Assembly: GCA_947626935.1 (NCBI GenBank)
Contig: CANQUD010000007.1
Location: 1-60,521, forward strand
DNA length: 60,521 nt
DNA from: an uncultured Clostridia bacterium
Lineage (GTDB): Bacteria > Bacillota > Clostridia > Christensenellales > Borkfalkiaceae
Direction of reading: 5' to 3'
Below are positions 1 through 60,521 of this stretch, piece after piece. Positions within the stretch are counted from its first letter, which is position 1. Each line of letters begins with the position of its first letter. Position numbers and translations under genes: made by a program. The notes below the pieces were generated by a model that saw nothing but the letters and a program-made list of their open reading frames with translations, had not been told where the DNA came from and did not search any database.

Positions 1-73
1 GCGCCTGAAGAGATTCGAACTCCTGACACACGGCTTAGAAGGCCGTTGCTCTATCCACCTGAGCTACAGGCGC
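1..73 (-). tRNA. tRNA-Arg (anticodon TCT), 3' end cut by window edge
   Basis: Read on the minus strand this folds as a cloverleaf: acceptor arms GCGCCTG and CAGGCGC, D stem GCTC/GAGC, a 5-bp anticodon stem ACGGC/GCCGT around the loop CTTCTAA with anticodon TCT (reads AGA), and a T arm with loop TTCGAAT. The discriminator base and any encoded CCA would lie just left of base 1, so the gene is short by its last few bases. It lies 41 bases downstream of tRNA-Gly and is probably co-transcribed with it. Confidence 0.96.
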
Positions 74-114
74 ATGCGTTCTTGAAGTTTCGCACATCTC
101 CGAGACTTAAGAAT

Positions 115-188
115 TGGAGCGGGTGATGGGAATTGAACCCACGCGACCAGCTTGGAAGGCTAGTGTTCTACCATTGAACTACACCCGC
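115..188 (-). tRNA. tRNA-Gly (anticodon TCC), CCA encoded
   Basis: The minus strand gives acceptor arms GCGGGTG/CACCCGC, D stem GTTC/GAAC, anticodon arm CTAGC..GCTGG with loop CTTCCAA (anticodon TCC, reads GGA), and T loop TTCAATT. The discriminator T is at 118 and the CCA tail is encoded at 115-117, as it also is in the tRNA-Thr of this window. It is first in a two-tRNA unit. Confidence 0.96.
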
Positions 189-208
189 GTTTCGATCAAT
201 GCTTGCTT

Positions 209-237
209 ATTCTATCAAAGATTGACGGATATGTCAA
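209..237 (-). promoter_or_regulatory. sigma-A promoter of the tRNA-Gly/tRNA-Arg unit
   Basis: On the minus strand TTGACA (232-237) and TAGAAT (209-214) are separated by exactly 17 bases and sit about 20 bases upstream of tRNA-Gly. This is a strong vegetative promoter for a stable-RNA unit. Confidence 0.8.
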
Positions 238-323
238 TCATTTTCATAGGATTTGCCGATATTTTTCCAAAAAAATTTTCCCCGCTTGTGCGCTCCTTTA
301 TTGCGCAAACTTGTGAATTAGAG

Positions 324-352
324 TTGCATTCCCCGCCGCGTTGTGGTATAAT
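324..352 (+). promoter_or_regulatory. sigma-A promoter of the HAD phosphatase gene
   Basis: TTGCAT (324-329), a 17-base spacer and a perfect TATAAT (347-352). Transcription would begin near 359, leaving a leader of about 44 bases before the ATG at 403. No strong Shine-Dalgarno is visible there. Confidence 0.75.
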
Positions 353-402
353 TTTCTCGATCGAAATAAGATGAAGTAAAAAGCCTTCGGCGGTAAGAAT
401 CT

Positions 403-1227
403 ATGAAAACACTCTACGTTACGGACCTTGACGGAACACTCCTTACCAGTCAGGAGCACGTCTCTGCCTACAGCTGCGAAAGGCTCAACGCCCTCACAGA
501 CCGAGGCATGATCTTATCGTTTGCAACAGCCCGTTCCGCCTTGAGCGCCAAGCTCTCTCTCAGCGGGCTGAAGATCCGCACGCCCGTCGTGCTCTACAAC
601 GGCGGTCTCGTCTATGATTACGAAACGGAAAGGACGCTCCGCGCCGTCCTCTTTACGGATGAAGAAAAGCGCTACGTCCATTCCATCCTGAAGGAATTCG
701 ATATCCCGCCCTTCGTATTCGGTGCAAGGTGCAAGGAGCGCGAACGTGTCGCCTACGAGGTCGGGAAGGAAACCCTCGGCATCGAACGCTATCTGTACCG
801 CAGAAGGGGAGACGTCCGTCTCGATCCCGTTTCGAGCGAGGAAGCGCTCCTCGAGGGCTACATCTTTTACTTCAAATGTATCTGCCCGCGCGAACAGCTC
901 GAGAAGGCTTGGAACATTCTGAAGTACGACAGCCGATTCATCTGCATCTTTCATCAGGAGAAATACCAGAACGACTTTTGGATGGAAATTTCTCCGCGCG
1001 AGGCGACCAAGGCAAACGGCGTCAGATTTTTGAAAGAGTATCTCGGCTGCGACAAAGTCGTCTGCTTCGGCGACACTTCCAACGATTCGGACATGTTCGA
1101 CGTCTGTGACGAGAAGTACGCCGTGATGAACGCCGACAGCTGGCTCAAGGAGAAGGCGACGGGTGTCATCGGTTACGCCGAAGAGGACGGCGTCGCCAAA
1201 TGGCTGGAAGCGAACTTCAACGGATAG
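403..1227 (+). CDS. HAD-superfamily (Cof/YidA-like) sugar-phosphate phosphatase
   Basis: A 274-residue cytosolic hydrolase of the haloacid dehalogenase superfamily, Cof subfamily (IIB). Motif I is DLDGT at residues 8-12, with Asp8 the expected phosphoryl nucleophile and Asp10 the general acid. The lysine of motif III lies in EATKANGV near residue 203, and motif IV is FGDTSNDSDMF from about 222, which would bind magnesium. The middle of the protein is the cap domain that sets substrate choice. Length is normal for the family. Substrate cannot be told from sequence; relatives dephosphorylate sugar phosphates, FMN or PLP. It is a single gene behind its own promoter and is convergent with the next gene. 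Confidence 0.88.
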   Translation: MKTLYVTDLDGTLLTSQEHVSAYSCERLNALTDRGMILSFATARSALSAKLSLSGLKIRTPVVLYNGGLVYDYETERTLRAVLFTDEEKRYVHSILKEFDIPPFVFGARCKERERVAYEVGKETLGIERYLYRRRGDVRLDPVSSEEALLEGYIFYFKCICPREQLEKAWNILKYDSRFICIFHQEKYQNDFWMEISPREATKANGVRFLKEYLGCDKVVCFGDTSNDSDMFDVCDEKYAVMNADSWLKEKATGVIGYAEEDGVAKWLEANFNG

Positions 1228-1238
1228 AAACTAATAAA

Positions 1239-1266
1239 ATAACATGTGTTATATAACATATGTTAT
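1239..1266. repeat. tandem pair of 14-bp palindromes (copy 1)
   Basis: Two palindromic 14-mers lie head to tail without a spacer: ATAACATGTGTTAT (1239-1252) and the perfect palindrome ATAACATATGTTAT (1253-1266). The same 28-base arrangement recurs at 34281-34308 with only the two central bases of the first 14-mer changed. Flanking bases are not conserved. The core AACATATGTT looks like a binding site for a dimeric winged-helix or LexA-like repressor. Here it lies between two convergent genes, so its target is not obvious. Confidence 0.6.
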
Positions 1267-1296
1267 AAATTTAGCCGTTCAAAGGCGGAAATGGGG

Positions 1297-1587
1297 TCAG
1301 AGGAACAGATAGATCCCTCGGAAGCCGAGGAAGAAGCAGTAGATGTTCAGGACGGCGACGAGGGGCATGAGGAGCATGAAGAAGAGATTGCCGAGACGGT
1401 ACTTCATGGCGAACATCGAGGCGTAGACGGCGATCGCCCCGCCCAAAAACGCCGCAAGGAGCAATTTTCCGTCCCCGCGGATCTTTCCGTCCGTCTCAAA
1501 CCCTTCCTTCTGCGACTTCAAAAACCGCCACGCGTAGAAATTGACGGCAAGGATATAGACAGCAAAGCACACATACAAAATCGTCAT
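1297..1587 (-). CDS. DUF1294 family small membrane protein
   Basis: About 96 residues if started at the ATG ending at 1587, giving MTILYVCFAVYILAV as a first membrane helix. A longer reading from 1662 would run into the start of the divergent serine dehydratase gene and adds a non-hydrophobic tail, so the shorter start is preferred. Two further helices follow (LLLAAFLGGAIAVYASMF and LGNLFFMLLMPLVAVLNIY). The pattern of a loop with G-K-LLL-A-LGG-A-Y-M-F then K-R-N-F is that of the DUF1294 (YsdA-like) family, whose function is unknown. It is a single gene, divergent from the serine dehydratase gene and convergent with the HAD gene. Confidence 0.72.
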   Translation of the reverse strand: MTILYVCFAVYILAVNFYAWRFLKSQKEGFETDGKIRGDGKLLLAAFLGGAIAVYASMFAMKYRLGNLFFMLLMPLVAVLNIYCFFLGFRGIYLFL

Positions 1588-1663
1588 AGGACCATCTACA
1601 GTATTGTCATCTTTTTGAAAAACCGCGCATGCTTTTGGCATTTTCTTTGCCGAAGGAGACACT

Positions 1664-2875
1664 ATGCAATCATTAAGAGAACTTTATAAAATCGGTCGCG
1701 GACCGTCCAGTTCCCACACGATGGGTCCCGAACGCGCTGCCAAGGACTTTTTGGCGAGAACAGAGGGCGCTGCGTCCTACCGCGCAACGCTCTACGGCTC
1801 TCTCGCGCTTACGGGGAAGGGACATCTGACCGACCGAGCGATCATTGACGTGTTCCATGGGGCTGGAAAAGAGGTCGAGATCGTGTTCGATACGGCGCCG
1901 CGGCAACTGGAACATCCCAATACGATGGTGTTTTCTGCCCTTGACGGGAACAAAGAAGAGATCCTTTCTTTGACCTATCTTTCGGTGGGCGGGGGAAGCG
2001 TCTGTGCCGTCGGAGAACCGATGATCGAGGCAAAAGAAATCTACCCCTTCCGCACATTTTCGGAAATTTTGGGGTACTGTAGTTCAAAAAACATTCCCCT
2101 GCAGCAAGTTGTCTACGATTTTGAGGACATGGGGATCAAAAACTTCCTTCATGACGTCTGGCATTCGATGAAACATACCATCCATGCGGGTCTCATTGCG
2201 GAAGGCAAGCTCCCGGGCAGCCTCAAGGTCGACAGGAAGGCGAAGATCCTCTTCGAGACCAAGCCGCAGGACGAGGAACCCGTGGAGCGCGAGAAGCGCC
2301 ACCTCTGCGCATTTGCCTTCGCGACGAGCGAGGAGAATGCCGCGGGCGGTACGGTCGTGACGGCGCCCACCTGCGGTGCGAGCGGCGTCTTGCCTGCAGT
2401 TCTCTACTACATTGCGGGGAAGCACGGTTTCACGGAAGAGAAAGTCATCTCCGCGCTTGCGGTCGCGGGTCTGATTGGTGTCACTGTGAAACAAAATGCC
2501 TCTGTCAGCGGTGCGGAAGCGGGCTGTCAGGCGGAGATCGGCACCGCAACGGCGATGGCGGCAGCCGCAGTCTGTACGCTTTTCGGCGGGGACGCCGATC
2601 AAACCGAGTACGCCGCCGAGATCGCGCTCGAGCACCAGTTGGGGCTTACCTGTGACCCCATTTGCGGCTATGTGCAGATCCCCTGTATCGAGCGGAACGC
2701 CGTCGCGGCGATGCGTGCGCTCGAGAGCGCCGAACTTGCCAAGATTTTGCACGGAACGAGGAAAATTTCCTTCGATCTCATCGTCAAAACGATGTATGAG
2801 ACGGGCAAGGACATCAACGCCCGCTACCGTGAGACGAGCGAAGGCGGTCTTGCCGCGCATTACAAGGTCAGTTGA
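1664..2875 (+). CDS. sdaA: L-serine ammonia-lyase, iron-sulfur dependent, single chain
   Basis: Deaminates L-serine to pyruvate and ammonia using a [4Fe-4S] cluster as Lewis acid. The N-terminal beta region carries the diagnostic SSSHTMGPERA at residues 15-25. The alpha region carries TAPTCGASGVLP (Cys about 237), AGCQAEIGTA (Cys about 288) and CDPICGYVQIPCIERNA, which supply the cluster cysteines. At 403 residues it is a fused form, somewhat shorter than E. coli SdaA (about 454), whereas Bacillus splits it into SdaAA and SdaAB. The start is supported by GAAGGAGA eight bases upstream. It stands alone and ends at a terminator, so it is likely a catabolic single-gene unit. Confidence 0.9.
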   Translation: MQSLRELYKIGRGPSSSHTMGPERAAKDFLARTEGAASYRATLYGSLALTGKGHLTDRAIIDVFHGAGKEVEIVFDTAPRQLEHPNTMVFSALDGNKEEILSLTYLSVGGGSVCAVGEPMIEAKEIYPFRTFSEILGYCSSKNIPLQQVVYDFEDMGIKNFLHDVWHSMKHTIHAGLIAEGKLPGSLKVDRKAKILFETKPQDEEPVEREKRHLCAFAFATSEENAAGGTVVTAPTCGASGVLPAVLYYIAGKHGFTEEKVISALAVAGLIGVTVKQNASVSGAEAGCQAEIGTATAMAAAAVCTLFGGDADQTEYAAEIALEHQLGLTCDPICGYVQIPCIERNAVAAMRALESAELAKILHGTRKISFDLIVKTMYETGKDINARYRETSEGGLAAHYKVS

Positions 2876-2905
2876 GCCGTTTTTCGGCTGTTTTTCGTTG
2901 AAATC

Positions 2906-2926
2906 GGGCGTCCGCGCCCTTTTTTC
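2906..2926 (+). terminator. Rho-independent terminator after serine dehydratase
   Basis: The stem GGGCG/CGCCC with a 4-base loop (2906-2919) is followed by a run of T to about 2926. It lies 31 bases after the stop codon. Confidence 0.75.
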
Positions 2927-3121
2927 TTGCCGCAGAACTTCCTGTGCCGAACGAACTCCGCCCTCGGGATCCTCGCCGCTTTTTGGCGTGTCGGAAAGTT
3001 TCCCGTCCGCCATTAACGCACAAACGTGCACAAAAAACGAAAAAAACGAACATTTCTCGCGCGATTTTGAAAAAACAGCTTAAAAATGCGATATAATTTA
3101 TATTTAATTTAATCAAAACGG

Positions 3122-3150
3122 TTGACAACGTCAAGGGGCTGTGATAAAAT
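3122..3150 (+). promoter_or_regulatory. sigma-A promoter of the first giant gene
   Basis: TTGACA (3122-3127), 17 bases, then TAAAAT (3145-3150). Transcription would start near 3157, giving an unusually long leader of about 220 bases. Between the upstream terminator (2926) and this promoter only AT-rich sequence is seen, with a second, weaker TTGAAA..TATAAT pair at 3067-3097 (19-base spacer). Confidence 0.8.
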
Positions 3151-3223
3151 GAATCTCGTATCGAAATACGTCGAAACAGAATGAAGGAATTGTTTCAAGC
3201 ATATAAAATCGTATAGAAAAAGT

Positions 3224-3288
3224 TGTGCGGCTGATCTCCGAGGGGGAATTCAGCGGTTTTTGGTTGAAGAAAGACCTTTCCCCGCACA
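3224..3288 (+). ncRNA. structured 5' leader, candidate three-way junction
   Basis: Within the leader of the giant gene, TGTGCGG (3224-3230) pairs with CCGCACA (3282-3288) and encloses two hairpins. The first runs 3231-3253 (CTGA/TCAG plus TCTCC/GGGGA with a 2-base bulge and loop GAG). The second runs 3255-3276 (GGTTTTT/AAAGACC with an 8-base loop). It does not match a riboswitch class I recognise. The paired regions were found by eye and no energy calculation was done. Confidence 0.4.
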
Positions 3289-3376
3289 CGGAAGCACAAA
3301 GTCAGAAACAACGGCAGAATTTTGCCGAAGCATATAGAAAAAATCCGATAGAAAAAAATCCGAAAGGAGAAAAATT

Positions 3377-6300
3377 ATGAAGGAACGTAACATGAGTTTG
3401 GTAAGGAAGATCTTACTTGCCGTACTTGCCGCGCTGCTCTGCGCGGGCGCGTTTTTCGGCGTGCTTGCGATGAACCGTAGCGATGCTGCGGGGATCTTTG
3501 CGCAAGCGACGGAAACCGTGGATCCGCTCGTGCAAGAACGTGCGACCGCGAAGGAAGCTGTCACCACGGCATATACGAAGTGGTCGCAGGGACTCGAGGC
3601 GGGAAGCCGCAGTCTTGCATTCCTCGATGCGGAAAAGACCGCTCTGGAAACGAAGATCGACGAGTCCGTCCGTGTTTCCGAACCGATGGAAGTCGTGCGT
3701 GACGTCGATGCGCGTTTTGTCCTTGCCATTCAAAAGGGTTATGCGCAGGATAGACTTGAAAAGGCTTTCGTGGCGATCCGCGGAACAGATCTTCCCGTCG
3801 ATGCGAAGAAAGACGTTGACCTGTCGGGTGTTGCCAATGCCGACGGAACAGACGCCGCCGAAGGGAAGGAAGCGGAATACGATCTTTATAATTATGTAAA
3901 GACAGCCTTCAAGACGATTGCAGACGCATCCAACATCGAAGGCGTCAATGCCGAACTCAAGACCGCGACCAAAGATCTCTTGGTCGGAACGGTCGGCGTT
4001 CTCCAAGAAGGCGACTCCGCTAACATCTATAATTATCTCCACCTTATCAATAACGGTGTGGACGCGCTCGAAGCCGATCCCGAAAAGGGACTGGAAGATG
4101 TCGAGAGCGGACTTCTCGACGTGCTCTCCGTCGTCGCTCCCAAGGAAGCCGCAGACGTCGCAACCGAGCTGAAGACGAAGAAAGATGACGAGACCGCGAA
4201 GGCTGTTGATGATTATACAAAAGTCTACGCAGCAGTCACGGGCAGCACGGCGATCCCCGAGACCGATAAGACGGTGGAGAACCTTCAAAAAGCTACCGAC
4301 TGCAAGACGCTCAACGAAACGTTGAAGGCAGCTGTCGACGCGCTCTTGAAAGCTCTGGAAGATGCGCATGCAACGAACGGGTCTGAAACCCTCAAGGATC
4401 TCATCTCCGCTGCCCAGACAGCCGTCGGGACGGAATATGCCGCAAAAGAGGAAGGGAAAACCAATGCGGACCGTGTACTCGCTACATATCTCGGATGCGT
4501 GACCAAGGAAGCAGGCGATGACGACACGACCGTGACGGTCACCCTCAAGGCGAAGATCGACGCACAGCTCCTTGTCGACGCCAAGGCGAAGGCAAAGACG
4601 GAGTTCGGCGAAGTTCTGACCGCGCTCGGTCTTTCCGAAAATGCTGACGCGACCAAGATCCAGACCGCAGCGGAGACAGCGATCGACGCTGTCACGCTTA
4701 CGACGATCGAAGCCGCGCTCGAAAGCGTCAACGAGGCTTTGAAAGACAACGTCAAGAAACTCATCCCGCTTCTCAAGCTCAAGGATGAGAAAGGCGCAGT
4801 TCTTGATTCCCAAGCTGTTCAGAATTATCTCGATACGACCGTGATCCTTTCGATCACGAACGCCGATACCACAGGCGCCAATGCGTACTGGGGACTTTCC
4901 GATCTGTCCGAGACGTTGAAGGACGTCGTCACGAAATTGGATGAACTCCGCAATGCCGACCTTACCGCTGTGAAGAACGCGCTCCTTGGCGCGTACAACG
5001 CGATCATGGGCTTGACGGAAGGCGCCGAGGACTACATCACGTCCGAAAACTATGAGACCGCCGCTCCCGCTTACCTCAAGATCGCTTACGCAAAGATCAC
5101 CGAAAAGAACCTGAACGAGGCGCTCGACCAACTCCTTGTCGCGCTCGTCGGGACCGAGGATCCCAAAGCAGAGGGCATGCTCGACGCGTGGAACTACATC
5201 AACGCGAACGATTCTACCGTTGTCCTCGGCTATCTCCCCGCGGCGAAAACAGCCGTTAAGAATGCGATCGAAGAAGCCAAGACCAACGGCGTTGCGCCCG
5301 ACTTCTCCAAGGTCGAAAACGTCAACGGTCTGAAGAAGACGATCGACAAACAGCGTGCAGAGGAAAAGACCGCCACGCTCGAAGCGTACAAGGCTGCTTA
5401 TTCTTACCTCATGGGCGAAGAATACGCCGAAGAGACGCTTGCAGCACTTGAAGGAAAAGTTTACTGCAAAGATCTGACCGACGCGTTGAAGGCAGCGATC
5501 GAAGCGCTCCTTGACGAGGTCGCCAAGGTCGACGGCGTTTCCGTTGAAAACGTTGAGGCGATCACGAATCCCGTAAAGACGAACGAAGCGCTCCTTCTCG
5601 TCTACACGACCGCCAACGGCGGCGCAGAAGGCAAGACTGTTGCTCCTGCCGACAAGGCTAAGCTTGAAACCGCTCTCAAGGCTACGAAGGTCAAAGAGCT
5701 GACTGATTTCCGCAAGTATCAGAATGCTGCGCTTGACGAACTCAAAGCACTCAAAACCGACATCCTCGCTAACGTTCTCGCGGATGAAGTTTCGGCTTTG
5801 ACGACGAAGCTTGATGAAGCGATCAACAGGGCATCGAATACTGAAAATGGCACGATCGAAAAGGCAGTCCTTGGCGACAAAGAGCTTGCCACCGCAGAGG
5901 GCGAGATCGATAAAGCAAAGGGACACGTCATCGCAGAGATGAACAATGCTTCCCGCGTGCTCATCGCCGTCAAGGAATACAATGACAGCTATCAGGAACT
6001 TGTCGGAAGTGACGGGCTTACAGAAGCTCTCAATACATTTAAGACAGAAACATTAAAAGACAAGACGACCGCAACGGACATCAACAATGCTTTGAAGGAA
6101 GCGGTGCAGGCTCTCATTGACAGGCTTGTCAAGACGGCGCCCGAGGCTGAAAAAGATCCTCAAAACGTTGTCACTCTTGCGGAAGAATTGAAAAAACTTG
6201 TTGGCGATGCCGAACTCGGCAAGGGCGCCCACAGCGAGATCGCGGACGTCTCCGCAGTCGCCAACGGGGCGAAGGAAAAGCTTGACTATCGTCGTGCGCT

Positions 6301-9300
6301 CAACGCGGCGATCGCAGAGCTTGAAGCAAAATACACGGCAATCGAAGATGGCGCACAGCTCGGCAAGCGCATGAGCGCCGACGACCTCGCTGCTCTGAAA
6401 GCACAGAAAGACGGAATGGTCAAGGTCATCGATGGGCTTTCCCTTGGACTTGGCGAAAAGACAACGTGGGCGGAAGCTCTTAAGGCGGCTAAGGATGAAC
6501 TCGACAAACTTAAGACGGCAGACCTCTCCGCGCTGGATGTCACCGCTCTGCAGTACGTCGCCAAGCAAGAGTATGTCGACAGCTACAAGAACGCTCTCAA
6601 CCCCGAGACGGTCGACACGACTGCCTTCATGAAATCCCTTGAGGAAAAGAAGACCGCATCCGACATCAACACTACGTTGATCGACACGCTCGATGACGAA
6701 CTTACGGAAGCGCTGAGCGGACATTCCGCAAAGGCGAAAGCGATCATCGATCCTTGCTTGGAAGCTTTGAGAAAACTCAAGGAAGGCGATCTTGCAACGA
6801 ATATCGTTGACGCTTCCGCGACGCTTATGGTCGAAGAGCAGACCCTTCAGAAGGCGATCGAAGGCGTCGTCGTCAGTGAACGCGAAGAGGCAGAAGCAGA
6901 CTACAAGGCATATTATAAGGCGATCAAGGAATTTGCGGAAGATCCCGCTGTTGACGACACGATCAAGAGCTTGAGAAGCGCTGCCGACAACAAGACCCTC
7001 AACAACACCCTGCTTGCAGCCGTCAAGGCGCTCTATGAAGAGAAAGTCAAGGGGCAGCCCGAATCCGTGAAGGCGATCGTGACCGCCGCATTCAAGGCGG
7101 ATGGGGGAGATAAGGGCGACTTCCAAACCCTTGTCGATACGGCAAATACGAGTGGCGTACTTGTCGATTTCACGGCGAAGATCACAGCGATGAATCTTCT
7201 CGTGCAGAAGGGCGTCGCAAAACAAGACTATCTCGATAGCTATAAAGCAATCATCGGCACGGATGCTACTGTTACGGAAGCTCCCGCATCGACCGCTCTT
7301 GAAGCGATCGACGACGCCGCCGACCTTGCGGGCGTCAATACCGCGTTGAAGGAGCAAGTCTGCAATCTTCTCGACACGCTTCTGACGCCGAACAAGGAAT
7401 CCAAAGCGGTCCGCGAAGCTGTCGAGGCTGTCAAAAAAGCCGTAAACGCTGACGGCGTTGCGACCCAGCTCGGCGTCGTTGACCTGTCCGCTTTGCCGCT
7501 CGTTACGGGCATCAAGGCTTCGCTCAAGACCCAGAGGGACGACGAAACGGCAGCCGCGCAGAAGGCATACAAAGATTTCTATGAGGCTCTTACGGGCAAA
7601 ACGCTCGAGGGCAAAAACCCCGTTTCGGGCGACACCTGCTCCGACCTCAATACCTCTTTGAAGGGCGAGATCGACAAGCGCCTTGCAGAGCAGAAATTCG
7701 AGAGCGACTCCATGGAAGTCAAGGCGTACATCCAAAAACTTCAGACCGAAGTTGACAAGCACATCGACGCCGCAGACCTCGAAGATAACCGCGCGGTCGC
7801 TGATTTCACCAAGAATATCGCGATGGACGATGTGACCGAAACGCCCGTCGAGGCAGCCAAGAAAGTTCCCGCAAAGCGTGCCGAAGAAGTAAAGCTGGCG
7901 AAGGATGCGTACCTCGCTGCGTACAAGGATCTCGTCGACAGCACGGCAACGGCGGACACCGAAGCCGTCAAGAAGGCGCTTGACACCATCACGGGCGCTA
8001 CCTGCGGAGACGCAAATGGTCAGTTGAAAGATGCTCTCGACGCGCTCGTTAATAGCCTTGCCGTTGCGGAGAAAGATTCCACGAACGTCAAGACGTACAT
8101 CGGGCAAGTCAAGGCTGCCGTGGACGCTGTGTTCGCCGCAGTGACGGTAGAAGAGAGAAAGGTTCCCACCTTCGACAGCATGACCGTAGGTGAGACGAAA
8201 GGTCAAAAATTCTCGGACATCAAGACCGCTCTTAACGAAAAGAGAAAGAGCGAAGTTGCCGCGGCTTTCGAAGAATACAAGGCAGAATACAAAGCGATCA
8301 CGGGCAACGTCTATGCCGAAACCGACACCGTCGCAAAGGGACATGTCGACGCAATCAATGCAACCGTCTATTCCGCCGATGCGAACGCCGCCCTCAAGAA
8401 CGGCGTCAAGGAACTCCTCGCAAACTATGCAAAGACCCTTCCCGAAGGCGTCACGGCGCAGAGCGAAGAACTCTTGGATGTTGTCGAAAAACAGCAAACA
8501 GCGGTTAACGGCGTCGAAGCGGGCGATAACGGGATCTCCGTTTTGTCTTCTGTCGTTATGACTGCCAAGAACGCGATCAACCTGCAGCTCTACAAAGATC
8601 TGAAGAAGGCTTCCGTTGAAGCGACGTACGGAGCTGTCGACCAAAGCAGCATTTCCGAAGCGAAGCAGAAAGAACTTGAAACGAAGAAGACGGAGACCCT
8701 TGAGGGCATTCAAGCTGTTGAGCTTTCCGTCCTTGAAACAAACAAGGGTGAAATCGACAAACTTGTCAAAGCCTTCGAAGATGCCGTTGAATTGCTCAAG
8801 AAAGTCGGTCCGGCACAGAAAGAATACCTCGACGCATACCTTGCGACCCACGGCACAGCAGCCGATGTCGCAGACGAGACCGTGAAGGGTGTCCTTGATG
8901 ACCTCAACACGAAGTCCACGATCGCAGATCTGAACACCGCTCTTAAGACGGCTGTCACGGCTCTCCTTAGGGGCATGAAGAGCGCGAGCGATTCCGCGGC
9001 AACGACGAAACTCATCGACGATGCGTTGAAAGTCGTCACAGATCTTACCGCTGCGGACGACGCTCTGCTCGACTTCAGCGCGATCGATACCATCTATACT
9101 GAGGTTACCGCGCAGAGAGGTGCAGACGTCACGGCTGCACAGGAAGCCTATAAGACCGTCTACACGGCTCTGACAGGAAAGGTTTGGACGGCAGAGGATG
9201 TGAACCCCGTCACGGGCGTCAACTGCCTTGAGGCGAACACTTCCCTCAAAGAGGCGATCGGGAACCTCGTCGGCAAACTTACGGGCGAAACGACGAGCGA

Positions 9301-12300
9301 AGATTCCGCTGCGATCATCAAGCTCCTCGGCAATGTCAAGACCGCTCTCGACACTATGATCGACTCGCTCAATGCGACCCATATGGCTCCGAATCTGACC
9401 ACCGACAAGCTCACGATCACGGATTCCAAGTCCACGACGATCGCAGAGGTCGAAACGGAACTTAACCGCATGAGATCGAAAGATGTCAGTGCTGCGAAGC
9501 AGGCATTCGTAGACGCCTACAACGCGCTCATGGGCACGGACTACAAGACGGATACGGCTGCCCTTGCCGAGGCGATGAACGCATTCATAACGGTCGTGAA
9601 TTGCAAGAACGCGATTAAGACCCTCAAGGATCTCGTCGACGAACTCCTCGTCGGCAAAGCGGGCGCGACCGCAGAAGCTCCTGTCGATTATACGAACAGT
9701 GTTCTGAATGCGGGCGACGCCACGGACGCCAAGACGTATCTTGCAGACGTCAAGACCGCAGTCGATGCTGTGCTTGATGCAAGCAATGTCTACACTTCCC
9801 GCGCTGTTCCCGATTTGAAGGGGACCTTCAGCGTCGGCGAGGAAGAACCTACATCTGTCACGCTCAAACAAGTTGCAGAGCATCTTGTCGCTTTGAGAAC
9901 GGCATCCCGGACCGCCGCGATCAACCAGTACCTCGGAGTTTACAATCTCCTCAAGGGACTTAAAGGCGACGATGCGATCACCTACACGGATGGCAAACTT
10001 CCCGATGGCGCTCCCGAAGAAGTGACGAATTTCGTTGCTTCTCTCGAAGGCAAGACGACCGCGGAAGTGAATACGCTCCTCAAGACCGCCGTCAAGGCTC
10101 TCCTCAACGGATACGTCGATGAACAAAGCGACAGCGAAAAAGTCTACGGAACTGTTGTACTCTATACCCAGGATAGCGGCACGATCGACAACGCTCCTGT
10201 CAAAGATAACGGCATTTCAAATCTTGTAGAGTCGATCACCACGGCAAAGGGTTTGGTCGACAACGAAAGAGCTGACGAGCGTACCGCTGCGGCAGACGAG
10301 TACAAGGCTGTTTATGAGATCCTGAAGGGCAGCGATTACGACGAGGAAAAGGCAACGGCAGACGAGAAGAAAGTTCTCACCGATATCGCCGCAGCCAAGA
10401 ACGCGACCGAAGCGAACACCGCCCTCAAGGCAGGCGTCACGGCGCTCGTCAACGGTCTCCTCATCACCGATGCGGAAACCAAGGCTGTGAAGGATTCCAA
10501 CGAAGTACAGGGTGCTGTCACGGATGCGAATGAAGCTGCAAACAGAGTAGTAGCGGGCGACAACGGCATTTCCGTCGGCATTTCCGAACTTGAGTTGATC
10601 ACGGGTCTTGTCAAGAAGATCGGCGACTTCAGAACTGCCGAAGTTGCCGCGGCTGTCACCAAATACAAGACGCAATACAAGGCGATTACGGGCGTCGACT
10701 ATGCCGAAACCGACACGGCTGCAGCCGCAAGCGTGACGGCGATCAACGCGACTACGAATGCGACCGATGCCAACGCAGCTCTCAAGACCGCTGTCAAGGC
10801 GCTCCTCGTCAAACTCCAGAAAGAGGGCGACGCGACGGAGATCGTTGAATATCTCAAGGCAAAGGGTACGGCGGAACAGGAGATCGACGGTGCTGCGGCG
10901 GATAAGGATACGGGCATTTCCGATCTGATCGAAGTTGTCGGGGAAATCATGGCGCAAGTCACGAAGTACCGTGCCGACGAGCTTACCGCTGCGGCAACCG
11001 CTTACAAGACTGCATACAAGACGCTCAAGGGCAGCGATTACGACGAGACGACGGCAACGGAAGATGAGAAGAAAGTCCTTACCGACATTGCCGCTTCCTC
11101 GACCGCGACTGCCGCAAATGGTGTCCTCAAGGATGGCGTCCAGAAGCTCCTTGAAGGCTACCAGCTCAAAGGCGACAGCAAGACCGTTACCGATCTTTTC
11201 GCCACCCATGCGAAGAAGATCGAGGAAGCCGAAGCAGAAAATAACGGGATCACCGATGTTGCGAAGCTGATCGAAGCCGCAAAGACTGAGATCGACAATG
11301 CAAGAAACGATTCCCGCAAAGTTGCGGTCAACCAATATCTCGAAGCGTACAAACTTCTCAAGGACAGCACTGCGACTACAGAGACCGAGGCAGTGAGCGC
11401 CTTCGCGACCAAGATCGCGGACATGACCGCGACCGCTGCGAATGCCGAACTTGTGAAGGCGATCCAGGCTCTCTTCGAAGGATATAAGAGGAGCGGCGAT
11501 TCCAATAAGGTTCTCGGTCTTGTTGCAGACGCCCAAACTGCAGTCGGGAAAGCCGCCGAGGCAACGGCGGACAACGGCATTTCCGCACTCAAAGACAGGG
11601 TCTCCACGCAAAAGGGCATTATCGATGCCGAGAGAACTGCCGAGGTGGAAGCCGCGAAGAACGGCTATGTGAACGCCTACAACGCGCTCATGAATGCGCA
11701 AGTCACGGCTGGCTCCGAGGAAGTCAAGGCTGCTGTCGACGAGATCGGCAAGGCAGTCGATTGCAAGGATGCCAATGCGAAACTTGCGGCTGCGGTCAAC
11801 AGCCTCATCGACAACCTGTGCGAAGGCGAGTCGACCGAAGTGAAAGGATATCTTGCAGGTCTCAAGACGGCTGTCACGGCTGAGCAGCGCAAGGCAGATA
11901 CCGCGAAGGGTCGTCTCGATCTGACGGAAACCCTCAAGGGTGTCACCGAAAAGCTCGCCGAGCTGAGAGAGGCAGGCAGGAACGCAGCGAAGAACGCTTA
12001 CAAGACCTACTACAAGACCGTCAAGGGGACGGATTGCCCCGATGACGACGAAGTTCTCACGTCCCTCAACGGTGTAAACGCGGTCAGCGAGTTCAACGAG
12101 ATCCTCAAAAACGCCATCAACGCTTTGCTTGACGGATATCTTACGGAGGACGAGGCGGAGAACGTCAAGACCGTCGAAGGCACGCAGAAGACCAACATCG
12201 GCACGAAGATCGACGCCGAGACCGAGAAGGGCGCAGTTGCGACGGGACTCGCAAGCGACCTTACGACGGCGATGAACGAGATCGACCTGCAACGCGCGAA

Positions 12301-14749
12301 GAACGCGGCGAAGGCGGAGATCGAAGAACTCTACACCGCTGTTGACACCGCGAAGATGGAAGCGGGCACGGTCGAGGATCTCGAAGGCTTGAAGGATGCC
12401 GCCGAACTCAAGATCGACGAAGCGACGCTTGCAGACGGCACGGTCGCCCAGCTCGAAGGCAAGTTCGATGACGTCATCGCGCAGGTCAAGTCCGCTTTCG
12501 AACACAAGGAAGCAGAGGGCATCGCGAAGAACGAATATCTCAAGGCTTATAAGGCGATCACGGGTTCGGACGGCAACGCCGAAGCTGAACCTACCAAGTC
12601 TGCATTCGCAGCCATCGAAGAGGCAGCGGAGAGCGAAACGGACTACATCAGGACCATCAACACCGCCCTCAAGACCGCGGTCGAACCTCTCCTTGAAAGT
12701 CTCCTTCTGAAGGTCGACAACGTCCTGAAGGATTCGCCCGAGACCAAGGCGCTCATCGAAGAGACCAAGGCTGCCGTCAAGACCTTGACGACGACCGCGA
12801 CGAACAACGGCGAGATCGCCAACCTCGACAGCGAAGTTCAGGGCATCAAGGAAGATGTCGCGAAGCAGAGGACGGCAGAAAAGACCGCCGCGAAGAGCAA
12901 GATCGACGAACTCGCAACCGCGACCGACCTTTCTGCAGACGTCCAGACGCAGCTCACCGCTCTCGTCACCGCCGCAAAGGCGAAGGTCGACGCGGAAACG
13001 ACGTACTACACCGACTATGCGCTCATCGAAGAGAAGATCGGCGCACAGACCGAGATCCTTGTCGAACTCTCCAAGCTCCAGAAGAAGGCGACCGTCGACA
13101 AACTCGACATCGCCGCGATCGTCACGAACCTCAACGCAGCAGTCCAGAGCGTCGAGAATGCGACGACTTCCTACGCCTTGAACAAGGCAGCGGATGACGC
13201 AGTTCTCACCGCCGAGAAGGACTACGCGAAGGCACTTCTGAAGGAAGCGGCAGGCGACAGCGAAGGCGCGAACGCCAAGCTCGCAGGTCCGAGCGGCTTC
13301 AACGCCAAGATCGACGCAGCGAAGAACGCCGACGAGATCCAAGACATCGTCGACGAAGGAAAAGTCGTTGTCGGCGGAGAGCATTTCCTCGATGCGCACA
13401 GCGTCTTGAGAAAGCCGTTCGATAGCCTGACGGGCAGCGACAAGGCGGCGCTCGAAGCAGCGAAGAATGCACTTTCTACGCTCGACGATGAGACCAAGGC
13501 TTCCATCAAGGGCGAATACAGCTCGCTCGAGAGCGCGATCGCAGATAAGCTCAACAAGGCTGACTTCGAAGCGAAGAAGGCTGACGCGCTCGCTCAGGCT
13601 GAACAGCTTGCGGCAGCGCAGAGCGGCGAATATGCGAAGGATGTCCTCGGCGAACAGCTCAAGAAGAAGATCGAGGCTCTCGTCTACGAACCTCAGACGG
13701 ACGACGCGAAGCGCGACGCTTACAAGCAGCAGCAGACCGCTGCCGTCGAGAGCGCGATCGCTTCCACAGAGACCGAGACGAAGAACGCACAGGCTGCACA
13801 GGATGTCGCAGACGATGCGGACGAGATGCTCGAAGGTCTCCTTGCAAGCGGCAACTACAGCGACAGCCAGAAGGCTCAACTTGCAGACATCGTCGAAAAC
13901 TTCAAGGAAAACCTCAAGAATGTCAGCGGCGCAGATGCAGAACAGCAGTACAAGACGCTGTATGACAACACTGTCCAGCAGCTCAACAATGTTCCCGTCG
14001 GAACGGTCACGAGCGGCGACATCAAGGCGGACGGTACGGACGAATATCCCGAAGATCAGGATGAGAACAAACTTTGGGGTATCGTGACCAACGACGCAGG
14101 CATGCAGAATGGCACCGATGTCACGATCGAGAAGTCCGAAAGCGATCCGACCAAGGACGTCGAAGCGGCTGTCGAGAACGGCAAGTACACCGTTGCGGAA
14201 GGTTCCGACCTCGCCCAAGGCGACCTCAAGGATCTCCTCGACGGCAAGGAAGTCATCATCACTCTCAACATCACGTTGAGCGCCGAGAATGCGACGATCA
14301 CCGAGTTCAACGGCATCTACACGGTCAAAGTCCTTCTTCCCGAAGAACTGCGTGAAGTCGAAGGTCTCACGGTCGTCAGCAAGACCGCGGATGGCATCGA
14401 AGTCCACGAAACGAGCCTTGAGGACGGCAAGTACCTCGTGTTCACCACGTCGCACTTCTCCGAATTTATCGTGCTCGGCGGCGGAGTTCCTGCCAACATG
14501 TGGTGGCTCGTCATCACGCTCACGGTCGTGCTCTTTGTCGAACTCGTCGCACTCCTCATCGTTCTCCTGAAGGGCAAGAAGAAGGGCGGCGCCGAGAAAG
14601 CGGCATCCGTGCTTCCCGTCGGACTGCTTGCAGCCCTCATCCCCGCAGGAACGATCTCGCTCTGCGTCGTGCTCGGCATCGCGGTCATCGCGGCAGGGAT
14701 CATCTTGTTCCTCGTGATCCGCAAGAGCAAGAAGAGTGAGAACAAGTAA
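3377..14749 (+). CDS. giant secreted repeat protein (3,790 aa) with two C-terminal membrane segments
   Basis: Residues 1-44 form a Sec signal (positively charged start, then LLAVLAALLCAGAFFGVLA). From about residue 50 to 3,500 the protein is built of more than 20 related, mostly helical modules of about 115-125 residues. Each has an R-x-E-x-x-A helix, a YK-x-YK-x-(L/I)-x-G segment, an ANxALKxAVxALL helix and a trailing V-x-D-x-x-I segment. Several modules carry a single Cys just before the ALK helix. A beta-rich C-terminal domain (about 3,590-3,700, containing YTVKVLLPEELREVEGL and HFSEFIVLG) precedes two membrane helices (about 3,709-3,731 and 3,747-3,781) and the tail RKSKKSENK. There is no LPxTG, so it is held by the membrane helices. 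The start has AAAGGAG 7 bases upstream; a second ATG lies five codons in. It is likely a surface fibre or adhesin; the function is not proven. It is a single gene with its own promoter and terminator. Confidence 0.85.
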   Translation: MKERNMSLVRKILLAVLAALLCAGAFFGVLAMNRSDAAGIFAQATETVDPLVQERATAKEAVTTAYTKWSQGLEAGSRSLAFLDAEKTALETKIDESVRVSEPMEVVRDVDARFVLAIQKGYAQDRLEKAFVAIRGTDLPVDAKKDVDLSGVANADGTDAAEGKEAEYDLYNYVKTAFKTIADASNIEGVNAELKTATKDLLVGTVGVLQEGDSANIYNYLHLINNGVDALEADPEKGLEDVESGLLDVLSVVAPKEAADVATELKTKKDDETAKAVDDYTKVYAAVTGSTAIPETDKTVENLQKATDCKTLNETLKAAVDALLKALEDAHATNGSETLKDLISAAQTAVGTEYAAKEEGKTNADRVLATYLGCVTKEAGDDDTTVTVTLKAKIDAQLLVDAKAKAKTEFGEVLTALGLSENADATKIQTAAETAIDAVTLTTIEAALESVNEALKDNVKKLIPLLKLKDEKGAVLDSQAVQNYLDTTVILSITNADTTGANAYWGLSDLSETLKDVVTKLDELRNADLTAVKNALLGAYNAIMGLTEGAEDYITSENYETAAPAYLKIAYAKITEKNLNEALDQLLVALVGTEDPKAEGMLDAWNYINANDSTVVLGYLPAAKTAVKNAIEEAKTNGVAPDFSKVENVNGLKKTIDKQRAEEKTATLEAYKAAYSYLMGEEYAEETLAALEGKVYCKDLTDALKAAIEALLDEVAKVDGVSVENVEAITNPVKTNEALLLVYTTANGGAEGKTVAPADKAKLETALKATKVKELTDFRKYQNAALDELKALKTDILANVLADEVSALTTKLDEAINRASNTENGTIEKAVLGDKELATAEGEIDKAKGHVIAEMNNASRVLIAVKEYNDSYQELVGSDGLTEALNTFKTETLKDKTTATDINNALKEAVQALIDRLVKTAPEAEKDPQNVVTLAEELKKLVGDAELGKGAHSEIADVSAVANGAKEKLDYRRALNAAIAELEAKYTAIEDGAQLGKRMSADDLAALKAQKDGMVKVIDGLSLGLGEKTTWAEALKAAKDELDKLKTADLSALDVTALQYVAKQEYVDSYKNALNPETVDTTAFMKSLEEKKTASDINTTLIDTLDDELTEALSGHSAKAKAIIDPCLEALRKLKEGDLATNIVDASATLMVEEQTLQKAIEGVVVSEREEAEADYKAYYKAIKEFAEDPAVDDTIKSLRSAADNKTLNNTLLAAVKALYEEKVKGQPESVKAIVTAAFKADGGDKGDFQTLVDTANTSGVLVDFTAKITAMNLLVQKGVAKQDYLDSYKAIIGTDATVTEAPASTALEAIDDAADLAGVNTALKEQVCNLLDTLLTPNKESKAVREAVEAVKKAVNADGVATQLGVVDLSALPLVTGIKASLKTQRDDETAAAQKAYKDFYEALTGKTLEGKNPVSGDTCSDLNTSLKGEIDKRLAEQKFESDSMEVKAYIQKLQTEVDKHIDAADLEDNRAVADFTKNIAMDDVTETPVEAAKKVPAKRAEEVKLAKDAYLAAYKDLVDSTATADTEAVKKALDTITGATCGDANGQLKDALDALVNSLAVAEKDSTNVKTYIGQVKAAVDAVFAAVTVEERKVPTFDSMTVGETKGQKFSDIKTALNEKRKSEVAAAFEEYKAEYKAITGNVYAETDTVAKGHVDAINATVYSADANAALKNGVKELLANYAKTLPEGVTAQSEELLDVVEKQQTAVNGVEAGDNGISVLSSVVMTAKNAINLQLYKDLKKASVEATYGAVDQSSISEAKQKELETKKTETLEGIQAVELSVLETNKGEIDKLVKAFEDAVELLKKVGPAQKEYLDAYLATHGTAADVADETVKGVLDDLNTKSTIADLNTALKTAVTALLRGMKSASDSAATTKLIDDALKVVTDLTAADDALLDFSAIDTIYTEVTAQRGADVTAAQEAYKTVYTALTGKVWTAEDVNPVTGVNCLEANTSLKEAIGNLVGKLTGETTSEDSAAIIKLLGNVKTALDTMIDSLNATHMAPNLTTDKLTITDSKSTTIAEVETELNRMRSKDVSAAKQAFVDAYNALMGTDYKTDTAALAEAMNAFITVVNCKNAIKTLKDLVDELLVGKAGATAEAPVDYTNSVLNAGDATDAKTYLADVKTAVDAVLDASNVYTSRAVPDLKGTFSVGEEEPTSVTLKQVAEHLVALRTASRTAAINQYLGVYNLLKGLKGDDAITYTDGKLPDGAPEEVTNFVASLEGKTTAEVNTLLKTAVKALLNGYVDEQSDSEKVYGTVVLYTQDSGTIDNAPVKDNGISNLVESITTAKGLVDNERADERTAAADEYKAVYEILKGSDYDEEKATADEKKVLTDIAAAKNATEANTALKAGVTALVNGLLITDAETKAVKDSNEVQGAVTDANEAANRVVAGDNGISVGISELELITGLVKKIGDFRTAEVAAAVTKYKTQYKAITGVDYAETDTAAAASVTAINATTNATDANAALKTAVKALLVKLQKEGDATEIVEYLKAKGTAEQEIDGAAADKDTGISDLIEVVGEIMAQVTKYRADELTAAATAYKTAYKTLKGSDYDETTATEDEKKVLTDIAASSTATAANGVLKDGVQKLLEGYQLKGDSKTVTDLFATHAKKIEEAEAENNGITDVAKLIEAAKTEIDNARNDSRKVAVNQYLEAYKLLKDSTATTETEAVSAFATKIADMTATAANAELVKAIQALFEGYKRSGDSNKVLGLVADAQTAVGKAAEATADNGISALKDRVSTQKGIIDAERTAEVEAAKNGYVNAYNALMNAQVTAGSEEVKAAVDEIGKAVDCKDANAKLAAAVNSLIDNLCEGESTEVKGYLAGLKTAVTAEQRKADTAKGRLDLTETLKGVTEKLAELREAGRNAAKNAYKTYYKTVKGTDCPDDDEVLTSLNGVNAVSEFNEILKNAINALLDGYLTEDEAENVKTVEGTQKTNIGTKIDAETEKGAVATGLASDLTTAMNEIDLQRAKNAAKAEIEELYTAVDTAKMEAGTVEDLEGLKDAAELKIDEATLADGTVAQLEGKFDDVIAQVKSAFEHKEAEGIAKNEYLKAYKAITGSDGNAEAEPTKSAFAAIEEAAESETDYIRTINTALKTAVEPLLESLLLKVDNVLKDSPETKALIEETKAAVKTLTTTATNNGEIANLDSEVQGIKEDVAKQRTAEKTAAKSKIDELATATDLSADVQTQLTALVTAAKAKVDAETTYYTDYALIEEKIGAQTEILVELSKLQKKATVDKLDIAAIVTNLNAAVQSVENATTSYALNKAADDAVLTAEKDYAKALLKEAAGDSEGANAKLAGPSGFNAKIDAAKNADEIQDIVDEGKVVVGGEHFLDAHSVLRKPFDSLTGSDKAALEAAKNALSTLDDETKASIKGEYSSLESAIADKLNKADFEAKKADALAQAEQLAAAQSGEYAKDVLGEQLKKKIEALVYEPQTDDAKRDAYKQQQTAAVESAIASTETETKNAQAAQDVADDADEMLEGLLASGNYSDSQKAQLADIVENFKENLKNVSGADAEQQYKTLYDNTVQQLNNVPVGTVTSGDIKADGTDEYPEDQDENKLWGIVTNDAGMQNGTDVTIEKSESDPTKDVEAAVENGKYTVAEGSDLAQGDLKDLLDGKEVIITLNITLSAENATITEFNGIYTVKVLLPEELREVEGLTVVSKTADGIEVHETSLEDGKYLVFTTSHFSEFIVLGGGVPANMWWLVITLTVVLFVELVALLIVLLKGKKKGGAEKAASVLPVGLLAALIPAGTISLCVVLGIAVIAAGIILFLVIRKSKKSENK

Positions 14750-14779
14750 GCACTCCCCGAATTTATTCGGAAAACAAAA

Positions 14780-14804
14780 ACTCCGCTCATTGAGCGGAGT
14801 TTTT
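14780..14804 (+). terminator. Rho-independent terminator of the first giant gene
   Basis: ACTCCGCTCA (14780-14789) and TGAGCGGAGT (14791-14800) form a strong stem around a minimal loop, followed by TTTT. It lies 31 bases past the stop codon. Confidence 0.88.
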
Positions 14805-14814
14805 CCGTTGAAGA

Positions 14815-14935
14815 GGGGACCTCGACGCGGGACGAACTGCGCAAGCATTTGCCTTCGGCAAACGCTTTGCTCCAACGTCCGCGGCTTCTCTTCCCGCAAA
14901 AATACTTTGCGGGAGTCCTTTTAGGTCGGCGGTCC
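14815..14935 (-). repeat. structured intergenic repeat, copy A
   Basis: A GC-rich, non-coding block between the giant gene and tRNA-Thr. Read on the minus strand it has a hairpin CCCGCAAA/TTTGCGGG (14893-14913), then GAAGAGAAGC, a second hairpin TTTGCC/GGCAAA (about 14848-14862), then TTGCGCAGTTCG. The same order (hairpin, GGAAxAGxAGC, hairpin, GCGCAGT) is seen on the minus strand at 28905-29030. Conceptual translations of the two blocks even share short peptide words, which suggests a common origin rather than coding. I see no gene in it. Confidence 0.45.
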
Positions 14936-14953
14936 TCGTTGACTTTGTCGATT

Positions 14954-14992
14954 TCCAAACGAAAAAAGAGGCATTAAGCCTCTTTTTTCGTT

Positions 14993-14996
<4 letters not shown>
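14954..14996 (-). terminator. terminator of tRNA-Thr, 19-bp perfect inverted repeat
   Basis: TCCAAACGAAAAAAGAGGC and its exact reverse complement flank a 5-base loop. On the minus strand the stem ends in a run of T, making a good intrinsic terminator directly after tRNA-Thr; it could also act on the plus strand. The outer bases of the palindrome overlap the encoded CCA of the tRNA. Confidence 0.8.
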
Positions 14997-15068
<72 letters not shown>

Positions 15069-15087
15069 GTCATCATGACGCTTTATA

Positions 15088-15116
15088 AGTATATTAAAAA
15101 GCGGGAAATAAGTCAA
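15088..15116 (-). promoter_or_regulatory. sigma-A promoter of tRNA-Thr
   Basis: On the minus strand TTGACT (15111-15116), a 17-base spacer and TATACT (15088-15093), 20 bases upstream of the mature tRNA 5' end. Confidence 0.82.
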
Positions 15117-15120
15117 GCGA

Positions 15121-15153
15121 TATTTGAAAAAAATAAGAAAATTTTCTTATTTT
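15121..15153 (-). terminator. AT-rich terminator of the asd-dapA-dapB operon
   Basis: A perfect 24-base palindrome (15130-15153, AAAATAAGAAAA and its complement) overlaps the dapB stop codon. On the minus strand it is followed by a run of seven T. The stem has few G-C pairs, so it may be a weak terminator separating dapB from tRNA-Thr. Confidence 0.55.
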
Positions 15154-15904
15154 ACAGGAGATCGTGTAGAAGGTCGTCCATACCGTAGATCCCCGCGCCC
15201 TGTTTGGTCAGCCAAGCCGCCGCTTTCAAGGCGCCGTCGGCAAAGATCTTTCGGCTCCTCGCCGAATGGCAAAGGGTCAGGATCTCGTCCTCGCCCGCAA
15301 ACATCACTTCGTGTTCGCCGACGATCGTCCCGCCGCGCACGGCATGGATCCCGATCTCGCTTTTCTGTCTCGCCCCGACGTTTCCGTGTCTGCCGTAGAC
15401 GTTCTCCTTTTTCGTGGAATAGCCTTCCTTCACGCTCTCTGCAAGCATGAGCGCCGTCCCCGAGGGAGCGTCCTTCTTGCGGTTGTGATGCCGTTCGATG
15501 ATCTCGACGTCGAAGTCCTCGCCGAGCGCCTCTGCAGCCTTTCTGACGAGCATCCGGAGAAGGTTGACGCCGATGGAGAGATTTCCCGTCTTGAACATCG
15601 CGATCTTGTTCCGATAGCGTCCGAAAAGTTCCAGATCGTCCTCCGAATAGCCCGTTGCGGCAAGCACGATGGGGAGCCTTTTCGCCTCGCAGAACGCAAG
15701 CCGTTCCTCAAGAAGGGCAGGAGAAGAGAAATCGATGACAACATCCGCTTCTTCGGTGATCTCATCGAATTTTTGATAGACGGGGTAGGGCATTTCCGTC
15801 GGGCAGAGGTCGACGCCGCACACGACGTCGTGTCCCAAGTCCTTCGCGCGTTCCGTGACGATCTTGCCCATTTTCCCGCAGCAACCGAGGAGAAGGATCT
15901 TCAT
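15152..15904 (-). CDS. dapB: 4-hydroxy-tetrahydrodipicolinate reductase
   Basis: Third enzyme of the diaminopimelate/lysine branch: reduces the cyclic product of DapA with NAD(P)H to tetrahydrodipicolinate. The 250-residue chain has the dinucleotide-binding GCCGKMG at 7-13. The substrate-binding signature E137-R-H-H-x-x-x-K-D-x-P-S-G-T-A151 contains the catalytic His139 and a lysine. Length is close to the family norm (250-270). Its ATG overlaps the dapA stop by 4 bases, so the two are translationally coupled. It is last in asd-dapA-dapB. Confidence 0.95.
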   Translation of the reverse strand: MKILLLGCCGKMGKIVTERAKDLGHDVVCGVDLCPTEMPYPVYQKFDEITEEADVVIDFSSPALLEERLAFCEAKRLPIVLAATGYSEDDLELFGRYRNKIAMFKTGNLSIGVNLLRMLVRKAAEALGEDFDVEIIERHHNRKKDAPSGTALMLAESVKEGYSTKKENVYGRHGNVGARQKSEIGIHAVRGGTIVGEHEVMFAGEDEILTLCHSARSRKIFADGALKAAAWLTKQGAGIYGMDDLLHDLL

Positions 15905-16788
15905 TCGGCGACCTCCAGCCCATAATTTTTCATTGCTTCTCTTAAAAGCAAAACCGTCTCTTGTTCGGCTTCCGTAAGGGGGGCGCGGGGAAGTCCCACG
16001 TCATAGCCGAGGAGCTTCATTGCCGCCTTGACGGGAATGGGATTGACTTCCGCAAAACAAGCCTTGATGAGGGGGAGAAGGGCGTCGGAAAGCCTGTTGG
16101 CTGCCTTCAGATCTCCCGTCGCGACGCATTCCGTCAAGACCTTCATGTCGGCAGGGACGAGGTTGGAGACGACGGAAATGACGGCAGAACCGCCCGCTGC
16201 GAGGATGGGGAGATTCAGCGCATCTTCGCCCGAATAGAGATCGCATTTGCCGCGGATGAGACGTGCTGTCTCCATGACCTGCGGCATGTTCCCGCTCGCC
16301 TCTTTGATGCCCGCGACGGTCCCGAGCGTGGTGATCTCCGCCATTGTAGAGGGGAGAATGTTGACGCCCGTCCGTGCGGGGACATTGTAGACGATAACGG
16401 GAAGGGGTGTCGCTTCGCAGATCGCTCTGTAGTAGGCGAACAGTCCCTTTTGCGTGCATTTGTTGTAATAGGGAGTGACGGCAAGCACGCCGTCGGCGCC
16501 CAACGAAGCGGCGAGTTTCGTCATCTTGACAGCGGTCTCGGTGCAGTTTCCGCCCGTGCCGACGAGGAGTTTCATCTTGTGCACATGTGCACGCGAGAAG
16601 CGGATGACCTCTTCCTTTTCTTCCGCCGTCATGGTCGCGGGTTCGCCTGTCGTGCCGAGCACGACAACGCCGTCCGCGCCGCTTTCTTCCTGCCGTGCAA
16701 GAAGCTTGCCAAGCGTGTCAAAGTTCACCCCATCCTGCGAAAACGGGGTAATGAGGGCGGTTACGACGCCCCTTAAAAAACCAGTCAT
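15901..16788 (-). CDS. dapA: 4-hydroxy-tetrahydrodipicolinate synthase
   Basis: Condenses pyruvate with aspartate semialdehyde in the cytosol, the committed step to diaminopimelate and lysine. The 295-residue TIM barrel has GTTGEP at 45-50, the catalytic Tyr134 in VIVYNVPART and the Schiff-base Lys162 in AGIKEASGN. All active-site residues are present. Spacing to asd upstream is 38 bases, and it overlaps dapB by 4 bases. TATCTCTCCC just upstream on the plus strand corresponds to a GGGAGAGA ribosome site. Confidence 0.96.
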   Translation of the reverse strand: MTGFLRGVVTALITPFSQDGVNFDTLGKLLARQEESGADGVVVLGTTGEPATMTAEEKEEVIRFSRAHVHKMKLLVGTGGNCTETAVKMTKLAASLGADGVLAVTPYYNKCTQKGLFAYYRAICEATPLPVIVYNVPARTGVNILPSTMAEITTLGTVAGIKEASGNMPQVMETARLIRGKCDLYSGEDALNLPILAAGGSAVISVVSNLVPADMKVLTECVATGDLKAANRLSDALLPLIKACFAEVNPIPVKAAMKLLGYDVGLPRAPLTEAEQETVLLLREAMKNYGLEVAE

Positions 16789-16826
16789 GATCTCTCCCTT
16801 ATCTTATGTCGGATAGATAGAAATTG

Positions 16827-17900
16827 TCAGTCGAAATATCCCTTTACGGCGAGCAGTTCCGCAAGGAGGACCGCTCCGCCTGCGGCGCCGCGCAGGGTGT
16901 TGTGCGACAGCCCGATGAATTTCCAGTCGAAGAGGGGATCTTCCCGAAGCCTTCCAGCAAAGATGCCCATACCTTTCTCCTTCATGCGGTCGAGCGCAGG
17001 CTGCGGACGGTCGTCCTCGCCGAAATAGGTGATGAATTTTTCGGGCGCAGAGGGCAGACGGAGCTTTTGCGGTTCTCCGCCATATTCCCATGCGCTCAAA
17101 ATCTCCTCTTTCGAAGGTTTCTGTTCGAAGGAGACAAACACCGCCGCCGTATGTCCGTCCGATACGGGGACCCGCAGACATTGCGCCGTAATGACGGGGG
17201 AAGAGGCGGGAACGATCTCTCCGTCCTTGACCTCGCCCCAGATCTTGAGGGGTTCCTTCTCGCTCTTCTCCTCTTCTCCGCCGATGTAGGGAATGACATT
17301 GTCGCAGATCTCGGGCATGGTGGCAAACGTCTTTCCCGCGCCAGAGATCGCCTGATAGGTGCAGACGGCTGCGGATTTGATCCCGAATTTCTTCAGAGGA
17401 TGCAGAAGGGGGACGTACGATTGCAGCGAGCAGTTGCTCTTGACGGCGATAAAGCCGCGTTTTGTGCCGAGGCGCTTTCTCTGGGAAGGAATGACCGAAA
17501 GATGTTCGGGATTGACTTCGGGGATCACCATGGGCACGTCGGGCGTGAAGCGGTGCGCGGAATTGTTGGAGACGACGGGGATCTCGCGCTTCGCATAAGC
17601 TTCTTCCAAGGCGCGGATCTCTTCCTTCTTCATGTTGACGGCACAGAATACGAAATCGACCTTTCCGTCGAGCGCGGCACAGTCGGAAGCGTCCGAAACG
17701 ACCATATCCCGTGCATAGGCGGGAATGGGAACGTCGAATGCCCACTTGCCGTTGACAGCTTCTGCGTACGTCTTTCCCGCAGAGCGGGAACTTGCGAGGA
17801 GCGCAACGGGTCTGAACCACGGGTGATCTTCGAGAAGTCTCACAAATCTCTGCCCGACCATGCCCGTAGCGCCGATCATGCCAACACGATACTGTTTCAT
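16827..17900 (-). CDS. asd: aspartate-semialdehyde dehydrogenase
   Basis: Reduces aspartyl phosphate to aspartate semialdehyde with NADPH, feeding DapA encoded next door. The preferred start is the ATG ending at 17900 (MKQYRVGMIGATGMVGQ), which has GGAGAGA just upstream. A longer frame from 17936 would begin upstream of the likely transcription start. The 357-residue product has nucleotide-binding GATGMVGQ at 10-17 and the catalytic Cys157 in SNCSLQ, followed by TYQAISGAGK. The NCSLQ form and length (about 357) point to the archaeal/yeast-type branch of the family rather than the E. coli type. First gene of asd-dapA-dapB. Confidence 0.94.
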   Translation of the reverse strand: MKQYRVGMIGATGMVGQRFVRLLEDHPWFRPVALLASSRSAGKTYAEAVNGKWAFDVPIPAYARDMVVSDASDCAALDGKVDFVFCAVNMKKEEIRALEEAYAKREIPVVSNNSAHRFTPDVPMVIPEVNPEHLSVIPSQRKRLGTKRGFIAVKSNCSLQSYVPLLHPLKKFGIKSAAVCTYQAISGAGKTFATMPEICDNVIPYIGGEEEKSEKEPLKIWGEVKDGEIVPASSPVITAQCLRVPVSDGHTAAVFVSFEQKPSKEEILSAWEYGGEPQKLRLPSAPEKFITYFGEDDRPQPALDRMKEKGMGIFAGRLREDPLFDWKFIGLSHNTLRGAAGGAVLLAELLAVKGYFD

Positions 17901-17926
17901 CTTTCTCTCCGTATTCTTTCCTGAAC

Positions 17927-17955
17927 ATTTTAGCATAGCCGTACGGAAAATGCAA
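17927..17955 (-). promoter_or_regulatory. sigma-A promoter of the asd-dapA-dapB operon
   Basis: On the minus strand TTGCAT (17950-17955), 17 bases, TAAAAT (17927-17932). Transcription would start about 20 bases before the asd ATG, leaving no room for a lysine riboswitch. The 160 bases from here to the divergent promoter at 18119 hold only a small hairpin (CCTG-CCC/GGG-CAGG near 17990) and no gene that I can support. Confidence 0.8.
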
Positions 17956-18118
17956 GACTTTTCACGACCTTTCCCCGCGTTCGGAACAAACCTGTCCCTT
18001 CGGGCAGGACGGAAAACGCATGAAAGAGCGCCTTTTTCCCCAAACAGAGGACTTCTTCGGACGAAAAAGCCCTGTTTATGAAAAAAATAACTTTTTGGAA
18101 GAATTATCCGCTTTTCCG

Positions 18119-18147
18119 TTGAAATATTTTGCGATTTGCGTTATAAT
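18119..18147 (+). promoter_or_regulatory. sigma-A promoter of the YesL-hslO-TPR gene cluster
   Basis: TTGAAA (18119-18124), a 17-base spacer and TATAAT (18142-18147), about 55 bases upstream of the ATG at 18202. Confidence 0.72.
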
Positions 18148-18201
18148 ATTTCTACGGCTGAAAAATTGCCGCCTGCGACAAGCGGGATTCGGAGCATCAT
18201 T

Positions 18202-19527
18202 ATGGCAGATACGGAAAAAAGAGGACTTGTCGCCCGTTGGCTGATCGGGAAGGAGCGCCCCGAGGATTATGCGCGAAGCACCCTTCCCACCAGCAGATTC
18301 GGGCTGTTTTGGGATATATTGAAGGGGAGGTTCGGGCGGCTCATGCTCGTCAATCTCCTCATTCTCCTCACCTGTTTGCCCGTTGCGGCGCTCATCGTCT
18401 GGAGAGCGCTCACGGTAGGGGCGGCAGGCATGGGCGGACCGTTCGGCGCAGGACTCGGTCCTTCCTTCCCTTACATTCCTGACATCGTAGGGAATGCCGA
18501 GGCGCTCGCATTGCAGAATGACCTCGTCTTTTTCTCGCTCTTCATTCCCGCCGGTGTCATCGCGGGGCTGGGCATTTCGGGCGGCTTTTATATCATCCGC
18601 AACCTCATCTGGACGGAAGGCATCTTTGTCGCGAATGACTTTCTCCGCGGCATCAAGCGCAACTTCTTCAACGTGCTCGAAGCCGTCCTTGTCTTTACCG
18701 TCGTGCTCTTTGTGGCACGGACGATGGGGAACCTTGCAGATTTTTACGTTGCGACGGATGCCTCGGGGGCGGGTTGGATGATCGCGTCCAAGGTCGTCGG
18801 ATACATCATCGTCTCCTTTATGCTGCTTGTCTGCCTTTGGATGATCTCCCTCGGCATCAGCTATCGGCAGGGTCCGTGGGCGCTCTTCCGCAATGCCGTC
18901 GTCATGACGATTGGTACATTCCCGCAGACCGTTCTCTTTGCCGCGCTTGCCCTTTGGCCCTTCTTCCTCGCCATCTTCGGCGGGATGAATTTCCTCGGCA
19001 TGCTCGGGATCCTGTTCCTGATCCTCATCGGCTTCTCGTATGCGGGACTCGTTTGGCTCGATTTCAGCCAATGGGCGTTCGACAAGTACGTGAACCCCAA
19101 CATCGGCGTCGCCACGGGCAGAGGTCTCTACAACAAGGAGACGGGTACGATGAACACGGCTCCGACGCTCACCGAGGAGCAGAGCGCCGCCATGCGCGAA
19201 TACAGGCGGCAAATGGTCGCAAACGGCAGGAGCAAGCTCGTCTCCCGTCCCGTGAAGCCCATCGACGAGGGGACCGATCCCTATCAGCTCCCCGATTCTT
19301 TCTCCCGCGAGGACCTGCAAAAGCTGCGCGAGAGCAAGGAAGAGATGGCGAAGGACGTCAAGGCATACGAAGAAGAACACAAGAACGACGAGCGTTACGT
19401 TGCCTACAACAAGGAATTTGACGAAATGGAATCCGCGCTCAGCGAGGAGGAAAACGGCAAAGGCGGCGGCAAGAAAAAGAAGCAAAACAAGAAAGTGCGC
19501 CGTCCCAAGATGTTGCCGCGCAAGTAA
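18202..19527 (+). CDS. YesL-like (DUF624) multi-pass membrane protein with charged C-tail
   Basis: A 441-residue product starting at MADTEKRG, with GGAG ten bases upstream; an upstream in-frame ATG at 18136 precedes the predicted transcription start. After a soluble head, FWDILKGRFGRLMLVNLLILLTCLPVAAL resembles the opening of the DUF624/YesL family. About five further hydrophobic segments follow, up to residue about 310 (for example LEAVLVFTVVLFVA and LGMLGILFLILIGFSYAGL). The last 130 residues are hydrophilic, rich in E and K, and end in a KKKKQNKK stretch, which is longer than usual for the family. YesL relatives often sit beside sugar transport genes, but the role is unknown. First gene of a co-directional run to 23574. 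Confidence 0.65.
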   Translation: MADTEKRGLVARWLIGKERPEDYARSTLPTSRFGLFWDILKGRFGRLMLVNLLILLTCLPVAALIVWRALTVGAAGMGGPFGAGLGPSFPYIPDIVGNAEALALQNDLVFFSLFIPAGVIAGLGISGGFYIIRNLIWTEGIFVANDFLRGIKRNFFNVLEAVLVFTVVLFVARTMGNLADFYVATDASGAGWMIASKVVGYIIVSFMLLVCLWMISLGISYRQGPWALFRNAVVMTIGTFPQTVLFAALALWPFFLAIFGGMNFLGMLGILFLILIGFSYAGLVWLDFSQWAFDKYVNPNIGVATGRGLYNKETGTMNTAPTLTEEQSAAMREYRRQMVANGRSKLVSRPVKPIDEGTDPYQLPDSFSREDLQKLRESKEEMAKDVKAYEEEHKNDERYVAYNKEFDEMESALSEEENGKGGGKKKKQNKKVRRPKMLPRK

Positions 19528-19531
19528 AAAG

Positions 19532-20257
19532 ATGACGCAGGCTTACGACTATCTTGCCGAATGGTTTGAATTTTTGAACGATGACTGCGACTATTCCACT
19601 TGGTCGCAGTATTTTATTGACGGACTGAAACGGCGCAACGCAGGCAAAAGGGGATTCGAACTCGGATGCGGAAGCGGTGCCTTTTCCCGCGCTCTCCGGA
19701 AGGCGGGATATGAAATGACGGGCGGGGACATCTCCGATGCGATGCTCTCCAAGGCGGCGCGTCTTGCGAAAGCGGAAGGACTCAACATCCCCTTCGTCAA
19801 GGCGGACGCTGCGCATCTCAAGACTTTGGAACGCTACGATTTCATCCTCTGCGCCAACGATTGTATCAACTATCTCCCGCAAGACAAGCTCGCTTCGGCA
19901 TTCAGACATATCGCGGGTTGCCTGAAAAAGGGCGGACTGTTCTGGTTCGACGTCAGCTCGGAATACAAACTGACCCAAAAAGTTGCAAATAATATGTTCG
20001 GGGATGACAGAGAGAATGTCACATACCTCGAATTCAATACCTTAAAAGAGGACAGAGTGGAGACGGACGTCACGCTGTTCGTGCGCGAGGGGGAGCTTTT
20101 CCGTCGCTATGACGAAAAGCACACGCGCTATATCCATACGGAAGAAGGGATCCTGACGGCGCTCAAGGCGGCAGGATTTCGGGCGGAAACCGAGGGACAT
20201 CTCGGCGAGAGCGGGCAAAAAAGCGACAGGCGGAACTATATATGCGAAAAAGCATGA
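19532..20257 (+). CDS. class I SAM-dependent methyltransferase
   Basis: A 241-residue methyltransferase starting at MTQAYDYLAEWFEFLNDD, five bases after the stop of the previous gene. The SAM-binding motif I is FELGCGSGAFSRAL (about 46-59), motif II ends in GGDISDAML, and the motif IV region is YDFILCANDCINYL. This layout fits the Methyltransf_25/11 type that acts on small molecules or tRNA; the substrate is not known. The N-terminal words (YDYLAEWFEFLNDDCDYSTW) resemble methyltransferases commonly found next to hslO in Clostridia, by recollection. Its end overlaps hslO by 16 bases. Confidence 0.82.
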   Translation: MTQAYDYLAEWFEFLNDDCDYSTWSQYFIDGLKRRNAGKRGFELGCGSGAFSRALRKAGYEMTGGDISDAMLSKAARLAKAEGLNIPFVKADAAHLKTLERYDFILCANDCINYLPQDKLASAFRHIAGCLKKGGLFWFDVSSEYKLTQKVANNMFGDDRENVTYLEFNTLKEDRVETDVTLFVREGELFRRYDEKHTRYIHTEEGILTALKAAGFRAETEGHLGESGQKSDRRNYICEKA

Positions 20258-21108
20258 TCTTAAAGACGCTCATCTGCGGAGGCAGCGTTTCTCTCACCGT
20301 CATCGACAGCACGGCTGTTGTGGCGGAAGGAATGCGCCGTCATCATTTTTCCGCCGTCGCCGCAGCGGCATTCGGGCGGACGCTCACCGCGTGCGCGTAT
20401 CTCTGCAGCTGGCTGAAAGGAGAGAAAAGTTCCCTTGCCGTGACAGTGAACGGCGGCGGAGTCGGCGGAAAGATCTGCGTTGCGGGGGACAGCTTTCTCC
20501 GCATGCGCGGATTCGTCGAACATCCCGATGCCGAACTCCCGCCTCGGCAGGACGGAAAGCTCGATGTCGGCGGATTCGTCGGAAAGGACGGTACGATCAC
20601 CGTCGTTGCGGATGACGGCACAGGGATCCCGTTCACAGGGACGAGCGAACTCGTCTCGGGCGAGATCGCGGAGGACTTTTCCGCCTACTTTCTGACGAGC
20701 GAACAGCGTCCGACGGCGGTCGCGCTCGGCGTCCGCGTCAAGGGGACACAGATCTTGGGCGCGGGCGGCGTGTTTTTGCAGCCTCTCCCGGGGGCAGGCG
20801 AGGAAGCGTTCTCCTACTGTGAAGAACAGGTGGGACTCTTCCGCAACCTTTCCTCGCTCATCGAGGAGAAAGGGGCGGATGGAGTTCTTCGGATGCTGAC
20901 GGACGGAGCATATACGGAGCGTGACTTTTCGTACCGCTGTCATTGTTCCGCCAAGCGGGCGGAGAGCGCCGTTCTTTCCCTCGGAAAGCAGGACGCCTAC
21001 GCGCTCCTCAAGGAGCAGGGCAAGATCTCCGTCCATTGCCACTATTGCAACACCGATTATACATTTTCGAAAGAGGATCTGAAGCGCCTTTTCGGGGAGG
21101 AAGCATGA
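20242..21108 (+). CDS. hslO: Hsp33 redox-regulated holdase chaperone
   Basis: A cytosolic chaperone switched on by oxidation: four cysteines hold zinc when reduced and form disulfides under oxidative stress. The 288-residue chain carries them as Cys233-x-Cys235 and Cys266-x-x-Cys269 (RCHCSAK and HCHYCNTDY), complete and correctly spaced. The N-terminal domain has the family pattern with GTITVVADDGTG and EQRPTAVALGVRV. The start is taken at 20242; an alternative ATG four codons later (20254) would shorten the overlap with the methyltransferase gene. The stop overlaps the next ATG (ATGA), so translation is coupled to the TPR gene. Confidence 0.94.
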   Translation: MRKSMILKTLICGGSVSLTVIDSTAVVAEGMRRHHFSAVAAAAFGRTLTACAYLCSWLKGEKSSLAVTVNGGGVGGKICVAGDSFLRMRGFVEHPDAELPPRQDGKLDVGGFVGKDGTITVVADDGTGIPFTGTSELVSGEIAEDFSAYFLTSEQRPTAVALGVRVKGTQILGAGGVFLQPLPGAGEEAFSYCEEQVGLFRNLSSLIEEKGADGVLRMLTDGAYTERDFSYRCHCSAKRAESAVLSLGKQDAYALLKEQGKISVHCHYCNTDYTFSKEDLKRLFGEEA

Positions 21109-22775
21109 GAAAGGGAAAACAAACTTGGAAGTTGAGCGAGGAGTTCCTGACGGAAAGCGCCGAAAACCGCGCGGATATCGGGGACTATTTCGGTGCGCTC
21201 ACCATGTTGAACAAGCGGGCGGGCATGTATCCGCCGAGCGCAGACTCCCTCGCGGTCTATGCCGAGGTCTATGAAGCGCTCGAACTTTGGCAGCTTGCCG
21301 CCGATGCATGGTTCCACTTCCTCGACATCTGCAATGAGGCGGACTTCCCCGAGGGTTATGAGGGTCTTTCCGTTGCTTTCGAGAATTTGGGGAACGAAAT
21401 GCAGTCCGAGTTCTATTATGAACGCGCTTATGCCCCGATCCCGCGGAACGGCGAAAATATCAACGATGCGGCGGCATTTGCCGAATTTCTCGAAACGTAC
21501 GAGCCGACGGAAGAGCCGCCCAAACTCCATATCGTCGGCGGCGTCGATCCCGCTGCATTGAGAGAGGGGCTTGACCGCATGCGCGAAGGGGAACTCGTGA
21601 ACGCGCGGAAAAGATTTCTCGAAGTCGACAAGGAAAGCCCTGACCGTCCCTCGGCGGCGGGACTTGCCGCCATGTGCCTTCTCATGCTCGGGGAAGAGGA
21701 AGAGGCGGAAAAGGAATGCGAAGCGCTTCTCGCCGCATATCCCGACAACGTGCAGGCGTTGACGACCTATATCGCCGTGCTGGGCGCACGGGGGGACAGG
21801 AAGAAAGCCAAGGAATTCGCCGCACGCATGACGTCTCTCCCCACAGACGCCACGGACGATCTCTACCGCATTGCGACGGCGTTTTGCGAGACGGGTCTGC
21901 ACGAGGAGGCATTCAAAGTTCTGACCGAGCTGAAACTGCGGCTCCCGTATGACGAAAACATCCTCTTTTTCTATGCGGTTGCGGGATATCATATCGGGAA
22001 AATCGAAGAAGCGATCGCTTCGCTCGAGACGCTTACGACGATCTATCCCCAAAAGGAAGTCGCGCAGTACTACCTCGAACATCTCCGCCTCATCCGTGAC
22101 GGCGAGGAGAAAGAGGTCGACATGGGGTATTTCTACCGTGTCCCGCAGACGGAGTACAGAAAGGTCGCCAATTTCCTGCTCGCCGCCTGCAAAGCCGATA
22201 TCGAGACCTTGTCCGTGATCGCGGAGATGCCCGAACTGGAGCATTGCCTGCGCATCGCCTTTGACGAACTCGAGGGACGGGATGAAAAATTGCAAGTTCT
22301 CGCGGTGAGGGTGGCGGCGCGGACCCGCTATGATGAATTTCTGCGGGCGTGTCTGCTCGATTACATGGGCAGTGACTTCATCAAATTCACCATTCTCCAC
22401 GATGTGACCGCACGGAACGAAGAAAACTCCTTCGGCACCGTCTTTATCAATCTTTACAGAGAATTTTACAGCCATCCGATCGAGATCGGTCCCAAAAAGG
22501 CAGAGGAATTCCTCGACGCATTCGCCGATGTATACTCGAAATATGCCTTGATCAGCAAAGAAAACGCCGACAAGATCTGCGCCGCGGCGGAGGACATGTA
22601 TGCGGCGATCGAGGCGGCGGGCGCATGGCGGTATACGAGCGAACGTGCCGCTCTCGCTGCCGCGATCTATCGGGAATCGAGACTGCAGGATGACCCGCAG
22701 TCATTGAGCGAGATCTGCGATATGTTCGACGCGAACCGCTATGTCACGCAGGAAATATTAGATTTTTTGATGTGA
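21105..22775 (+). CDS. tetratricopeptide-repeat protein
   Basis: A 556-residue soluble protein starting MRKGKQTWKLSEEFL, with GGGGAGG 4 bases upstream and overlapping the hslO stop as ATGA. Helical pairs of TPR type are visible: ALTMLNKRAGMYPPSADSLAVYAEVYEAL, GYEGLSVAFENLG, AAGLAAMCLLMLGEEEEAEKECEALLAAYPDN and AFKVLTELKLRLPYDENI. The C-terminal half is helical without a clear repeat. No signal peptide or membrane segment. Probably a scaffold; partners unknown. The next gene follows after 7 bases and encodes another helical-repeat protein, so the two may act together. Confidence 0.8.
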   Translation: MRKGKQTWKLSEEFLTESAENRADIGDYFGALTMLNKRAGMYPPSADSLAVYAEVYEALELWQLAADAWFHFLDICNEADFPEGYEGLSVAFENLGNEMQSEFYYERAYAPIPRNGENINDAAAFAEFLETYEPTEEPPKLHIVGGVDPAALREGLDRMREGELVNARKRFLEVDKESPDRPSAAGLAAMCLLMLGEEEEAEKECEALLAAYPDNVQALTTYIAVLGARGDRKKAKEFAARMTSLPTDATDDLYRIATAFCETGLHEEAFKVLTELKLRLPYDENILFFYAVAGYHIGKIEEAIASLETLTTIYPQKEVAQYYLEHLRLIRDGEEKEVDMGYFYRVPQTEYRKVANFLLAACKADIETLSVIAEMPELEHCLRIAFDELEGRDEKLQVLAVRVAARTRYDEFLRACLLDYMGSDFIKFTILHDVTARNEENSFGTVFINLYREFYSHPIEIGPKKAEEFLDAFADVYSKYALISKENADKICAAAEDMYAAIEAAGAWRYTSERAALAAAIYRESRLQDDPQSLSEICDMFDANRYVTQEILDFLM

Positions 22776-22782
22776 GGCGACC

Positions 22783-23574
22783 ATGCAAAAACTCATCGAT
22801 TTCGACGCGCTCTTCGACGAGAAGCTCGCCGAGTACATGAAACAGAATGCGGGGAAGTATTCCGAGAAACAATGGGAGAGCATCATTCCCCGTCTCTACA
22901 GGCAGTTCGGGGACATCCATATCCCGTCCGTCAAAAATACGCCGAAGGGCTACTACGCCGCGATGACGGATGAGGAGCTTGCGGAGACGCTCTGCCGCCA
23001 TGTCGAGGAAGGCGTTCCCGTCTCCGATTTCTTGTGCAGGGAACTTGAGAAGAGGGACTGCCCCGATGCACTTTTGAAGCTCCTCGGGGGAGAGGATGAG
23101 GAATTGCTTCTCTTTGCCGTCAATCTTGCGGGAGCGAATCGGAAAGCCTTTGACGCCTACTTTCGGATCTTGCGGACGAGCGAGGATACAGAACTGAAGG
23201 ATGCCGTTGCCGAACAGCTCAAGGCGGATGCGGACGCGGCAAAGGAGCGGGCTTTGACGATGTACAAAGAGGGGATCGAGACAGATCTGATGCTCGAGAT
23301 CCTCTCCCGTTGCAAGGAGCGCGACGACGAGATCTATTCTCTCCTCATTGATGCCTTCAGAACGAGCGGGGAGATCCCGATGCACGCGAGCTATCTTGCG
23401 GCTTACGGAGATCCTCGGGCGATCCCGCTGCTTTTGGAAGTGATCGACAGGGATGACATCAACTACCTCGAGTATCAGGAATTGAAATTTGCGATCGAAG
23501 CGCTCGGCGGGGAATATACCCGCGAGAGAGATTTTTCCGCCGATCCCTATTACCGTGAGATTCACGGCGAATAA
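22783..23574 (+). CDS. HEAT-like helical repeat protein, function unknown
   Basis: A 263-residue acidic, helical protein with a GAGGCG ribosome site. The C-terminal third has a HEAT-like segment (GDPRAIPLLLEVIDRDDI, then ELKFAIEALGGE), and earlier helices (DEELAETLCRHVEEGVPVSDFLCRELEKRDCPDALLKLLGG) resemble degenerate repeats. No catalytic motif, signal peptide or membrane helix. It is tightly linked to the TPR gene and precedes spoIVA by 119 bases. Confidence 0.7.
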   Translation: MQKLIDFDALFDEKLAEYMKQNAGKYSEKQWESIIPRLYRQFGDIHIPSVKNTPKGYYAAMTDEELAETLCRHVEEGVPVSDFLCRELEKRDCPDALLKLLGGEDEELLLFAVNLAGANRKAFDAYFRILRTSEDTELKDAVAEQLKADADAAKERALTMYKEGIETDLMLEILSRCKERDDEIYSLLIDAFRTSGEIPMHASYLAAYGDPRAIPLLLEVIDRDDINYLEYQELKFAIEALGGEYTRERDFSADPYYREIHGE

Positions 23575-23637
23575 TATTGGAAAGGTTCGCCGTACCCCTC
23601 TGAAAGGCGTAAGGCAGCAAAAAATTTTGTCATTTGT

Positions 23638-23666
23638 TCATAATGAAGCATTTCCTGCCATATCAT
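23638..23666 (+). promoter_or_regulatory. candidate sigma-E promoter of spoIVA
   Basis: TCATAAT (23639-23645 region) and CATATCAT (23659-23666) are separated by about 14 bases, close to the mother-cell sigma-E consensus (KMATATT, 14, CATACAMT). No good sigma-A pair is present. In Bacillus spoIVA is sigma-E dependent, which fits. Confidence 0.42.
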
Positions 23667-23693
23667 ATCCTTGAACGGCGGAGGTGCTTTTTT

Positions 23694-25160
23694 ATGGAAA
23701 CATTCAACGTATACGAGGACATCGCTACCCGTACGGGCGGAGAAATTTTTGTCGGCGTGGTGGGACCCGTCAGGACGGGAAAATCGACTTTCATCAAAAA
23801 ATTTATGGAGGCGTTTGTTCTTCCCAACGTCCCCGCGGCGAAAAAGGCACGCTATACGGACGAACTTCCCCAATCGGCGGCGGGCAAGACAGTCATGACC
23901 ACAGAGCCGAAATTTGTCCCCGAAGAGGGCGCGGAGATCAAAGTAAAGGACGTACAGGCGAAAGTTCGGCTCCTCGACTGCGTGGGATTTCCCGTGGATG
24001 GTGCGAGCGGATTCGAAGAGGACGGGCAGCCCCGCCTCGTCAAGACGCCGTGGAATGACGATCCCGTTCCCTTCGGGCAGGCAGCCGAAGAGGGGACGGA
24101 GCGGGTGATCAGGGAGCACTCCACCATCGGGATCCTCGTCACGACGGATGGGTCTGTCACGGGCATTCCGCGTGACGGCTACTGCGCAGCGGAAGAGCGG
24201 GTCGCTGCGGAGCTGAAGGCGATCGGCAAACCGTATGTCATCCTGCTGAATTGCCTCGATCCCGCTTCACAGGAAGAATTGCGCGGAGAGCTGGAAGAAA
24301 AATACGGCGCTCCCGTGCTTGCCGTGAATGCCGAACAGTTGACCAAGGACGACATTTCCGGCATCATGGAGCGCATTCTCTATGAATTTCCCGTGCTCTC
24401 CGTCGATATCGACATTCCCGACTGGATGCGCGTGCTCGATCCCGACGCACCCGTGCTCGAAGAGGTACTTTCGGGCATTCGCGCCGTCGCACCGAAGATC
24501 TGCAAGATGAGCGACTGCGCTCTCTTCGATACGATGTATGCGGAAAGCGAACGCCTTCTCCCGCCCGTCTCGCTGGAGATCGACGCCGCGACGGGCAAGG
24601 CGCATTGCAGAGTGGAAGCCAAGGAAGGCGCCTTCTTCGAAGTCCTCTCCCAGACATGCGGCGAGGAGATCAAGGACGACTTCACGTTGATGAGCTACTG
24701 CAGCCGCCTCTCCGAGGCAAAGAAATTGTACGAGCGAATCGGGGAAGCCTTCGAGGATGCGAAAGAGTATGGCTACGGCATCGTGCCGCCCATCGACGAC
24801 GAGATGAACCTTGCGGAGCCGACCGTCGTCAAGAAGAGCGGCAGAGTGGGGGTCGACCTCAAGGCGGATGCGCCGAGCTACCACATCATCCGCGTGGACG
24901 TCAAGGGAGAAGTCCGACCCGCCCTCGGCAACGAGCAGCAGAGCGAAGCATTCGCCAAACAGTTGCGGGAAGGAATGGAGAGCGAACCTGCCCGCGCATG
25001 GGATACAAACATGTTCGGCAGGACGCTTAAAGAGATGCTCGGCGAGGAGCTTTCCCAAAAGAACCGTGCCATGGGGGATGCGGTCAGAAAAAAGATGCGT
25101 CGGACGGTCACCCGCATCGTCAACGAAGGCAAGGGTGGCGTCATCTGTATCCTTCTGTAA
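23694..25160 (+). CDS. spoIVA: stage IV sporulation protein A (spore coat morphogenetic ATPase)
   Basis: SpoIVA polymerises on the forespore surface in the mother cell, using ATP hydrolysis, and forms the base layer of the coat. The start METFNVYEDIATRTGG has GGAGGTG upstream; an earlier in-frame ATG lacks support. The product has 488 residues, the normal length. Walker A is GPVRTGKS at 24-31, preceded by the family-specific IFVGVV. The strongly conserved tail MRRTVTRIVNEGKGGVICILL is intact and is needed for coat anchoring in the family. It is followed by a terminator. This gene is the clearest sign that the organism makes endospores. Confidence 0.96.
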   Translation: METFNVYEDIATRTGGEIFVGVVGPVRTGKSTFIKKFMEAFVLPNVPAAKKARYTDELPQSAAGKTVMTTEPKFVPEEGAEIKVKDVQAKVRLLDCVGFPVDGASGFEEDGQPRLVKTPWNDDPVPFGQAAEEGTERVIREHSTIGILVTTDGSVTGIPRDGYCAAEERVAAELKAIGKPYVILLNCLDPASQEELRGELEEKYGAPVLAVNAEQLTKDDISGIMERILYEFPVLSVDIDIPDWMRVLDPDAPVLEEVLSGIRAVAPKICKMSDCALFDTMYAESERLLPPVSLEIDAATGKAHCRVEAKEGAFFEVLSQTCGEEIKDDFTLMSYCSRLSEAKKLYERIGEAFEDAKEYGYGIVPPIDDEMNLAEPTVVKKSGRVGVDLKADAPSYHIIRVDVKGEVRPALGNEQQSEAFAKQLREGMESEPARAWDTNMFGRTLKEMLGEELSQKNRAMGDAVRKKMRRTVTRIVNEGKGGVICILL

Positions 25161-25174
25161 CAATTCATTTTCAA

Positions 25175-25200
25175 ACGGCAGGCTGCAAGCCTGCCGTCTT
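25175..25200 (+). terminator. terminator after spoIVA
   Basis: ACGGCAGGCT/AGCCTGCCGT around the loop GCA (25175-25197), followed by a short CTTTG tract. The stem is strong but the T run is short. Confidence 0.7.
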
Positions 25201-25239
25201 TGTGAGTATAAAAATTTTGTCAAAATTCTTGACAGAACA

Positions 25240-25268
25240 TTGACAAACAGAGGGGGACAAGCTATAAT
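25240..25268 (+). promoter_or_regulatory. sigma-A promoter of the MscS gene
   Basis: Perfect TTGACA (25240-25245), 17 bases, perfect TATAAT (25263-25268), with the GGAGG ribosome site only about 7 bases further on. The leader is very short. Confidence 0.88.
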
Positions 25269-25291
25269 ATTTTTCGGAGGTTCAATCAGAA

Positions 25292-26233
25292 ATGGAAAAC
25301 ACACAGAAAAAAGGTCACAAAGCATTTACCACGGGACTCGTGTTCCTTGTTATCTGCCTTGCCGCAACTGTCGTCGGCATTGTATTTCATGACAAGATCT
25401 ATGCCGAAAACGCATGGTGCACGAGCAACCCCACAAACTACTCGTTCCTGAACAGCATGCTGGCGCTCATTCCCAAGCTTGTCAGCACGTGCTCGATCCT
25501 GTTCATCACTTTGCTCGTCCTGTACATCGTCTGCTCGGTCATCAAGGCGATCTTCAAGGGAACACCGAGAAAAATCACGATCGGCAAACTCGTCAACAGC
25601 ATCATCAAGGTCATCATCTGGGTCGTCTGCGTCATCGCTGTCCTTGCAGTCTGGGGCGTCGATGTCGCCGCTCTCATCGCAGGCGCAGGCGTTCTGACAC
25701 TCGTGATCGGGCTTGGCATGCAGAGCCTCATCGCCGATGTCGTCGCGGGCATCTTCCTCGTCTGCGACGGGACCTTGCAGGTAGGCGACATCGTCACGAT
25801 CGACGGCTGGCGCGGCACCGTGCAGGAGATCGGCATCCGCAACACCAAACTCATCAATTACAGCGGCGATATCCGCGTTGCGAACAACTCCACGATCAAG
25901 ATCTTCGTCAACCAGAGCAGAGAAGATTCTTATCCCACCGTTCTCGTCGGCATTCCGTACGAGGAAAACATCCAAAAGGTCAAGGATGTGTTCGAAGCCA
26001 ATCGCGCCAAGATCCAAGCGCTTTGCCCGTCCCTGATCTCCGACATCGATTTCAACGGCGTCGAGGAACTTGCAAATTCCAGCGTGAATCTTCATTTCGG
26101 CGCAAAATGCAAAGAGGACAACTTCTTTGTCGCACAGCGCGAAATGCGCGGCGCCATCAAGACGGTGTTCGAAGAAAACGGCATCTCCGTTCCCTTCCCG
26201 CAGGTCGACGTCCACATGGACCAGAAGAAATAA
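25292..26233 (+). CDS. small-conductance mechanosensitive channel, MscS family
   Basis: Opens under membrane tension to release solutes during osmotic downshock. The 313-residue protein has three membrane segments: TTGLVFLVICLAATVVGIVF (about 13-32), a second at about 60-80 (LVSTCSILFITLLVLYIVC) and the third at about 105-150. The pore helix AGVLTLVIGLGMQSLIADVVAGIFLV is the family hallmark. The beta domain follows with VGDIVTIDGWRGTVQEIGIRNTKL, then the alpha/beta domain. Length is near that of E. coli MscS (286). Single gene, promoter and terminator its own. Confidence 0.93.
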   Translation: MENTQKKGHKAFTTGLVFLVICLAATVVGIVFHDKIYAENAWCTSNPTNYSFLNSMLALIPKLVSTCSILFITLLVLYIVCSVIKAIFKGTPRKITIGKLVNSIIKVIIWVVCVIAVLAVWGVDVAALIAGAGVLTLVIGLGMQSLIADVVAGIFLVCDGTLQVGDIVTIDGWRGTVQEIGIRNTKLINYSGDIRVANNSTIKIFVNQSREDSYPTVLVGIPYEENIQKVKDVFEANRAKIQALCPSLISDIDFNGVEELANSSVNLHFGAKCKEDNFFVAQREMRGAIKTVFEENGISVPFPQVDVHMDQKK

Positions 26234-26247
26234 CAGACAGCTTCTTG

Positions 26248-26276
26248 CCGTCGCAGCAATGCGGCGGTTTTCTTTT
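26248..26276 (+). terminator. terminator after the MscS gene
   Basis: CCGTCGCA/TGCGGCGG with a 4-base loop (one G-U pair) is followed by TTTTCTTTT. Confidence 0.75.
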
Positions 26277-26358
26277 GCGGAAAAGCAGGAAGAAAGGTGG
26301 ACGGGAAGAATTTTTCGGACATAGGTGTAAAAATTCCAAAAAAATTTGCGTCTACCTA

Positions 26359-26387
26359 TTGAAATTTATGGGGATTTCTCTTATAAT
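26359..26387 (+). promoter_or_regulatory. sigma-A promoter of the arabinose cluster
   Basis: TTGAAA (26359-26364), 17 bases, TATAAT (26382-26387), about 40 bases upstream of the kinase ATG. Confidence 0.78.
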
Positions 26388-26392
26388 ACACA

Positions 26393-26408
26393 TGTACGGG
26401 TATGTACA
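26393..26408. promoter_or_regulatory. candidate operator just downstream of the arabinose promoter
   Basis: The inverted repeat TGTAC-6-GTACA overlaps the expected transcription start. The half-site GTACAAA resembles that of the Bacillus AraR box, but the 6-base spacing differs from the known site. The position suits a repressor. Confidence 0.35.
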
Positions 26409-26428
26409 AAACCAACAGGGGGGAAGAA

Positions 26429-28015
26429 ATGGATATTGCAAAAACCATCGGGCAGGGAAAGACTGCGCTCGGGATCGAATTCGGCTCCACGCGCATCAAA
26501 GCCGTGCTCGTAGACGAGGACAACACGCCCATCGCATCGGGCAGTCATGACTGGGAGAACCGCCACATCGGGAATATATGGTCCTATACGCTCGATGACA
26601 TCATCGGCGGCATGCAGGACTGTTACCGTTCCTTGGCGGAGGATGTCAAGAAAAAATACAATGTGACGCTCACGACGGTCGGCGCAATCGGCTTTTCCGC
26701 CATGATGCACGGCTACATGGTATTTGACAAGGACAACAAGCTCCTTGTCCCTTTCCGTACATGGAGAAACAACACGGCGGCATATGCGGGGGATCGGCTT
26801 ACGGAACTCTTCGGCTATCACATCCCCGCCCGCTGGTCGATCGCCCATCTCTATCAGGCGATCCTCGATAACGAACCCCATGTCAAGGATATCGTCTATC
26901 AGACGACGCTCGAGGGCTATGTGCATTGGCTCCTGACGGGCAAGAAAGTCATCGGCGTCGGCGAGGCGAGCGGCATGTTCCCCGTCGACCCCGTCACAAA
27001 GCAGTACAATCCCCGCATGCTTGCCCAGTTCAATGAACTCGTGAAGGACCGTGTCCCCTTTAAGGTAGAGGAGATCCTTCCCAAGATCTTGCTTGCGGGG
27101 GAAGATGCAGGGTGCCTCACCGAAGAGGGCGCAAGGATCCTCGATCCCACGGGGAATTTGCAGGCGGGTATCCCGCTTTGCCCGCCCGAAGGGGATGCGG
27201 GTACGGGTATGGTCGCGACGAACTCCGTCAAAAAGCGCACGGGCAACGTCTCGGCGGGCACGTCCGTCTTTGCGATGATCGTCCTCGAAAAGGAACTCTC
27301 CAAGCCCTATCCCGAGATCGACCTCGTCACGACGCCTGTCGGCGACCTTGTCGGCATGGTCCATTGCAACAACTGCACGTCCGATCTGAACGGCTGGGTC
27401 AACCTGTTCGGAGAATTTGCCGAGTCACTCGGCGTGGAACTTCCCAAATGGAAGCTCTACGACATGCTCTATTTCGCTTCCGAGAAGGGGGATAAGGACT
27501 GCGGCGGACTGCTCTCCTATAACTATATTTCTAATGAAAATATCACGAAAGTGGAACACGGCAGACCGCTCTTCGTACGCAAGGCAGACAATAACTTCAA
27601 TCTTGCGAACTTCATGCGCTGCCACCTCTATTCGGCATTCGGTGCGCTCAAAGTCGGCTGCGACATCATGTTGAAGGAAGAAGGCGTCAAGCTCGAGCGG
27701 ATCACGGGGCACGGCGGACTGTTCAAGACCGAACGCGTCGGGCAGAGCTATCTCGCCGCAGCCATCAATGCGCCCGTCACCGTCATGAAAACGGCGGGGG
27801 AGGGCGGTGCGTGGGGCATGGCGGTCCTCGCGAATTATAGGATCGAAAAGGGGAACGAGACCCTTGAAGAGTACCTTGAGAACAGGGTATTCAAGGGACA
27901 GGAAGGCGTGACGCTCGCTCCCGACCCTGCCGACGTCGCAGGGTTCGAGGAATTTGCAAAGCGCTACACCGAGGGACTTCCCATCGTCAGGGAAGCGGTC
28001 AAGAGCTTGCAGTAA
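26429..28015 (+). CDS. araB: FGGY-family carbohydrate kinase, probable L-ribulokinase
   Basis: Expected to phosphorylate L-ribulose with ATP, feeding the epimerase encoded next. The start [11 protein letters not shown] has a GGGGGGAAG ribosome site; an upstream ATG at 26402 has none. The 528-residue product shows the FGGY phosphate-1 motif [15 protein letters not shown], a substrate-side region [13 protein letters not shown] and the C-terminal signature with [15 protein letters not shown] and [16 protein letters not shown]. The family also includes xylulo- and gluconokinases. The assignment to ribulose rests on its neighbours araD and araA. First gene of the cluster. Confidence 0.78.
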
Positions 28016-28069
28016 CGCTTCCGTATCCGCGAAGCGAAAATGCCCGAAATAAGCAGAAAAGGAGCATAT

Positions 28070-28768
28070 ATGTTAGAGGAATTAAAGCAAAAAGTCTTAA
28101 AAGCCAATCTCGATCTCGTCAAGAACAAGCTCGTGCTTTTCACATGGGGAAATGTGTCCGAGATCGACAGAAAGAGCGGACTTTTCGTCATCAAGCCGTC
28201 GGGGGTCAGCTATGACGAGATGAGGGCGGAGGATATGGTCGTCGTCGATCTGAACGGCAAGGTCGTGGAAGGGGATCTGCGTCCCTCTTCCGATACGCCG
28301 ACCCATATCGAATTTTACAAGGCATTCAAGAATATCGGCGGCGTCACGCACACACATTCCACCTTTGCGACCTCTTGGGCGCAGGCGGGGCGGTCTATTC
28401 CCTTCTACGGGACGACGCATGCAGATTATTTTTACGGTGACATTCCCTGCGCACGCTCTCTTACAAAGGAAGAGATCGAAGGGGAGTATGAGAAGAACAC
28501 GGGGCTTGCCATCATCGAAAAGTTCCGAGAGGACGATCTGGACCCGATGGAAGTCCCCGGCGTCCTCATCAAGAGCCACGGCGTTTTCGCATTCGGGAAG
28601 GACGGAGACGGCTCCGTCTACAATGCGACAGTCATTGAGGAAGTTGCCAAGATGGCGTACATCACCGAACAGCTCAATCCTACCGTCGTGCGGGCAGACC
28701 GTTTCATGATGGAGAAGCACTATCAGCGCAAGCACGGCAAGAATGCCTATTATGGGCAGAAGAAGTAG
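28070..28768 (+). CDS. araD: L-ribulose-5-phosphate 4-epimerase
   Basis: Converts L-ribulose 5-phosphate to D-xylulose 5-phosphate, linking arabinose use to the pentose-phosphate pathway. The 232-residue class II aldolase fold keeps the metal and acid residues: Asp75 in SSDTPTH, His94 and His96 in [10 protein letters not shown], and a third histidine in [10 protein letters not shown] near 167. These match E. coli AraD positions closely. The start [13 protein letters not shown] has AAAGGAG upstream; the in-frame ATG ten codons earlier has no ribosome site. It follows the kinase by 54 bases. Confidence 0.92.
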
Positions 28769-28784
28769 TTTCGAACGACTATTT

Positions 28785-28821
28785 CGAACGATTTCTTTTG
28801 CTGCGCAAAAGAAATCGTTCG
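28785..28821 (+). other. 17-bp perfect hairpin after araD
   Basis: CGAACGATTTCTTTTGC (28785-28801) and its exact complement (28805-28821) flank a 3-base loop. There is no T run after it, so it is not a normal terminator. It may block 3' exonucleases or lower read-through to araA. The left arm sequence TTCGAACGA also occurs just before it at 28770. Confidence 0.7.
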
Positions 28822-28904
28822 AGGGGTTAGTGTTGTACATCTCTCATATTCCGCTGCCACGCCTTCCGTTTTTCAGACGGACATTAAGCCTACGGTAGTG
28901 TGGC

Positions 28905-29030
28905 GCGTCGCGACACTGCGCAGTTTGCGCGGCTTTGCGGGAACGCAAAGCCGTCGCCTGAAACGCAGGTCGCTCCTTTTCCAAAAAATCTTGCTTTGCA
29001 ATATTTTTTGGATGCCTTGGGCTTAGGCGG
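28905..29030 (-). repeat. structured intergenic repeat, copy B
   Basis: A GC-rich, non-coding stretch inside the 348-base gap between araD and araA. It contains GGCTTTGCG-GGAA-CGCAAAGCC (28931-28952) and CCAAAAAAT..ATTTTTTGG with an inner TTGC/GCAA (28981-29011). On the minus strand the element order matches copy A at 14815-14935. No gene is seen in the gap and no promoter for araA was recognised. Confidence 0.45.
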
Positions 29031-29116
29031 GGCGTCACGCGCAGGGATCGGGGGATCTCCAAAGGCCGCAAAATCATTCAAAAAAACAAAAAATCCAAAA
29101 AAGGGGTATGAATTTC

Positions 29117-30577
29117 ATGAAAGAAAAAGTAGTTTATTGGTTGACAGGTTCGCAGACGCTGTACGGCGATGACGTGCTCAAGCATGTTGCGCAGCACTCG
29201 GAGGAAATGGCAAATTACGTCAGCGGGCATGTGCCCGTCACAGTGAAATATCTCACGACGTGCAAAAGCTCGGACGAAGTCGTCGAGGCGGTCAAAAAGG
29301 TCAATCAGGACGAGAATTGCATCGGCATCATCACGTGGTGCCATACCTTCTCGCCCGCCAAAATGTGGATCAAGGGGTTGAAGATGCTGCAGAAGCCCAT
29401 GTGCCACTTCGCGACGCAGTATAACGAAAAACTTCCCTATGATTCCATCGATATGGACTTCATGAACGAGAACCAAGCTGCCCACGGCGACAGAGAATTC
29501 GGGTACATTGTCTCGAGACTTCGCATGGACAACAAGGTCATCGTCGGCTACTATAAAGATCCCGAGGCGCTGAAAGAACTTGCCTCATGGTGCGTCGTTG
29601 CGGCAGGGTATGCCTTCTCCAAGACGGTGAAGGTCGCCCGCTTCTCCGACAACATGCGCGATGTCGCCGTCACCGAGGGCGACAAGGTCGATGCGCACAT
29701 CAATCTCGGCTGGCAGGTCGACTATTATCCCGTCGGCGACCTCGTCGACTACATCGAGGAAGTGACGGAGAAAGAAGTTGACGCCCTCATGAAGGAGTAC
29801 GGAAAGAAGTACACGATGGGAACGGATCGGATCGACGTCGTCCGTGAACAGGCAAAGTATGAGATCGCCATGGAAAAGCTCTGCAAGGAAAAGGGCGGCT
29901 ATATCGGCATTGTCGACCATTTCGGTGCGTTGCACGGCATGAACCAGCTCCCCGGACTTGCCATTCAGGATCTTCAATCCAAGGGATACGGCTTCGGCGC
30001 GGAGGGCGACTGGAAGATCGCCGCTCTGGGCGCTACCATGCAGTACATGGCGGGGCAGAAGGGCACGGGTCTCATGGAAGACTACACCTATGACCTCGTC
30101 GACGGACTCTGCCTCGGCGCCCATATGCTCGAGGTCAGCCCGCAGTTCGCTTCGACGAAACCCGAAATTCAGGTGCATCCTTTGAGCATCGGCGGAAAGT
30201 CCGATCCCGCCCGTCTCGTCTTTGAGGGGATCGAAGCACCCGAAGCGATCGCCGTCTCCATGATCGACATGGGAGACAGAATGCGCCTTATCATTCAAAA
30301 GATCAGTTTGGTGAAGTACCCGCATCCGATGCCCAACCTTCCCGTCGGCGGTCTGATGTGGAAGTATCAACCCAACTTCAAGGACGGCGTCGCCGCGTGG
30401 ATCTACGCGGGCGGTGCACATCATACGGTCGTCTCTTCTGTCGTCACGGCACAGCAGATGGTCGATCTCGGCAACATGTGGGGCGTGGAAGTCGTCCTCA
30501 TCGACGAGAACACGGAGATCAATTCCTTCAAGGAAAAACTTCTGTGGTCGGACGCCGTCTGGAAGACAAGAAGATAA
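29117..30577 (+). CDS. araA: L-arabinose isomerase
   Basis: Interconverts L-arabinose and L-ribulose, the first step of the pathway. The preferred start is the second ATG at 29117 (MKEKVVYWLTGSQTLYG), because AAGGGG is ten bases upstream of it but only one base from the ATG at 29108. The 486-residue product has the family opening GSQTLYG and the conserved segments TWCHTFSPAKMWI, ATQYNEKLP and GDWKIAALGATMQYM. Metal-binding residues are expected around E in LMEDYTYD and histidines in AGGAHHTVVSS. Length matches the family (about 490-500). A terminator follows, so it may be the last gene of the arabinose unit. Confidence 0.94.
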   Translation: MKEKVVYWLTGSQTLYGDDVLKHVAQHSEEMANYVSGHVPVTVKYLTTCKSSDEVVEAVKKVNQDENCIGIITWCHTFSPAKMWIKGLKMLQKPMCHFATQYNEKLPYDSIDMDFMNENQAAHGDREFGYIVSRLRMDNKVIVGYYKDPEALKELASWCVVAAGYAFSKTVKVARFSDNMRDVAVTEGDKVDAHINLGWQVDYYPVGDLVDYIEEVTEKEVDALMKEYGKKYTMGTDRIDVVREQAKYEIAMEKLCKEKGGYIGIVDHFGALHGMNQLPGLAIQDLQSKGYGFGAEGDWKIAALGATMQYMAGQKGTGLMEDYTYDLVDGLCLGAHMLEVSPQFASTKPEIQVHPLSIGGKSDPARLVFEGIEAPEAIAVSMIDMGDRMRLIIQKISLVKYPHPMPNLPVGGLMWKYQPNFKDGVAAWIYAGGAHHTVVSSVVTAQQMVDLGNMWGVEVVLIDENTEINSFKEKLLWSDAVWKTRR

Positions 30578-30590
30578 CAGAGAGGAACGA

Positions 30591-30615
30591 GGCGGCGGTT
30601 TTCCGCCGCCTTTTC
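30591..30615 (+). terminator. terminator after araA
   Basis: GGCGGCGG-TTTT-CCGCCGCC followed by TTTTCT, 13 bases past the stop codon. Confidence 0.85.
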
Positions 30616-30649
30616 TGTCAAAATTTCATGCTGTGGGGAAGGAATACTC

Positions 30650-32707
30650 ATGTTTTACAGAAAACACATCTTCGGCAGGACTGCGGTCTACTATGTCGAG
30701 ACCCCTGTGGAGGGGCATGAGGGCAAGACCGTCATCGGACTTGCCGTTTATCCGAGATCGGCGAAAGTCGAACCCGAAAAACTCTATTGTGACAGCCTTG
30801 TTCAGGTCGCCTTTTCGGGCGATGAAGCGCTCATCGATTACACCTTGGGCGCCACGATGCGGAACAGGGCTTCTACGCTCCTGAAGGTCGAAAAGCAGAC
30901 GAGAAAGGGCAATACGGTGACGACGATCCTCGCCGATGCAGACAAAAATTGCTATACCCATGTCTTGAATTATTCCTCGGAAACGGGCGTTTTCACGACC
31001 CATGTCCGCTATACGAATAAATCGGACACGGTACGGTGTCTTGAAATGCTCTCGAGCTTCTCGTTGAGCGGCATCACGTCGGTCAAAGGGGGATGCAAGA
31101 ACACGATGGGGTTGACGCTTTCCCGTTTGACGAGCGCATGGTCGCGGGAATGCAGACTGAAGAGCGAGAAATTCTCGTCGCTCGGGTTTGACATGAGCTG
31201 GGCGCGGTACGGGGTGAAAGTCGAGAAGTTCGGGCAGGTCGGTTCCATGCCCAACCGCGGATATTATCCCTTTGCGGCAGTCGGCGACGGAAAGTACTGT
31301 CTCGGCGTGCAGATCGAGGCGCCCTATTCATGGCAGATCGAATTGTACGAAGAGAAAGAGACCTGTGCGCTCTCGGGCGGACTCGGCGACTATGAGTTTG
31401 CCCATTGGCGGAAGGAGATCCTTCCCGGGGAAAGCTTCGAGACAGAGAAAGCCTATTTCACGGTGCAGAGAGATCTCGGCTCCGTCTGCAACGCTCTTGT
31501 TCACGAACAGGACAGGTTGCTCTCCGTTCCCGAGAGCGAGGAAACCTTGCCCGTCATGTACAACGAGTACTGTGCGACATGGGGAAACCCGACGCAGGAA
31601 CTCATGCTCAACATGATCGACGCATTGAGACCTTTCCCGCAAGTCAAGTATTTTATCATCGACAGCGGCTGGTATAAGCCCGAGGACAAGGGCTGGTGCA
31701 ACGCCATCGGCGATTGGAACATCAACCGCAAGATCTTTCCCGATCTGACCATCATCGCAGAGAAGGCACGGTCGAGGGGGATGAAGGCGGGTATTTGGTA
31801 TGAATTCGAAGTCGCGGGACGGGACAGCGAGACATTCTATCGTTCCGACATGCTCCTGCACCGCGATGGAAGTCTGCTGACAAGCAAGAATCGGCGTTTT
31901 TTGGACTTGCGTACGGAAGAAGTTGATGAATTTTTACAGAAAAAGCTTCTCAAGCAACTCAAGGACAGCCGCTTTGAATACATCAAGATCGACTATAACG
32001 ACAATATCGGCGTCGGGTGTGACAGCGACGACGGATCTTCCTCGGGAGAGGGCGGCAGACAGGTGACCGAGGAGAGCCTCGGATGGTTCCGAAGATTGCG
32101 GGAAGAGATCCCGACGCTCGTCATAGAGAACTGCTCCTCGGGCGGAAGCAGGATCGAACCGAAACGCATGGGGCTGTCGTCGATGTGCTCGTTCTCGGAC
32201 GCGCACGAATGCCCCGAGATCCCGCTCGTCGCGGCGAATGTCAGCCGCGTGATCCCCGCCCGCCAAGAGCAGATCTGGGCGGTTTTGAGGGAAAACGAGA
32301 GTGATTCCCGCACGATCTATTCTCTCTGTGCCGCCATGATCGGCAGGATCTGTCTTTCGGGAGATATTTTGCATCTCACGGAGACAAAGATCCGTTTAAT
32401 TCAAAGAGGACTTGATTTCTATGAAAGCATCAAGGAGATCGTCCGCTTCGGGGACATCACCAAGATCGATTGTAACATAGAATACTATCGCGATCCCAAG
32501 GGCAGACAGGTGTATGTCAAGGAATATGAGGACAAGAAACTTGTTATCGTCCATTTCCTTGACGATGAAAGTACGGTCCGTCTGGATATCAAGGGCGATA
32601 CGCTCGTCTCCGCCTACACCGATCTTGCCTATGAAGCGGACGGAAAGCTTGTCATCCGCGGCGAAAAATTCCACGGCGGCGCTTGGCTTTTCAAAAAAGG
32701 AGAATGA
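30650..32707 (+). CDS. GH36-type alpha-galactosidase (clan GH-D), substrate uncertain
   Basis: A 685-residue glycoside hydrolase with an N-terminal beta-sandwich (to about 290) and a TIM barrel. The retaining-mechanism nucleophile is expected at Asp448 in YIKIDYN, followed by IENCSSGGSRIEP and the acid/base Asp517 in CSFSDAHECPE. Clan GH-D enzymes release terminal alpha-galactose; some members prefer beta-L-arabinopyranose, which has the same stereochemistry and would suit the upstream arabinose genes. No signal peptide, so it acts inside the cell on imported oligosaccharides. GGGGAAGG precedes the ATG. It is followed after one base by the UDPGP gene (AAGGAG lies inside its end). Confidence 0.85.
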   Translation: MFYRKHIFGRTAVYYVETPVEGHEGKTVIGLAVYPRSAKVEPEKLYCDSLVQVAFSGDEALIDYTLGATMRNRASTLLKVEKQTRKGNTVTTILADADKNCYTHVLNYSSETGVFTTHVRYTNKSDTVRCLEMLSSFSLSGITSVKGGCKNTMGLTLSRLTSAWSRECRLKSEKFSSLGFDMSWARYGVKVEKFGQVGSMPNRGYYPFAAVGDGKYCLGVQIEAPYSWQIELYEEKETCALSGGLGDYEFAHWRKEILPGESFETEKAYFTVQRDLGSVCNALVHEQDRLLSVPESEETLPVMYNEYCATWGNPTQELMLNMIDALRPFPQVKYFIIDSGWYKPEDKGWCNAIGDWNINRKIFPDLTIIAEKARSRGMKAGIWYEFEVAGRDSETFYRSDMLLHRDGSLLTSKNRRFLDLRTEEVDEFLQKKLLKQLKDSRFEYIKIDYNDNIGVGCDSDDGSSSGEGGRQVTEESLGWFRRLREEIPTLVIENCSSGGSRIEPKRMGLSSMCSFSDAHECPEIPLVAANVSRVIPARQEQIWAVLRENESDSRTIYSLCAAMIGRICLSGDILHLTETKIRLIQRGLDFYESIKEIVRFGDITKIDCNIEYYRDPKGRQVYVKEYEDKKLVIVHFLDDESTVRLDIKGDTLVSAYTDLAYEADGKLVIRGEKFHGGAWLFKKGE

Positions 32708-32708
32708 A

Positions 32709-33923
32709 ATGAAGGAATTGAACAGTCTGCTCTCCGAAAAGGGACAGACGCACATCTTACAGGGGTTTGACGACCTCTCTGCGGAAGCACAGACGGCTTT
32801 TGTGAACGAGATCGAAAATATCGACTGGGAAACCGTCGCCCTCTGGAAACATCCCGAGGATCTGAGCGGAAAAGGACAGGTCGAACCCATCGAAGGACTT
32901 TCCCTGAAGGACATCGAGGCAAGGAGGGAAGAATACTTTGCGCTCGGAGCGGAAGCGATCAGGCAAGGGAAAGTTGCCTGCGTCCTGCTTGCGGGCGGAC
33001 AGGGAACCCGTCTCGGCTCCGATGCGCCAAAAGGGGCTTACGACATCGGGATCACCCATCCCGTCTATATCTTCGAAATGCAGATCAAGAATCTTCTCTC
33101 GGTCTGCAACGCCTGCAAGGCGCATATTCCGCTCTTTATCATGACGAGCGACAAGAACGACGGGGAAACACGTGCTTTTCTTGAAGAACATCACTATTTC
33201 GGCTACCCCAAAGAGGATATCCGCTTTTTCCGTCAGGAAATGGCGCCGAGTGTTGACTTCACGGGAAAGCTGTTTTTGGAAGAGAAGGGCAGATTGGCAC
33301 TCTCGCCCAACGGAAACGGCGGATGGTATTCCTCATTGAAGAGAGCGGGGGCGGACAGAGATTTCCCCGCGATCGAATGGTACAATGTGTACGGCGTCGA
33401 CAACGTTCTGCAGAAAAGCGCCGACCCCGTATTTGTTGGAGCCGTCATCGCAAGCGGGATGAACAGCGGGGCAAAGGTCGTCCGCAAGACAGAGCCGCAT
33501 GAGAAGGTGGGCGTCCTGTGCCTCGAAAACGGACAGCCTTCCGTCATCGAGTACTATGAGCTGACCGAGGAGATGGCGAACCTGAAGGCAAAGGACGGGA
33601 CGCTTGCCTATTCCTTCGGCGTCATTCTGAACTATCTTCTCTCCGCAAAGCGGCTCGAGGAGATCGCGCAAAAGCGCATTCCCGTCCACGTCGTCAAAAA
33701 GAAGATCCCGTATCTCAATGCGCAGGGCGAATATGTGAAGCCCGAGACGGAAAACGGCTATAAATTCGAGACCCTCATTCTCGATATGATCCGTCTCATG
33801 GGAAGCTGCCTTCCCTTTGAGGTCGTGCGCGAGAAGGAATTCGCTCCCATCAAAAATAAGACGGGGGTCGACAGCGTCGAGAGCGCAAGGCTCCTCTTGG
33901 AACAAAACGGGGTGAAGCTATGA
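32709..33923 (+). CDS. UDPGP-family sugar-1-phosphate uridylyltransferase
   Basis: Expected to join UTP with a hexose (or N-acetylhexosamine) 1-phosphate to make a UDP-sugar. The start MKELNSLLSEKG lies one base after the alpha-galactosidase stop, with AAGGAG upstream. In this 404-residue protein the nucleotide-binding loop is LLAGGQGTRLGSDAPKGAYDIG (about 93-114), with later NVYGVDNVLQKSADPVFVG and YFLNYLL-type segments. The whole is typical of the eukaryote-like UDPGP family (UAP1, UDP-sugar pyrophosphorylase), not bacterial GalU. Next to an alpha-galactosidase it may activate galactose 1-phosphate, which is inference. It overlaps the next gene by 4 bases. Confidence 0.85.
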   Translation: MKELNSLLSEKGQTHILQGFDDLSAEAQTAFVNEIENIDWETVALWKHPEDLSGKGQVEPIEGLSLKDIEARREEYFALGAEAIRQGKVACVLLAGGQGTRLGSDAPKGAYDIGITHPVYIFEMQIKNLLSVCNACKAHIPLFIMTSDKNDGETRAFLEEHHYFGYPKEDIRFFRQEMAPSVDFTGKLFLEEKGRLALSPNGNGGWYSSLKRAGADRDFPAIEWYNVYGVDNVLQKSADPVFVGAVIASGMNSGAKVVRKTEPHEKVGVLCLENGQPSVIEYYELTEEMANLKAKDGTLAYSFGVILNYLLSAKRLEEIAQKRIPVHVVKKKIPYLNAQGEYVKPETENGYKFETLILDMIRLMGSCLPFEVVREKEFAPIKNKTGVDSVESARLLLEQNGVKL

Positions 33924-34264
33924 CGGAGATGACGGAACTGCACGAGACGTTCATCAAGACGCTCTACGAACTCAACCAGACGATGAAGGAGCTTTTTGAG
34001 AGCGGGAACGTTGCGCTCATCGCAGACATGAATGCGCAGGTCAAGCAGCTTTACCGCCTGCAGCACGGAAGCGATGACTCCGTTATGCAGGCGCTCGACG
34101 TGGAATGCAATGTCATATACAACAACTTCGACATGATCGTCTCCGTTCTCCGCACGACCGAGAATGGAGAGATCGACAGGGGCGCACAGACGGCGCTCAA
34201 CAAGTTCCTGCACAACATCGACGAGGCGGTCGTGAACATTGCCGCTTCGCTCGGCGTCGTCTGA
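33920..34264 (+). CDS. small helical protein of unknown function
   Basis: A 114-residue protein with no family that I recognise. It is predicted entirely helical from its pattern (LHETFIKTLYELNQTMKELFESG, then NKFLHNIDEAVVNIAASLGVV). It has no signal peptide and no cysteine beyond one. The ATG overlaps the stop of the UDPGP gene (ATGA), which argues for coupled translation; a second ATG lies three codons on (33929). It ends 16 bases before the second double palindrome. It could be a regulator or partner of the nucleotidyltransferase; nothing in the sequence proves this. Confidence 0.7.
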   Translation: MTEMTELHETFIKTLYELNQTMKELFESGNVALIADMNAQVKQLYRLQHGSDDSVMQALDVECNVIYNNFDMIVSVLRTTENGEIDRGAQTALNKFLHNIDEAVVNIAASLGVV

Positions 34265-34280
34265 ATAGGGAAAACAAATC

Positions 34281-34308
34281 ATAACATACGTTATATAACA
34301 TATGTTAT
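34281..34308. promoter_or_regulatory. tandem pair of 14-bp palindromes (copy 2), candidate operator
   Basis: ATAACATACGTTAT (34281-34294) directly followed by ATAACATATGTTAT (34295-34308), 30 bases upstream of the lipoprotein ATG. It matches copy 1 at 1239-1266 except for two central bases. The position suggests that it controls the lipoprotein gene, perhaps overlapping its promoter; no clear sigma-A pair is visible outside it. Confidence 0.55.
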
Positions 34309-34338
34309 TTGATTCTCTCAAGAGATAAGGAGATCATT

Positions 34339-35769
34339 ATGAAGAAGAAAAGTGCTTTGCGGATCCTTCTTTCCTTTGTCCTCTGTTCCATGATCGCGAT
34401 GGGCGCGTGTGCCTGTTCATTCGGGTCATGGGGTTCGGGCAATTCGGGGAATACCGCAACGGAGACGGATCCTACGATACGCTCCGTCTATGACCTCTAT
34501 GCGGAGCGTTGCGCCGCAAATGGGGACGATCCCTTGACCTATGATGCTTGGCTGTCATCCATCAAGGGGGAAAAGGGTGACAAAGGCGACAAGGGGGAGA
34601 GCGGAAACGGCTGGCATTACGGCAACGGCGCCCCCTCCGCGACGCTCGGAAAGAACGGCGATCTTTACCTCAATTTCGAAAATTACGACATCTACGTCAA
34701 AGAGGGCGGTCAATGGAGCGTCCGCGGCAACATCAAGGGTGAAAAAAGGGATCCCGCAGAGGGCGGATCGGGTTCGGAAAGCGAAGGTACAACTGCAGAA
34801 TTGCAAATACACTTTCTTGAGCTTGGTTCAAAATATACGGGCGACTGTATTTATATTAAAATCGGCGATACTGATATTCTTGTTGACGGTGGTTGCCGCG
34901 AAGCTTCCGCCGATACGATTGAGCGGTATGTTGATGCTTTATGCACCGACAACACGCTTGAATATGTTATCGTTACACATGCCGACCAAGATCATATTGC
35001 CGCATTTGCAGGGAACGGCACCTACGCGAGCCTGTTTGAACGCTTTGTTTGTGAGAAGATCATAGATTTTCCGAAGACTGGCAAAACAACGGATGTATAC
35101 AATAGATATGTGTCATCGCGCAACAAAGAGGTTGAGGTGGGTGCGGTACATTATACAGCGCTCGAATGCTACAACAATATAAATGGGGCGCAACAAAGTT
35201 ATGAACTCTCTGAAGGTGTCACGCTCAACTTCCTCTACAACTATTACTACGAACACAGCACATCCGATGAGAACAATTATTCCGTATGCTTCTACATCAA
35301 CCAAGGTGACTATAACTATCTATTCACAGGTGATTTGGAAGAAAGCGGCGAAGCGTTTCTTGTACAAAATAACGATTTACCGCATTGTAAACTCTACAAA
35401 GCAGGGCATCACGGTAGTAAGACATCTTCCACGGAAGCCCTTCTCTCTGTCATTCAACCTGAATATGTATGCGTGTGCTGTGTCGCAGGATCACCAGAGT
35501 ACACTGTAACTAATGAAAACATGTTTCCAACGCAGTTGATGATCGATCGTGTAGCGAAATATACGAAGAATATTTTCGTCACATCGCTCGTTGTAGATCC
35601 TGTAGAAGGGCAAAAAAAGTGGGGCGGAATCACATCCATGAACGGTAACGTAACTGTTTGTTCAAATGGGGTCGATTTTACCGTGACGGGAAGCAACAAT
35701 TCGACGATCTTGAAGGATACCGATTGGTTCAAACAGAACAGAACATGGCCGTCGTACGGCGTTCAATAG
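34339..35769 (+). CDS. chimeric lipoprotein: collagen-like segment, WYxGxGAP module and metallo-beta-lactamase (ComEC-like) domain
   Basis: A 476-residue product starting MKKKSALRILLSF, with AAGGAG upstream. A lipoprotein signal ends near Cys24 (MGACAC). Residues 77-89 are collagen-like (GEKGDKGDKGESG). Residues 92-136 form a WHYGNGAPSATLGKNGDLYL module like those at the start of the second giant protein. From about 155 a metallo-beta-lactamase fold follows, with THADQDH (His214, Asp216, Asp218, His219) and GHHGSK (His357-Lys361), the pattern of the ComEC C-terminal nuclease domain. From about 34790 onwards codons become much richer in A and T than in the first part or the neighbours, which suggests that the hydrolase part was acquired. 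It would sit on the outer face of the membrane. Substrate unknown; nuclease activity is possible. Confidence 0.8.
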   Translation: MKKKSALRILLSFVLCSMIAMGACACSFGSWGSGNSGNTATETDPTIRSVYDLYAERCAANGDDPLTYDAWLSSIKGEKGDKGDKGESGNGWHYGNGAPSATLGKNGDLYLNFENYDIYVKEGGQWSVRGNIKGEKRDPAEGGSGSESEGTTAELQIHFLELGSKYTGDCIYIKIGDTDILVDGGCREASADTIERYVDALCTDNTLEYVIVTHADQDHIAAFAGNGTYASLFERFVCEKIIDFPKTGKTTDVYNRYVSSRNKEVEVGAVHYTALECYNNINGAQQSYELSEGVTLNFLYNYYYEHSTSDENNYSVCFYINQGDYNYLFTGDLEESGEAFLVQNNDLPHCKLYKAGHHGSKTSSTEALLSVIQPEYVCVCCVAGSPEYTVTNENMFPTQLMIDRVAKYTKNIFVTSLVVDPVEGQKKWGGITSMNGNVTVCSNGVDFTVTGSNNSTILKDTDWFKQNRTWPSYGVQ

Positions 35770-35784
35770 AAAAAGAGGCACCCC

Positions 35785-36405
35785 ATGTCGCAAATTACTG
35801 CCATCACACCCCAAAAAAAGGACAAAACACGCTGCAATTTAGAGATCGACGGCAAGTTCTTTTGCGGCATGAAACTTGTCACCGTAATGCAAAACCGCCT
35901 CAAGGTCGGCACTGAGATCGCGGCGGAGGAACTTTCACGGATGCAGCTCGAGAGCGAGAAGGAGACCGCTCTCGATAAGGCGCTCTTCCACATCACTGCG
36001 ACGATGAAAACGGAGCGCGAGATCAGAGATTTTCTCAAAAAGAAGGGATATCTCGAAGATGTGTGCGACTATGTTGTGGAACGCATGCGCGAGCAGCGCT
36101 TTCTCGACGACGGTGCATATGCCCGTGCGTATGCGGAGAGTATGTCAAAAAAGAAAGGAGCTCGTCTCATTGCGATGGAACTCAAGCAAAAGGGTGTCTC
36201 CGATGATGCGATCGGGGAAGCTTTGACGGGACTTTCCGAGGACGAAGCCGCAAAGAACTGTCTGGAAAAGTATCTCCGCGGCAAGGACGTGTCGGACAAG
36301 AAGGTCATTCAAAAGGCTTACGCCAATCTTATTTCCAAGGGGTTCGACTACGAAACGGCAAAGCGTGCGCTGGAAGGGTTGAGGGACGAGGATGAGGATC
36401 GATAG
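35785..36405 (+). CDS. recX: recombination regulator RecX
   Basis: RecX binds RecA filaments and limits their activity. This 206-residue protein shows the three-helix repeats typical of the family: ALFHITATMKTEREIRDFLKKKGY, then VERMREQRFLDDGAYARAYAESMSKKKGARLIAMELKQKGV, then YANLISKGFDYETAKRALEGL. The N-terminal ITPQKKDKTRCNLEIDG strand is also characteristic. AGAGG precedes the ATG, 16 bases after the lipoprotein gene. It overlaps the biotin ligase gene by 14 bases. No recA is in the window. Confidence 0.9.
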   Translation: MSQITAITPQKKDKTRCNLEIDGKFFCGMKLVTVMQNRLKVGTEIAAEELSRMQLESEKETALDKALFHITATMKTEREIRDFLKKKGYLEDVCDYVVERMREQRFLDDGAYARAYAESMSKKKGARLIAMELKQKGVSDDAIGEALTGLSEDEAAKNCLEKYLRGKDVSDKKVIQKAYANLISKGFDYETAKRALEGLRDEDEDR

Positions 36406-37084
36406 GCTCGAATCGGTGGATTCCACCAATCTCTATCTCAAACGTTTTCTCGAAAAACGGGAAGATATCGCCGTTTTTTCCGATATTCAGACAAACGGAA
36501 TGGGGACGAAAGGGCGATCCTTTCTCTCCGATCTCGGGGGCGTTTATTTCTCCGTTCTGACGTTCTATCACGAGCTTCCGACCTCGGAAGCATTCCGCAT
36601 CATGGCGCATGCTGCCGTTGCGGTGTGCCGAACGGCGGAGCATTTCGGGATCGAGGCAGAGATCAAATGGCCCAACGATGTCCGCGCAGCGGGAAAAAAA
36701 CTTGCGGGGATCCTCATTGAGAACGGATTTCGGGGGGATCTCATCGATCACAGCATCGTCGGCATCGGTCTGAATGTCCGAAACGACGTGTCACCTCTCA
36801 ACGGGATCGCCGTCAGCATGAAGAACTTGCTTTCCGTCCCGCCGCGTGTCGTTGAGGTCCGAAACAGCTTGCTTGAAAATTATCTGCGCCCGTCAACATT
36901 CGAAGAATACTTATCCCATGTGCATTTTTTGGGGAAACAACTTCAGGTCACCGAAGGAGAAGAACATTATTTTGCCGTCGCAAGGCAAGTTCTCCCCGAC
37001 GGAAGGCTTGAAGTGGAGAGGGACGGGATGTCCCGCCTTCTTTCGGACGCCGAGATCGCGCTTTGTCCCGAGGTAAAACGATGA
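36392..37084 (+). CDS. birA: biotin--[acetyl-CoA-carboxylase] ligase, catalytic form without DNA-binding domain
   Basis: Attaches biotin to the carrier lysine of acetyl-CoA carboxylase through biotinyl-AMP. The 230-residue protein starts directly at the catalytic domain: VDSTN at 9-13, the glycine-rich loop NGMGTKGRSF at 35-44, KWPND at 92-96 and the GKKLAGILIE strand. The SH3-like C-terminal domain follows. It lacks the N-terminal helix-turn-helix of E. coli BirA, so it should not repress biotin genes. It overlaps recX by 14 bases, and its stop overlaps the next ATG. Confidence 0.92.
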   Translation: MRIDRLESVDSTNLYLKRFLEKREDIAVFSDIQTNGMGTKGRSFLSDLGGVYFSVLTFYHELPTSEAFRIMAHAAVAVCRTAEHFGIEAEIKWPNDVRAAGKKLAGILIENGFRGDLIDHSIVGIGLNVRNDVSPLNGIAVSMKNLLSVPPRVVEVRNSLLENYLRPSTFEEYLSHVHFLGKQLQVTEGEEHYFAVARQVLPDGRLEVERDGMSRLLSDAEIALCPEVKR

Positions 37085-37713
37085 AATATGCCTTTACAAA
37101 TGCGCAAATGCGCGAATTTGACAAAAGAGCAACAATGACGATGTCTGTCTCCGTTCTGATGAAACGAGCAGGCGAGGCGCTTGCCGACGCCGTTGAAGCC
37201 GCGCTTGAGCGTCTCGGACAAAGGGACGCCGTCTTTGTATGCGGCGGTGGGAACAACGGCGGAGACGGCTTTGTTGCCGCCGAACTTCTCCGAAAGAGGG
37301 GATATGACGTTGCAATCGTCTGCCTTGCGGATCATTTTTCCGAAGGCTGTGCGGAAGCAAAAGCTACGTATGGGGGCGAAATCCTTGCAAGGATCCCCCG
37401 ACGGATCTACTCTGTCACCGTCGACTGCCTCTTCGGAACGGGACTTTCCCGTCCCGTCGATCGTGAAAATGCAGATCTCGTATCCTTTATCAACAGCGGA
37501 AGATATGTCATCGCCTGCGACATTCCCACGGGACTTTCCGACGGCGGGATTGCCTTTTCTCCCTGTGTCAAGGCAAAGGAAACGGTCTGTATGGGTCAAT
37601 TAAAAACTGCCCTCATCCTTTCGGACGGGGCAGATCTCAGCGGAAAATCACCGTCGCGGACATCGGCATTCCCGCGGAAAACGGTGCGGAAGTTTGGGAA
37701 GATCGAGACATAA
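37081..37713 (+). pseudogene. NAD(P)H-hydrate epimerase half of a frameshifted repair gene
   Basis: The epimerase converts R-NAD(P)HX to the S form. The start MKYAFTNAQMREFDKRA has GAGG upstream and overlaps the biotin ligase stop. The epimerase domain is present with GGGNNGGDG at 55-63 and a complete core. Near 37645, after GADLSGK, the frame drifts into a basic nonsense tail and stops at 37713. The natural continuation (ITVADIGIPAENGAEV) lies in the -1 frame, so one A appears to be missing in the run GGAAAA at about 37640-37645. In relatives the two halves form one polypeptide. This could be a real inactivating mutation, a sequencing or assembly error in a homopolymer, or slippage. Confidence 0.8.
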
Positions 37714-38531
37714 AGGCGTATTTTCCCGAGAAAAAGTCCAATTCCAACAAGGGGAATTACGGATCCGTCTCCATTCTTGCAGGGTACGGAACACTCGGTG
37801 CGCCGCTCCTGTCGGTCGGCGGGGCGTTGAGATCGGGCGCAGGGTATACGGAATTTTGGATTCCCGCTTCGGAGACGGGGGAGATCGACGAGATGCACAG
37901 AACTGTCATCACGGCGAAATATCCCGCATGTATCTTTCATTTTTTTGCGGATGAACCCTTCCATACACAGGCGGTCGCGTTTGGAATGGGCGCGGGCGTC
38001 GGTCAGCGGCAGCGGGAGATCCTCGAAGAACTTCTTTCGACGTACACGTGCGGGACTCTCGTGCTCGACGCAGATGCCTTGAACACACTTTCCGCCTATG
38101 GGGTCGAAATTTTGCGCAAAAAGAGTTGCCGTATCGTCATAACGCCTCATCCGAAAGAGTTTTCGCGTCTCACGGGCAAGAGCGTGGAGACTCTTCTCTC
38201 CGACCCTATCGGAGCCGCAAAGAGTTTCTCAAAGGAATACGGCGTCACGGTCGTTCTGAAGAACAACCGTACGGTCATTGCGGAAGGGGACAGGGTCGCG
38301 ATCTCCCTGACGGGTTCGCCCGTCCTCTCCAAGGGCGGCAGCGGAGATGTGCTTGCGGGGTTCCTTGCGGGAACGATTGCCCGCGGTATCCCGCCCTTTG
38401 AGGCGGCTGTCGTCTCATCCTACCTTCTCGGACGTGCGGGAGAACTTCTCGCCGCTGAGAGGGACGAATATTCTCCCGACGCGACAGACGTCATCGGGTA
38501 TCTCTCCAAAGCGATCCGCTCGGTCATGTGA
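37645..38531 (+). pseudogene. ADP-dependent NAD(P)H-hydrate dehydratase half, out of frame with its start
   Basis: This half removes water from S-NAD(P)HX using ADP. In the -1 frame relative to the epimerase part, the open reading continues from about 37645 to the stop at 38531 with no in-frame ATG at its beginning; the first possible start is a TTG at 37827. Domain signatures are intact: NKGNYGSVSILAGYGTLGAP, GMGAGVGQ, LVLDADALN, TPHPKEFSRLTG and the ADP-binding SKGGSGDVLAGFLAG. Intactness on both sides of a single base error favours a recent event or an error in the data. Its end overlaps a convergent gene by 8 bases. Confidence 0.8.
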
Positions 38532-39288
38532 CTTCCGCAAACCCGATCGCCCTTACAAGTACGGCAGTCACGAGCAAAACGCAGCCGCTGATGAGATAAT
38601 AGAGCGGAAAGAGTGTAAAAAGACTCATGATGAGGAGCAGACAACCGCTCAAAAAGAAGGGACGTGCGTTCTTTTTGGAGAAAGATCTCTTAAGATTTGC
38701 CTTGACCGATCTGCGCGGAAGTTGCCCGCAGATGAGCGGATGCGGCGTCGTTCCCGTCCTTGCAAACAGCGCATACACGTCATCTCCCCGCAAAATTCCC
38801 TTTTGGAAGCGCAGCAGAAGCTTTTCCGCTTCCGCCGTCACGGCATTGCAGGCGACGGTGAACCGCTCTTCCCCGTACGATCTCAAGAGCCGCGCCACCG
38901 CATCGGCGGAGAGGGGTTCCATCGTGAAGAGAGGAATGACCAATTCTCCGTCCCGCTCGAGGACATCGCCCTTGAGGTTGGCTTCTCCGCCGTCCGCGAC
39001 GAGCGCCGTCAGGAGCGCCGCCCGCACCCGTTCCTCCTTTTCGAGGGCAAGATGCAGAAGCAGGGCGTCCCGTTCTTCCTTCTCCCGTTTTCCCTTGACC
39101 TTCTTCCGCCGTGCGCGGGAAAGCACAAACCCGCTGCCTGCACCCGTGACAGCGGCGACGAGAAGGGAGATGAGGAGACAGACCCACAGGCTTTGGCGGA
39201 AATAGCGAAGGATCCCAAAGGTCACAAAGCATGCGGAGAGGGTATAAAAGAGGACGTCGAGGACGTCCGCAAGGCAAAACCGTTTCAT
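38524..39288 (-). CDS. membrane protein of unknown function
   Basis: A 254-residue protein with two N-terminal membrane helices (about 10-28 and 34-52: VLDVLFYTLSACFVTFGIL and VCLLISLLVAAVTGAGSG). A cytoplasmic middle of about 140 residues rich in K, R and E follows, then two C-terminal helices (PFFLSGCLLLIMSLFTLFPLYYLISGCVLLVTAVLV). The middle has regular ALLLHLALEKEERVRAALLTALVADGG helices. I do not recognise the family. It is convergent with the hydrate-repair gene and divergent from nadD, standing alone on the minus strand. No strong ribosome site is seen before the ATG (CATATG). Confidence 0.65.
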   Translation of the reverse strand: MKRFCLADVLDVLFYTLSACFVTFGILRYFRQSLWVCLLISLLVAAVTGAGSGFVLSRARRKKVKGKREKEERDALLLHLALEKEERVRAALLTALVADGGEANLKGDVLERDGELVIPLFTMEPLSADAVARLLRSYGEERFTVACNAVTAEAEKLLLRFQKGILRGDDVYALFARTGTTPHPLICGQLPRRSVKANLKRSFSKKNARPFFLSGCLLLIMSLFTLFPLYYLISGCVLLVTAVLVRAIGFAEVT

Positions 39289-39325
39289 ATGGAGTAATTT
39301 TTGCCCCGAATTTCACAAATTAAAC

Positions 39326-39354
39326 TTGCAAACGGGACGAAAGTATTGTATAAT
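39326..39354 (+). promoter_or_regulatory. sigma-A promoter of nadD-yqeK, implying a leaderless mRNA
   Basis: TTGCAA (39326-39331), 17 bases, perfect TATAAT (39349-39354). The nadD ATG begins at 39361, exactly where transcription should start, and no Shine-Dalgarno lies between. Confidence 0.75.
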
Positions 39355-39360
39355 CAAGCT

Positions 39361-40497
39361 ATGAAGATCGCACTCTTCGGGGGATCGTTCGACCCCGTCC
39401 ACAGGGAACATATTCGGATCGCCGAAGAAGCGAAGCGGGAGCTGGGACTTCAAAAGCTCCTTTTCATTCCATCTTACCGAGCGCCGCACAAGGCGTTGGG
39501 CGCGATCGCAAGCGGAGAGGACCGTCTTGCCCTTCTCCGCGCCGCATGCAGTTCTCTACCCTTTGCGGAAGCGGACGATATCGAGCTCCGCGCCGAGGGG
39601 ACGAGCTACACCTATCTCACTTGCCGCGCCTTCAGGGAAAGATTTCCGCACGACGAGCTGTTTTTCCTCGTCGGGGCAGACATGCTTGAGGACTTTTTCA
39701 CTTGGAAGTTGCCCGAGGAGATCCTGAAAAACGTCACGCTCGTCGCATGCGGGCGGGGCGAAGAGCAGGTGAGCGGACTGCATGAGAAGTTTCGTTCCCG
39801 TTTCGGGAAAGATTTTACGGAACTTTCCTTTGCGGGGAAAGAAATCTCTTCCACGGACCTTCGCGTTGCCATCGCATTCGGGGATCCCGAAGCCGAAGAG
39901 TTTCTTCCGCCCGAGACTGTTCCGCTCCTGCGGGAGAGGGGACTCTACCGCTATCCGCAGATCGAGGGGGCTATGGCTCTTCTGACGCAAAAACGGAAGG
40001 AACACAGCGAGCGCGTCGCAAAGATGGCGTGCGCGAGAGCGAGGAGCCTCAAGCTACCCGAGGAGAAGGCGCTCTCCGCCGCGATGCTCCATGACTGCGG
40101 CAAATATGTCCGGAAAACCGACCCCATGCTGCAAAATTTCCGTCCGCCCGAGGACGTTCCAGAGCCTGTTCTGCATCAATACACGGGGGCGTATCTTGCG
40201 GAACACCTCTTTCACGTCACCGATGAGGACGTGCTGAACGCCGTCCGCTATCACACGAGCGGAAGGGAGAACATGTCCCAACTCGAAAAACTCATCTTTC
40301 TTTCCGATCTTCTCGAAGAGGGGCGCAGCTTTGCGGGCATAGAGCCGCTGCGGGAAGCGTTTTGGAAAGACCTCGACCTCTGCATGTATCTTTCTCTGAA
40401 GCACCAACTTGCCTATCTGGAAGAACGAGGGGAGCCGATCTATCCGCTCACGCAGAGGGCGTTCGACTGGTTGAAAACGCATACGCGTTTCGAATAA
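39361..40497 (+). CDS. nadD: nicotinate-nucleotide adenylyltransferase fused to YqeK HD hydrolase
   Basis: A 378-residue two-domain protein. Residues 1-about 200 are NadD, which makes deamido-NAD from nicotinate mononucleotide and ATP: MKIALFGGSFDPVHREH carries the nucleotidyltransferase GGSFDPVH..H motif, and ISSTDLR near 171 is the second signature. Residues about 205-378 are the HD-domain hydrolase YqeK, known in Bacillus as an Ap4A hydrolase. His215 lies in KEHSERVAKMA and the HD pair His244-Asp245 in AAMLHDCGKY. In Bacillus these are two adjacent genes; here they are one frame without a stop. The start codon falls at the predicted transcription start. rsfS follows after 20 bases, the usual order nadD-yqeK-rsfS. 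Confidence 0.92.
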   Translation: MKIALFGGSFDPVHREHIRIAEEAKRELGLQKLLFIPSYRAPHKALGAIASGEDRLALLRAACSSLPFAEADDIELRAEGTSYTYLTCRAFRERFPHDELFFLVGADMLEDFFTWKLPEEILKNVTLVACGRGEEQVSGLHEKFRSRFGKDFTELSFAGKEISSTDLRVAIAFGDPEAEEFLPPETVPLLRERGLYRYPQIEGAMALLTQKRKEHSERVAKMACARARSLKLPEEKALSAAMLHDCGKYVRKTDPMLQNFRPPEDVPEPVLHQYTGAYLAEHLFHVTDEDVLNAVRYHTSGRENMSQLEKLIFLSDLLEEGRSFAGIEPLREAFWKDLDLCMYLSLKHQLAYLEERGEPIYPLTQRAFDWLKTHTRFE

Positions 40498-40517
40498 ACA
40501 CATCACGGAGGAACATT

Positions 40518-40865
40518 ATGGAAAGCTACGAACTCGCAAAAAAGGCATGCAAGGCGCTGTCCGACAAGAAGGGCGAAGACATCGTCATTCTCAACGTCGG
40601 CGACCAGACGGTGGTCTGCTCCTATTTTGTCATCGCGAGCGGCAAATCCACCACGCAAGTGCGTGCGCTCTGCGAAAATGTGGAAGAACAGCTCAAAAAG
40701 CTCGATCTTGAACCCGTCCGCACGGAAGGGGTACGGGAAGGCAGATGGGGCGTTCTCGACTACGGCGACGTCGTCATTCACGTTTTCAACGAGGAGTCCC
40801 GTCTCTTCTATTATCTCGAACGGCTGTGGGACAGCGGACAAAACCTCGAACACTATAAAGATTGA
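40518..40865 (+). CDS. rsfS: ribosomal silencing factor RsfS
   Basis: Binds uL14 on the large ribosomal subunit and blocks subunit joining under nutrient limitation. The 115-residue product starts MESYELAKKACKALSDKKGED, with GGAGG upstream. It has the family core DIVILNVGDQTVVCSYFVIASGKSTTQVRAL and the C-terminal GRWGVLDYGDVVIHVFNEESRLFYYLERLW. Length and neighbours (after nadD-yqeK) are typical. Confidence 0.95.
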   Translation: MESYELAKKACKALSDKKGEDIVILNVGDQTVVCSYFVIASGKSTTQVRALCENVEEQLKKLDLEPVRTEGVREGRWGVLDYGDVVIHVFNEESRLFYYLERLWDSGQNLEHYKD

Positions 40866-40873
40866 GGACAACG

Positions 40874-41122
40874 CTATTTGAATTGGATGCGCTTGGGGTC
40901 GGAGTATTCCGACTTCGGGCGCTTTTTTTTGCGCTCGACGATGTAGTAGACGGGTTCCGTCTGTCCGCGGGAAGGTTCCGTCTTCTTTGCGGGTCTTGCC
41001 TGTTTCTTCATGGATCTGTAACCGATGGCTGCAAGACGGACGGCATGCACGGCAAACGCACAGAGAAGGAACAAAATGACGGTATAAAATGCGCCCCAAG
41101 CTTGGATCGAAAGGAGATTCAT
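40874..41122 (-). CDS. small membrane protein with basic tail, function unknown
   Basis: An 82-residue protein: one membrane helix (about 8-32, WGAFYTVILFLLCAFAVHAVRLAA) followed by a very basic tail ending PVYYIVERKKKRPKSEYSDPKRIQF. Such small basic single-helix proteins occur beside rsfS in related Clostridia, by recollection and not checked. No strong ribosome site is visible. It is convergent with rsfS and divergent from the next gene, which supports a real gene in this slot. Confidence 0.55.
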   Translation of the reverse strand: MNLLSIQAWGAFYTVILFLLCAFAVHAVRLAAIGYRSMKKQARPAKKTEPSRGQTEPVYYIVERKKKRPKSEYSDPKRIQFK

Positions 41123-41203
41123 GCGAAAATGATATCATCTTTATGCTGTCATTTTCTGTGAGAAAATGGCATAATGGGGACGGATTTAGGGGAAAATATC
41201 CGC

Positions 41204-41959
41204 ATGGAAGATTTGATCGGTCCGAAACTTACGCCCGAGGACAGAGCCGCTTTTACCGAATTCAAGCGCACGAGAAGGGAACAAGAGGTCAGAAATGTTC
41301 TGAAAAGACTTCTCGCCGACGCATCCAGACGGGAGACGGACAATGCTCTTCTCAAAAAAATTTGCGACTATGCAAAGAGATCCGAACTCAGCGGCGTGTT
41401 GGTCTCTCCCGTCCATGTGTCTGCCGCAAGGCGGCATCTCGCGGAGAGCGGCGTCCGCGTCATCTGCATCGTCGGCGGCAACGGGGAAACTCTTCCCGCC
41501 GTCAAAAAATACGAGGCAAAGCGTGCGCTCAAGGCAGGGGCGGGGGAGATCCGCCTCATCCCGTGCTATCCGGCGTTGATCGGGAACGATCTTTCCTACC
41601 TCAAGCGGGAGCTCCGCAAGGTGCGAAGGGTCGCCAAAAACCGCGGCGTCGTGCTCTCCCTCGAGGACCATTCTCTCGGCGAACGGGAGATCGCCCTCGG
41701 CACGCGGGCGGCTGCGGAAGGCGGAGCGACGGGCGTCTGCGTGCGCGGCGAGACGGAACTTGTACTGCGGGCGGTCGGGTGCGCGGCAGGAAAGCTCTCC
41801 GTCGACTGTTCGGGCGTCGAAAATGCCGACCAGCTCCGCTCGCTCATCTCCCTCGGCGCCGTCCGTCTCGTTTCGCCATGTCCCGAGAGCATTTCCGAGC
41901 AGCTCTTCTCCGCGCTCGATGCCTCGGTTTTTGCAGAGGGAAATTTTCCCTCGGACTGA
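41204..41959 (+). CDS. DeoC-like TIM-barrel protein lacking the Schiff-base lysines
   Basis: A 251-residue protein starting MEDLIGPKLTPEDRAAF, with AGGGGA ten bases upstream. An ATG ten codons earlier (41174) overlaps a CATAAT -10-like box and is disfavoured. The order of strands follows deoxyribose-phosphate aldolase: VICIVGGNGETLPAVKKYEAKRALKAGAGEI, then LIPCYPALIGNDLSYLKREL, GVVLSLEDHSL, TGVCVRGE, KLSVDCSGVENADQLRSLISLGAVRLV. The Schiff-base lysine normally in VKTSTGF is absent (GVCVRGE), and the second lysine of KASGGI is also absent (SVDCSGV). It is therefore probably not an active aldolase, and may be a regulator or a different enzyme. Confidence 0.6.
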   Translation: MEDLIGPKLTPEDRAAFTEFKRTRREQEVRNVLKRLLADASRRETDNALLKKICDYAKRSELSGVLVSPVHVSAARRHLAESGVRVICIVGGNGETLPAVKKYEAKRALKAGAGEIRLIPCYPALIGNDLSYLKRELRKVRRVAKNRGVVLSLEDHSLGEREIALGTRAAAEGGATGVCVRGETELVLRAVGCAAGKLSVDCSGVENADQLRSLISLGAVRLVSPCPESISEQLFSALDASVFAEGNFPSD

Positions 41960-41985
41960 AATTGTCCGTTCGGATGTCCGTTTTT
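41952..41985 (+). terminator. terminator after the DeoC-like gene
   Basis: CGGAC..GTCCG and the repeated GTCCG can form alternative hairpins just before a TTTTT tract at 41981-41985. A further palindrome GAGGGAAATTTTCCCTC (41936-41952) overlaps the end of the gene. Confidence 0.6.
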
Positions 41986-42102
41986 CCGCCCGAACACCTT
42001 GCGCATATAACAATTTATGTTCCGATTTTTCAAAATTCGTCGTTTCGGGGAAATTTTTTCGAAAAAAAAGGATTTTTATGAAAGATTTTTTCTTTCAAAT
42101 CA

Positions 42103-42131
42103 TTGACTTGCCCTTTTAATCGTGATATAAT
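42103..42131 (+). promoter_or_regulatory. sigma-A promoter of the second giant gene
   Basis: TTGACT (42103-42108), 17 bases, TATAAT (42126-42131). Transcription would start near 42138, giving a leader of about 120 bases. The AT-rich stretch from 41986 to 42102 holds nothing else that I recognise. Confidence 0.82.
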
Positions 42132-42149
42132 CTGTCTGTATGACATAGA

Positions 42150-42220
42150 GTCTGCGTTTTTCGCCTTACGCGTGTGCGCGTGACATACAATCAACGCACG
42201 GCGGACAGGCGGTTGCAGAC
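42150..42220 (+). ncRNA. foldable 5' leader of the second giant gene
   Basis: GTCTGC (42150-42155) can pair with GCAGAC (42215-42220), enclosing TCGCC/GGCG pairing and the hairpin ACGCG-TGTG-CGCGT (42168-42181). GTGCG/CGCAC is a competing partner. Like the leader of the first giant gene it may be regulatory, but the two do not look homologous. Found by eye only. Confidence 0.3.
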
Positions 42221-42260
42221 GAAGAAAACGAAATCTAATCTGTGTCAAGAGGAGAAAAGC

Positions 42261-45200
42261 ATGAGTGCTGAAGGCAAGAAGAAGGACAAGGGCTTTATTG
42301 CGATACTCGTACTGATTATCGTATGCGCTTGCCTCATGGTCGCCGCCGTCACTACGCTCGGCATCGGAATGTCGAACGGCATGGGCGGCACGGAAGAACC
42401 CGGTACGCAGGGTGAACAGACTGCTCCCGCGTCGAAGTGGTACACCGGGAACGGTGCGCCCGCTGCGACTTTGGGCAACAGCGGCGACTTGTATCTCGAC
42501 AAACAGAGCGGGAACGTCTACGAAAAGGGCGGTTCCGGCTGGACTGTCGCCTGCAATCTGAAGGGCGACTCTTCCGAGGTCGTTCCCCACATCGGTGAAA
42601 ACGGCAACTGGTACATCGGTACGACCGATACGGGAGTTGCCGCCAAGGCTCTTACGCCGAGCATCGGTGCGGACGGCTATTGGTACATCGGCGACGAAAA
42701 GACGGACAGCCGCGCTTGGCTCGACGTCAAGATCGAAAACGGCGAATGGTACATAGACGGGAAACCGAGCGGGATCCCCGCTTCCGTCGTTCCCCATATC
42801 GGGCAAGCCGACAACGGCGAGCAAGAGGGGATGTGGTACATCGGCGACCAGCTGACGGGCTTCAGAGCTTCGGGAACGAGTCTCGAGATCTCCGATGACG
42901 GCTACTGGGTCGTTGACGGCGAAAAGACTTCTACGCATGCCGAAGGCAGCAAGCTCGCGATCACCGACGACGGCTACTGGGTCATCGACGGTGTCAAGAC
43001 CGACTATACCTGCGCACCTTACATGAAGGACGGCAAGTGGTACGTCGGCTCGAAAGAGATCGGCGACGCAGCTCCCCATATCGGCGCGAACGGCAACTGG
43101 TATGTCGGCGAGAAGGATACGGGCTATTCCGCATCCGGTGCGATGTGGCACAGCGGCGAGGGCGCTCCCTCGACGGCTGCGATCCCCGCTGCACATGAGG
43201 GCGATTTCTATTTCGATACCGAAAGCGGCGACGTCTACCGTTTCTATAACGGTGCATGGGCGAAGTTCGTCGATCTTCGTTATGACCTCAACCCCGAGAC
43301 CAACGAGTGGGAACTCAACGGCGAAGGCACGGGCGTCTATGCGACGGCATGGTCGAGCGGCGAAGGCGATCCTACAGGGAAACTTGCGGGTCACGTCGGC
43401 GATTTCTACCTTGACGCGGTAAGCGGTATCATATATAAATATGTATCTGCCACGGAAGGTTGGGAAAAACTCCTTTCCGTCAAGCAGTGGTCGACGGGGA
43501 ACGGCGCACCCGATGATGCGTTCGGTTTCTTGGGCGACATGTATGTTGACCTCGATGACGGTCAGCTCTATCAGTATAACGGCACGGCTTGGGAAGCTGT
43601 CGACGGAATTATTCTCCGCGGCACCAAGCTCTTCACGGGCAGCGGAGCACCTGCTGCCGATCTCGAAGGCGCAAAACTCGGCGACTTCTACTTTGACCTC
43701 AAGGACGGCGTTATCTACGAACTCAAGAAGGTCGAAGGCGAAGTGAAGTGGGTCGCTGCGAACCTTGACGATCCTCTCGCGGGGACCAGATGGCTCAGCG
43801 GCACGGTCGATCCTACCGATGACCTCGATGCAAAGGATTACGACGTCTACTTCAACACCGAGAGCATGACTCTTTGGCAGCTCACGCCCAAGGCTGAGGG
43901 CGAAGGTTCCGAGTGGAAGAGACTCGGCGTTCTTTCCAGCCAGCGCGGCACCAAGTGGTTCTACGGCTCCTTCACGCCCGAACTTCCGCAGGACGAAGCG
44001 GGCTTCGAAAAGCTCACCGAAGGCTCTATCGATAGTGACTTCTATCTCCAGACATTCGATTCCTTCAGCGGTATGAAGGGCTTCAGAATGTATGTGAAGG
44101 AAAAGGGAGCGTGGACTCTCCTCGTCGACATGGCGACGGCAGAGAGATACACGGAATTCAACATTCCTTCTTACGACTCGCTCCGCTCGTTCCGCAACAG
44201 CGTCAACGGCGTCTATGGCGAAGCGAATGCTTACAGCGACACGATCGTCCACGTTATCGCGGACGTTGTGATCCCCGCAGACGAAAGCGCCACCTTCGGC
44301 GTTGTCGGCGACGAAGAGAACGTATTCAGCGGCATCCTCGACGGTCAGAAGGGTGCTGAAGGCAAATACACGATCAGCGGCATCACGGGCACGCTCTTCG
44401 GCACGCTCAAGGATGCTACGATCCAAAATGTAGACTTTATTGGTTCGATCAACGCGAAAGCGCTCACGACCGATACAAAAGACAATGCTGTCTCTCTCCT
44501 CACAGGCACATTTGGTCTTGCACAAAAGTTCGAAGGAACTGTTATGATCAAGAACGTTACCCTTACGCTCACATTGGTCGACGACGAGGGCGCCGCTCTC
44601 GGCACGGCGACCATCGTTTGGGGCAACGAAGAAGATACGCCGAGCGTCACCGTCACGATCACGGGCAATAAGGCGGAGACTGCGTCCATTGCGGCGACTG
44701 CGACCACACTTGCCGACTATAAGCTTCAGCTCGAAGATCAGATCCTTGAACTCGGCGCAGCAAGCTTCACGTTCAACAACATCGCACTCACGGGCAACAG
44801 CGTGTTTGTTGTCGACAATGCGAAGGCATTCGCTCTTACGGGCAGCTATATCAGCGCAAAGCCTGAGAATGCGAAGTATCACAACGCTCCCGTGTTCGGC
44901 GATTACGGCAAGGAACTCAAGACGGCGGAAGAGGGCGGATACGACCTCGAGATCTCGGGCAACACGTTCGCGACCGATCGTGCCGTCTACATGTACAACA
45001 AGGTGACGAGCGTCCTCGTCAGGGAAAACGTGTTCGGCACGACCGAAAAGCCGATGGGCGACGAATGGGCTGTCAAGTTCATGGCGATCGGCGCAGATTC
45101 GACCTTCAAGGTCAGCGGCAACGTCATCAATGGCGCGACCTCGACGGCGGAAGGCGAAGACAACGATACGTTCTATGCCTTTGATTTCTATGCAGACGAA

Positions 45201-48200
45201 GAGAACAAGGCGAATGCATACAGCGTCGAGTTCGAAAGCAACACCCTCACCGTTGCGGACAATGCGACAGCGAAGGGCAATTACGGTCTTGTCAAGGTCG
45301 AGGCGCAAGACAACAACGGCGGCAAGGGCAAGATCTATCTCCTCGGCGATACGAACTCCGTCAGCGGAAAAGACATGTTCGACGCTGTTGCCTACACGCT
45401 CTATCACAAGGGCGCAGGCGCCGTTCCCGATGATGCAGATCCCGAAAATGCCTTCTCGTTCATCGCGTTCAACGCGGCGCTCGATGAGGAAGAAAAGCTT
45501 ACGCAGGGCTATGTCTACATCGGCAGCGAATTCGGCAAGACGCACACGTACAAAGCTACAGATCTTTCCGCAGAAGTTTCGAAGAAAGACGATGTTTGGA
45601 TCATCGACCTTGGTATCACATACCAGTATAAATCTGGCGAAGTCGAAGACCCTGCGGGCAAATTAGAGCCTGTCTATTCCTACATCAACGATCCGCTCGG
45701 CTTCGTACAGCATGTCGCCGACTATACAGATCATTACTATATAAATAATGTAATGGGTCTCGTGTACTTCCGTGACTCTGTCAAAAACAACACGATCGCT
45801 GCTGGCGGATATGAGGGAATGACCGTTGTTCTGACGGAAGATCTCAAGACGGAAGATGTTGTCGAAGTATACGATTTCGCCAAGAATGAGTTCTGCTTCT
45901 GGAATGAAGCGCCGATCGGTACGGAAAGCGCACCCTTCAAGGGTACGTTCGACGGCTCCGATTTGAAGATTCTCAACATTAGCGGCAATCCGTTCTTCGG
46001 CTATGTTGACGGTGCAACGATCAAGAATCTCAAGCTCGAGAATGTCAAAGTTTTCGGCAATCAGAATGTCGGCGGTCTCGTCTCCTATGTCAAGGGCAAT
46101 ACGACGATCCTCGACGTTGCGGTTTCGGGTGAACTTACTTTGGCGCCGAATGCCGGCAACGCATGGGTATATTCTCGTTCTATCGGCGGTCTCGTCGGCG
46201 GCGTCGATGCGACTGCGAACCTTACGGTCGGCGGTGTCTACTTCAGCGGTACACTCAACAACTTGTATGAAGAGATGGCTCAAGACGGGACGGAACCCGG
46301 CGCGAAGCTCATCCACAATAAGTTCAACTATCTTGTTTACAACTATGGTCTTGTCGGATCCTCCGGTTCCGAAACCACAAAAGATACTTGGACTGGCGAG
46401 CATAATATCTATGCCGCTGCAAAAGTTACCGTCACCACGGCCGGAGTCAAGGGTACTTGGGAACCCGGCAAGCCCGATACGCCGTTCACGGCGATCGTGG
46501 ATGCGACGGTCGTTGCAACAAAACTTAAGCTCAACGCAACATTTGAGAGCGGAGAAGTGACGAATGACATGAGCGGCGTTGTCGTCTCTGTCTATGAAGA
46601 TGAGGGAACGCCCGCAAGCGAAGCTCTGACGGGACTCTACAATGTCGCAGAACTCGTCAACGGCGGTATCTCCTTCGAGAATCAGATCGTTCTTCTTACT
46701 TCGAATGTCAGCATTTTGAATACGACAGGAAACGAATGGACGCCGATCGGTACGGACACCGCACCCTTCAAGGGCACCTTCCTCGGCGCTCCCGATGCGG
46801 CAGAGGGGGCAACGGCTCCCGCTCCTTACGCCATTCGCGGCGTTCTCGGTTCGCTGTTCGGTTACCTTCAGGGCTCTGTCAAGAATCTTACGATTTCGGT
46901 TGCAGTGAAAGAGGCTTCGAACTATGGTCTTGTCGCTGCCAAAGCGGCGGCAAATGGCGACAGCCCTGCAACGATTGACAATGTCCTTGTCACGGGTTCG
47001 CTTTTTGAAACTGACCTTACAAAACTTGCGGGTAAGCAGGTCAAAGACTATGTGGCAGCTCCGTTCGGCTTCTACGAGGCGGATGAACTGGAAGCCGTCG
47101 TCGTCACGGATTCGACTGCTTCGATCGGCTTAGATTATTCCAACGTCGATCTCCTTGTGAAAGTCGAGAAAGACAGCTCTGTATATGTTCGTGTATTGGG
47201 TAGCGGAACCGAACCCAACATTACCGACGAAGCGCTCGTTCTCAACGGCTTCACGAAGGGCGGAAAGAATCTTGCGGCTGAATACAACTTCACAACTCTG
47301 AAATTTGAGGGCAACAGCTCGGTCGACATCGCCAAGGCGACATCCTTCACGATGAAAGACTGCGTCGTGAACGTCACGCCTACCGACGACGACGTGAACA
47401 CCCGCGAGGCATTCATCATCAGTGCTTCGCACCTTGCCGCCGACAAGTGGGAGCTTGAGAGCGGAAAAGTCCATACGCTGTCTCTCGACATCGAAGACAA
47501 TAAGATCGTTGTCAAGAAAGCAGAGGCCGAAACGAAAGATCCCATCGCTCTGTTCATTCTTCAGAACAAGATCGCGGACGGCTCCAAGATCAGCGGCAAC
47601 ACGATCGGTGACGACACGAACCGCTTCGAGTTCGTCGGCATCAAGCTCGGCGAGTTTGAGGACGGCGCTAAGATCACCCTCGAGAACAACACCGTCTACG
47701 GAAAAGTTTCCGCAGAGGGCAAGTGGTTCGGCGGCTTCGACTTCTTGGAGGACGGCGACCACGAACCGAAGTTCAGCGCATACCTCAAGAGAAACACGGT
47801 CGATGTCAAAGCGGCAGAGGGGATCGAACTCCTTCCCGGCGACGGCACGGCTGGTTCCAAGACCAACTACTCCTTCGTTCAGGTCGAAGGCAACGGCGGC
47901 GCGACCCACGGTATGGTCTACGTCCACACCGACAACACGCTTATCGTCGACGGAGAAGAGGGACGCTCCCTCAAGTACGAGGATGTCGCGAACTGGATCA
48001 CGGCGGATGGCAAGATCGGCAACGCCGACTACATCGGCTACAACGTCGAGTGGAATGACGACCTCGAGATCACGAAGGGCGACTTCGTATTCGGCTATGA
48101 CGACTTCTGGTACTACGGGAACCAGAAGAAGGGCGATGTTGCTCTGTTCGACGCGGCGGTCAAGGATCTTGCAGCGGCTGTTGCGGAAGGTTCCGAAGAG

Positions 48201-51200
48201 AACATCCACGTTGTCATCGGCAACTCGTTCGGCAGAAAGCTCTCCGAACTTACGGTTCCCGAAGGCGGCGACAAGAGCGCCAAATACAACACCTACTACA
48301 TGTTCGACAAGACGGGTCTTGAAACGTTTGTCACCCTTACCAACGAAGGGTACAGCTTCGCGGGCAAGACTGTCATGTTCGACGACGGATTCAACAAAGA
48401 CGGCAGCTACGTACTCGATCTCTCGGACTATGGCGACGAGTGGATCCCGATCGGTAATTCGGATCATGCTTTCGACGGTACCTTCGACGGCAGCTACGGC
48501 AGCGGAGCCGAAGCAGCCAACTGGCAGATCACGAATCTCACCTACAACGGCACGAAAGAGAAGGCGGAGAACTTCGGCTTCTTCGGCTACACGCGTGGCG
48601 GTGCAGCAAATGCTGCCCTCAAGAATCTCGACCTTCACGAATTCACCTACAATATCCCCGACGGACGTACCGACAACGCAACGACGGGTGTCCTCGTCGG
48701 CAATGCGGAAAAGACGACGATCGAAAACGTCCACGTCGCGAACAGCACTCTGACGAACTTCCTCAAGAACGTCGGTGCGGTTGCGGGTCACATCAAGGAA
48801 GTTACGATGACGAAAGTCACCGTCCAGAACGTCAAGATCGATTCCGAGAACGTCAATGCGGGTGCGGTCGTCGGCGTCGCAGAAAAGAGCACGTTCGAAG
48901 AAATTCGTGTCGGCTGCTCGGTTGCAGACGGAAAGGTTACGCCTTCTACTGACAAGGTGACCGTGAGCGGCATGTACTCCGTCGGCGGCGTGGTCGGTCT
49001 TGCCAAGGACGGCATCACCGCCAAGGATGTTTGGTCGGCGGCTGATCTCCAGCTTGACATGGTCTCCGATCAGAAGTTTGCAACGCTCATCGGCGGTATC
49101 GTCGGCGGCGTGAACGACTCGGCGACCTCGACATTCACCTTCAAGGATACGCACTTCATCGGTACGCTCAACCGTCTGGCATTCCTTACGACCTTCACCG
49201 CAAACTATGCGAACTACGGTCTCGTCGGCGGCGAAACGGATGGCTCGAACAACGTCACGCTCAACATCACCGAATCGAGCTTCCACTCCGAACACGCCGA
49301 AGGCTTCAAGCAGGAGACCGATTGGAACGAAACGGGCGAAGTCACGTCGCAGTACAAGGTCAGCACCCTGAACGGTCTCGAGTACTTCCGCGATCAAGTC
49401 AATCTCGGCAATCCTTACACGGGTGAAACCGTTCACCTCATCAAGGATATCTACCTTGAGAAGAAAGAATGGACGCCGATCGGCAACGAGACGTACGCAT
49501 TCGAAGGTATCTTCACGGGCTACTACGACAAGGCTGATAAGGAAGAGACGGATGCGCCTAAAGCGAACACGAACGAGGGCGCGATCGGCGAAACCGATTA
49601 CACTTGGACGAAGGATGCCTTCACGATCTCCGACCTCAATGTCAAACAGCACAAGCAGCACGTCAACTACGGCTGCGAAGGCGGCGACTACGCAGGTCTC
49701 TTCGGACGGATCGCAGACGGCGCTAAGGTCGAAAAACTCAACATCGACGGCGCTCATGTCACCGGTCACGAGAAAGTCGGTGTCATCGCAGGCGGCGTCG
49801 GAACAACCAATGACACCTCGCGGCAGGGCACGATCGAGAACGTCACGGTCTACAATGCAGAGGTCCACGGACATCACTGGGTCGGCGGTCTCGTCGGTTA
49901 TGGCGCTTGCGACGTCAAGGGTTCGCAGGTCATCGACCTCGTTGCGACTGCAACGCCCGAACTTGTCACGGTCGAAAGCAACCCGAAGTTCGACAACGGC
50001 GACAAGCTCGGCGGTCTCGTCGGTTACGTCGGCTATGGCGTCGCACAGACCTTTGATCACAACCTCGTCGCAGACGCTACGCTCACCGCGTATCGCGATG
50101 TCGGCGGTCTCATCGGTATGGATAACAGCACGGGCGACACTACTGCGAGCACGTTCACGAACAACACCGTTCAGAACGTCACCGTCAACGTCCAGAGGAG
50201 TGGCTTCAACTCCAAGGCGACGGCGCCCGAAGGCTGGTGGACCCCGACCGATTGGACAGAATTCTGCAACTACACGCAGGACTACACCTATGTCGGCACC
50301 TACCAGCGCAATGCAGAGTGGATGGTCGGCCGTTACAGCTACAGCGACGAGACGGCAACGACGAAGGGCGTCAACGTCGTCGGCGGCACAACGAACAACA
50401 CCAACGTCGGTACGGCGATCAACCGTAACGAGAGCGAAGATGCCAAGGGTCTCGTCTATGACAACAACGCTTGGCGCATCACGACCGTTGAAGGTCTCAA
50501 CACCCTCCGTGAACTCCTTGCAAAGACCGAGGCAGGCACCCACGACGGGCAGGACTACACGGTGGGCTTCGAAGGTCAGAAGGTCGTCCTCGACGGCGAC
50601 ATCGATCTGAGCGTTGCGGCAACCGTTGCGCTCGACGCAGAAGCGGCGGCTTGGACCCCGATCACCAACTTCAAGGGCACCCTTGACGGACGCGGACACG
50701 TCCTCAAGAACCTCAACGTTTCGGGCAATGGCGACATCGGCTTCTTCTCGTCGCTTGATTCGACGGCAACGGTTTCGAACATCATCTTCGAGAATGCGAC
50801 CGTAAACGGCACGAACACGACGTTGAGCGGCAGCGCAGTCAATGCGAATGCGGGCGTCCTCGCAGGTACGATCAACGGCGCGACGATCAGCGGCATCACT
50901 GTCAAGAGCAGCACGATCACGTCGGAAGCGGTCGCGGGCGCTCTTGCAGGCAAATTGAGCGGCACGGTCAATGTCACGGGTATCACCGTCGACGGCGCAA
51001 CCGTGACGGGCGGCACCGCAGAAGGCGGCACGGCTGCTGCACTTGCAACGGTCGAAGCGGGCGCAACGGGCACCGTGGAGAACTTCAACTTCACAGGTAC
51101 TCTTACGGCAAAGACCACCGTTTATCTTGCCAAGGTCGAAGGCTTGACCTACAAGAACTGCACCGTCAGCGACACCGCAATGACGTCTGCAGAGGGCATG

Positions 51201-54200
51201 TTCTACGGCACGTATGCGAATGCAGACGGTTCGACCGTCCTCGACAGCGCATACTTCATCCTCGGCAAGGACGATACGCTCACCGCGCTCAAGATCCTCC
51301 AGAACTTTGCAGCGTATGTGAACGAAGGGCATGACTTCGACAAAGAAACAGTCTATCTCCTCGAGAATGTCACGCTTGGCGCAACGGATACGTGGACCCC
51401 GATCGGGGCACAGAACGCTGTGTTCAACGGCACGTTCGACGGCAACGGCAACACGATCAAGGGACTCAAGACGACCCTGTTCGGTCACGTCGGCGCGAAG
51501 TTTGTCCTCAACATGCTGCATGTTGAAGTCTCCAATGCTTCTACTGCAACCGCGCTCTACGGCATCGCAGATGTCGCGGCAGAGGGTGCAAAGGTCACGA
51601 ATTCCGACATCACCAACACGAACGATGCGTACAACACGAACGATGCGTATGAGATGAAGTTCGTTTGGGATGACAAGGGTGTCGTCACGGCTGCTACCAC
51701 CTTCGATCATAAGGTCAAGACAGTTGACGGACTTAAGTATCTTGCAACCGTCGTCAACAGCGGCGTCAGCTTCGAAGGCGCTACGGTTCAACTCACGGCG
51801 GACGTGAGTCTCACAGGAGTTGAAAATTGGTCGCCGATCGGTACCGACGAAAAGACTCCTTTCAAGGGCGTCTTCGACGGTAAGAGCCATAAGATCAGTG
51901 ATCTCCTCTTCAAGGACTTCACAAAGACCAACGCGGGTCTGTTCGGCTACGTGCAGGGCGGCGAGATCAAGGACTTGACGCTTGACGGCTTCACCGATGT
52001 CGTCTCCTCCGAGAACGCAGGCGCTCTTGCAGGCTATCTCGACGGAACGAAGCTCTCGAATATCACCGTTACCTGCACAGACATCAGCTCCAACGACGCG
52101 ATCCTGCAGGCAGCGAATGCGGGCGCAGTCGTCGGTGTCGCAAAGGGTGTCAAAGCGACGGGAATCACCGTTCATGGCAACGGGACGCTTGAACTTCAGG
52201 TCTCGGGCAGCACGGTCGGTGCGTTCGCGGGCAAGGTCGAAGGAACTACGACCGTTGCGGGTACCTTCCAGGTCATCCTCAAGGGCAAATATGACGAAAC
52301 CTACGGCGGACTTGTCGGCGCTCTCGCGGAAGGCGCTAGGCTGAACCACGACGACGCGACAGTCACCCTTGTCGAGTACATCGCAGATGAGGTCGACCTC
52401 AAGGCATTCCGCACGAGCGTCAAAGAAGGCAACAATAAGAATTACGAAGGCTGGCTTGTTCTCCTCAAAGAAGGCACCTATGAATTAGGTACGATCGATC
52501 CTCTCGGCGGCACGTTCAAGGGAACCTTCCAACCCGCAGGCTATATTGTGGGGGGGGAGAATAACAGCAACGTCACCATCAAGTACACGATGGCGAAGGG
52601 CGAAGCAGCAGTCGCCGACTACACGGCGGGCTTCTTCGCAGAACTCAACGGTGCGACCGTTCAGGGCGTCTCCTTTGAGGCTACCATCACCGAAGCAGAT
52701 GCAAAGGGTGTCGGCGTTGTCGCCGCAAACTCTGTCAACTCCACGATCACGAACGTAACGGTCAAAGCGACCGTTACGGGCGGGGTCTATGTCGGCGCCG
52801 TTGTCGGGCATGCAACGTCCACCACTTTGACGAACAACACCGTCACGGGTACGCTCAAGGTTCAGGACAACAAGCTCGGCGGACTTGTCGGCTACATCGA
52901 CGGCGGCTCGACCGTTTCCCAGAACACGCTCGGCACCGCGGAAGCGCCCGTTGTCTTGACCGCTCTTAAAAACAATGCGGCAGAGGGCGCTGAAGAGAAC
53001 GGCTACGGCATGGTCGGCGGTCTCATCGGCGGTGGCGGTGGAACAGGCTCCACGACCGTCAGCGAGAATACCCTCTATGTCACGATCGACGTGACCGAAG
53101 GGAATGCTGCATATCAGAAGTACACGGGCGCTCTTATCGGCAACCCCGGCAATATGACTTTCGACAAGAACACGGGTGCCGCAACGATCAAGGTTTCCTT
53201 CGGTACGGAATGGACCGAAAAGGGACTTATCGGCTTCACGAGCACGGAAGGCATCTATACCCTTGGGACAGAGGCGAACGCGAACACCGTGAAGATCGAA
53301 TGGATCGAACCCGTTGCTAACGTGGACGGACTTAAGGCGCTTGCCACGAAAGTGAACAATGGCACCGATTCCTATGAGGGAAAGACGCTGCTTCTCACGG
53401 ACGACCTCGACCTTGAAGAGAAGGAATGGATGCCGATCGGAAACGCCGCTCATAGCTTCATGGGCACCTTTGACGGCGGCAATCATACGATTTCCAACAT
53501 CAAGGTTTCGAGCGGTTTGAAGTACCTCGGACTGTTCGGTATGGTCGGTAATGTCAATTCCGATGTGACACCCGAGATCAAGAACTTGAAACTCGGCGGA
53601 TACAATGCTATCATGTGCGTGGAAAAAGATTCCGCTATGCGGAATGACTCCGGTCTCCTTGCCGGCTATGCCGCAAAGACCACGTTCACGAACATCAGCA
53701 CGGCGGAGAACACGTCCATAGGTGTTACAGGGTTCTTCGGCAACTTCGAAACGTATTTCCTGTACGGTTGCTCGATCGGCGGACTTGTCGGCACATCGCA
53801 GACAAACACCTACAACAATATCCAGTTCAACCCGATCATGGGGAGCGTGAATGGCGCAGCGGGTATCTCCGTCGGCGGTCTCATCGGTCTTTCCATGGGT
53901 GATACGCTGAAGGATGTTACCGTATCCAACACGCACGTGCTCGGTGCGCTCAATGTCGGCGGTGTGATCGGCACGGCTTACCGTGACATCAAACTTGATA
54001 ACGTCAAGGTTGTAAACGGTCACGTTGAGCTTACCGGAGTTGCGACATGGGGTCAAACGGATCAGGAGCATACTTTGGTCGGCGGTCTCATCGGTGCGGC
54101 GTATTCGGGAACGATTACGATCGAAAAGAGCGGATTTACGGGCAAGATCGAACGGGATCTTTACATCGAAACAGCCCTTGTAAATAACGGGCTTGTCGGC

Positions 54201-54371
54201 GGTGTCGCGATCATGTATTCGGGTGCCGTTGCTCCGAAGCTTACCGTCACCGATACTTCTGTTGATTTCACTGGAACCACCTATAAGTCGGTAGACGGTA
54301 AAGATGTGCCTGTAAACGTTGTCGTGAAGGGCGCTTACGATGCGGAAGGTACGTTTGTTCCCGCCGAATAA
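42261..54371 (+). CDS. giant membrane-anchored surface protein (4,036 aa) with WYxGxGAP and GLUG-type beta-helix repeats
   Basis: The start is MSAEGKKKDKGF, with AGAGGAGA upstream; an in-frame ATG at 42174 adds a non-conserved, basic lead. Residues 1-10 are cytoplasmic and 11-35 form one membrane helix without a clear cleavage or lipobox site, so it is probably a signal anchor. Residues about 55-620 hold WY-x-G-x-GAP..GD-x-YLD modules and short PHIGENGNWYIG..TG repeats. From about 630 to the end there are ten large units, each opening with V-x-GL-x-x-F/L, a strand of the type VYLLENVTL, WTPIG, then F-x-GTFDG, and continuing with GLFGY, VGGLVG and I-x-NV-x-V steps, as in the GLUG motif (beta-helix adhesins). 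There is no C-terminal anchor, no LPxTG and almost no cysteine. A large adhesin or self-assembling fibre is likely. It is a single gene with promoter and terminator. Confidence 0.85.
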   Translation: MSAEGKKKDKGFIAILVLIIVCACLMVAAVTTLGIGMSNGMGGTEEPGTQGEQTAPASKWYTGNGAPAATLGNSGDLYLDKQSGNVYEKGGSGWTVACNLKGDSSEVVPHIGENGNWYIGTTDTGVAAKALTPSIGADGYWYIGDEKTDSRAWLDVKIENGEWYIDGKPSGIPASVVPHIGQADNGEQEGMWYIGDQLTGFRASGTSLEISDDGYWVVDGEKTSTHAEGSKLAITDDGYWVIDGVKTDYTCAPYMKDGKWYVGSKEIGDAAPHIGANGNWYVGEKDTGYSASGAMWHSGEGAPSTAAIPAAHEGDFYFDTESGDVYRFYNGAWAKFVDLRYDLNPETNEWELNGEGTGVYATAWSSGEGDPTGKLAGHVGDFYLDAVSGIIYKYVSATEGWEKLLSVKQWSTGNGAPDDAFGFLGDMYVDLDDGQLYQYNGTAWEAVDGIILRGTKLFTGSGAPAADLEGAKLGDFYFDLKDGVIYELKKVEGEVKWVAANLDDPLAGTRWLSGTVDPTDDLDAKDYDVYFNTESMTLWQLTPKAEGEGSEWKRLGVLSSQRGTKWFYGSFTPELPQDEAGFEKLTEGSIDSDFYLQTFDSFSGMKGFRMYVKEKGAWTLLVDMATAERYTEFNIPSYDSLRSFRNSVNGVYGEANAYSDTIVHVIADVVIPADESATFGVVGDEENVFSGILDGQKGAEGKYTISGITGTLFGTLKDATIQNVDFIGSINAKALTTDTKDNAVSLLTGTFGLAQKFEGTVMIKNVTLTLTLVDDEGAALGTATIVWGNEEDTPSVTVTITGNKAETASIAATATTLADYKLQLEDQILELGAASFTFNNIALTGNSVFVVDNAKAFALTGSYISAKPENAKYHNAPVFGDYGKELKTAEEGGYDLEISGNTFATDRAVYMYNKVTSVLVRENVFGTTEKPMGDEWAVKFMAIGADSTFKVSGNVINGATSTAEGEDNDTFYAFDFYADEENKANAYSVEFESNTLTVADNATAKGNYGLVKVEAQDNNGGKGKIYLLGDTNSVSGKDMFDAVAYTLYHKGAGAVPDDADPENAFSFIAFNAALDEEEKLTQGYVYIGSEFGKTHTYKATDLSAEVSKKDDVWIIDLGITYQYKSGEVEDPAGKLEPVYSYINDPLGFVQHVADYTDHYYINNVMGLVYFRDSVKNNTIAAGGYEGMTVVLTEDLKTEDVVEVYDFAKNEFCFWNEAPIGTESAPFKGTFDGSDLKILNISGNPFFGYVDGATIKNLKLENVKVFGNQNVGGLVSYVKGNTTILDVAVSGELTLAPNAGNAWVYSRSIGGLVGGVDATANLTVGGVYFSGTLNNLYEEMAQDGTEPGAKLIHNKFNYLVYNYGLVGSSGSETTKDTWTGEHNIYAAAKVTVTTAGVKGTWEPGKPDTPFTAIVDATVVATKLKLNATFESGEVTNDMSGVVVSVYEDEGTPASEALTGLYNVAELVNGGISFENQIVLLTSNVSILNTTGNEWTPIGTDTAPFKGTFLGAPDAAEGATAPAPYAIRGVLGSLFGYLQGSVKNLTISVAVKEASNYGLVAAKAAANGDSPATIDNVLVTGSLFETDLTKLAGKQVKDYVAAPFGFYEADELEAVVVTDSTASIGLDYSNVDLLVKVEKDSSVYVRVLGSGTEPNITDEALVLNGFTKGGKNLAAEYNFTTLKFEGNSSVDIAKATSFTMKDCVVNVTPTDDDVNTREAFIISASHLAADKWELESGKVHTLSLDIEDNKIVVKKAEAETKDPIALFILQNKIADGSKISGNTIGDDTNRFEFVGIKLGEFEDGAKITLENNTVYGKVSAEGKWFGGFDFLEDGDHEPKFSAYLKRNTVDVKAAEGIELLPGDGTAGSKTNYSFVQVEGNGGATHGMVYVHTDNTLIVDGEEGRSLKYEDVANWITADGKIGNADYIGYNVEWNDDLEITKGDFVFGYDDFWYYGNQKKGDVALFDAAVKDLAAAVAEGSEENIHVVIGNSFGRKLSELTVPEGGDKSAKYNTYYMFDKTGLETFVTLTNEGYSFAGKTVMFDDGFNKDGSYVLDLSDYGDEWIPIGNSDHAFDGTFDGSYGSGAEAANWQITNLTYNGTKEKAENFGFFGYTRGGAANAALKNLDLHEFTYNIPDGRTDNATTGVLVGNAEKTTIENVHVANSTLTNFLKNVGAVAGHIKEVTMTKVTVQNVKIDSENVNAGAVVGVAEKSTFEEIRVGCSVADGKVTPSTDKVTVSGMYSVGGVVGLAKDGITAKDVWSAADLQLDMVSDQKFATLIGGIVGGVNDSATSTFTFKDTHFIGTLNRLAFLTTFTANYANYGLVGGETDGSNNVTLNITESSFHSEHAEGFKQETDWNETGEVTSQYKVSTLNGLEYFRDQVNLGNPYTGETVHLIKDIYLEKKEWTPIGNETYAFEGIFTGYYDKADKEETDAPKANTNEGAIGETDYTWTKDAFTISDLNVKQHKQHVNYGCEGGDYAGLFGRIADGAKVEKLNIDGAHVTGHEKVGVIAGGVGTTNDTSRQGTIENVTVYNAEVHGHHWVGGLVGYGACDVKGSQVIDLVATATPELVTVESNPKFDNGDKLGGLVGYVGYGVAQTFDHNLVADATLTAYRDVGGLIGMDNSTGDTTASTFTNNTVQNVTVNVQRSGFNSKATAPEGWWTPTDWTEFCNYTQDYTYVGTYQRNAEWMVGRYSYSDETATTKGVNVVGGTTNNTNVGTAINRNESEDAKGLVYDNNAWRITTVEGLNTLRELLAKTEAGTHDGQDYTVGFEGQKVVLDGDIDLSVAATVALDAEAAAWTPITNFKGTLDGRGHVLKNLNVSGNGDIGFFSSLDSTATVSNIIFENATVNGTNTTLSGSAVNANAGVLAGTINGATISGITVKSSTITSEAVAGALAGKLSGTVNVTGITVDGATVTGGTAEGGTAAALATVEAGATGTVENFNFTGTLTAKTTVYLAKVEGLTYKNCTVSDTAMTSAEGMFYGTYANADGSTVLDSAYFILGKDDTLTALKILQNFAAYVNEGHDFDKETVYLLENVTLGATDTWTPIGAQNAVFNGTFDGNGNTIKGLKTTLFGHVGAKFVLNMLHVEVSNASTATALYGIADVAAEGAKVTNSDITNTNDAYNTNDAYEMKFVWDDKGVVTAATTFDHKVKTVDGLKYLATVVNSGVSFEGATVQLTADVSLTGVENWSPIGTDEKTPFKGVFDGKSHKISDLLFKDFTKTNAGLFGYVQGGEIKDLTLDGFTDVVSSENAGALAGYLDGTKLSNITVTCTDISSNDAILQAANAGAVVGVAKGVKATGITVHGNGTLELQVSGSTVGAFAGKVEGTTTVAGTFQVILKGKYDETYGGLVGALAEGARLNHDDATVTLVEYIADEVDLKAFRTSVKEGNNKNYEGWLVLLKEGTYELGTIDPLGGTFKGTFQPAGYIVGGENNSNVTIKYTMAKGEAAVADYTAGFFAELNGATVQGVSFEATITEADAKGVGVVAANSVNSTITNVTVKATVTGGVYVGAVVGHATSTTLTNNTVTGTLKVQDNKLGGLVGYIDGGSTVSQNTLGTAEAPVVLTALKNNAAEGAEENGYGMVGGLIGGGGGTGSTTVSENTLYVTIDVTEGNAAYQKYTGALIGNPGNMTFDKNTGAATIKVSFGTEWTEKGLIGFTSTEGIYTLGTEANANTVKIEWIEPVANVDGLKALATKVNNGTDSYEGKTLLLTDDLDLEEKEWMPIGNAAHSFMGTFDGGNHTISNIKVSSGLKYLGLFGMVGNVNSDVTPEIKNLKLGGYNAIMCVEKDSAMRNDSGLLAGYAAKTTFTNISTAENTSIGVTGFFGNFETYFLYGCSIGGLVGTSQTNTYNNIQFNPIMGSVNGAAGISVGGLIGLSMGDTLKDVTVSNTHVLGALNVGGVIGTAYRDIKLDNVKVVNGHVELTGVATWGQTDQEHTLVGGLIGAAYSGTITIEKSGFTGKIERDLYIETALVNNGLVGGVAIMYSGAVAPKLTVTDTSVDFTGTTYKSVDGKDVPVNVVVKGAYDAEGTFVPAE

Positions 54372-54387
54372 GGCAGAAAGACAAAAC

Positions 54388-54420
54388 AAAGACCCGACTT
54401 GGTATCAAGTCGGGTCTTTT
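54388..54420 (+). terminator. terminator of the second giant gene
   Basis: GACCCGACTTG-4-CAAGTCGGGTC followed by TTTT, with a matching A run before the stem. It lies 17 bases past the stop codon. Confidence 0.92.
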
Positions 54421-54508
54421 GCTACGGCGGCGTTTTGCGCTCAAGGCGCAAGAAGGACGTCGTTCTTTGTCGATTGCATGAAATTCTCGAAAATGCCCGC
54501 AAAACGCT

Positions 54509-54536
54509 TTGAATTTTCGGAAAAATATAGTACAAT
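54509..54536 (+). promoter_or_regulatory. sigma-A promoter of secA-prfB
   Basis: TTGAAT (54509-54514), a 16-base spacer, TACAAT (54531-54536), about 50 bases before the secA ATG. Confidence 0.65.
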
Positions 54537-54586
54537 AAACTGGTGAAAATATGCGCTGTCCTTTTCGGCGGCATCGAGGTCAAATT

Positions 54587-57535
54587 ATGGGACTTATCCG
54601 TTATATCAAAAACAGAGACGGCAGAAAGAGCCTCAAAAAGCTCAACAGAACTGCCGATGAAGTAGAAAAGCTCGCGCCCAAATACCAGGCGATGTCCGAC
54701 AGCGAGCTGCAATCGCAGACAAAACTCTTCCGTGAACGCCTTGCGAACGGGGAAACGCTCGAACAGATCTTGCCCGACGCCTTTGCGGCGCTTCGGGAGG
54801 CGAGCGGGCGTGTCCTCGGCATGCGTCACTTCCACGTCCAGATCATCGGCGGCATCTGCCTCTTCCAAGGGCGTATCGCCGAGATGAAAACGGGCGAAGG
54901 CAAGACGCTCGTCGCGACCCTTCCTTCCTATCTGGAAGCCTTGGCGGGGAAGGGCGTCCACATCGTCACGGTCAACGACTATCTTGCCCGCCGTGACGCG
55001 GAGTGGATGGGGAAAGTCCACCGTTTCATGGGGCTGACCGTCGGCGTCGTTGTCCCCGGGATGAGCGACGACGACAAACGCGCCGCCTACAACTGCGACA
55101 TCACATACGGCACGAACAACGAGTTCGGCTTTGACTATCTGCGCGACAACCTCAAGTCCGACTTAAAGCTCATGGTCCAGCGCGAGCTGAATTTCGCCAT
55201 CGTCGACGAGGTCGACTCCATTCTCATCGATGAAGCGAGAACGCCGCTCATCATTTCGGGCAAGGGGGACAAGTCGTCCGAGCTGTATGCGCAGGTCGAC
55301 CGCTTTGTCAGAACGCTCCACGGCGGCTTTGACGATGAACTTGAGGAAGCTCAAAACAAGAAGAAGAACGACAAAAAGGCGGGCGAGAGGAAGCTTGCCG
55401 AGGCGGAAGCGCTCGAATGGGACTATGTCATCGAACGCAAGGACAAGCAGGTCCAGCTCACCGAGTTCGGCGCAGCCAAGGCGGAAAAGTTCTTCGGCAT
55501 CGAAAACATCGCCGAGATCGAGCACGCCGACCTCAACCATCACATCCAGCAGGCGTTGAAAGCGCACATGCTCTTCCACCTCAACGAGGAATACATCATC
55601 AAGGATGACGAGATCATCATTGTCGATGAGTTCACGGGTCGTCTCATGATCGGACGGCGCTATTCGGACGGTCTGCATCAGGCGATCGAGGCGAAAGAGG
55701 GCGTCAAGATCAGAGAAGAGAACAAGACCTACGCGACCATCACCTTCCAGAACTATTTCCGTCTCTACAAGAAGCTCTCGGGCATGACGGGTACCGCCAA
55801 GACGGAAGAGGGGGAATTCCGCACGATCTACTCCCTCGACGTCATCGAGATCCCCACGAACAAGCCCGTGCGCAGAGAGGACCTGCACGACAGGATCTTC
55901 TCCACCTTTGAGGGTAAGAAGAAGGCGATCGTCCGCGAGATCGCCGAGCGCCACGAGCTGGGACAGCCCATCCTCGTCGGTACCGTCTCGGTCGAGCGGT
56001 CGGAAGAGCTTTCCCGCCTCTTGAGAAGGAACGGCATTCAGCACAACATTCTGAACGCAAAGAACCACGAACGCGAGGCGGAGATTGTCGCACAGGCGGG
56101 CAGATACGGCGCAGTCACCATTTCCACCAACATGGCAGGGCGCGGCACCGATATTTTGCTCGGCGGCAACCCCGAATACCTTGCCAAGAAGCGTCTGCGC
56201 GAGGAAGGCGTCGAGCACGACGTCATCGAGCTTGCCACGAGCTACGCCGAAGTGGACGAAGAGACTCAAAAAGTCCGCGAAAGATACAACGAACTTTACG
56301 CAAAATATAAGGAACAGACGGACGCCGAGAAGGAAAAGGTCATCGAGGCGGGCGGACTCTGCATCATCGGCACCGAGCGGCACGAATCCCGCCGTATCGA
56401 TAACCAGCTCCGCGGACGTTCGGGACGTCAAGGAGACATCGGCGCAAGTATCTTCTTCCTCTCCCTTGAGGACGACCTCATGGTCCGTTTCGGCGGCGAG
56501 AAGATGAAGCACATCTATGAGATGTCGAAAATGCAGGAGGACGAATGCCTTGAGAGCAAGCTTCTGACCCGTCTCATCGAGTATGCGCAGAAGCAGATCG
56601 AGGGCAAGAACTTCGCCACCCGTAAGAACGTCCTGCAATATGACGACGTCATGAACACCCAGCGTATGATCATCTATGCGGAACGCATGAAGGTCATCCG
56701 CGGCGAGGACGTCCACCAGCAGGTGCTCATGTACATTCCCGACTATGTGCGGAGCGTCGTGCGCACGGCTGTCAACATCGAGGATATGCCCGAAAAGTGG
56801 AATGAGGACGACCTCAACACCGCGCTCGAGCAAAAGGTCCTTCCGAAGGGCACCAACTTCATCACGCGTGAAAAGCTCGAAAAGTGGGAGTACGATACCG
56901 CGATCGACAAGATCGTCAAGAAGGCGACCGAATGCTATGAGGACAAGATCGTCCGCATCCGCGAGCAGACAAAGATCGATTTCGCCGATGTTGAACGCCG
57001 CATCCTTCTCCGCGTCGTCGACAGCAACTGGATCGACCACATCGACGCAATGGACCAGCTCCGCAAGGGCATCCGTCTTCAGGCGTATGCGCAGTCCGAT
57101 CCCATCATCGCCTACAAGAAGGAAGGGCTTGAGATGTTCGACGAGATGGTCGAACGCATTCAGGAGCGCACGATCGCCATTCTGCTGAAGGCGGAAGTGC
57201 AAGTCCAGCAGCCTTCCGTACAGCGCATTCTTCCGACCGCAGCCCGTCCCGCAGCGCCCGCGCCCCAAGAAAAGGAGAGCGGAGAGACGCAAGAGCAGGA
57301 ACCTGCCGAGAAGCCGCAAGGGGAAGAGGGGAAATTCGTGGGCAATCCCGCACAGCAGAACGCGATGTCGATGCCGACCGTCCCCGCCGAAGTCAACGTT
57401 GACGCGCTCAAGACGAGCGGCTCGGAGAAGTTCAACCCCGCGACCATGAAGAAGGCGAAGAAACCGGGTCCCAACGACCCTTGCCCCTGCGGAAGCGGAC
57501 TCAAATACAAGAAGTGCCACGGAAAACCGTTCTGA
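54587..57535 (+). CDS. secA: preprotein translocase ATPase SecA
   Basis: The motor that pushes unfolded secretory proteins through SecYEG. The start MGLIRYIKNRDGRKS has GAGGTC upstream; an ATG 12 codons earlier is not conserved in sequence. The product has 982 residues, longer than Bacillus SecA (about 841). Walker A is MKTGEGKT at 100-107 and the DEAD box is DEVD at 207-210 with SILIDEART; helicase motifs GTDILLGGN and GRSGRQGD follow. A proline- and glutamate-rich linker (about 890-960) leads to the zinc-binding SEC-C end PCPCGSGLKYKKCHGKPF. The regulatory insertion at about 255-290 is rich in lysine. It is followed by prfB after 47 bases. Confidence 0.97.
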   Translation: MGLIRYIKNRDGRKSLKKLNRTADEVEKLAPKYQAMSDSELQSQTKLFRERLANGETLEQILPDAFAALREASGRVLGMRHFHVQIIGGICLFQGRIAEMKTGEGKTLVATLPSYLEALAGKGVHIVTVNDYLARRDAEWMGKVHRFMGLTVGVVVPGMSDDDKRAAYNCDITYGTNNEFGFDYLRDNLKSDLKLMVQRELNFAIVDEVDSILIDEARTPLIISGKGDKSSELYAQVDRFVRTLHGGFDDELEEAQNKKKNDKKAGERKLAEAEALEWDYVIERKDKQVQLTEFGAAKAEKFFGIENIAEIEHADLNHHIQQALKAHMLFHLNEEYIIKDDEIIIVDEFTGRLMIGRRYSDGLHQAIEAKEGVKIREENKTYATITFQNYFRLYKKLSGMTGTAKTEEGEFRTIYSLDVIEIPTNKPVRREDLHDRIFSTFEGKKKAIVREIAERHELGQPILVGTVSVERSEELSRLLRRNGIQHNILNAKNHEREAEIVAQAGRYGAVTISTNMAGRGTDILLGGNPEYLAKKRLREEGVEHDVIELATSYAEVDEETQKVRERYNELYAKYKEQTDAEKEKVIEAGGLCIIGTERHESRRIDNQLRGRSGRQGDIGASIFFLSLEDDLMVRFGGEKMKHIYEMSKMQEDECLESKLLTRLIEYAQKQIEGKNFATRKNVLQYDDVMNTQRMIIYAERMKVIRGEDVHQQVLMYIPDYVRSVVRTAVNIEDMPEKWNEDDLNTALEQKVLPKGTNFITREKLEKWEYDTAIDKIVKKATECYEDKIVRIREQTKIDFADVERRILLRVVDSNWIDHIDAMDQLRKGIRLQAYAQSDPIIAYKKEGLEMFDEMVERIQERTIAILLKAEVQVQQPSVQRILPTAARPAAPAPQEKESGETQEQEPAEKPQGEEGKFVGNPAQQNAMSMPTVPAEVNVDALKTSGSEKFNPATMKKAKKPGPNDPCPCGSGLKYKKCHGKPF

Positions 57536-57582
57536 TCTGACATTTAACGGGCGGTTGCCAACAGGAAGGAGAGCGCAAAGCT

Positions 57583-58680
57583 ATGTTCAAAGCAGACGAT
57601 TACAGACTGAAGATCAAGGACCTTGAAGAGACGCTCGGCGAGGCGAAGTATGCCCTCGACATCGACAACCGCTATGCGCAGCTCCAGAATTTGCGCAAGG
57701 AGCAGGAAGATCCCGAAGTTTGGCAGGATCTGGAACGTTCCGCCAAGATCGGACGGGAGATCTCTTCCATCGAGAACAAGATCGCTTCCTACGAAAAGGG
57801 CAGAAAGGCGCTCGACGATGCAAACGAGATCATCGACCTCATCGAGGAGACGCAAGAAGAGGACCTTGTCCCCGAACTCGATAAGATGATCTCCGTTGCC
57901 AATGCCGACATCGAGGAGATGCGCGTCCGCGCCCTTCTCCGCGGCAAATACGACAATTCCAATGCGCTCCTCTCCATCCATGCGGGGGCGGGCGGCACGG
58001 AAGCGTGCGACTGGGTCTCCATGCTCTATCGCATGTATTGCCGTTACGCCGAAATGCAGGGCTATAAGACCTCGGAAATCGACCGTCTCCCCGGGGATAC
58101 GGCGGGTCTCAAGTCCGTCGACTTCAAGATCGAAGGGGAGAACGCTTACGGATATCTGAAGGCGGAGATCGGCGTGCACAGGCTCGTGCGCATTTCTCCG
58201 TTCGACGCCAACAAGCGCCGCCAGACGTCCTTTGCATCCGTCGAAGTCATGCCAGAAGTCGACGACGACAACGAGATCGAAATAAAGGACGAGGACATCC
58301 GCATCGACGTGTACAGAAGTTCGGGTGCGGGTGGACAGAAGGTCAACAAGACCGAGACCGCGATCCGCATCACCCACTTCCCGACAGGCATCGTCGTCAC
58401 CTGCCAAAACGAGAGGAGCCAGCTCCAGAACAAGGAAATGGCGTTCAAATATCTGCGCTCGAGATTGCTCGAGAAGCAGATCGAACAGCGTTTGGCGGAC
58501 GAGGCTGCGCTCAAGGGCGAGACCAAAAAGATCGAATGGGGTTCACAGATCCGCTCATACGTGTTCTGTCCGTACACCCTCGTCAAGGACCACAGAACGG
58601 GCTTTGAGATGGGGGACGTGCAGGCAGTTATGGACGGCAACATTCAGGGCTTCATCATCGATTATCTGAAAAAGACTTGA
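57583..58680 (+). CDS. prfB: peptide chain release factor 2, without programmed frameshift
   Basis: Ends translation at UGA and UAA codons. The 365-residue protein has the RF2-type SPF anticodon-like tripeptide at 205-207 and the catalytic GGQ at 250-252 (SSGAGGQKVNK). In most bacteria RF2 has an in-frame UGA near codon 25 read by +1 frameshifting. Here the corresponding region (KYALDIDNRYAQL) reads GCC CTC GAC in a single frame without a stop, so autoregulation is absent. AAGGAGA precedes the ATG. It follows secA, the common Firmicute order. Confidence 0.96.
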   Translation: MFKADDYRLKIKDLEETLGEAKYALDIDNRYAQLQNLRKEQEDPEVWQDLERSAKIGREISSIENKIASYEKGRKALDDANEIIDLIEETQEEDLVPELDKMISVANADIEEMRVRALLRGKYDNSNALLSIHAGAGGTEACDWVSMLYRMYCRYAEMQGYKTSEIDRLPGDTAGLKSVDFKIEGENAYGYLKAEIGVHRLVRISPFDANKRRQTSFASVEVMPEVDDDNEIEIKDEDIRIDVYRSSGAGGQKVNKTETAIRITHFPTGIVVTCQNERSQLQNKEMAFKYLRSRLLEKQIEQRLADEAALKGETKKIEWGSQIRSYVFCPYTLVKDHRTGFEMGDVQAVMDGNIQGFIIDYLKKT

Positions 58681-58702
58681 TCGGAACGAGAGTTTTTCAG
58701 TT

Positions 58703-59710
58703 ATGGACCAACCGCTTATTCTCGGAATCGAATCCTCTTGCGACGAAACGGCTGCGGCAGTCATCCGCGGTCGTATTTTGCTGTCCGACGAGATCATCTC
58801 TTCCGCATCGGTGCAGGCGAAATTCGGCGGCGTCGTCCCCGAAATCGCCTCGCGTGCGCACAGCGATGCCGTCGATGAGGTCGTTACGCGTGCGCTCAAT
58901 GCCGCAAATGTCCGAAAAGAGGAGCTTGACGCCGTCGCCGTCACCTACGGGGCGGGGCTGCTCGGCGCTCTTCTCGTGGGACTTTCCTTCGCAAAGGGGC
59001 TTGCGTACGGACTGCAGATCCCTCTCATCGGCGTCGATCACATCCGCGGACATCTTGCCGCAGGGTATCTGGAGAACGAAGCGCTCACGCCGCCCTTCAT
59101 CACCCTGCTCGCGAGCGGGGGACATACGGCGATCCTCTTTACCAAGACGGAGACAGAGTTCGAAGTTTTGGGCGGCACGCTCGACGATGCGGCGGGGGAA
59201 GCGTTTGACAAGGTCGCCCGCGTTTTGGGGCTGCCTTACCCGGGCGGACCTCAAGTGGAAAAGCTCGCACGGGAGGGAAAAAATGTCATTCCCATGCCCA
59301 AGATGCTCAAGGGGATGGGCGGGTACGATTTTTCATACAGCGGACTCAAGACGCACATCATCAACTATGTTCACACCAAGGAGCAGAAAGGGGAAGCATG
59401 GTCAAGGGCGGACGTCGCCGCTTCCTTCCAGTCTGCCGCGCTCGACATCCTTGCAGAAAAGACGGTCGAAGCCGCAAAAGAGCGTCACATCGGCACGGTG
59501 ACGGCGGGCGGAGGCGTCATCGCAAACGGATATTTGCGCGAGAAATTGCAACATGCCTGCGAAAAAGCGGGGTTAAAGCTCATCTTGCCCGCAAAGAAAC
59601 ACTGTACCGACAACGCCGCCATGATTGCCGCCGAGGGACTCATCCAGTATCGGGCGGGGAATTTTTCTCCGCTCTCCCTCAACGCTTGCGCTTCCATTCC
59701 GCTGCGGTGA
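58703..59710 (+). CDS. tsaD: tRNA N6-adenosine threonylcarbamoyltransferase TsaD
   Basis: Transfers threonylcarbamoyl to A37 of tRNAs that read ANN codons, with TsaB and TsaE as partners (neither gene is here). The 335-residue ASKHA-fold protein has GIESSCDETAAAV at 8-20, the metal-binding histidines 113 and 117 in GVDHIRGHLAAG, and further LLASGGHTAIL, YPGGPQVEKLA, YDFSYSGLKT and HCTDNAAMIAAEG. Length is typical. It lies 22 bases after prfB with no strong ribosome site, and ends at a terminator. Confidence 0.97.
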   Translation: MDQPLILGIESSCDETAAAVIRGRILLSDEIISSASVQAKFGGVVPEIASRAHSDAVDEVVTRALNAANVRKEELDAVAVTYGAGLLGALLVGLSFAKGLAYGLQIPLIGVDHIRGHLAAGYLENEALTPPFITLLASGGHTAILFTKTETEFEVLGGTLDDAAGEAFDKVARVLGLPYPGGPQVEKLAREGKNVIPMPKMLKGMGGYDFSYSGLKTHIINYVHTKEQKGEAWSRADVAASFQSAALDILAEKTVEAAKERHIGTVTAGGGVIANGYLREKLQHACEKAGLKLILPAKKHCTDNAAMIAAEGLIQYRAGNFSPLSLNACASIPLR

Positions 59711-59737
59711 GAACGCAGACACTCATACATAAATCCG

Positions 59738-59770
59738 ACCCGATTGCAAAAACTGCAGTCGGGTATTTTT
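59738..59770 (+). terminator. terminator after tsaD, abutting the spoVAD start codon
   Basis: ACCCGATTGCA-5-TGCAGTCGGGT (one G-U pair) followed by ATTTTT. The T run ends at 59770 and the spoVAD ATG begins at 59771. Confidence 0.78.
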
Positions 59771-60406
59771 ATGGGGAATCAAACCATCTATTTCAAAAAG
59801 CAGCCGCGGATCATTTCAACGAGCACGATCGCGGGTCCCAAGGAATGCGAGGGCGTCATCGGCAGATATGTGGAGACGGCGCTCTCCGACGACATGTACG
59901 GCGAAAGCACGTACGAGAAAGCCGAATGCAAGATGCTTTCAAAAGTCATTGACGGCGCCATTTCCAATGCGGGTCTTGACCGTGAGGAAGTGGATATGAT
60001 CGTCTCGGGCGACCTTCTCAACCAGATCATCTCGGCGAGCTTTGCCGCCCGCGACTTCTCCGTGCCCTTCCTCGGCGTGTACGGCGCATGTTCGACGATG
60101 GCGGAATCCCTCGCCGTGGCGGCTGCCTTTGTCAACGGCGGGCTGTGCAAGCGTGTCGTTGCGGCGACGGGGAGTCATTTCGCCTCTGCGGAACGCCAAT
60201 ACCGCTATCCCTTGGAACTTGGCTGTACCCGTCCGCCCCAATCGCAATGGACGGTCACCGCGGCAGGCGCATCCCTCGTTTCCGACCGCGGCGACGGCGT
60301 CAGGATCACGGGCGCAACGCTCGGGAAGGTGGTCGATTTCGGTATCACGGACGTCAACAACATGGGCGCCGCCATGGCGCCCAACAGAGATATATTAGAC
60401 CCATAG
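59771..60406 (+). pseudogene. spoVAD: stage V sporulation protein AD, truncated at its 3' end
   Basis: SpoVAD binds dipicolinic acid for its import into the forespore. The reading MGNQTIYFKKQPRI matches the conserved start. Family segments follow in order: GPKECEGVIGRYVETALSDDMYGESTYEKAE, GDLLNQIISASFAARDFSVPFLGVYGACST, SSHF-like GSHFASAERQYRYPLELG and QWTVTAAGASLVSDRGDGV. It keeps the fold up to NNMGAAMAP and then stops after NRDILDP, giving 211 residues where the family has about 338. The remaining third is missing, and the following sequence is unlike a coding region. No Shine-Dalgarno precedes the ATG, and spoVAC and spoVAE, its usual neighbours, are not upstream. It may be interrupted by an inserted element. 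Confidence 0.82.
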
Positions 60407-60426
60407 AGAGATGTCTATGGGCTTTT
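60400..60426 (+). terminator. hairpin with T run at the end of truncated spoVAD
   Basis: CCCATAGA-6-TCTATGGG followed by CTTTT. It overlaps the new stop codon. It may be an intrinsic terminator or a structured end of an inserted element. Confidence 0.5.
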
Positions 60427-60521
60427 AACAACAAAAAATCACGAAAAAAGGAGGTCAAATCAGTAGACATCTATGCAAAAGGGCGTGAATTTTATTCACG
60501 CCCGATTTTACTATTAGGTGT
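60427..60521. mobile_element. possible left edge of an inserted element, cut by window end
   Basis: AT-rich, non-coding sequence after the broken spoVAD. It contains a strong AAAGGAGG ribosome-site-like run (60446-60453), TAGACATCT (60464-60472) inverted relative to AGATGTCTA at 60409-60417, and a perfect 9-bp hairpin GGGCGTGAA-5-TTCACGCCC (60481-60503). Subterminal hairpins and such layout are seen at the ends of IS200/IS605-type elements, but a recombinase gene is not in view. A 14-codon reading (60473-60517) inside the hairpin region is probably not a gene. Confidence 0.35.

Follow-up and report, generated by a model that had tools for sequence, protein, structure and literature searches.

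A truncated spoVAD at the end of the window

The right end of the window (the whole stretch of DNA analysed here, 60,521 nucleotides) holds a spoVAD gene that breaks off shortly before the contig does, downstream of an open reading frame that we take to be tsaD. The SpoVAD frame opens with an ATG at 59771 and reads as native protein to codon 204, after which seven foreign residues (NRDILDP) lead into a stop at 60404-60406. The features of this region are listed below; G068 is a relative and C11 a second contig of the source genome, G000.

58703..59710, plus strand: presumed tsaD, directly upstream of spoVAD (open reading frame call)
59771..60382, plus strand: 5' part of spoVAD, codons 1-204, ending in NNMGAAMAP (PF07451 positions 1-203, E 3.9e-84)
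60374..60382, plus strand: attL core region ATGGCGCCC (codons 202-204); the right break on C11 reads ATGGCCCCC, and the exact shared core is ATGGC
60383..60521, plus strand: left end of the element, 139 bp to the contig end, sharing 99.2% identity with the G068 left end over 121 bp
60391..60396, plus strand: TATATT, the -10 half of a predicted junction promoter (TTGACA on C11; joined spacer 17 bp)
60410..60471, plus strand: candidate leader RNA, with a helix 60410-60417/60464-60471 around the conserved TTTTAACA...AAAA...GGAGG (sequence conserved; 21 of 300 shuffles give as good a helix in G000)
60481..60503, plus strand: GGGCGTGAATTTTATTCACGCCC hairpin followed by GATTTT, terminator-like by sequence and folding

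A profile search of the source assembly placed the N-terminal part of SpoVAD at C7:59774-60382 and a C-terminal part (PF07451 positions 200-329, E 7e-54) at C11:51975-52361 on the minus strand, with C11 ending 199 bp past the match. These two halves are the only PF07451 matches in the assembly (93.7% complete), where no intact spoVAD was found, and both breaks (C7, C11) sit close to contig ends. The C-terminal third that a preliminary description of the window had found missing is present, in register, on C11. The hairpins which that description placed after the break proved real as well, the 138 bp past the break folding as single-stranded DNA 4.3 SD better than shuffles.

Gene order across the break in the source genome is tsaD, spoVAD, spoVAE and a lipoprotein gene. 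The uninterrupted copy in G051 agrees, with one extra gene, and the lipoproteins 3' of spoVAE in the two genomes are 63% identical. tsaD also neighbours spoVAD in G101 and G090 and lies one gene away from it in G051. Elsewhere in the window, positions 42174-54371 form a single open frame of 4065 residues that is repetitive in appearance.

Insertion site and element ends in relatives

Within the genus, which one named record calls Gallimonas, 93 of 103 genomes had a SpoVAD match by PF07451. An N-terminal part ending at HMM position 203-206 occurred in 13 of the 103 (G000, G004, G012, G059, G064, G068, G076, G079, G081, G090, G094, G100 and G101), so the interruption at NNMGAAMAP, as first described, is not a matter of chance. 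Eight of these 13 also had a C-terminal part starting at 196-202 (G000, G004, G012, G059, G064, G068, G076 and G100, the last with two). No matching C-part was found in G079, G081, G090 and G101, or in G094, where an intact copy is present instead. Six more genomes matched partially, at positions other than these (G023, G053, G058, G077, G084, G093). In G059, both halves lie on contig C8 in the same orientation, 36,302 bp apart from core to core, which refutes decay or misassembly as an explanation for the family. SpoIVB, whole or as an N-part, was present in all 13 genomes with a cut spoVAD.

At class level, SpoVAD was matched in 225 of 293 genomes (at least 90% complete; three from this genus). 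At least one genome outside the genus, G363 of another family, has the same cut, seven genomes with unusual scores or two matches having been examined; its ends show the same arrangement of promoter boxes as the spoVAD elements of the genus.

An additional, uninterrupted spoVAD occurs in a few genomes or elements (L145, G051, G094). At L145:4801-6351, two recombinase genes and a complete spoVAD stand before TTGACA and a second spoVAD C-third; the complete gene is apparently a rescue copy that the element brings along. At L114 (G094:C8, about 5900-7500, minus strand), a truncated recombinase gene ends about 60 bp upstream of intact spoVAD, and the cut N-half lies on another G094 contig. G051 has two intact spoVAD-spoVAE copies (L125, L126), one of them beside polysaccharide-type genes. 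The type B left end at L115 (G100:C13, 1100-1250) is placed immediately 3' of spoVAE, not within spoVAD, in a genome with two spoVAD C-thirds.

The insertion site is spoVAD codons 202-204, ATG GCC CCC of NNMGAAMAP, and all 13 left ends of the genus align there. Short repeats at both breaks had been suggested, and relatives do share cores of 4-8 bp across the two breaks; in the source genome the core is ATGGC. Joining the flanks, with break strings chosen by hand and the core located by script, restored the full SpoVAD frame in 9/9 pairs (eight genus genomes and G363). The joined open frames have 333-401 residues, or 326-330 when counted from the conserved start, which was located in eight of them, and a normal C-terminus; solved SpoVAD structures are 3LM6 and 3LMA. 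An exact site with a short identical core and no loss of gene bases is what an integrative element of the large serine recombinase (LSR) kind leaves, and a sporulation gene cut with both halves retained in frame is a mark of intervening elements. The preliminary reading of the window's right end, as the point where a site-specific mobile element begins within a sporulation gene, was thereby borne out.

The two ends carry complementary halves of a promoter. On the left, a -10-like hexamer starts exactly 17 bp after the core A in 13/13 cases (TATAAT in nine, TATATT in two, TAAAAT in two); on the right, all nine ends, from eight genomes, have a -35-like box (TTGACA in eight, TTGACG in one) 9-10 bp before the reference point. 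Joined, the ends read TTGAC[AG]-17-TATA[AT]T in eight of nine pairs, with a spacer of 18 bp in G004. In the integrated state, the hexamer opposite each box scores 0-3 of 6, and the source genome's own attL hexamer at the -35 position matches at 1/6. Boxes on opposite ends that come to lie 16-18 bp apart on joining, as in Tn4451-type elements, were found in all nine spoVAD pairs and, by reading, in three spoIVB elements. This arrangement, new to these elements, strongly predicts from sequence that the excised circle would form a promoter.

Searches for the joined form itself were negative. An attP pattern that misses TATATT and TAAAAT ends gave 16 matches in 14 of the 103 genus genomes at 1-2 mismatches, none of which read as a junction (all but G101:C14 were read), and 0 matches in viral contigs. 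The element ends of the source genome matched elsewhere in that genome at E 0.16 or weaker, with no second copy of the left end; they gave 0 matches in viral contigs, and neither the right end in plasmids nor the left end in phages found a match.

A candidate leader follows the -10 box: TTTTAACA or TTCAACA, an A-rich stretch and GGAGG, often with a hairpin next that is terminator-like by eye. Type B elements have an open reading frame of about 100 residues in place of the hairpin, and its product in a type B left end matched no Pfam or NCBIfam family. Scored against 300 shuffles each, the leader helix was equalled by 1-11% of shuffles in nine of 17 leaders, by 14-17% in four and by 24-72% in four (three further leaders were unscorable and left out), and in 14 of the 17 the 5' part pairs as well or better with the 3' part of some other leader, so that a helix is at most weakly suggested. 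A pattern of -10 box and leader, built from known left ends and applied blind to the target, hit 12 places in 10 of the 103 genus genomes (reversed control 0), a count of this architecture rather than of all elements. Seven of the places are in spoVAD, four in spoIVB and one just 3' of spoVAE (G100:C13). Across the class, the pattern gave 27 matches in 26 of 391 genomes (the source genome included) against 9 in 7 for the reversed control; it is specific in the genus and not in the class. Rfam gave 0 matches at gathering level, and by E-value two miRNA matches far below the cut-offs.

Recombinases, other targets and transfer

A recombinase had been expected between the halves, and relatives supplied it. 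LSRs lie on the spoVAD element stretches of G059, G076, G064 and G100 (two copies) and as a tandem pair in G004; the source genome, whose element body is absent from the assembly, has no LSR at E 1e-80 or better, a level reached in 31 of the 103 genus genomes. Both G004 proteins have Resolvase, Recombinase and Zn-ribbon domains, and the LSRs of G059, G076, G064, G100 and G083, the last with a tandem pair in its spoIVB element, align with them. No LSR was seen in the stretches read of G012 and G101, nor in 13.8 kb of the cut copy of G094. Two further spoIVB elements (L193, L211) have, by eye, three tandem recombinase genes each. A DUF6870-like protein is encoded upstream of the LSR in 13 of 14 loci by eye (two confirmed by Pfam), and Pfam found DUF6870 in 23 of 99 open reading frames taken from upstream of LSRs; we regard it as a candidate directionality factor. 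Our literature search found no paper on DUF6870.

Elements of the same kind cut spoIVB near its 3' end. Both parts were found in G083, G016 and G058, and N-parts ending at that same position in G064 and G099; in G064, spoVAD and spoIVB are both interrupted. All five spoIVB left ends have TATAAT, and five of the six right ends shown have TTGACA, which is absent in G071. By reading, the spacing is 17 bp in G083, G058 and G016, though the G016 core is not identical. Three of the six right ends (G044, G071, G095) belong to a further spoIVB 3' end in a genome with an intact copy. At these loci (L238, L239, L240/L241), spoIVB looks whole and its last ~20 codons occur a second time, ~1.5 kb downstream in G044, ~0.8 kb downstream in G071 and on a separate contig in G095; insertion there may keep spoIVB whole.

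We also surveyed the best 80 GTDB-contig relatives, ranked by likeness to the recombinases at spoVAD and spoIVB. A sporulation-gene fragment lies right of the LSR in 20 of them, a share that the ranking biases upward, and the other 60 were not assigned to one. By tblastn over whole loci, a spoVAD fragment was found in eight (L137, L138, L139, L142, L143, L144, L145, L149; up to 6 kb off, with L142 and L143 looking like duplicates) and a spoIVB fragment in two. Within ~1.6 kb there were fragments of a CwlD-type amidase (four), a PdaB-type deacetylase (three), SpoVD (two) and SpoVAC (one). Curated cut-offs are not reached by the amidase, deacetylase and SpoVD fragments, which can happen with partial genes, and the CwlD name is weak for L198 and L204. 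The loci beside these four kinds of fragment are L182, L190, L198, L204, L188, L199, L200, L150, L151 and L187, and the CwlD-type fragments start at a GHGG-like motif. Among the families listed for 85 of 127 downstream open reading frames were SpoVAD (six), CwlD (four) and PdaB (three); as a control, the 25 families listed per library for 99 of 155 upstream frames of the same LSRs included one SpoVD and one SpoVG.

TTGACA stands at the break in L137, L142, L144, L145, L149, L193 and L211. It is missing at the break of L138 and L139 and not evident in the sequence shown of L182, L190, L204 and L150; L187 reads TTGACC. This distribution marks the promoter feature as proper to the spoVAD and spoIVB elements and not to all 20. 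Related LSRs also adjoin collagen-like frames (L159, L160, L167, L183, L194), perhaps of spore-surface proteins, with a BclA C-terminal domain clear in L160 only.

The ends of the elements are far more alike than the genes that they cut. Between G000 and G068, the left ends are 99.2% and the right ends 97.3% identical, against 80.3% for the N-half and 74.4% for the C-half of spoVAD; G079 and G081 share 79.7% in the host gene and 100% over 65 bp of the element end, and G101 and G090 87.4% and 99.2%, respectively. The same element has therefore entered different species recently, and the contrast in G000/G068 (ends 97-99%, spoVAD halves 74-80%) is that of horizontal mobility. Recent transfer may also explain why contigs end at equal element positions in G000 and G068.

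For type B elements, dS of the LSR, N-half and C-half was 0.39/0.44/0.50 in G059/G076 and 0.28/0.44/0.43 in G064/G100 (0.18 with the other G100 LSR copy). The C-half dN/dS was 0.05 in G059/G076 and 0.008 in G064/G100b; if insertion predates the type B splits, the cut-off C-third stayed under selection. Because LSR dS falls below host dS (0.43-0.50) and the cargo differs, co-divergence is not proven, and each host may instead have acquired its type B element independently. Cargo includes polysaccharide-type genes in G059, G076, G100, G064 and G094 (by eye; Pfam backs four G100 genes), a VirB4/TraG-like ATPase and coupling protein in G004, and AbiE and Fic-like genes in G101. By eye, conjugation or mobilisation genes were not seen in the G059 element, nor were phage structural genes recognised in the element stretches read or TnpA/TnpB in the relatives' elements, where LSRs occur. 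Between the LSR and the right end of the G059 element (L047, L048), ~16 kb resemble, by eye, maltodextrin utilisation genes.

Proposed excision, rival explanations and the spore cycle

From these sequences, we hold it highly probable that an integrative element of the LSR kind sits at spoVAD codons 202-204 and is excised as a circle, restoring spoVAD and forming the circle promoter. Support for a site-specific LSR mobile element in spoVAD is good, even though the LSRs come from relatives' elements and none from the source genome; excision and its timing we infer. The LSR, with a directionality factor for which DUF6870 is the candidate, would cut the element out as a circle and rejoin the spoVAD halves in frame. 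Closure of the circle would bring the right-end TTGACA to 17 bp from the left-end TATAAT (TATATT in the source genome), creating a promoter that exists on the circle only and would read the leader into the left-end genes, reporting the excised state. Less surely, spoVAD may stay functional through excision in some cells of the population or in all.

This last step is where the chief rival departs from an explanation that it otherwise overlaps. An ordinary ICE, IME or island might have as its safe attB a conserved gene that is required under some conditions only, leaving its host without SpoVAD until the element moves, with no regulated excision. We consider this quite possible. The recent transfers between species fit it and account, without excision, for the intact C-halves in G000/G068, G079/G081 and G101/G090; so do the conjugation-type genes of G004, the defence genes of G101 and the polysaccharide genes of type B. 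The spare spoVAD inside the L145 element suggests that some insertions go unrelieved by excision, and related LSRs adjoin many other genes, as the 60 unassigned loci among the best 80 illustrate. Strong purifying selection on the C-halves of two pairs and the variety of sporulation genes among the targets speak against it.

It is improbable that the element is a defective prophage of the skin type that leaves in the mother cell. Such a prophage would share the serine recombinase, the cut sporulation gene and the short core, and two of 80 LSR contigs from IMG/VR have a SpoVAD C-third right of the LSR; yet phage structural genes were not recognised by eye in the stretches read, and in C. difficile both spoVAD and spoIVB belong to the forespore. 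The IS200/IS605-like or other short insertion offered in the preliminary description draws on the hairpins at the break and has become very unlikely, given the 36.3 kb element of G059, the serine recombinases in relatives' elements, the exact site in 13/13 genomes, C-parts open from the core on and nine of nine joins in frame. The same open C-parts and in-frame joins leave hardly any room for a decayed gene, which had also been considered, or for a misassembly: both breaks in the source genome do lie near contig ends, but the C-part is in register, gene order is kept across the gap and the same codon is cut in 13 genomes.

Our preferred reading, an LSR element that leaves as a circle, invites comparison with known systems. 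According to excerpts of PMC4191935, PMC5595907 and PMC10747680, skin (sigK), vfbin (spoVFB), vrin (spoVR), SPbeta (spsM) and yin (yabG) likewise cut a sporulation gene that a site-specific recombinase can restore, and a circular form of yin was seen in culture (PMC10747680). The present elements differ in their new targets, in the lack of phage genes recognisable by eye, in a promoter divided between the ends and in an excision that is so far predicted only. The gin element in gerE of B. cereus ATCC10987, presented in part of PMC5595907 as a non-phage element with three serine recombinases, resembles the spoIVB elements L193 and L211 with their three recombinase genes, tandem by eye; here the gene and core are different, and the G004 element has conjugation genes. 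Promoters of the circular state have been described, and Tn4451/Tn4453 with TnpX, large resolvase elements too, make one in their circular form, by the title of Lyras and Rood 2000 as cited in PMC13023037. Their promoter serves the recombinase gene, whereas the one predicted here from sequence would read the leader and left-end genes, and in the elements that show an LSR its gene is found in the middle or nearer the right end. Islands carry spoVA genes as cargo, not as a target, in the excerpt of PMC6907783. In titles and the opening lines of abstracts, we found no report of an intervening element in spoVAD or of spoVAD as an insertion target, and our searches found no paper on sporulation in Gallimonas.

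The cell type of the targets sets these elements apart. The known elements with a stated cell type interrupt genes (sigK, spsM, spoVFB, spoVR, gerE) that are expressed in the mother cell, as parts of PMC4191935 and PMC5595907 state, the former naming the hosts of vfbin and vrin among such genes; there, loss of the element costs nothing, since that cell dies. In C. difficile, spoVAC, spoVAD, spoVAE and spoIVB CD1213 belong to the sigma-G regulon, going by the excerpt of PMC3789822. SpoIVB acts as a forespore signal in that of PMC3789829. By analogy with the C. difficile regulon, excision of the skin kind, confined to the mother cell, would not alone restore spoVAD and spoIVB where they are needed. 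Because its target, by the C. difficile regulon, is not a mother-cell gene, we do not class the spoVAD element as an intervening element, only as working like one.

Elements in forespore genes pose the question of whether the future spore loses the element, keeps it as a circle or sporulates without the gene. Metagenome reads already available would allow counts of the junctions attB, attP, attL and attR, and activity of an attP promoter would signal that the element had been excised. Capsule-type, conjugation and defence genes are carried by elements that have settled in genes required for spores only. A bolder proposal, which we regard as rather unlikely, is that a DUF6870-associated LSR clade has specialised in sporulation genes, forespore (germ-line) genes among them, and that its elements must leave the chromosome of the future spore before SpoVAD or SpoIVB can be made, with the circle promoter and leader on, and re-enter the same codon after germination. 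If this were true, the element would be tied to the spore cycle through the germ line, the opposite of the throw-away excision of skin in the mother cell.
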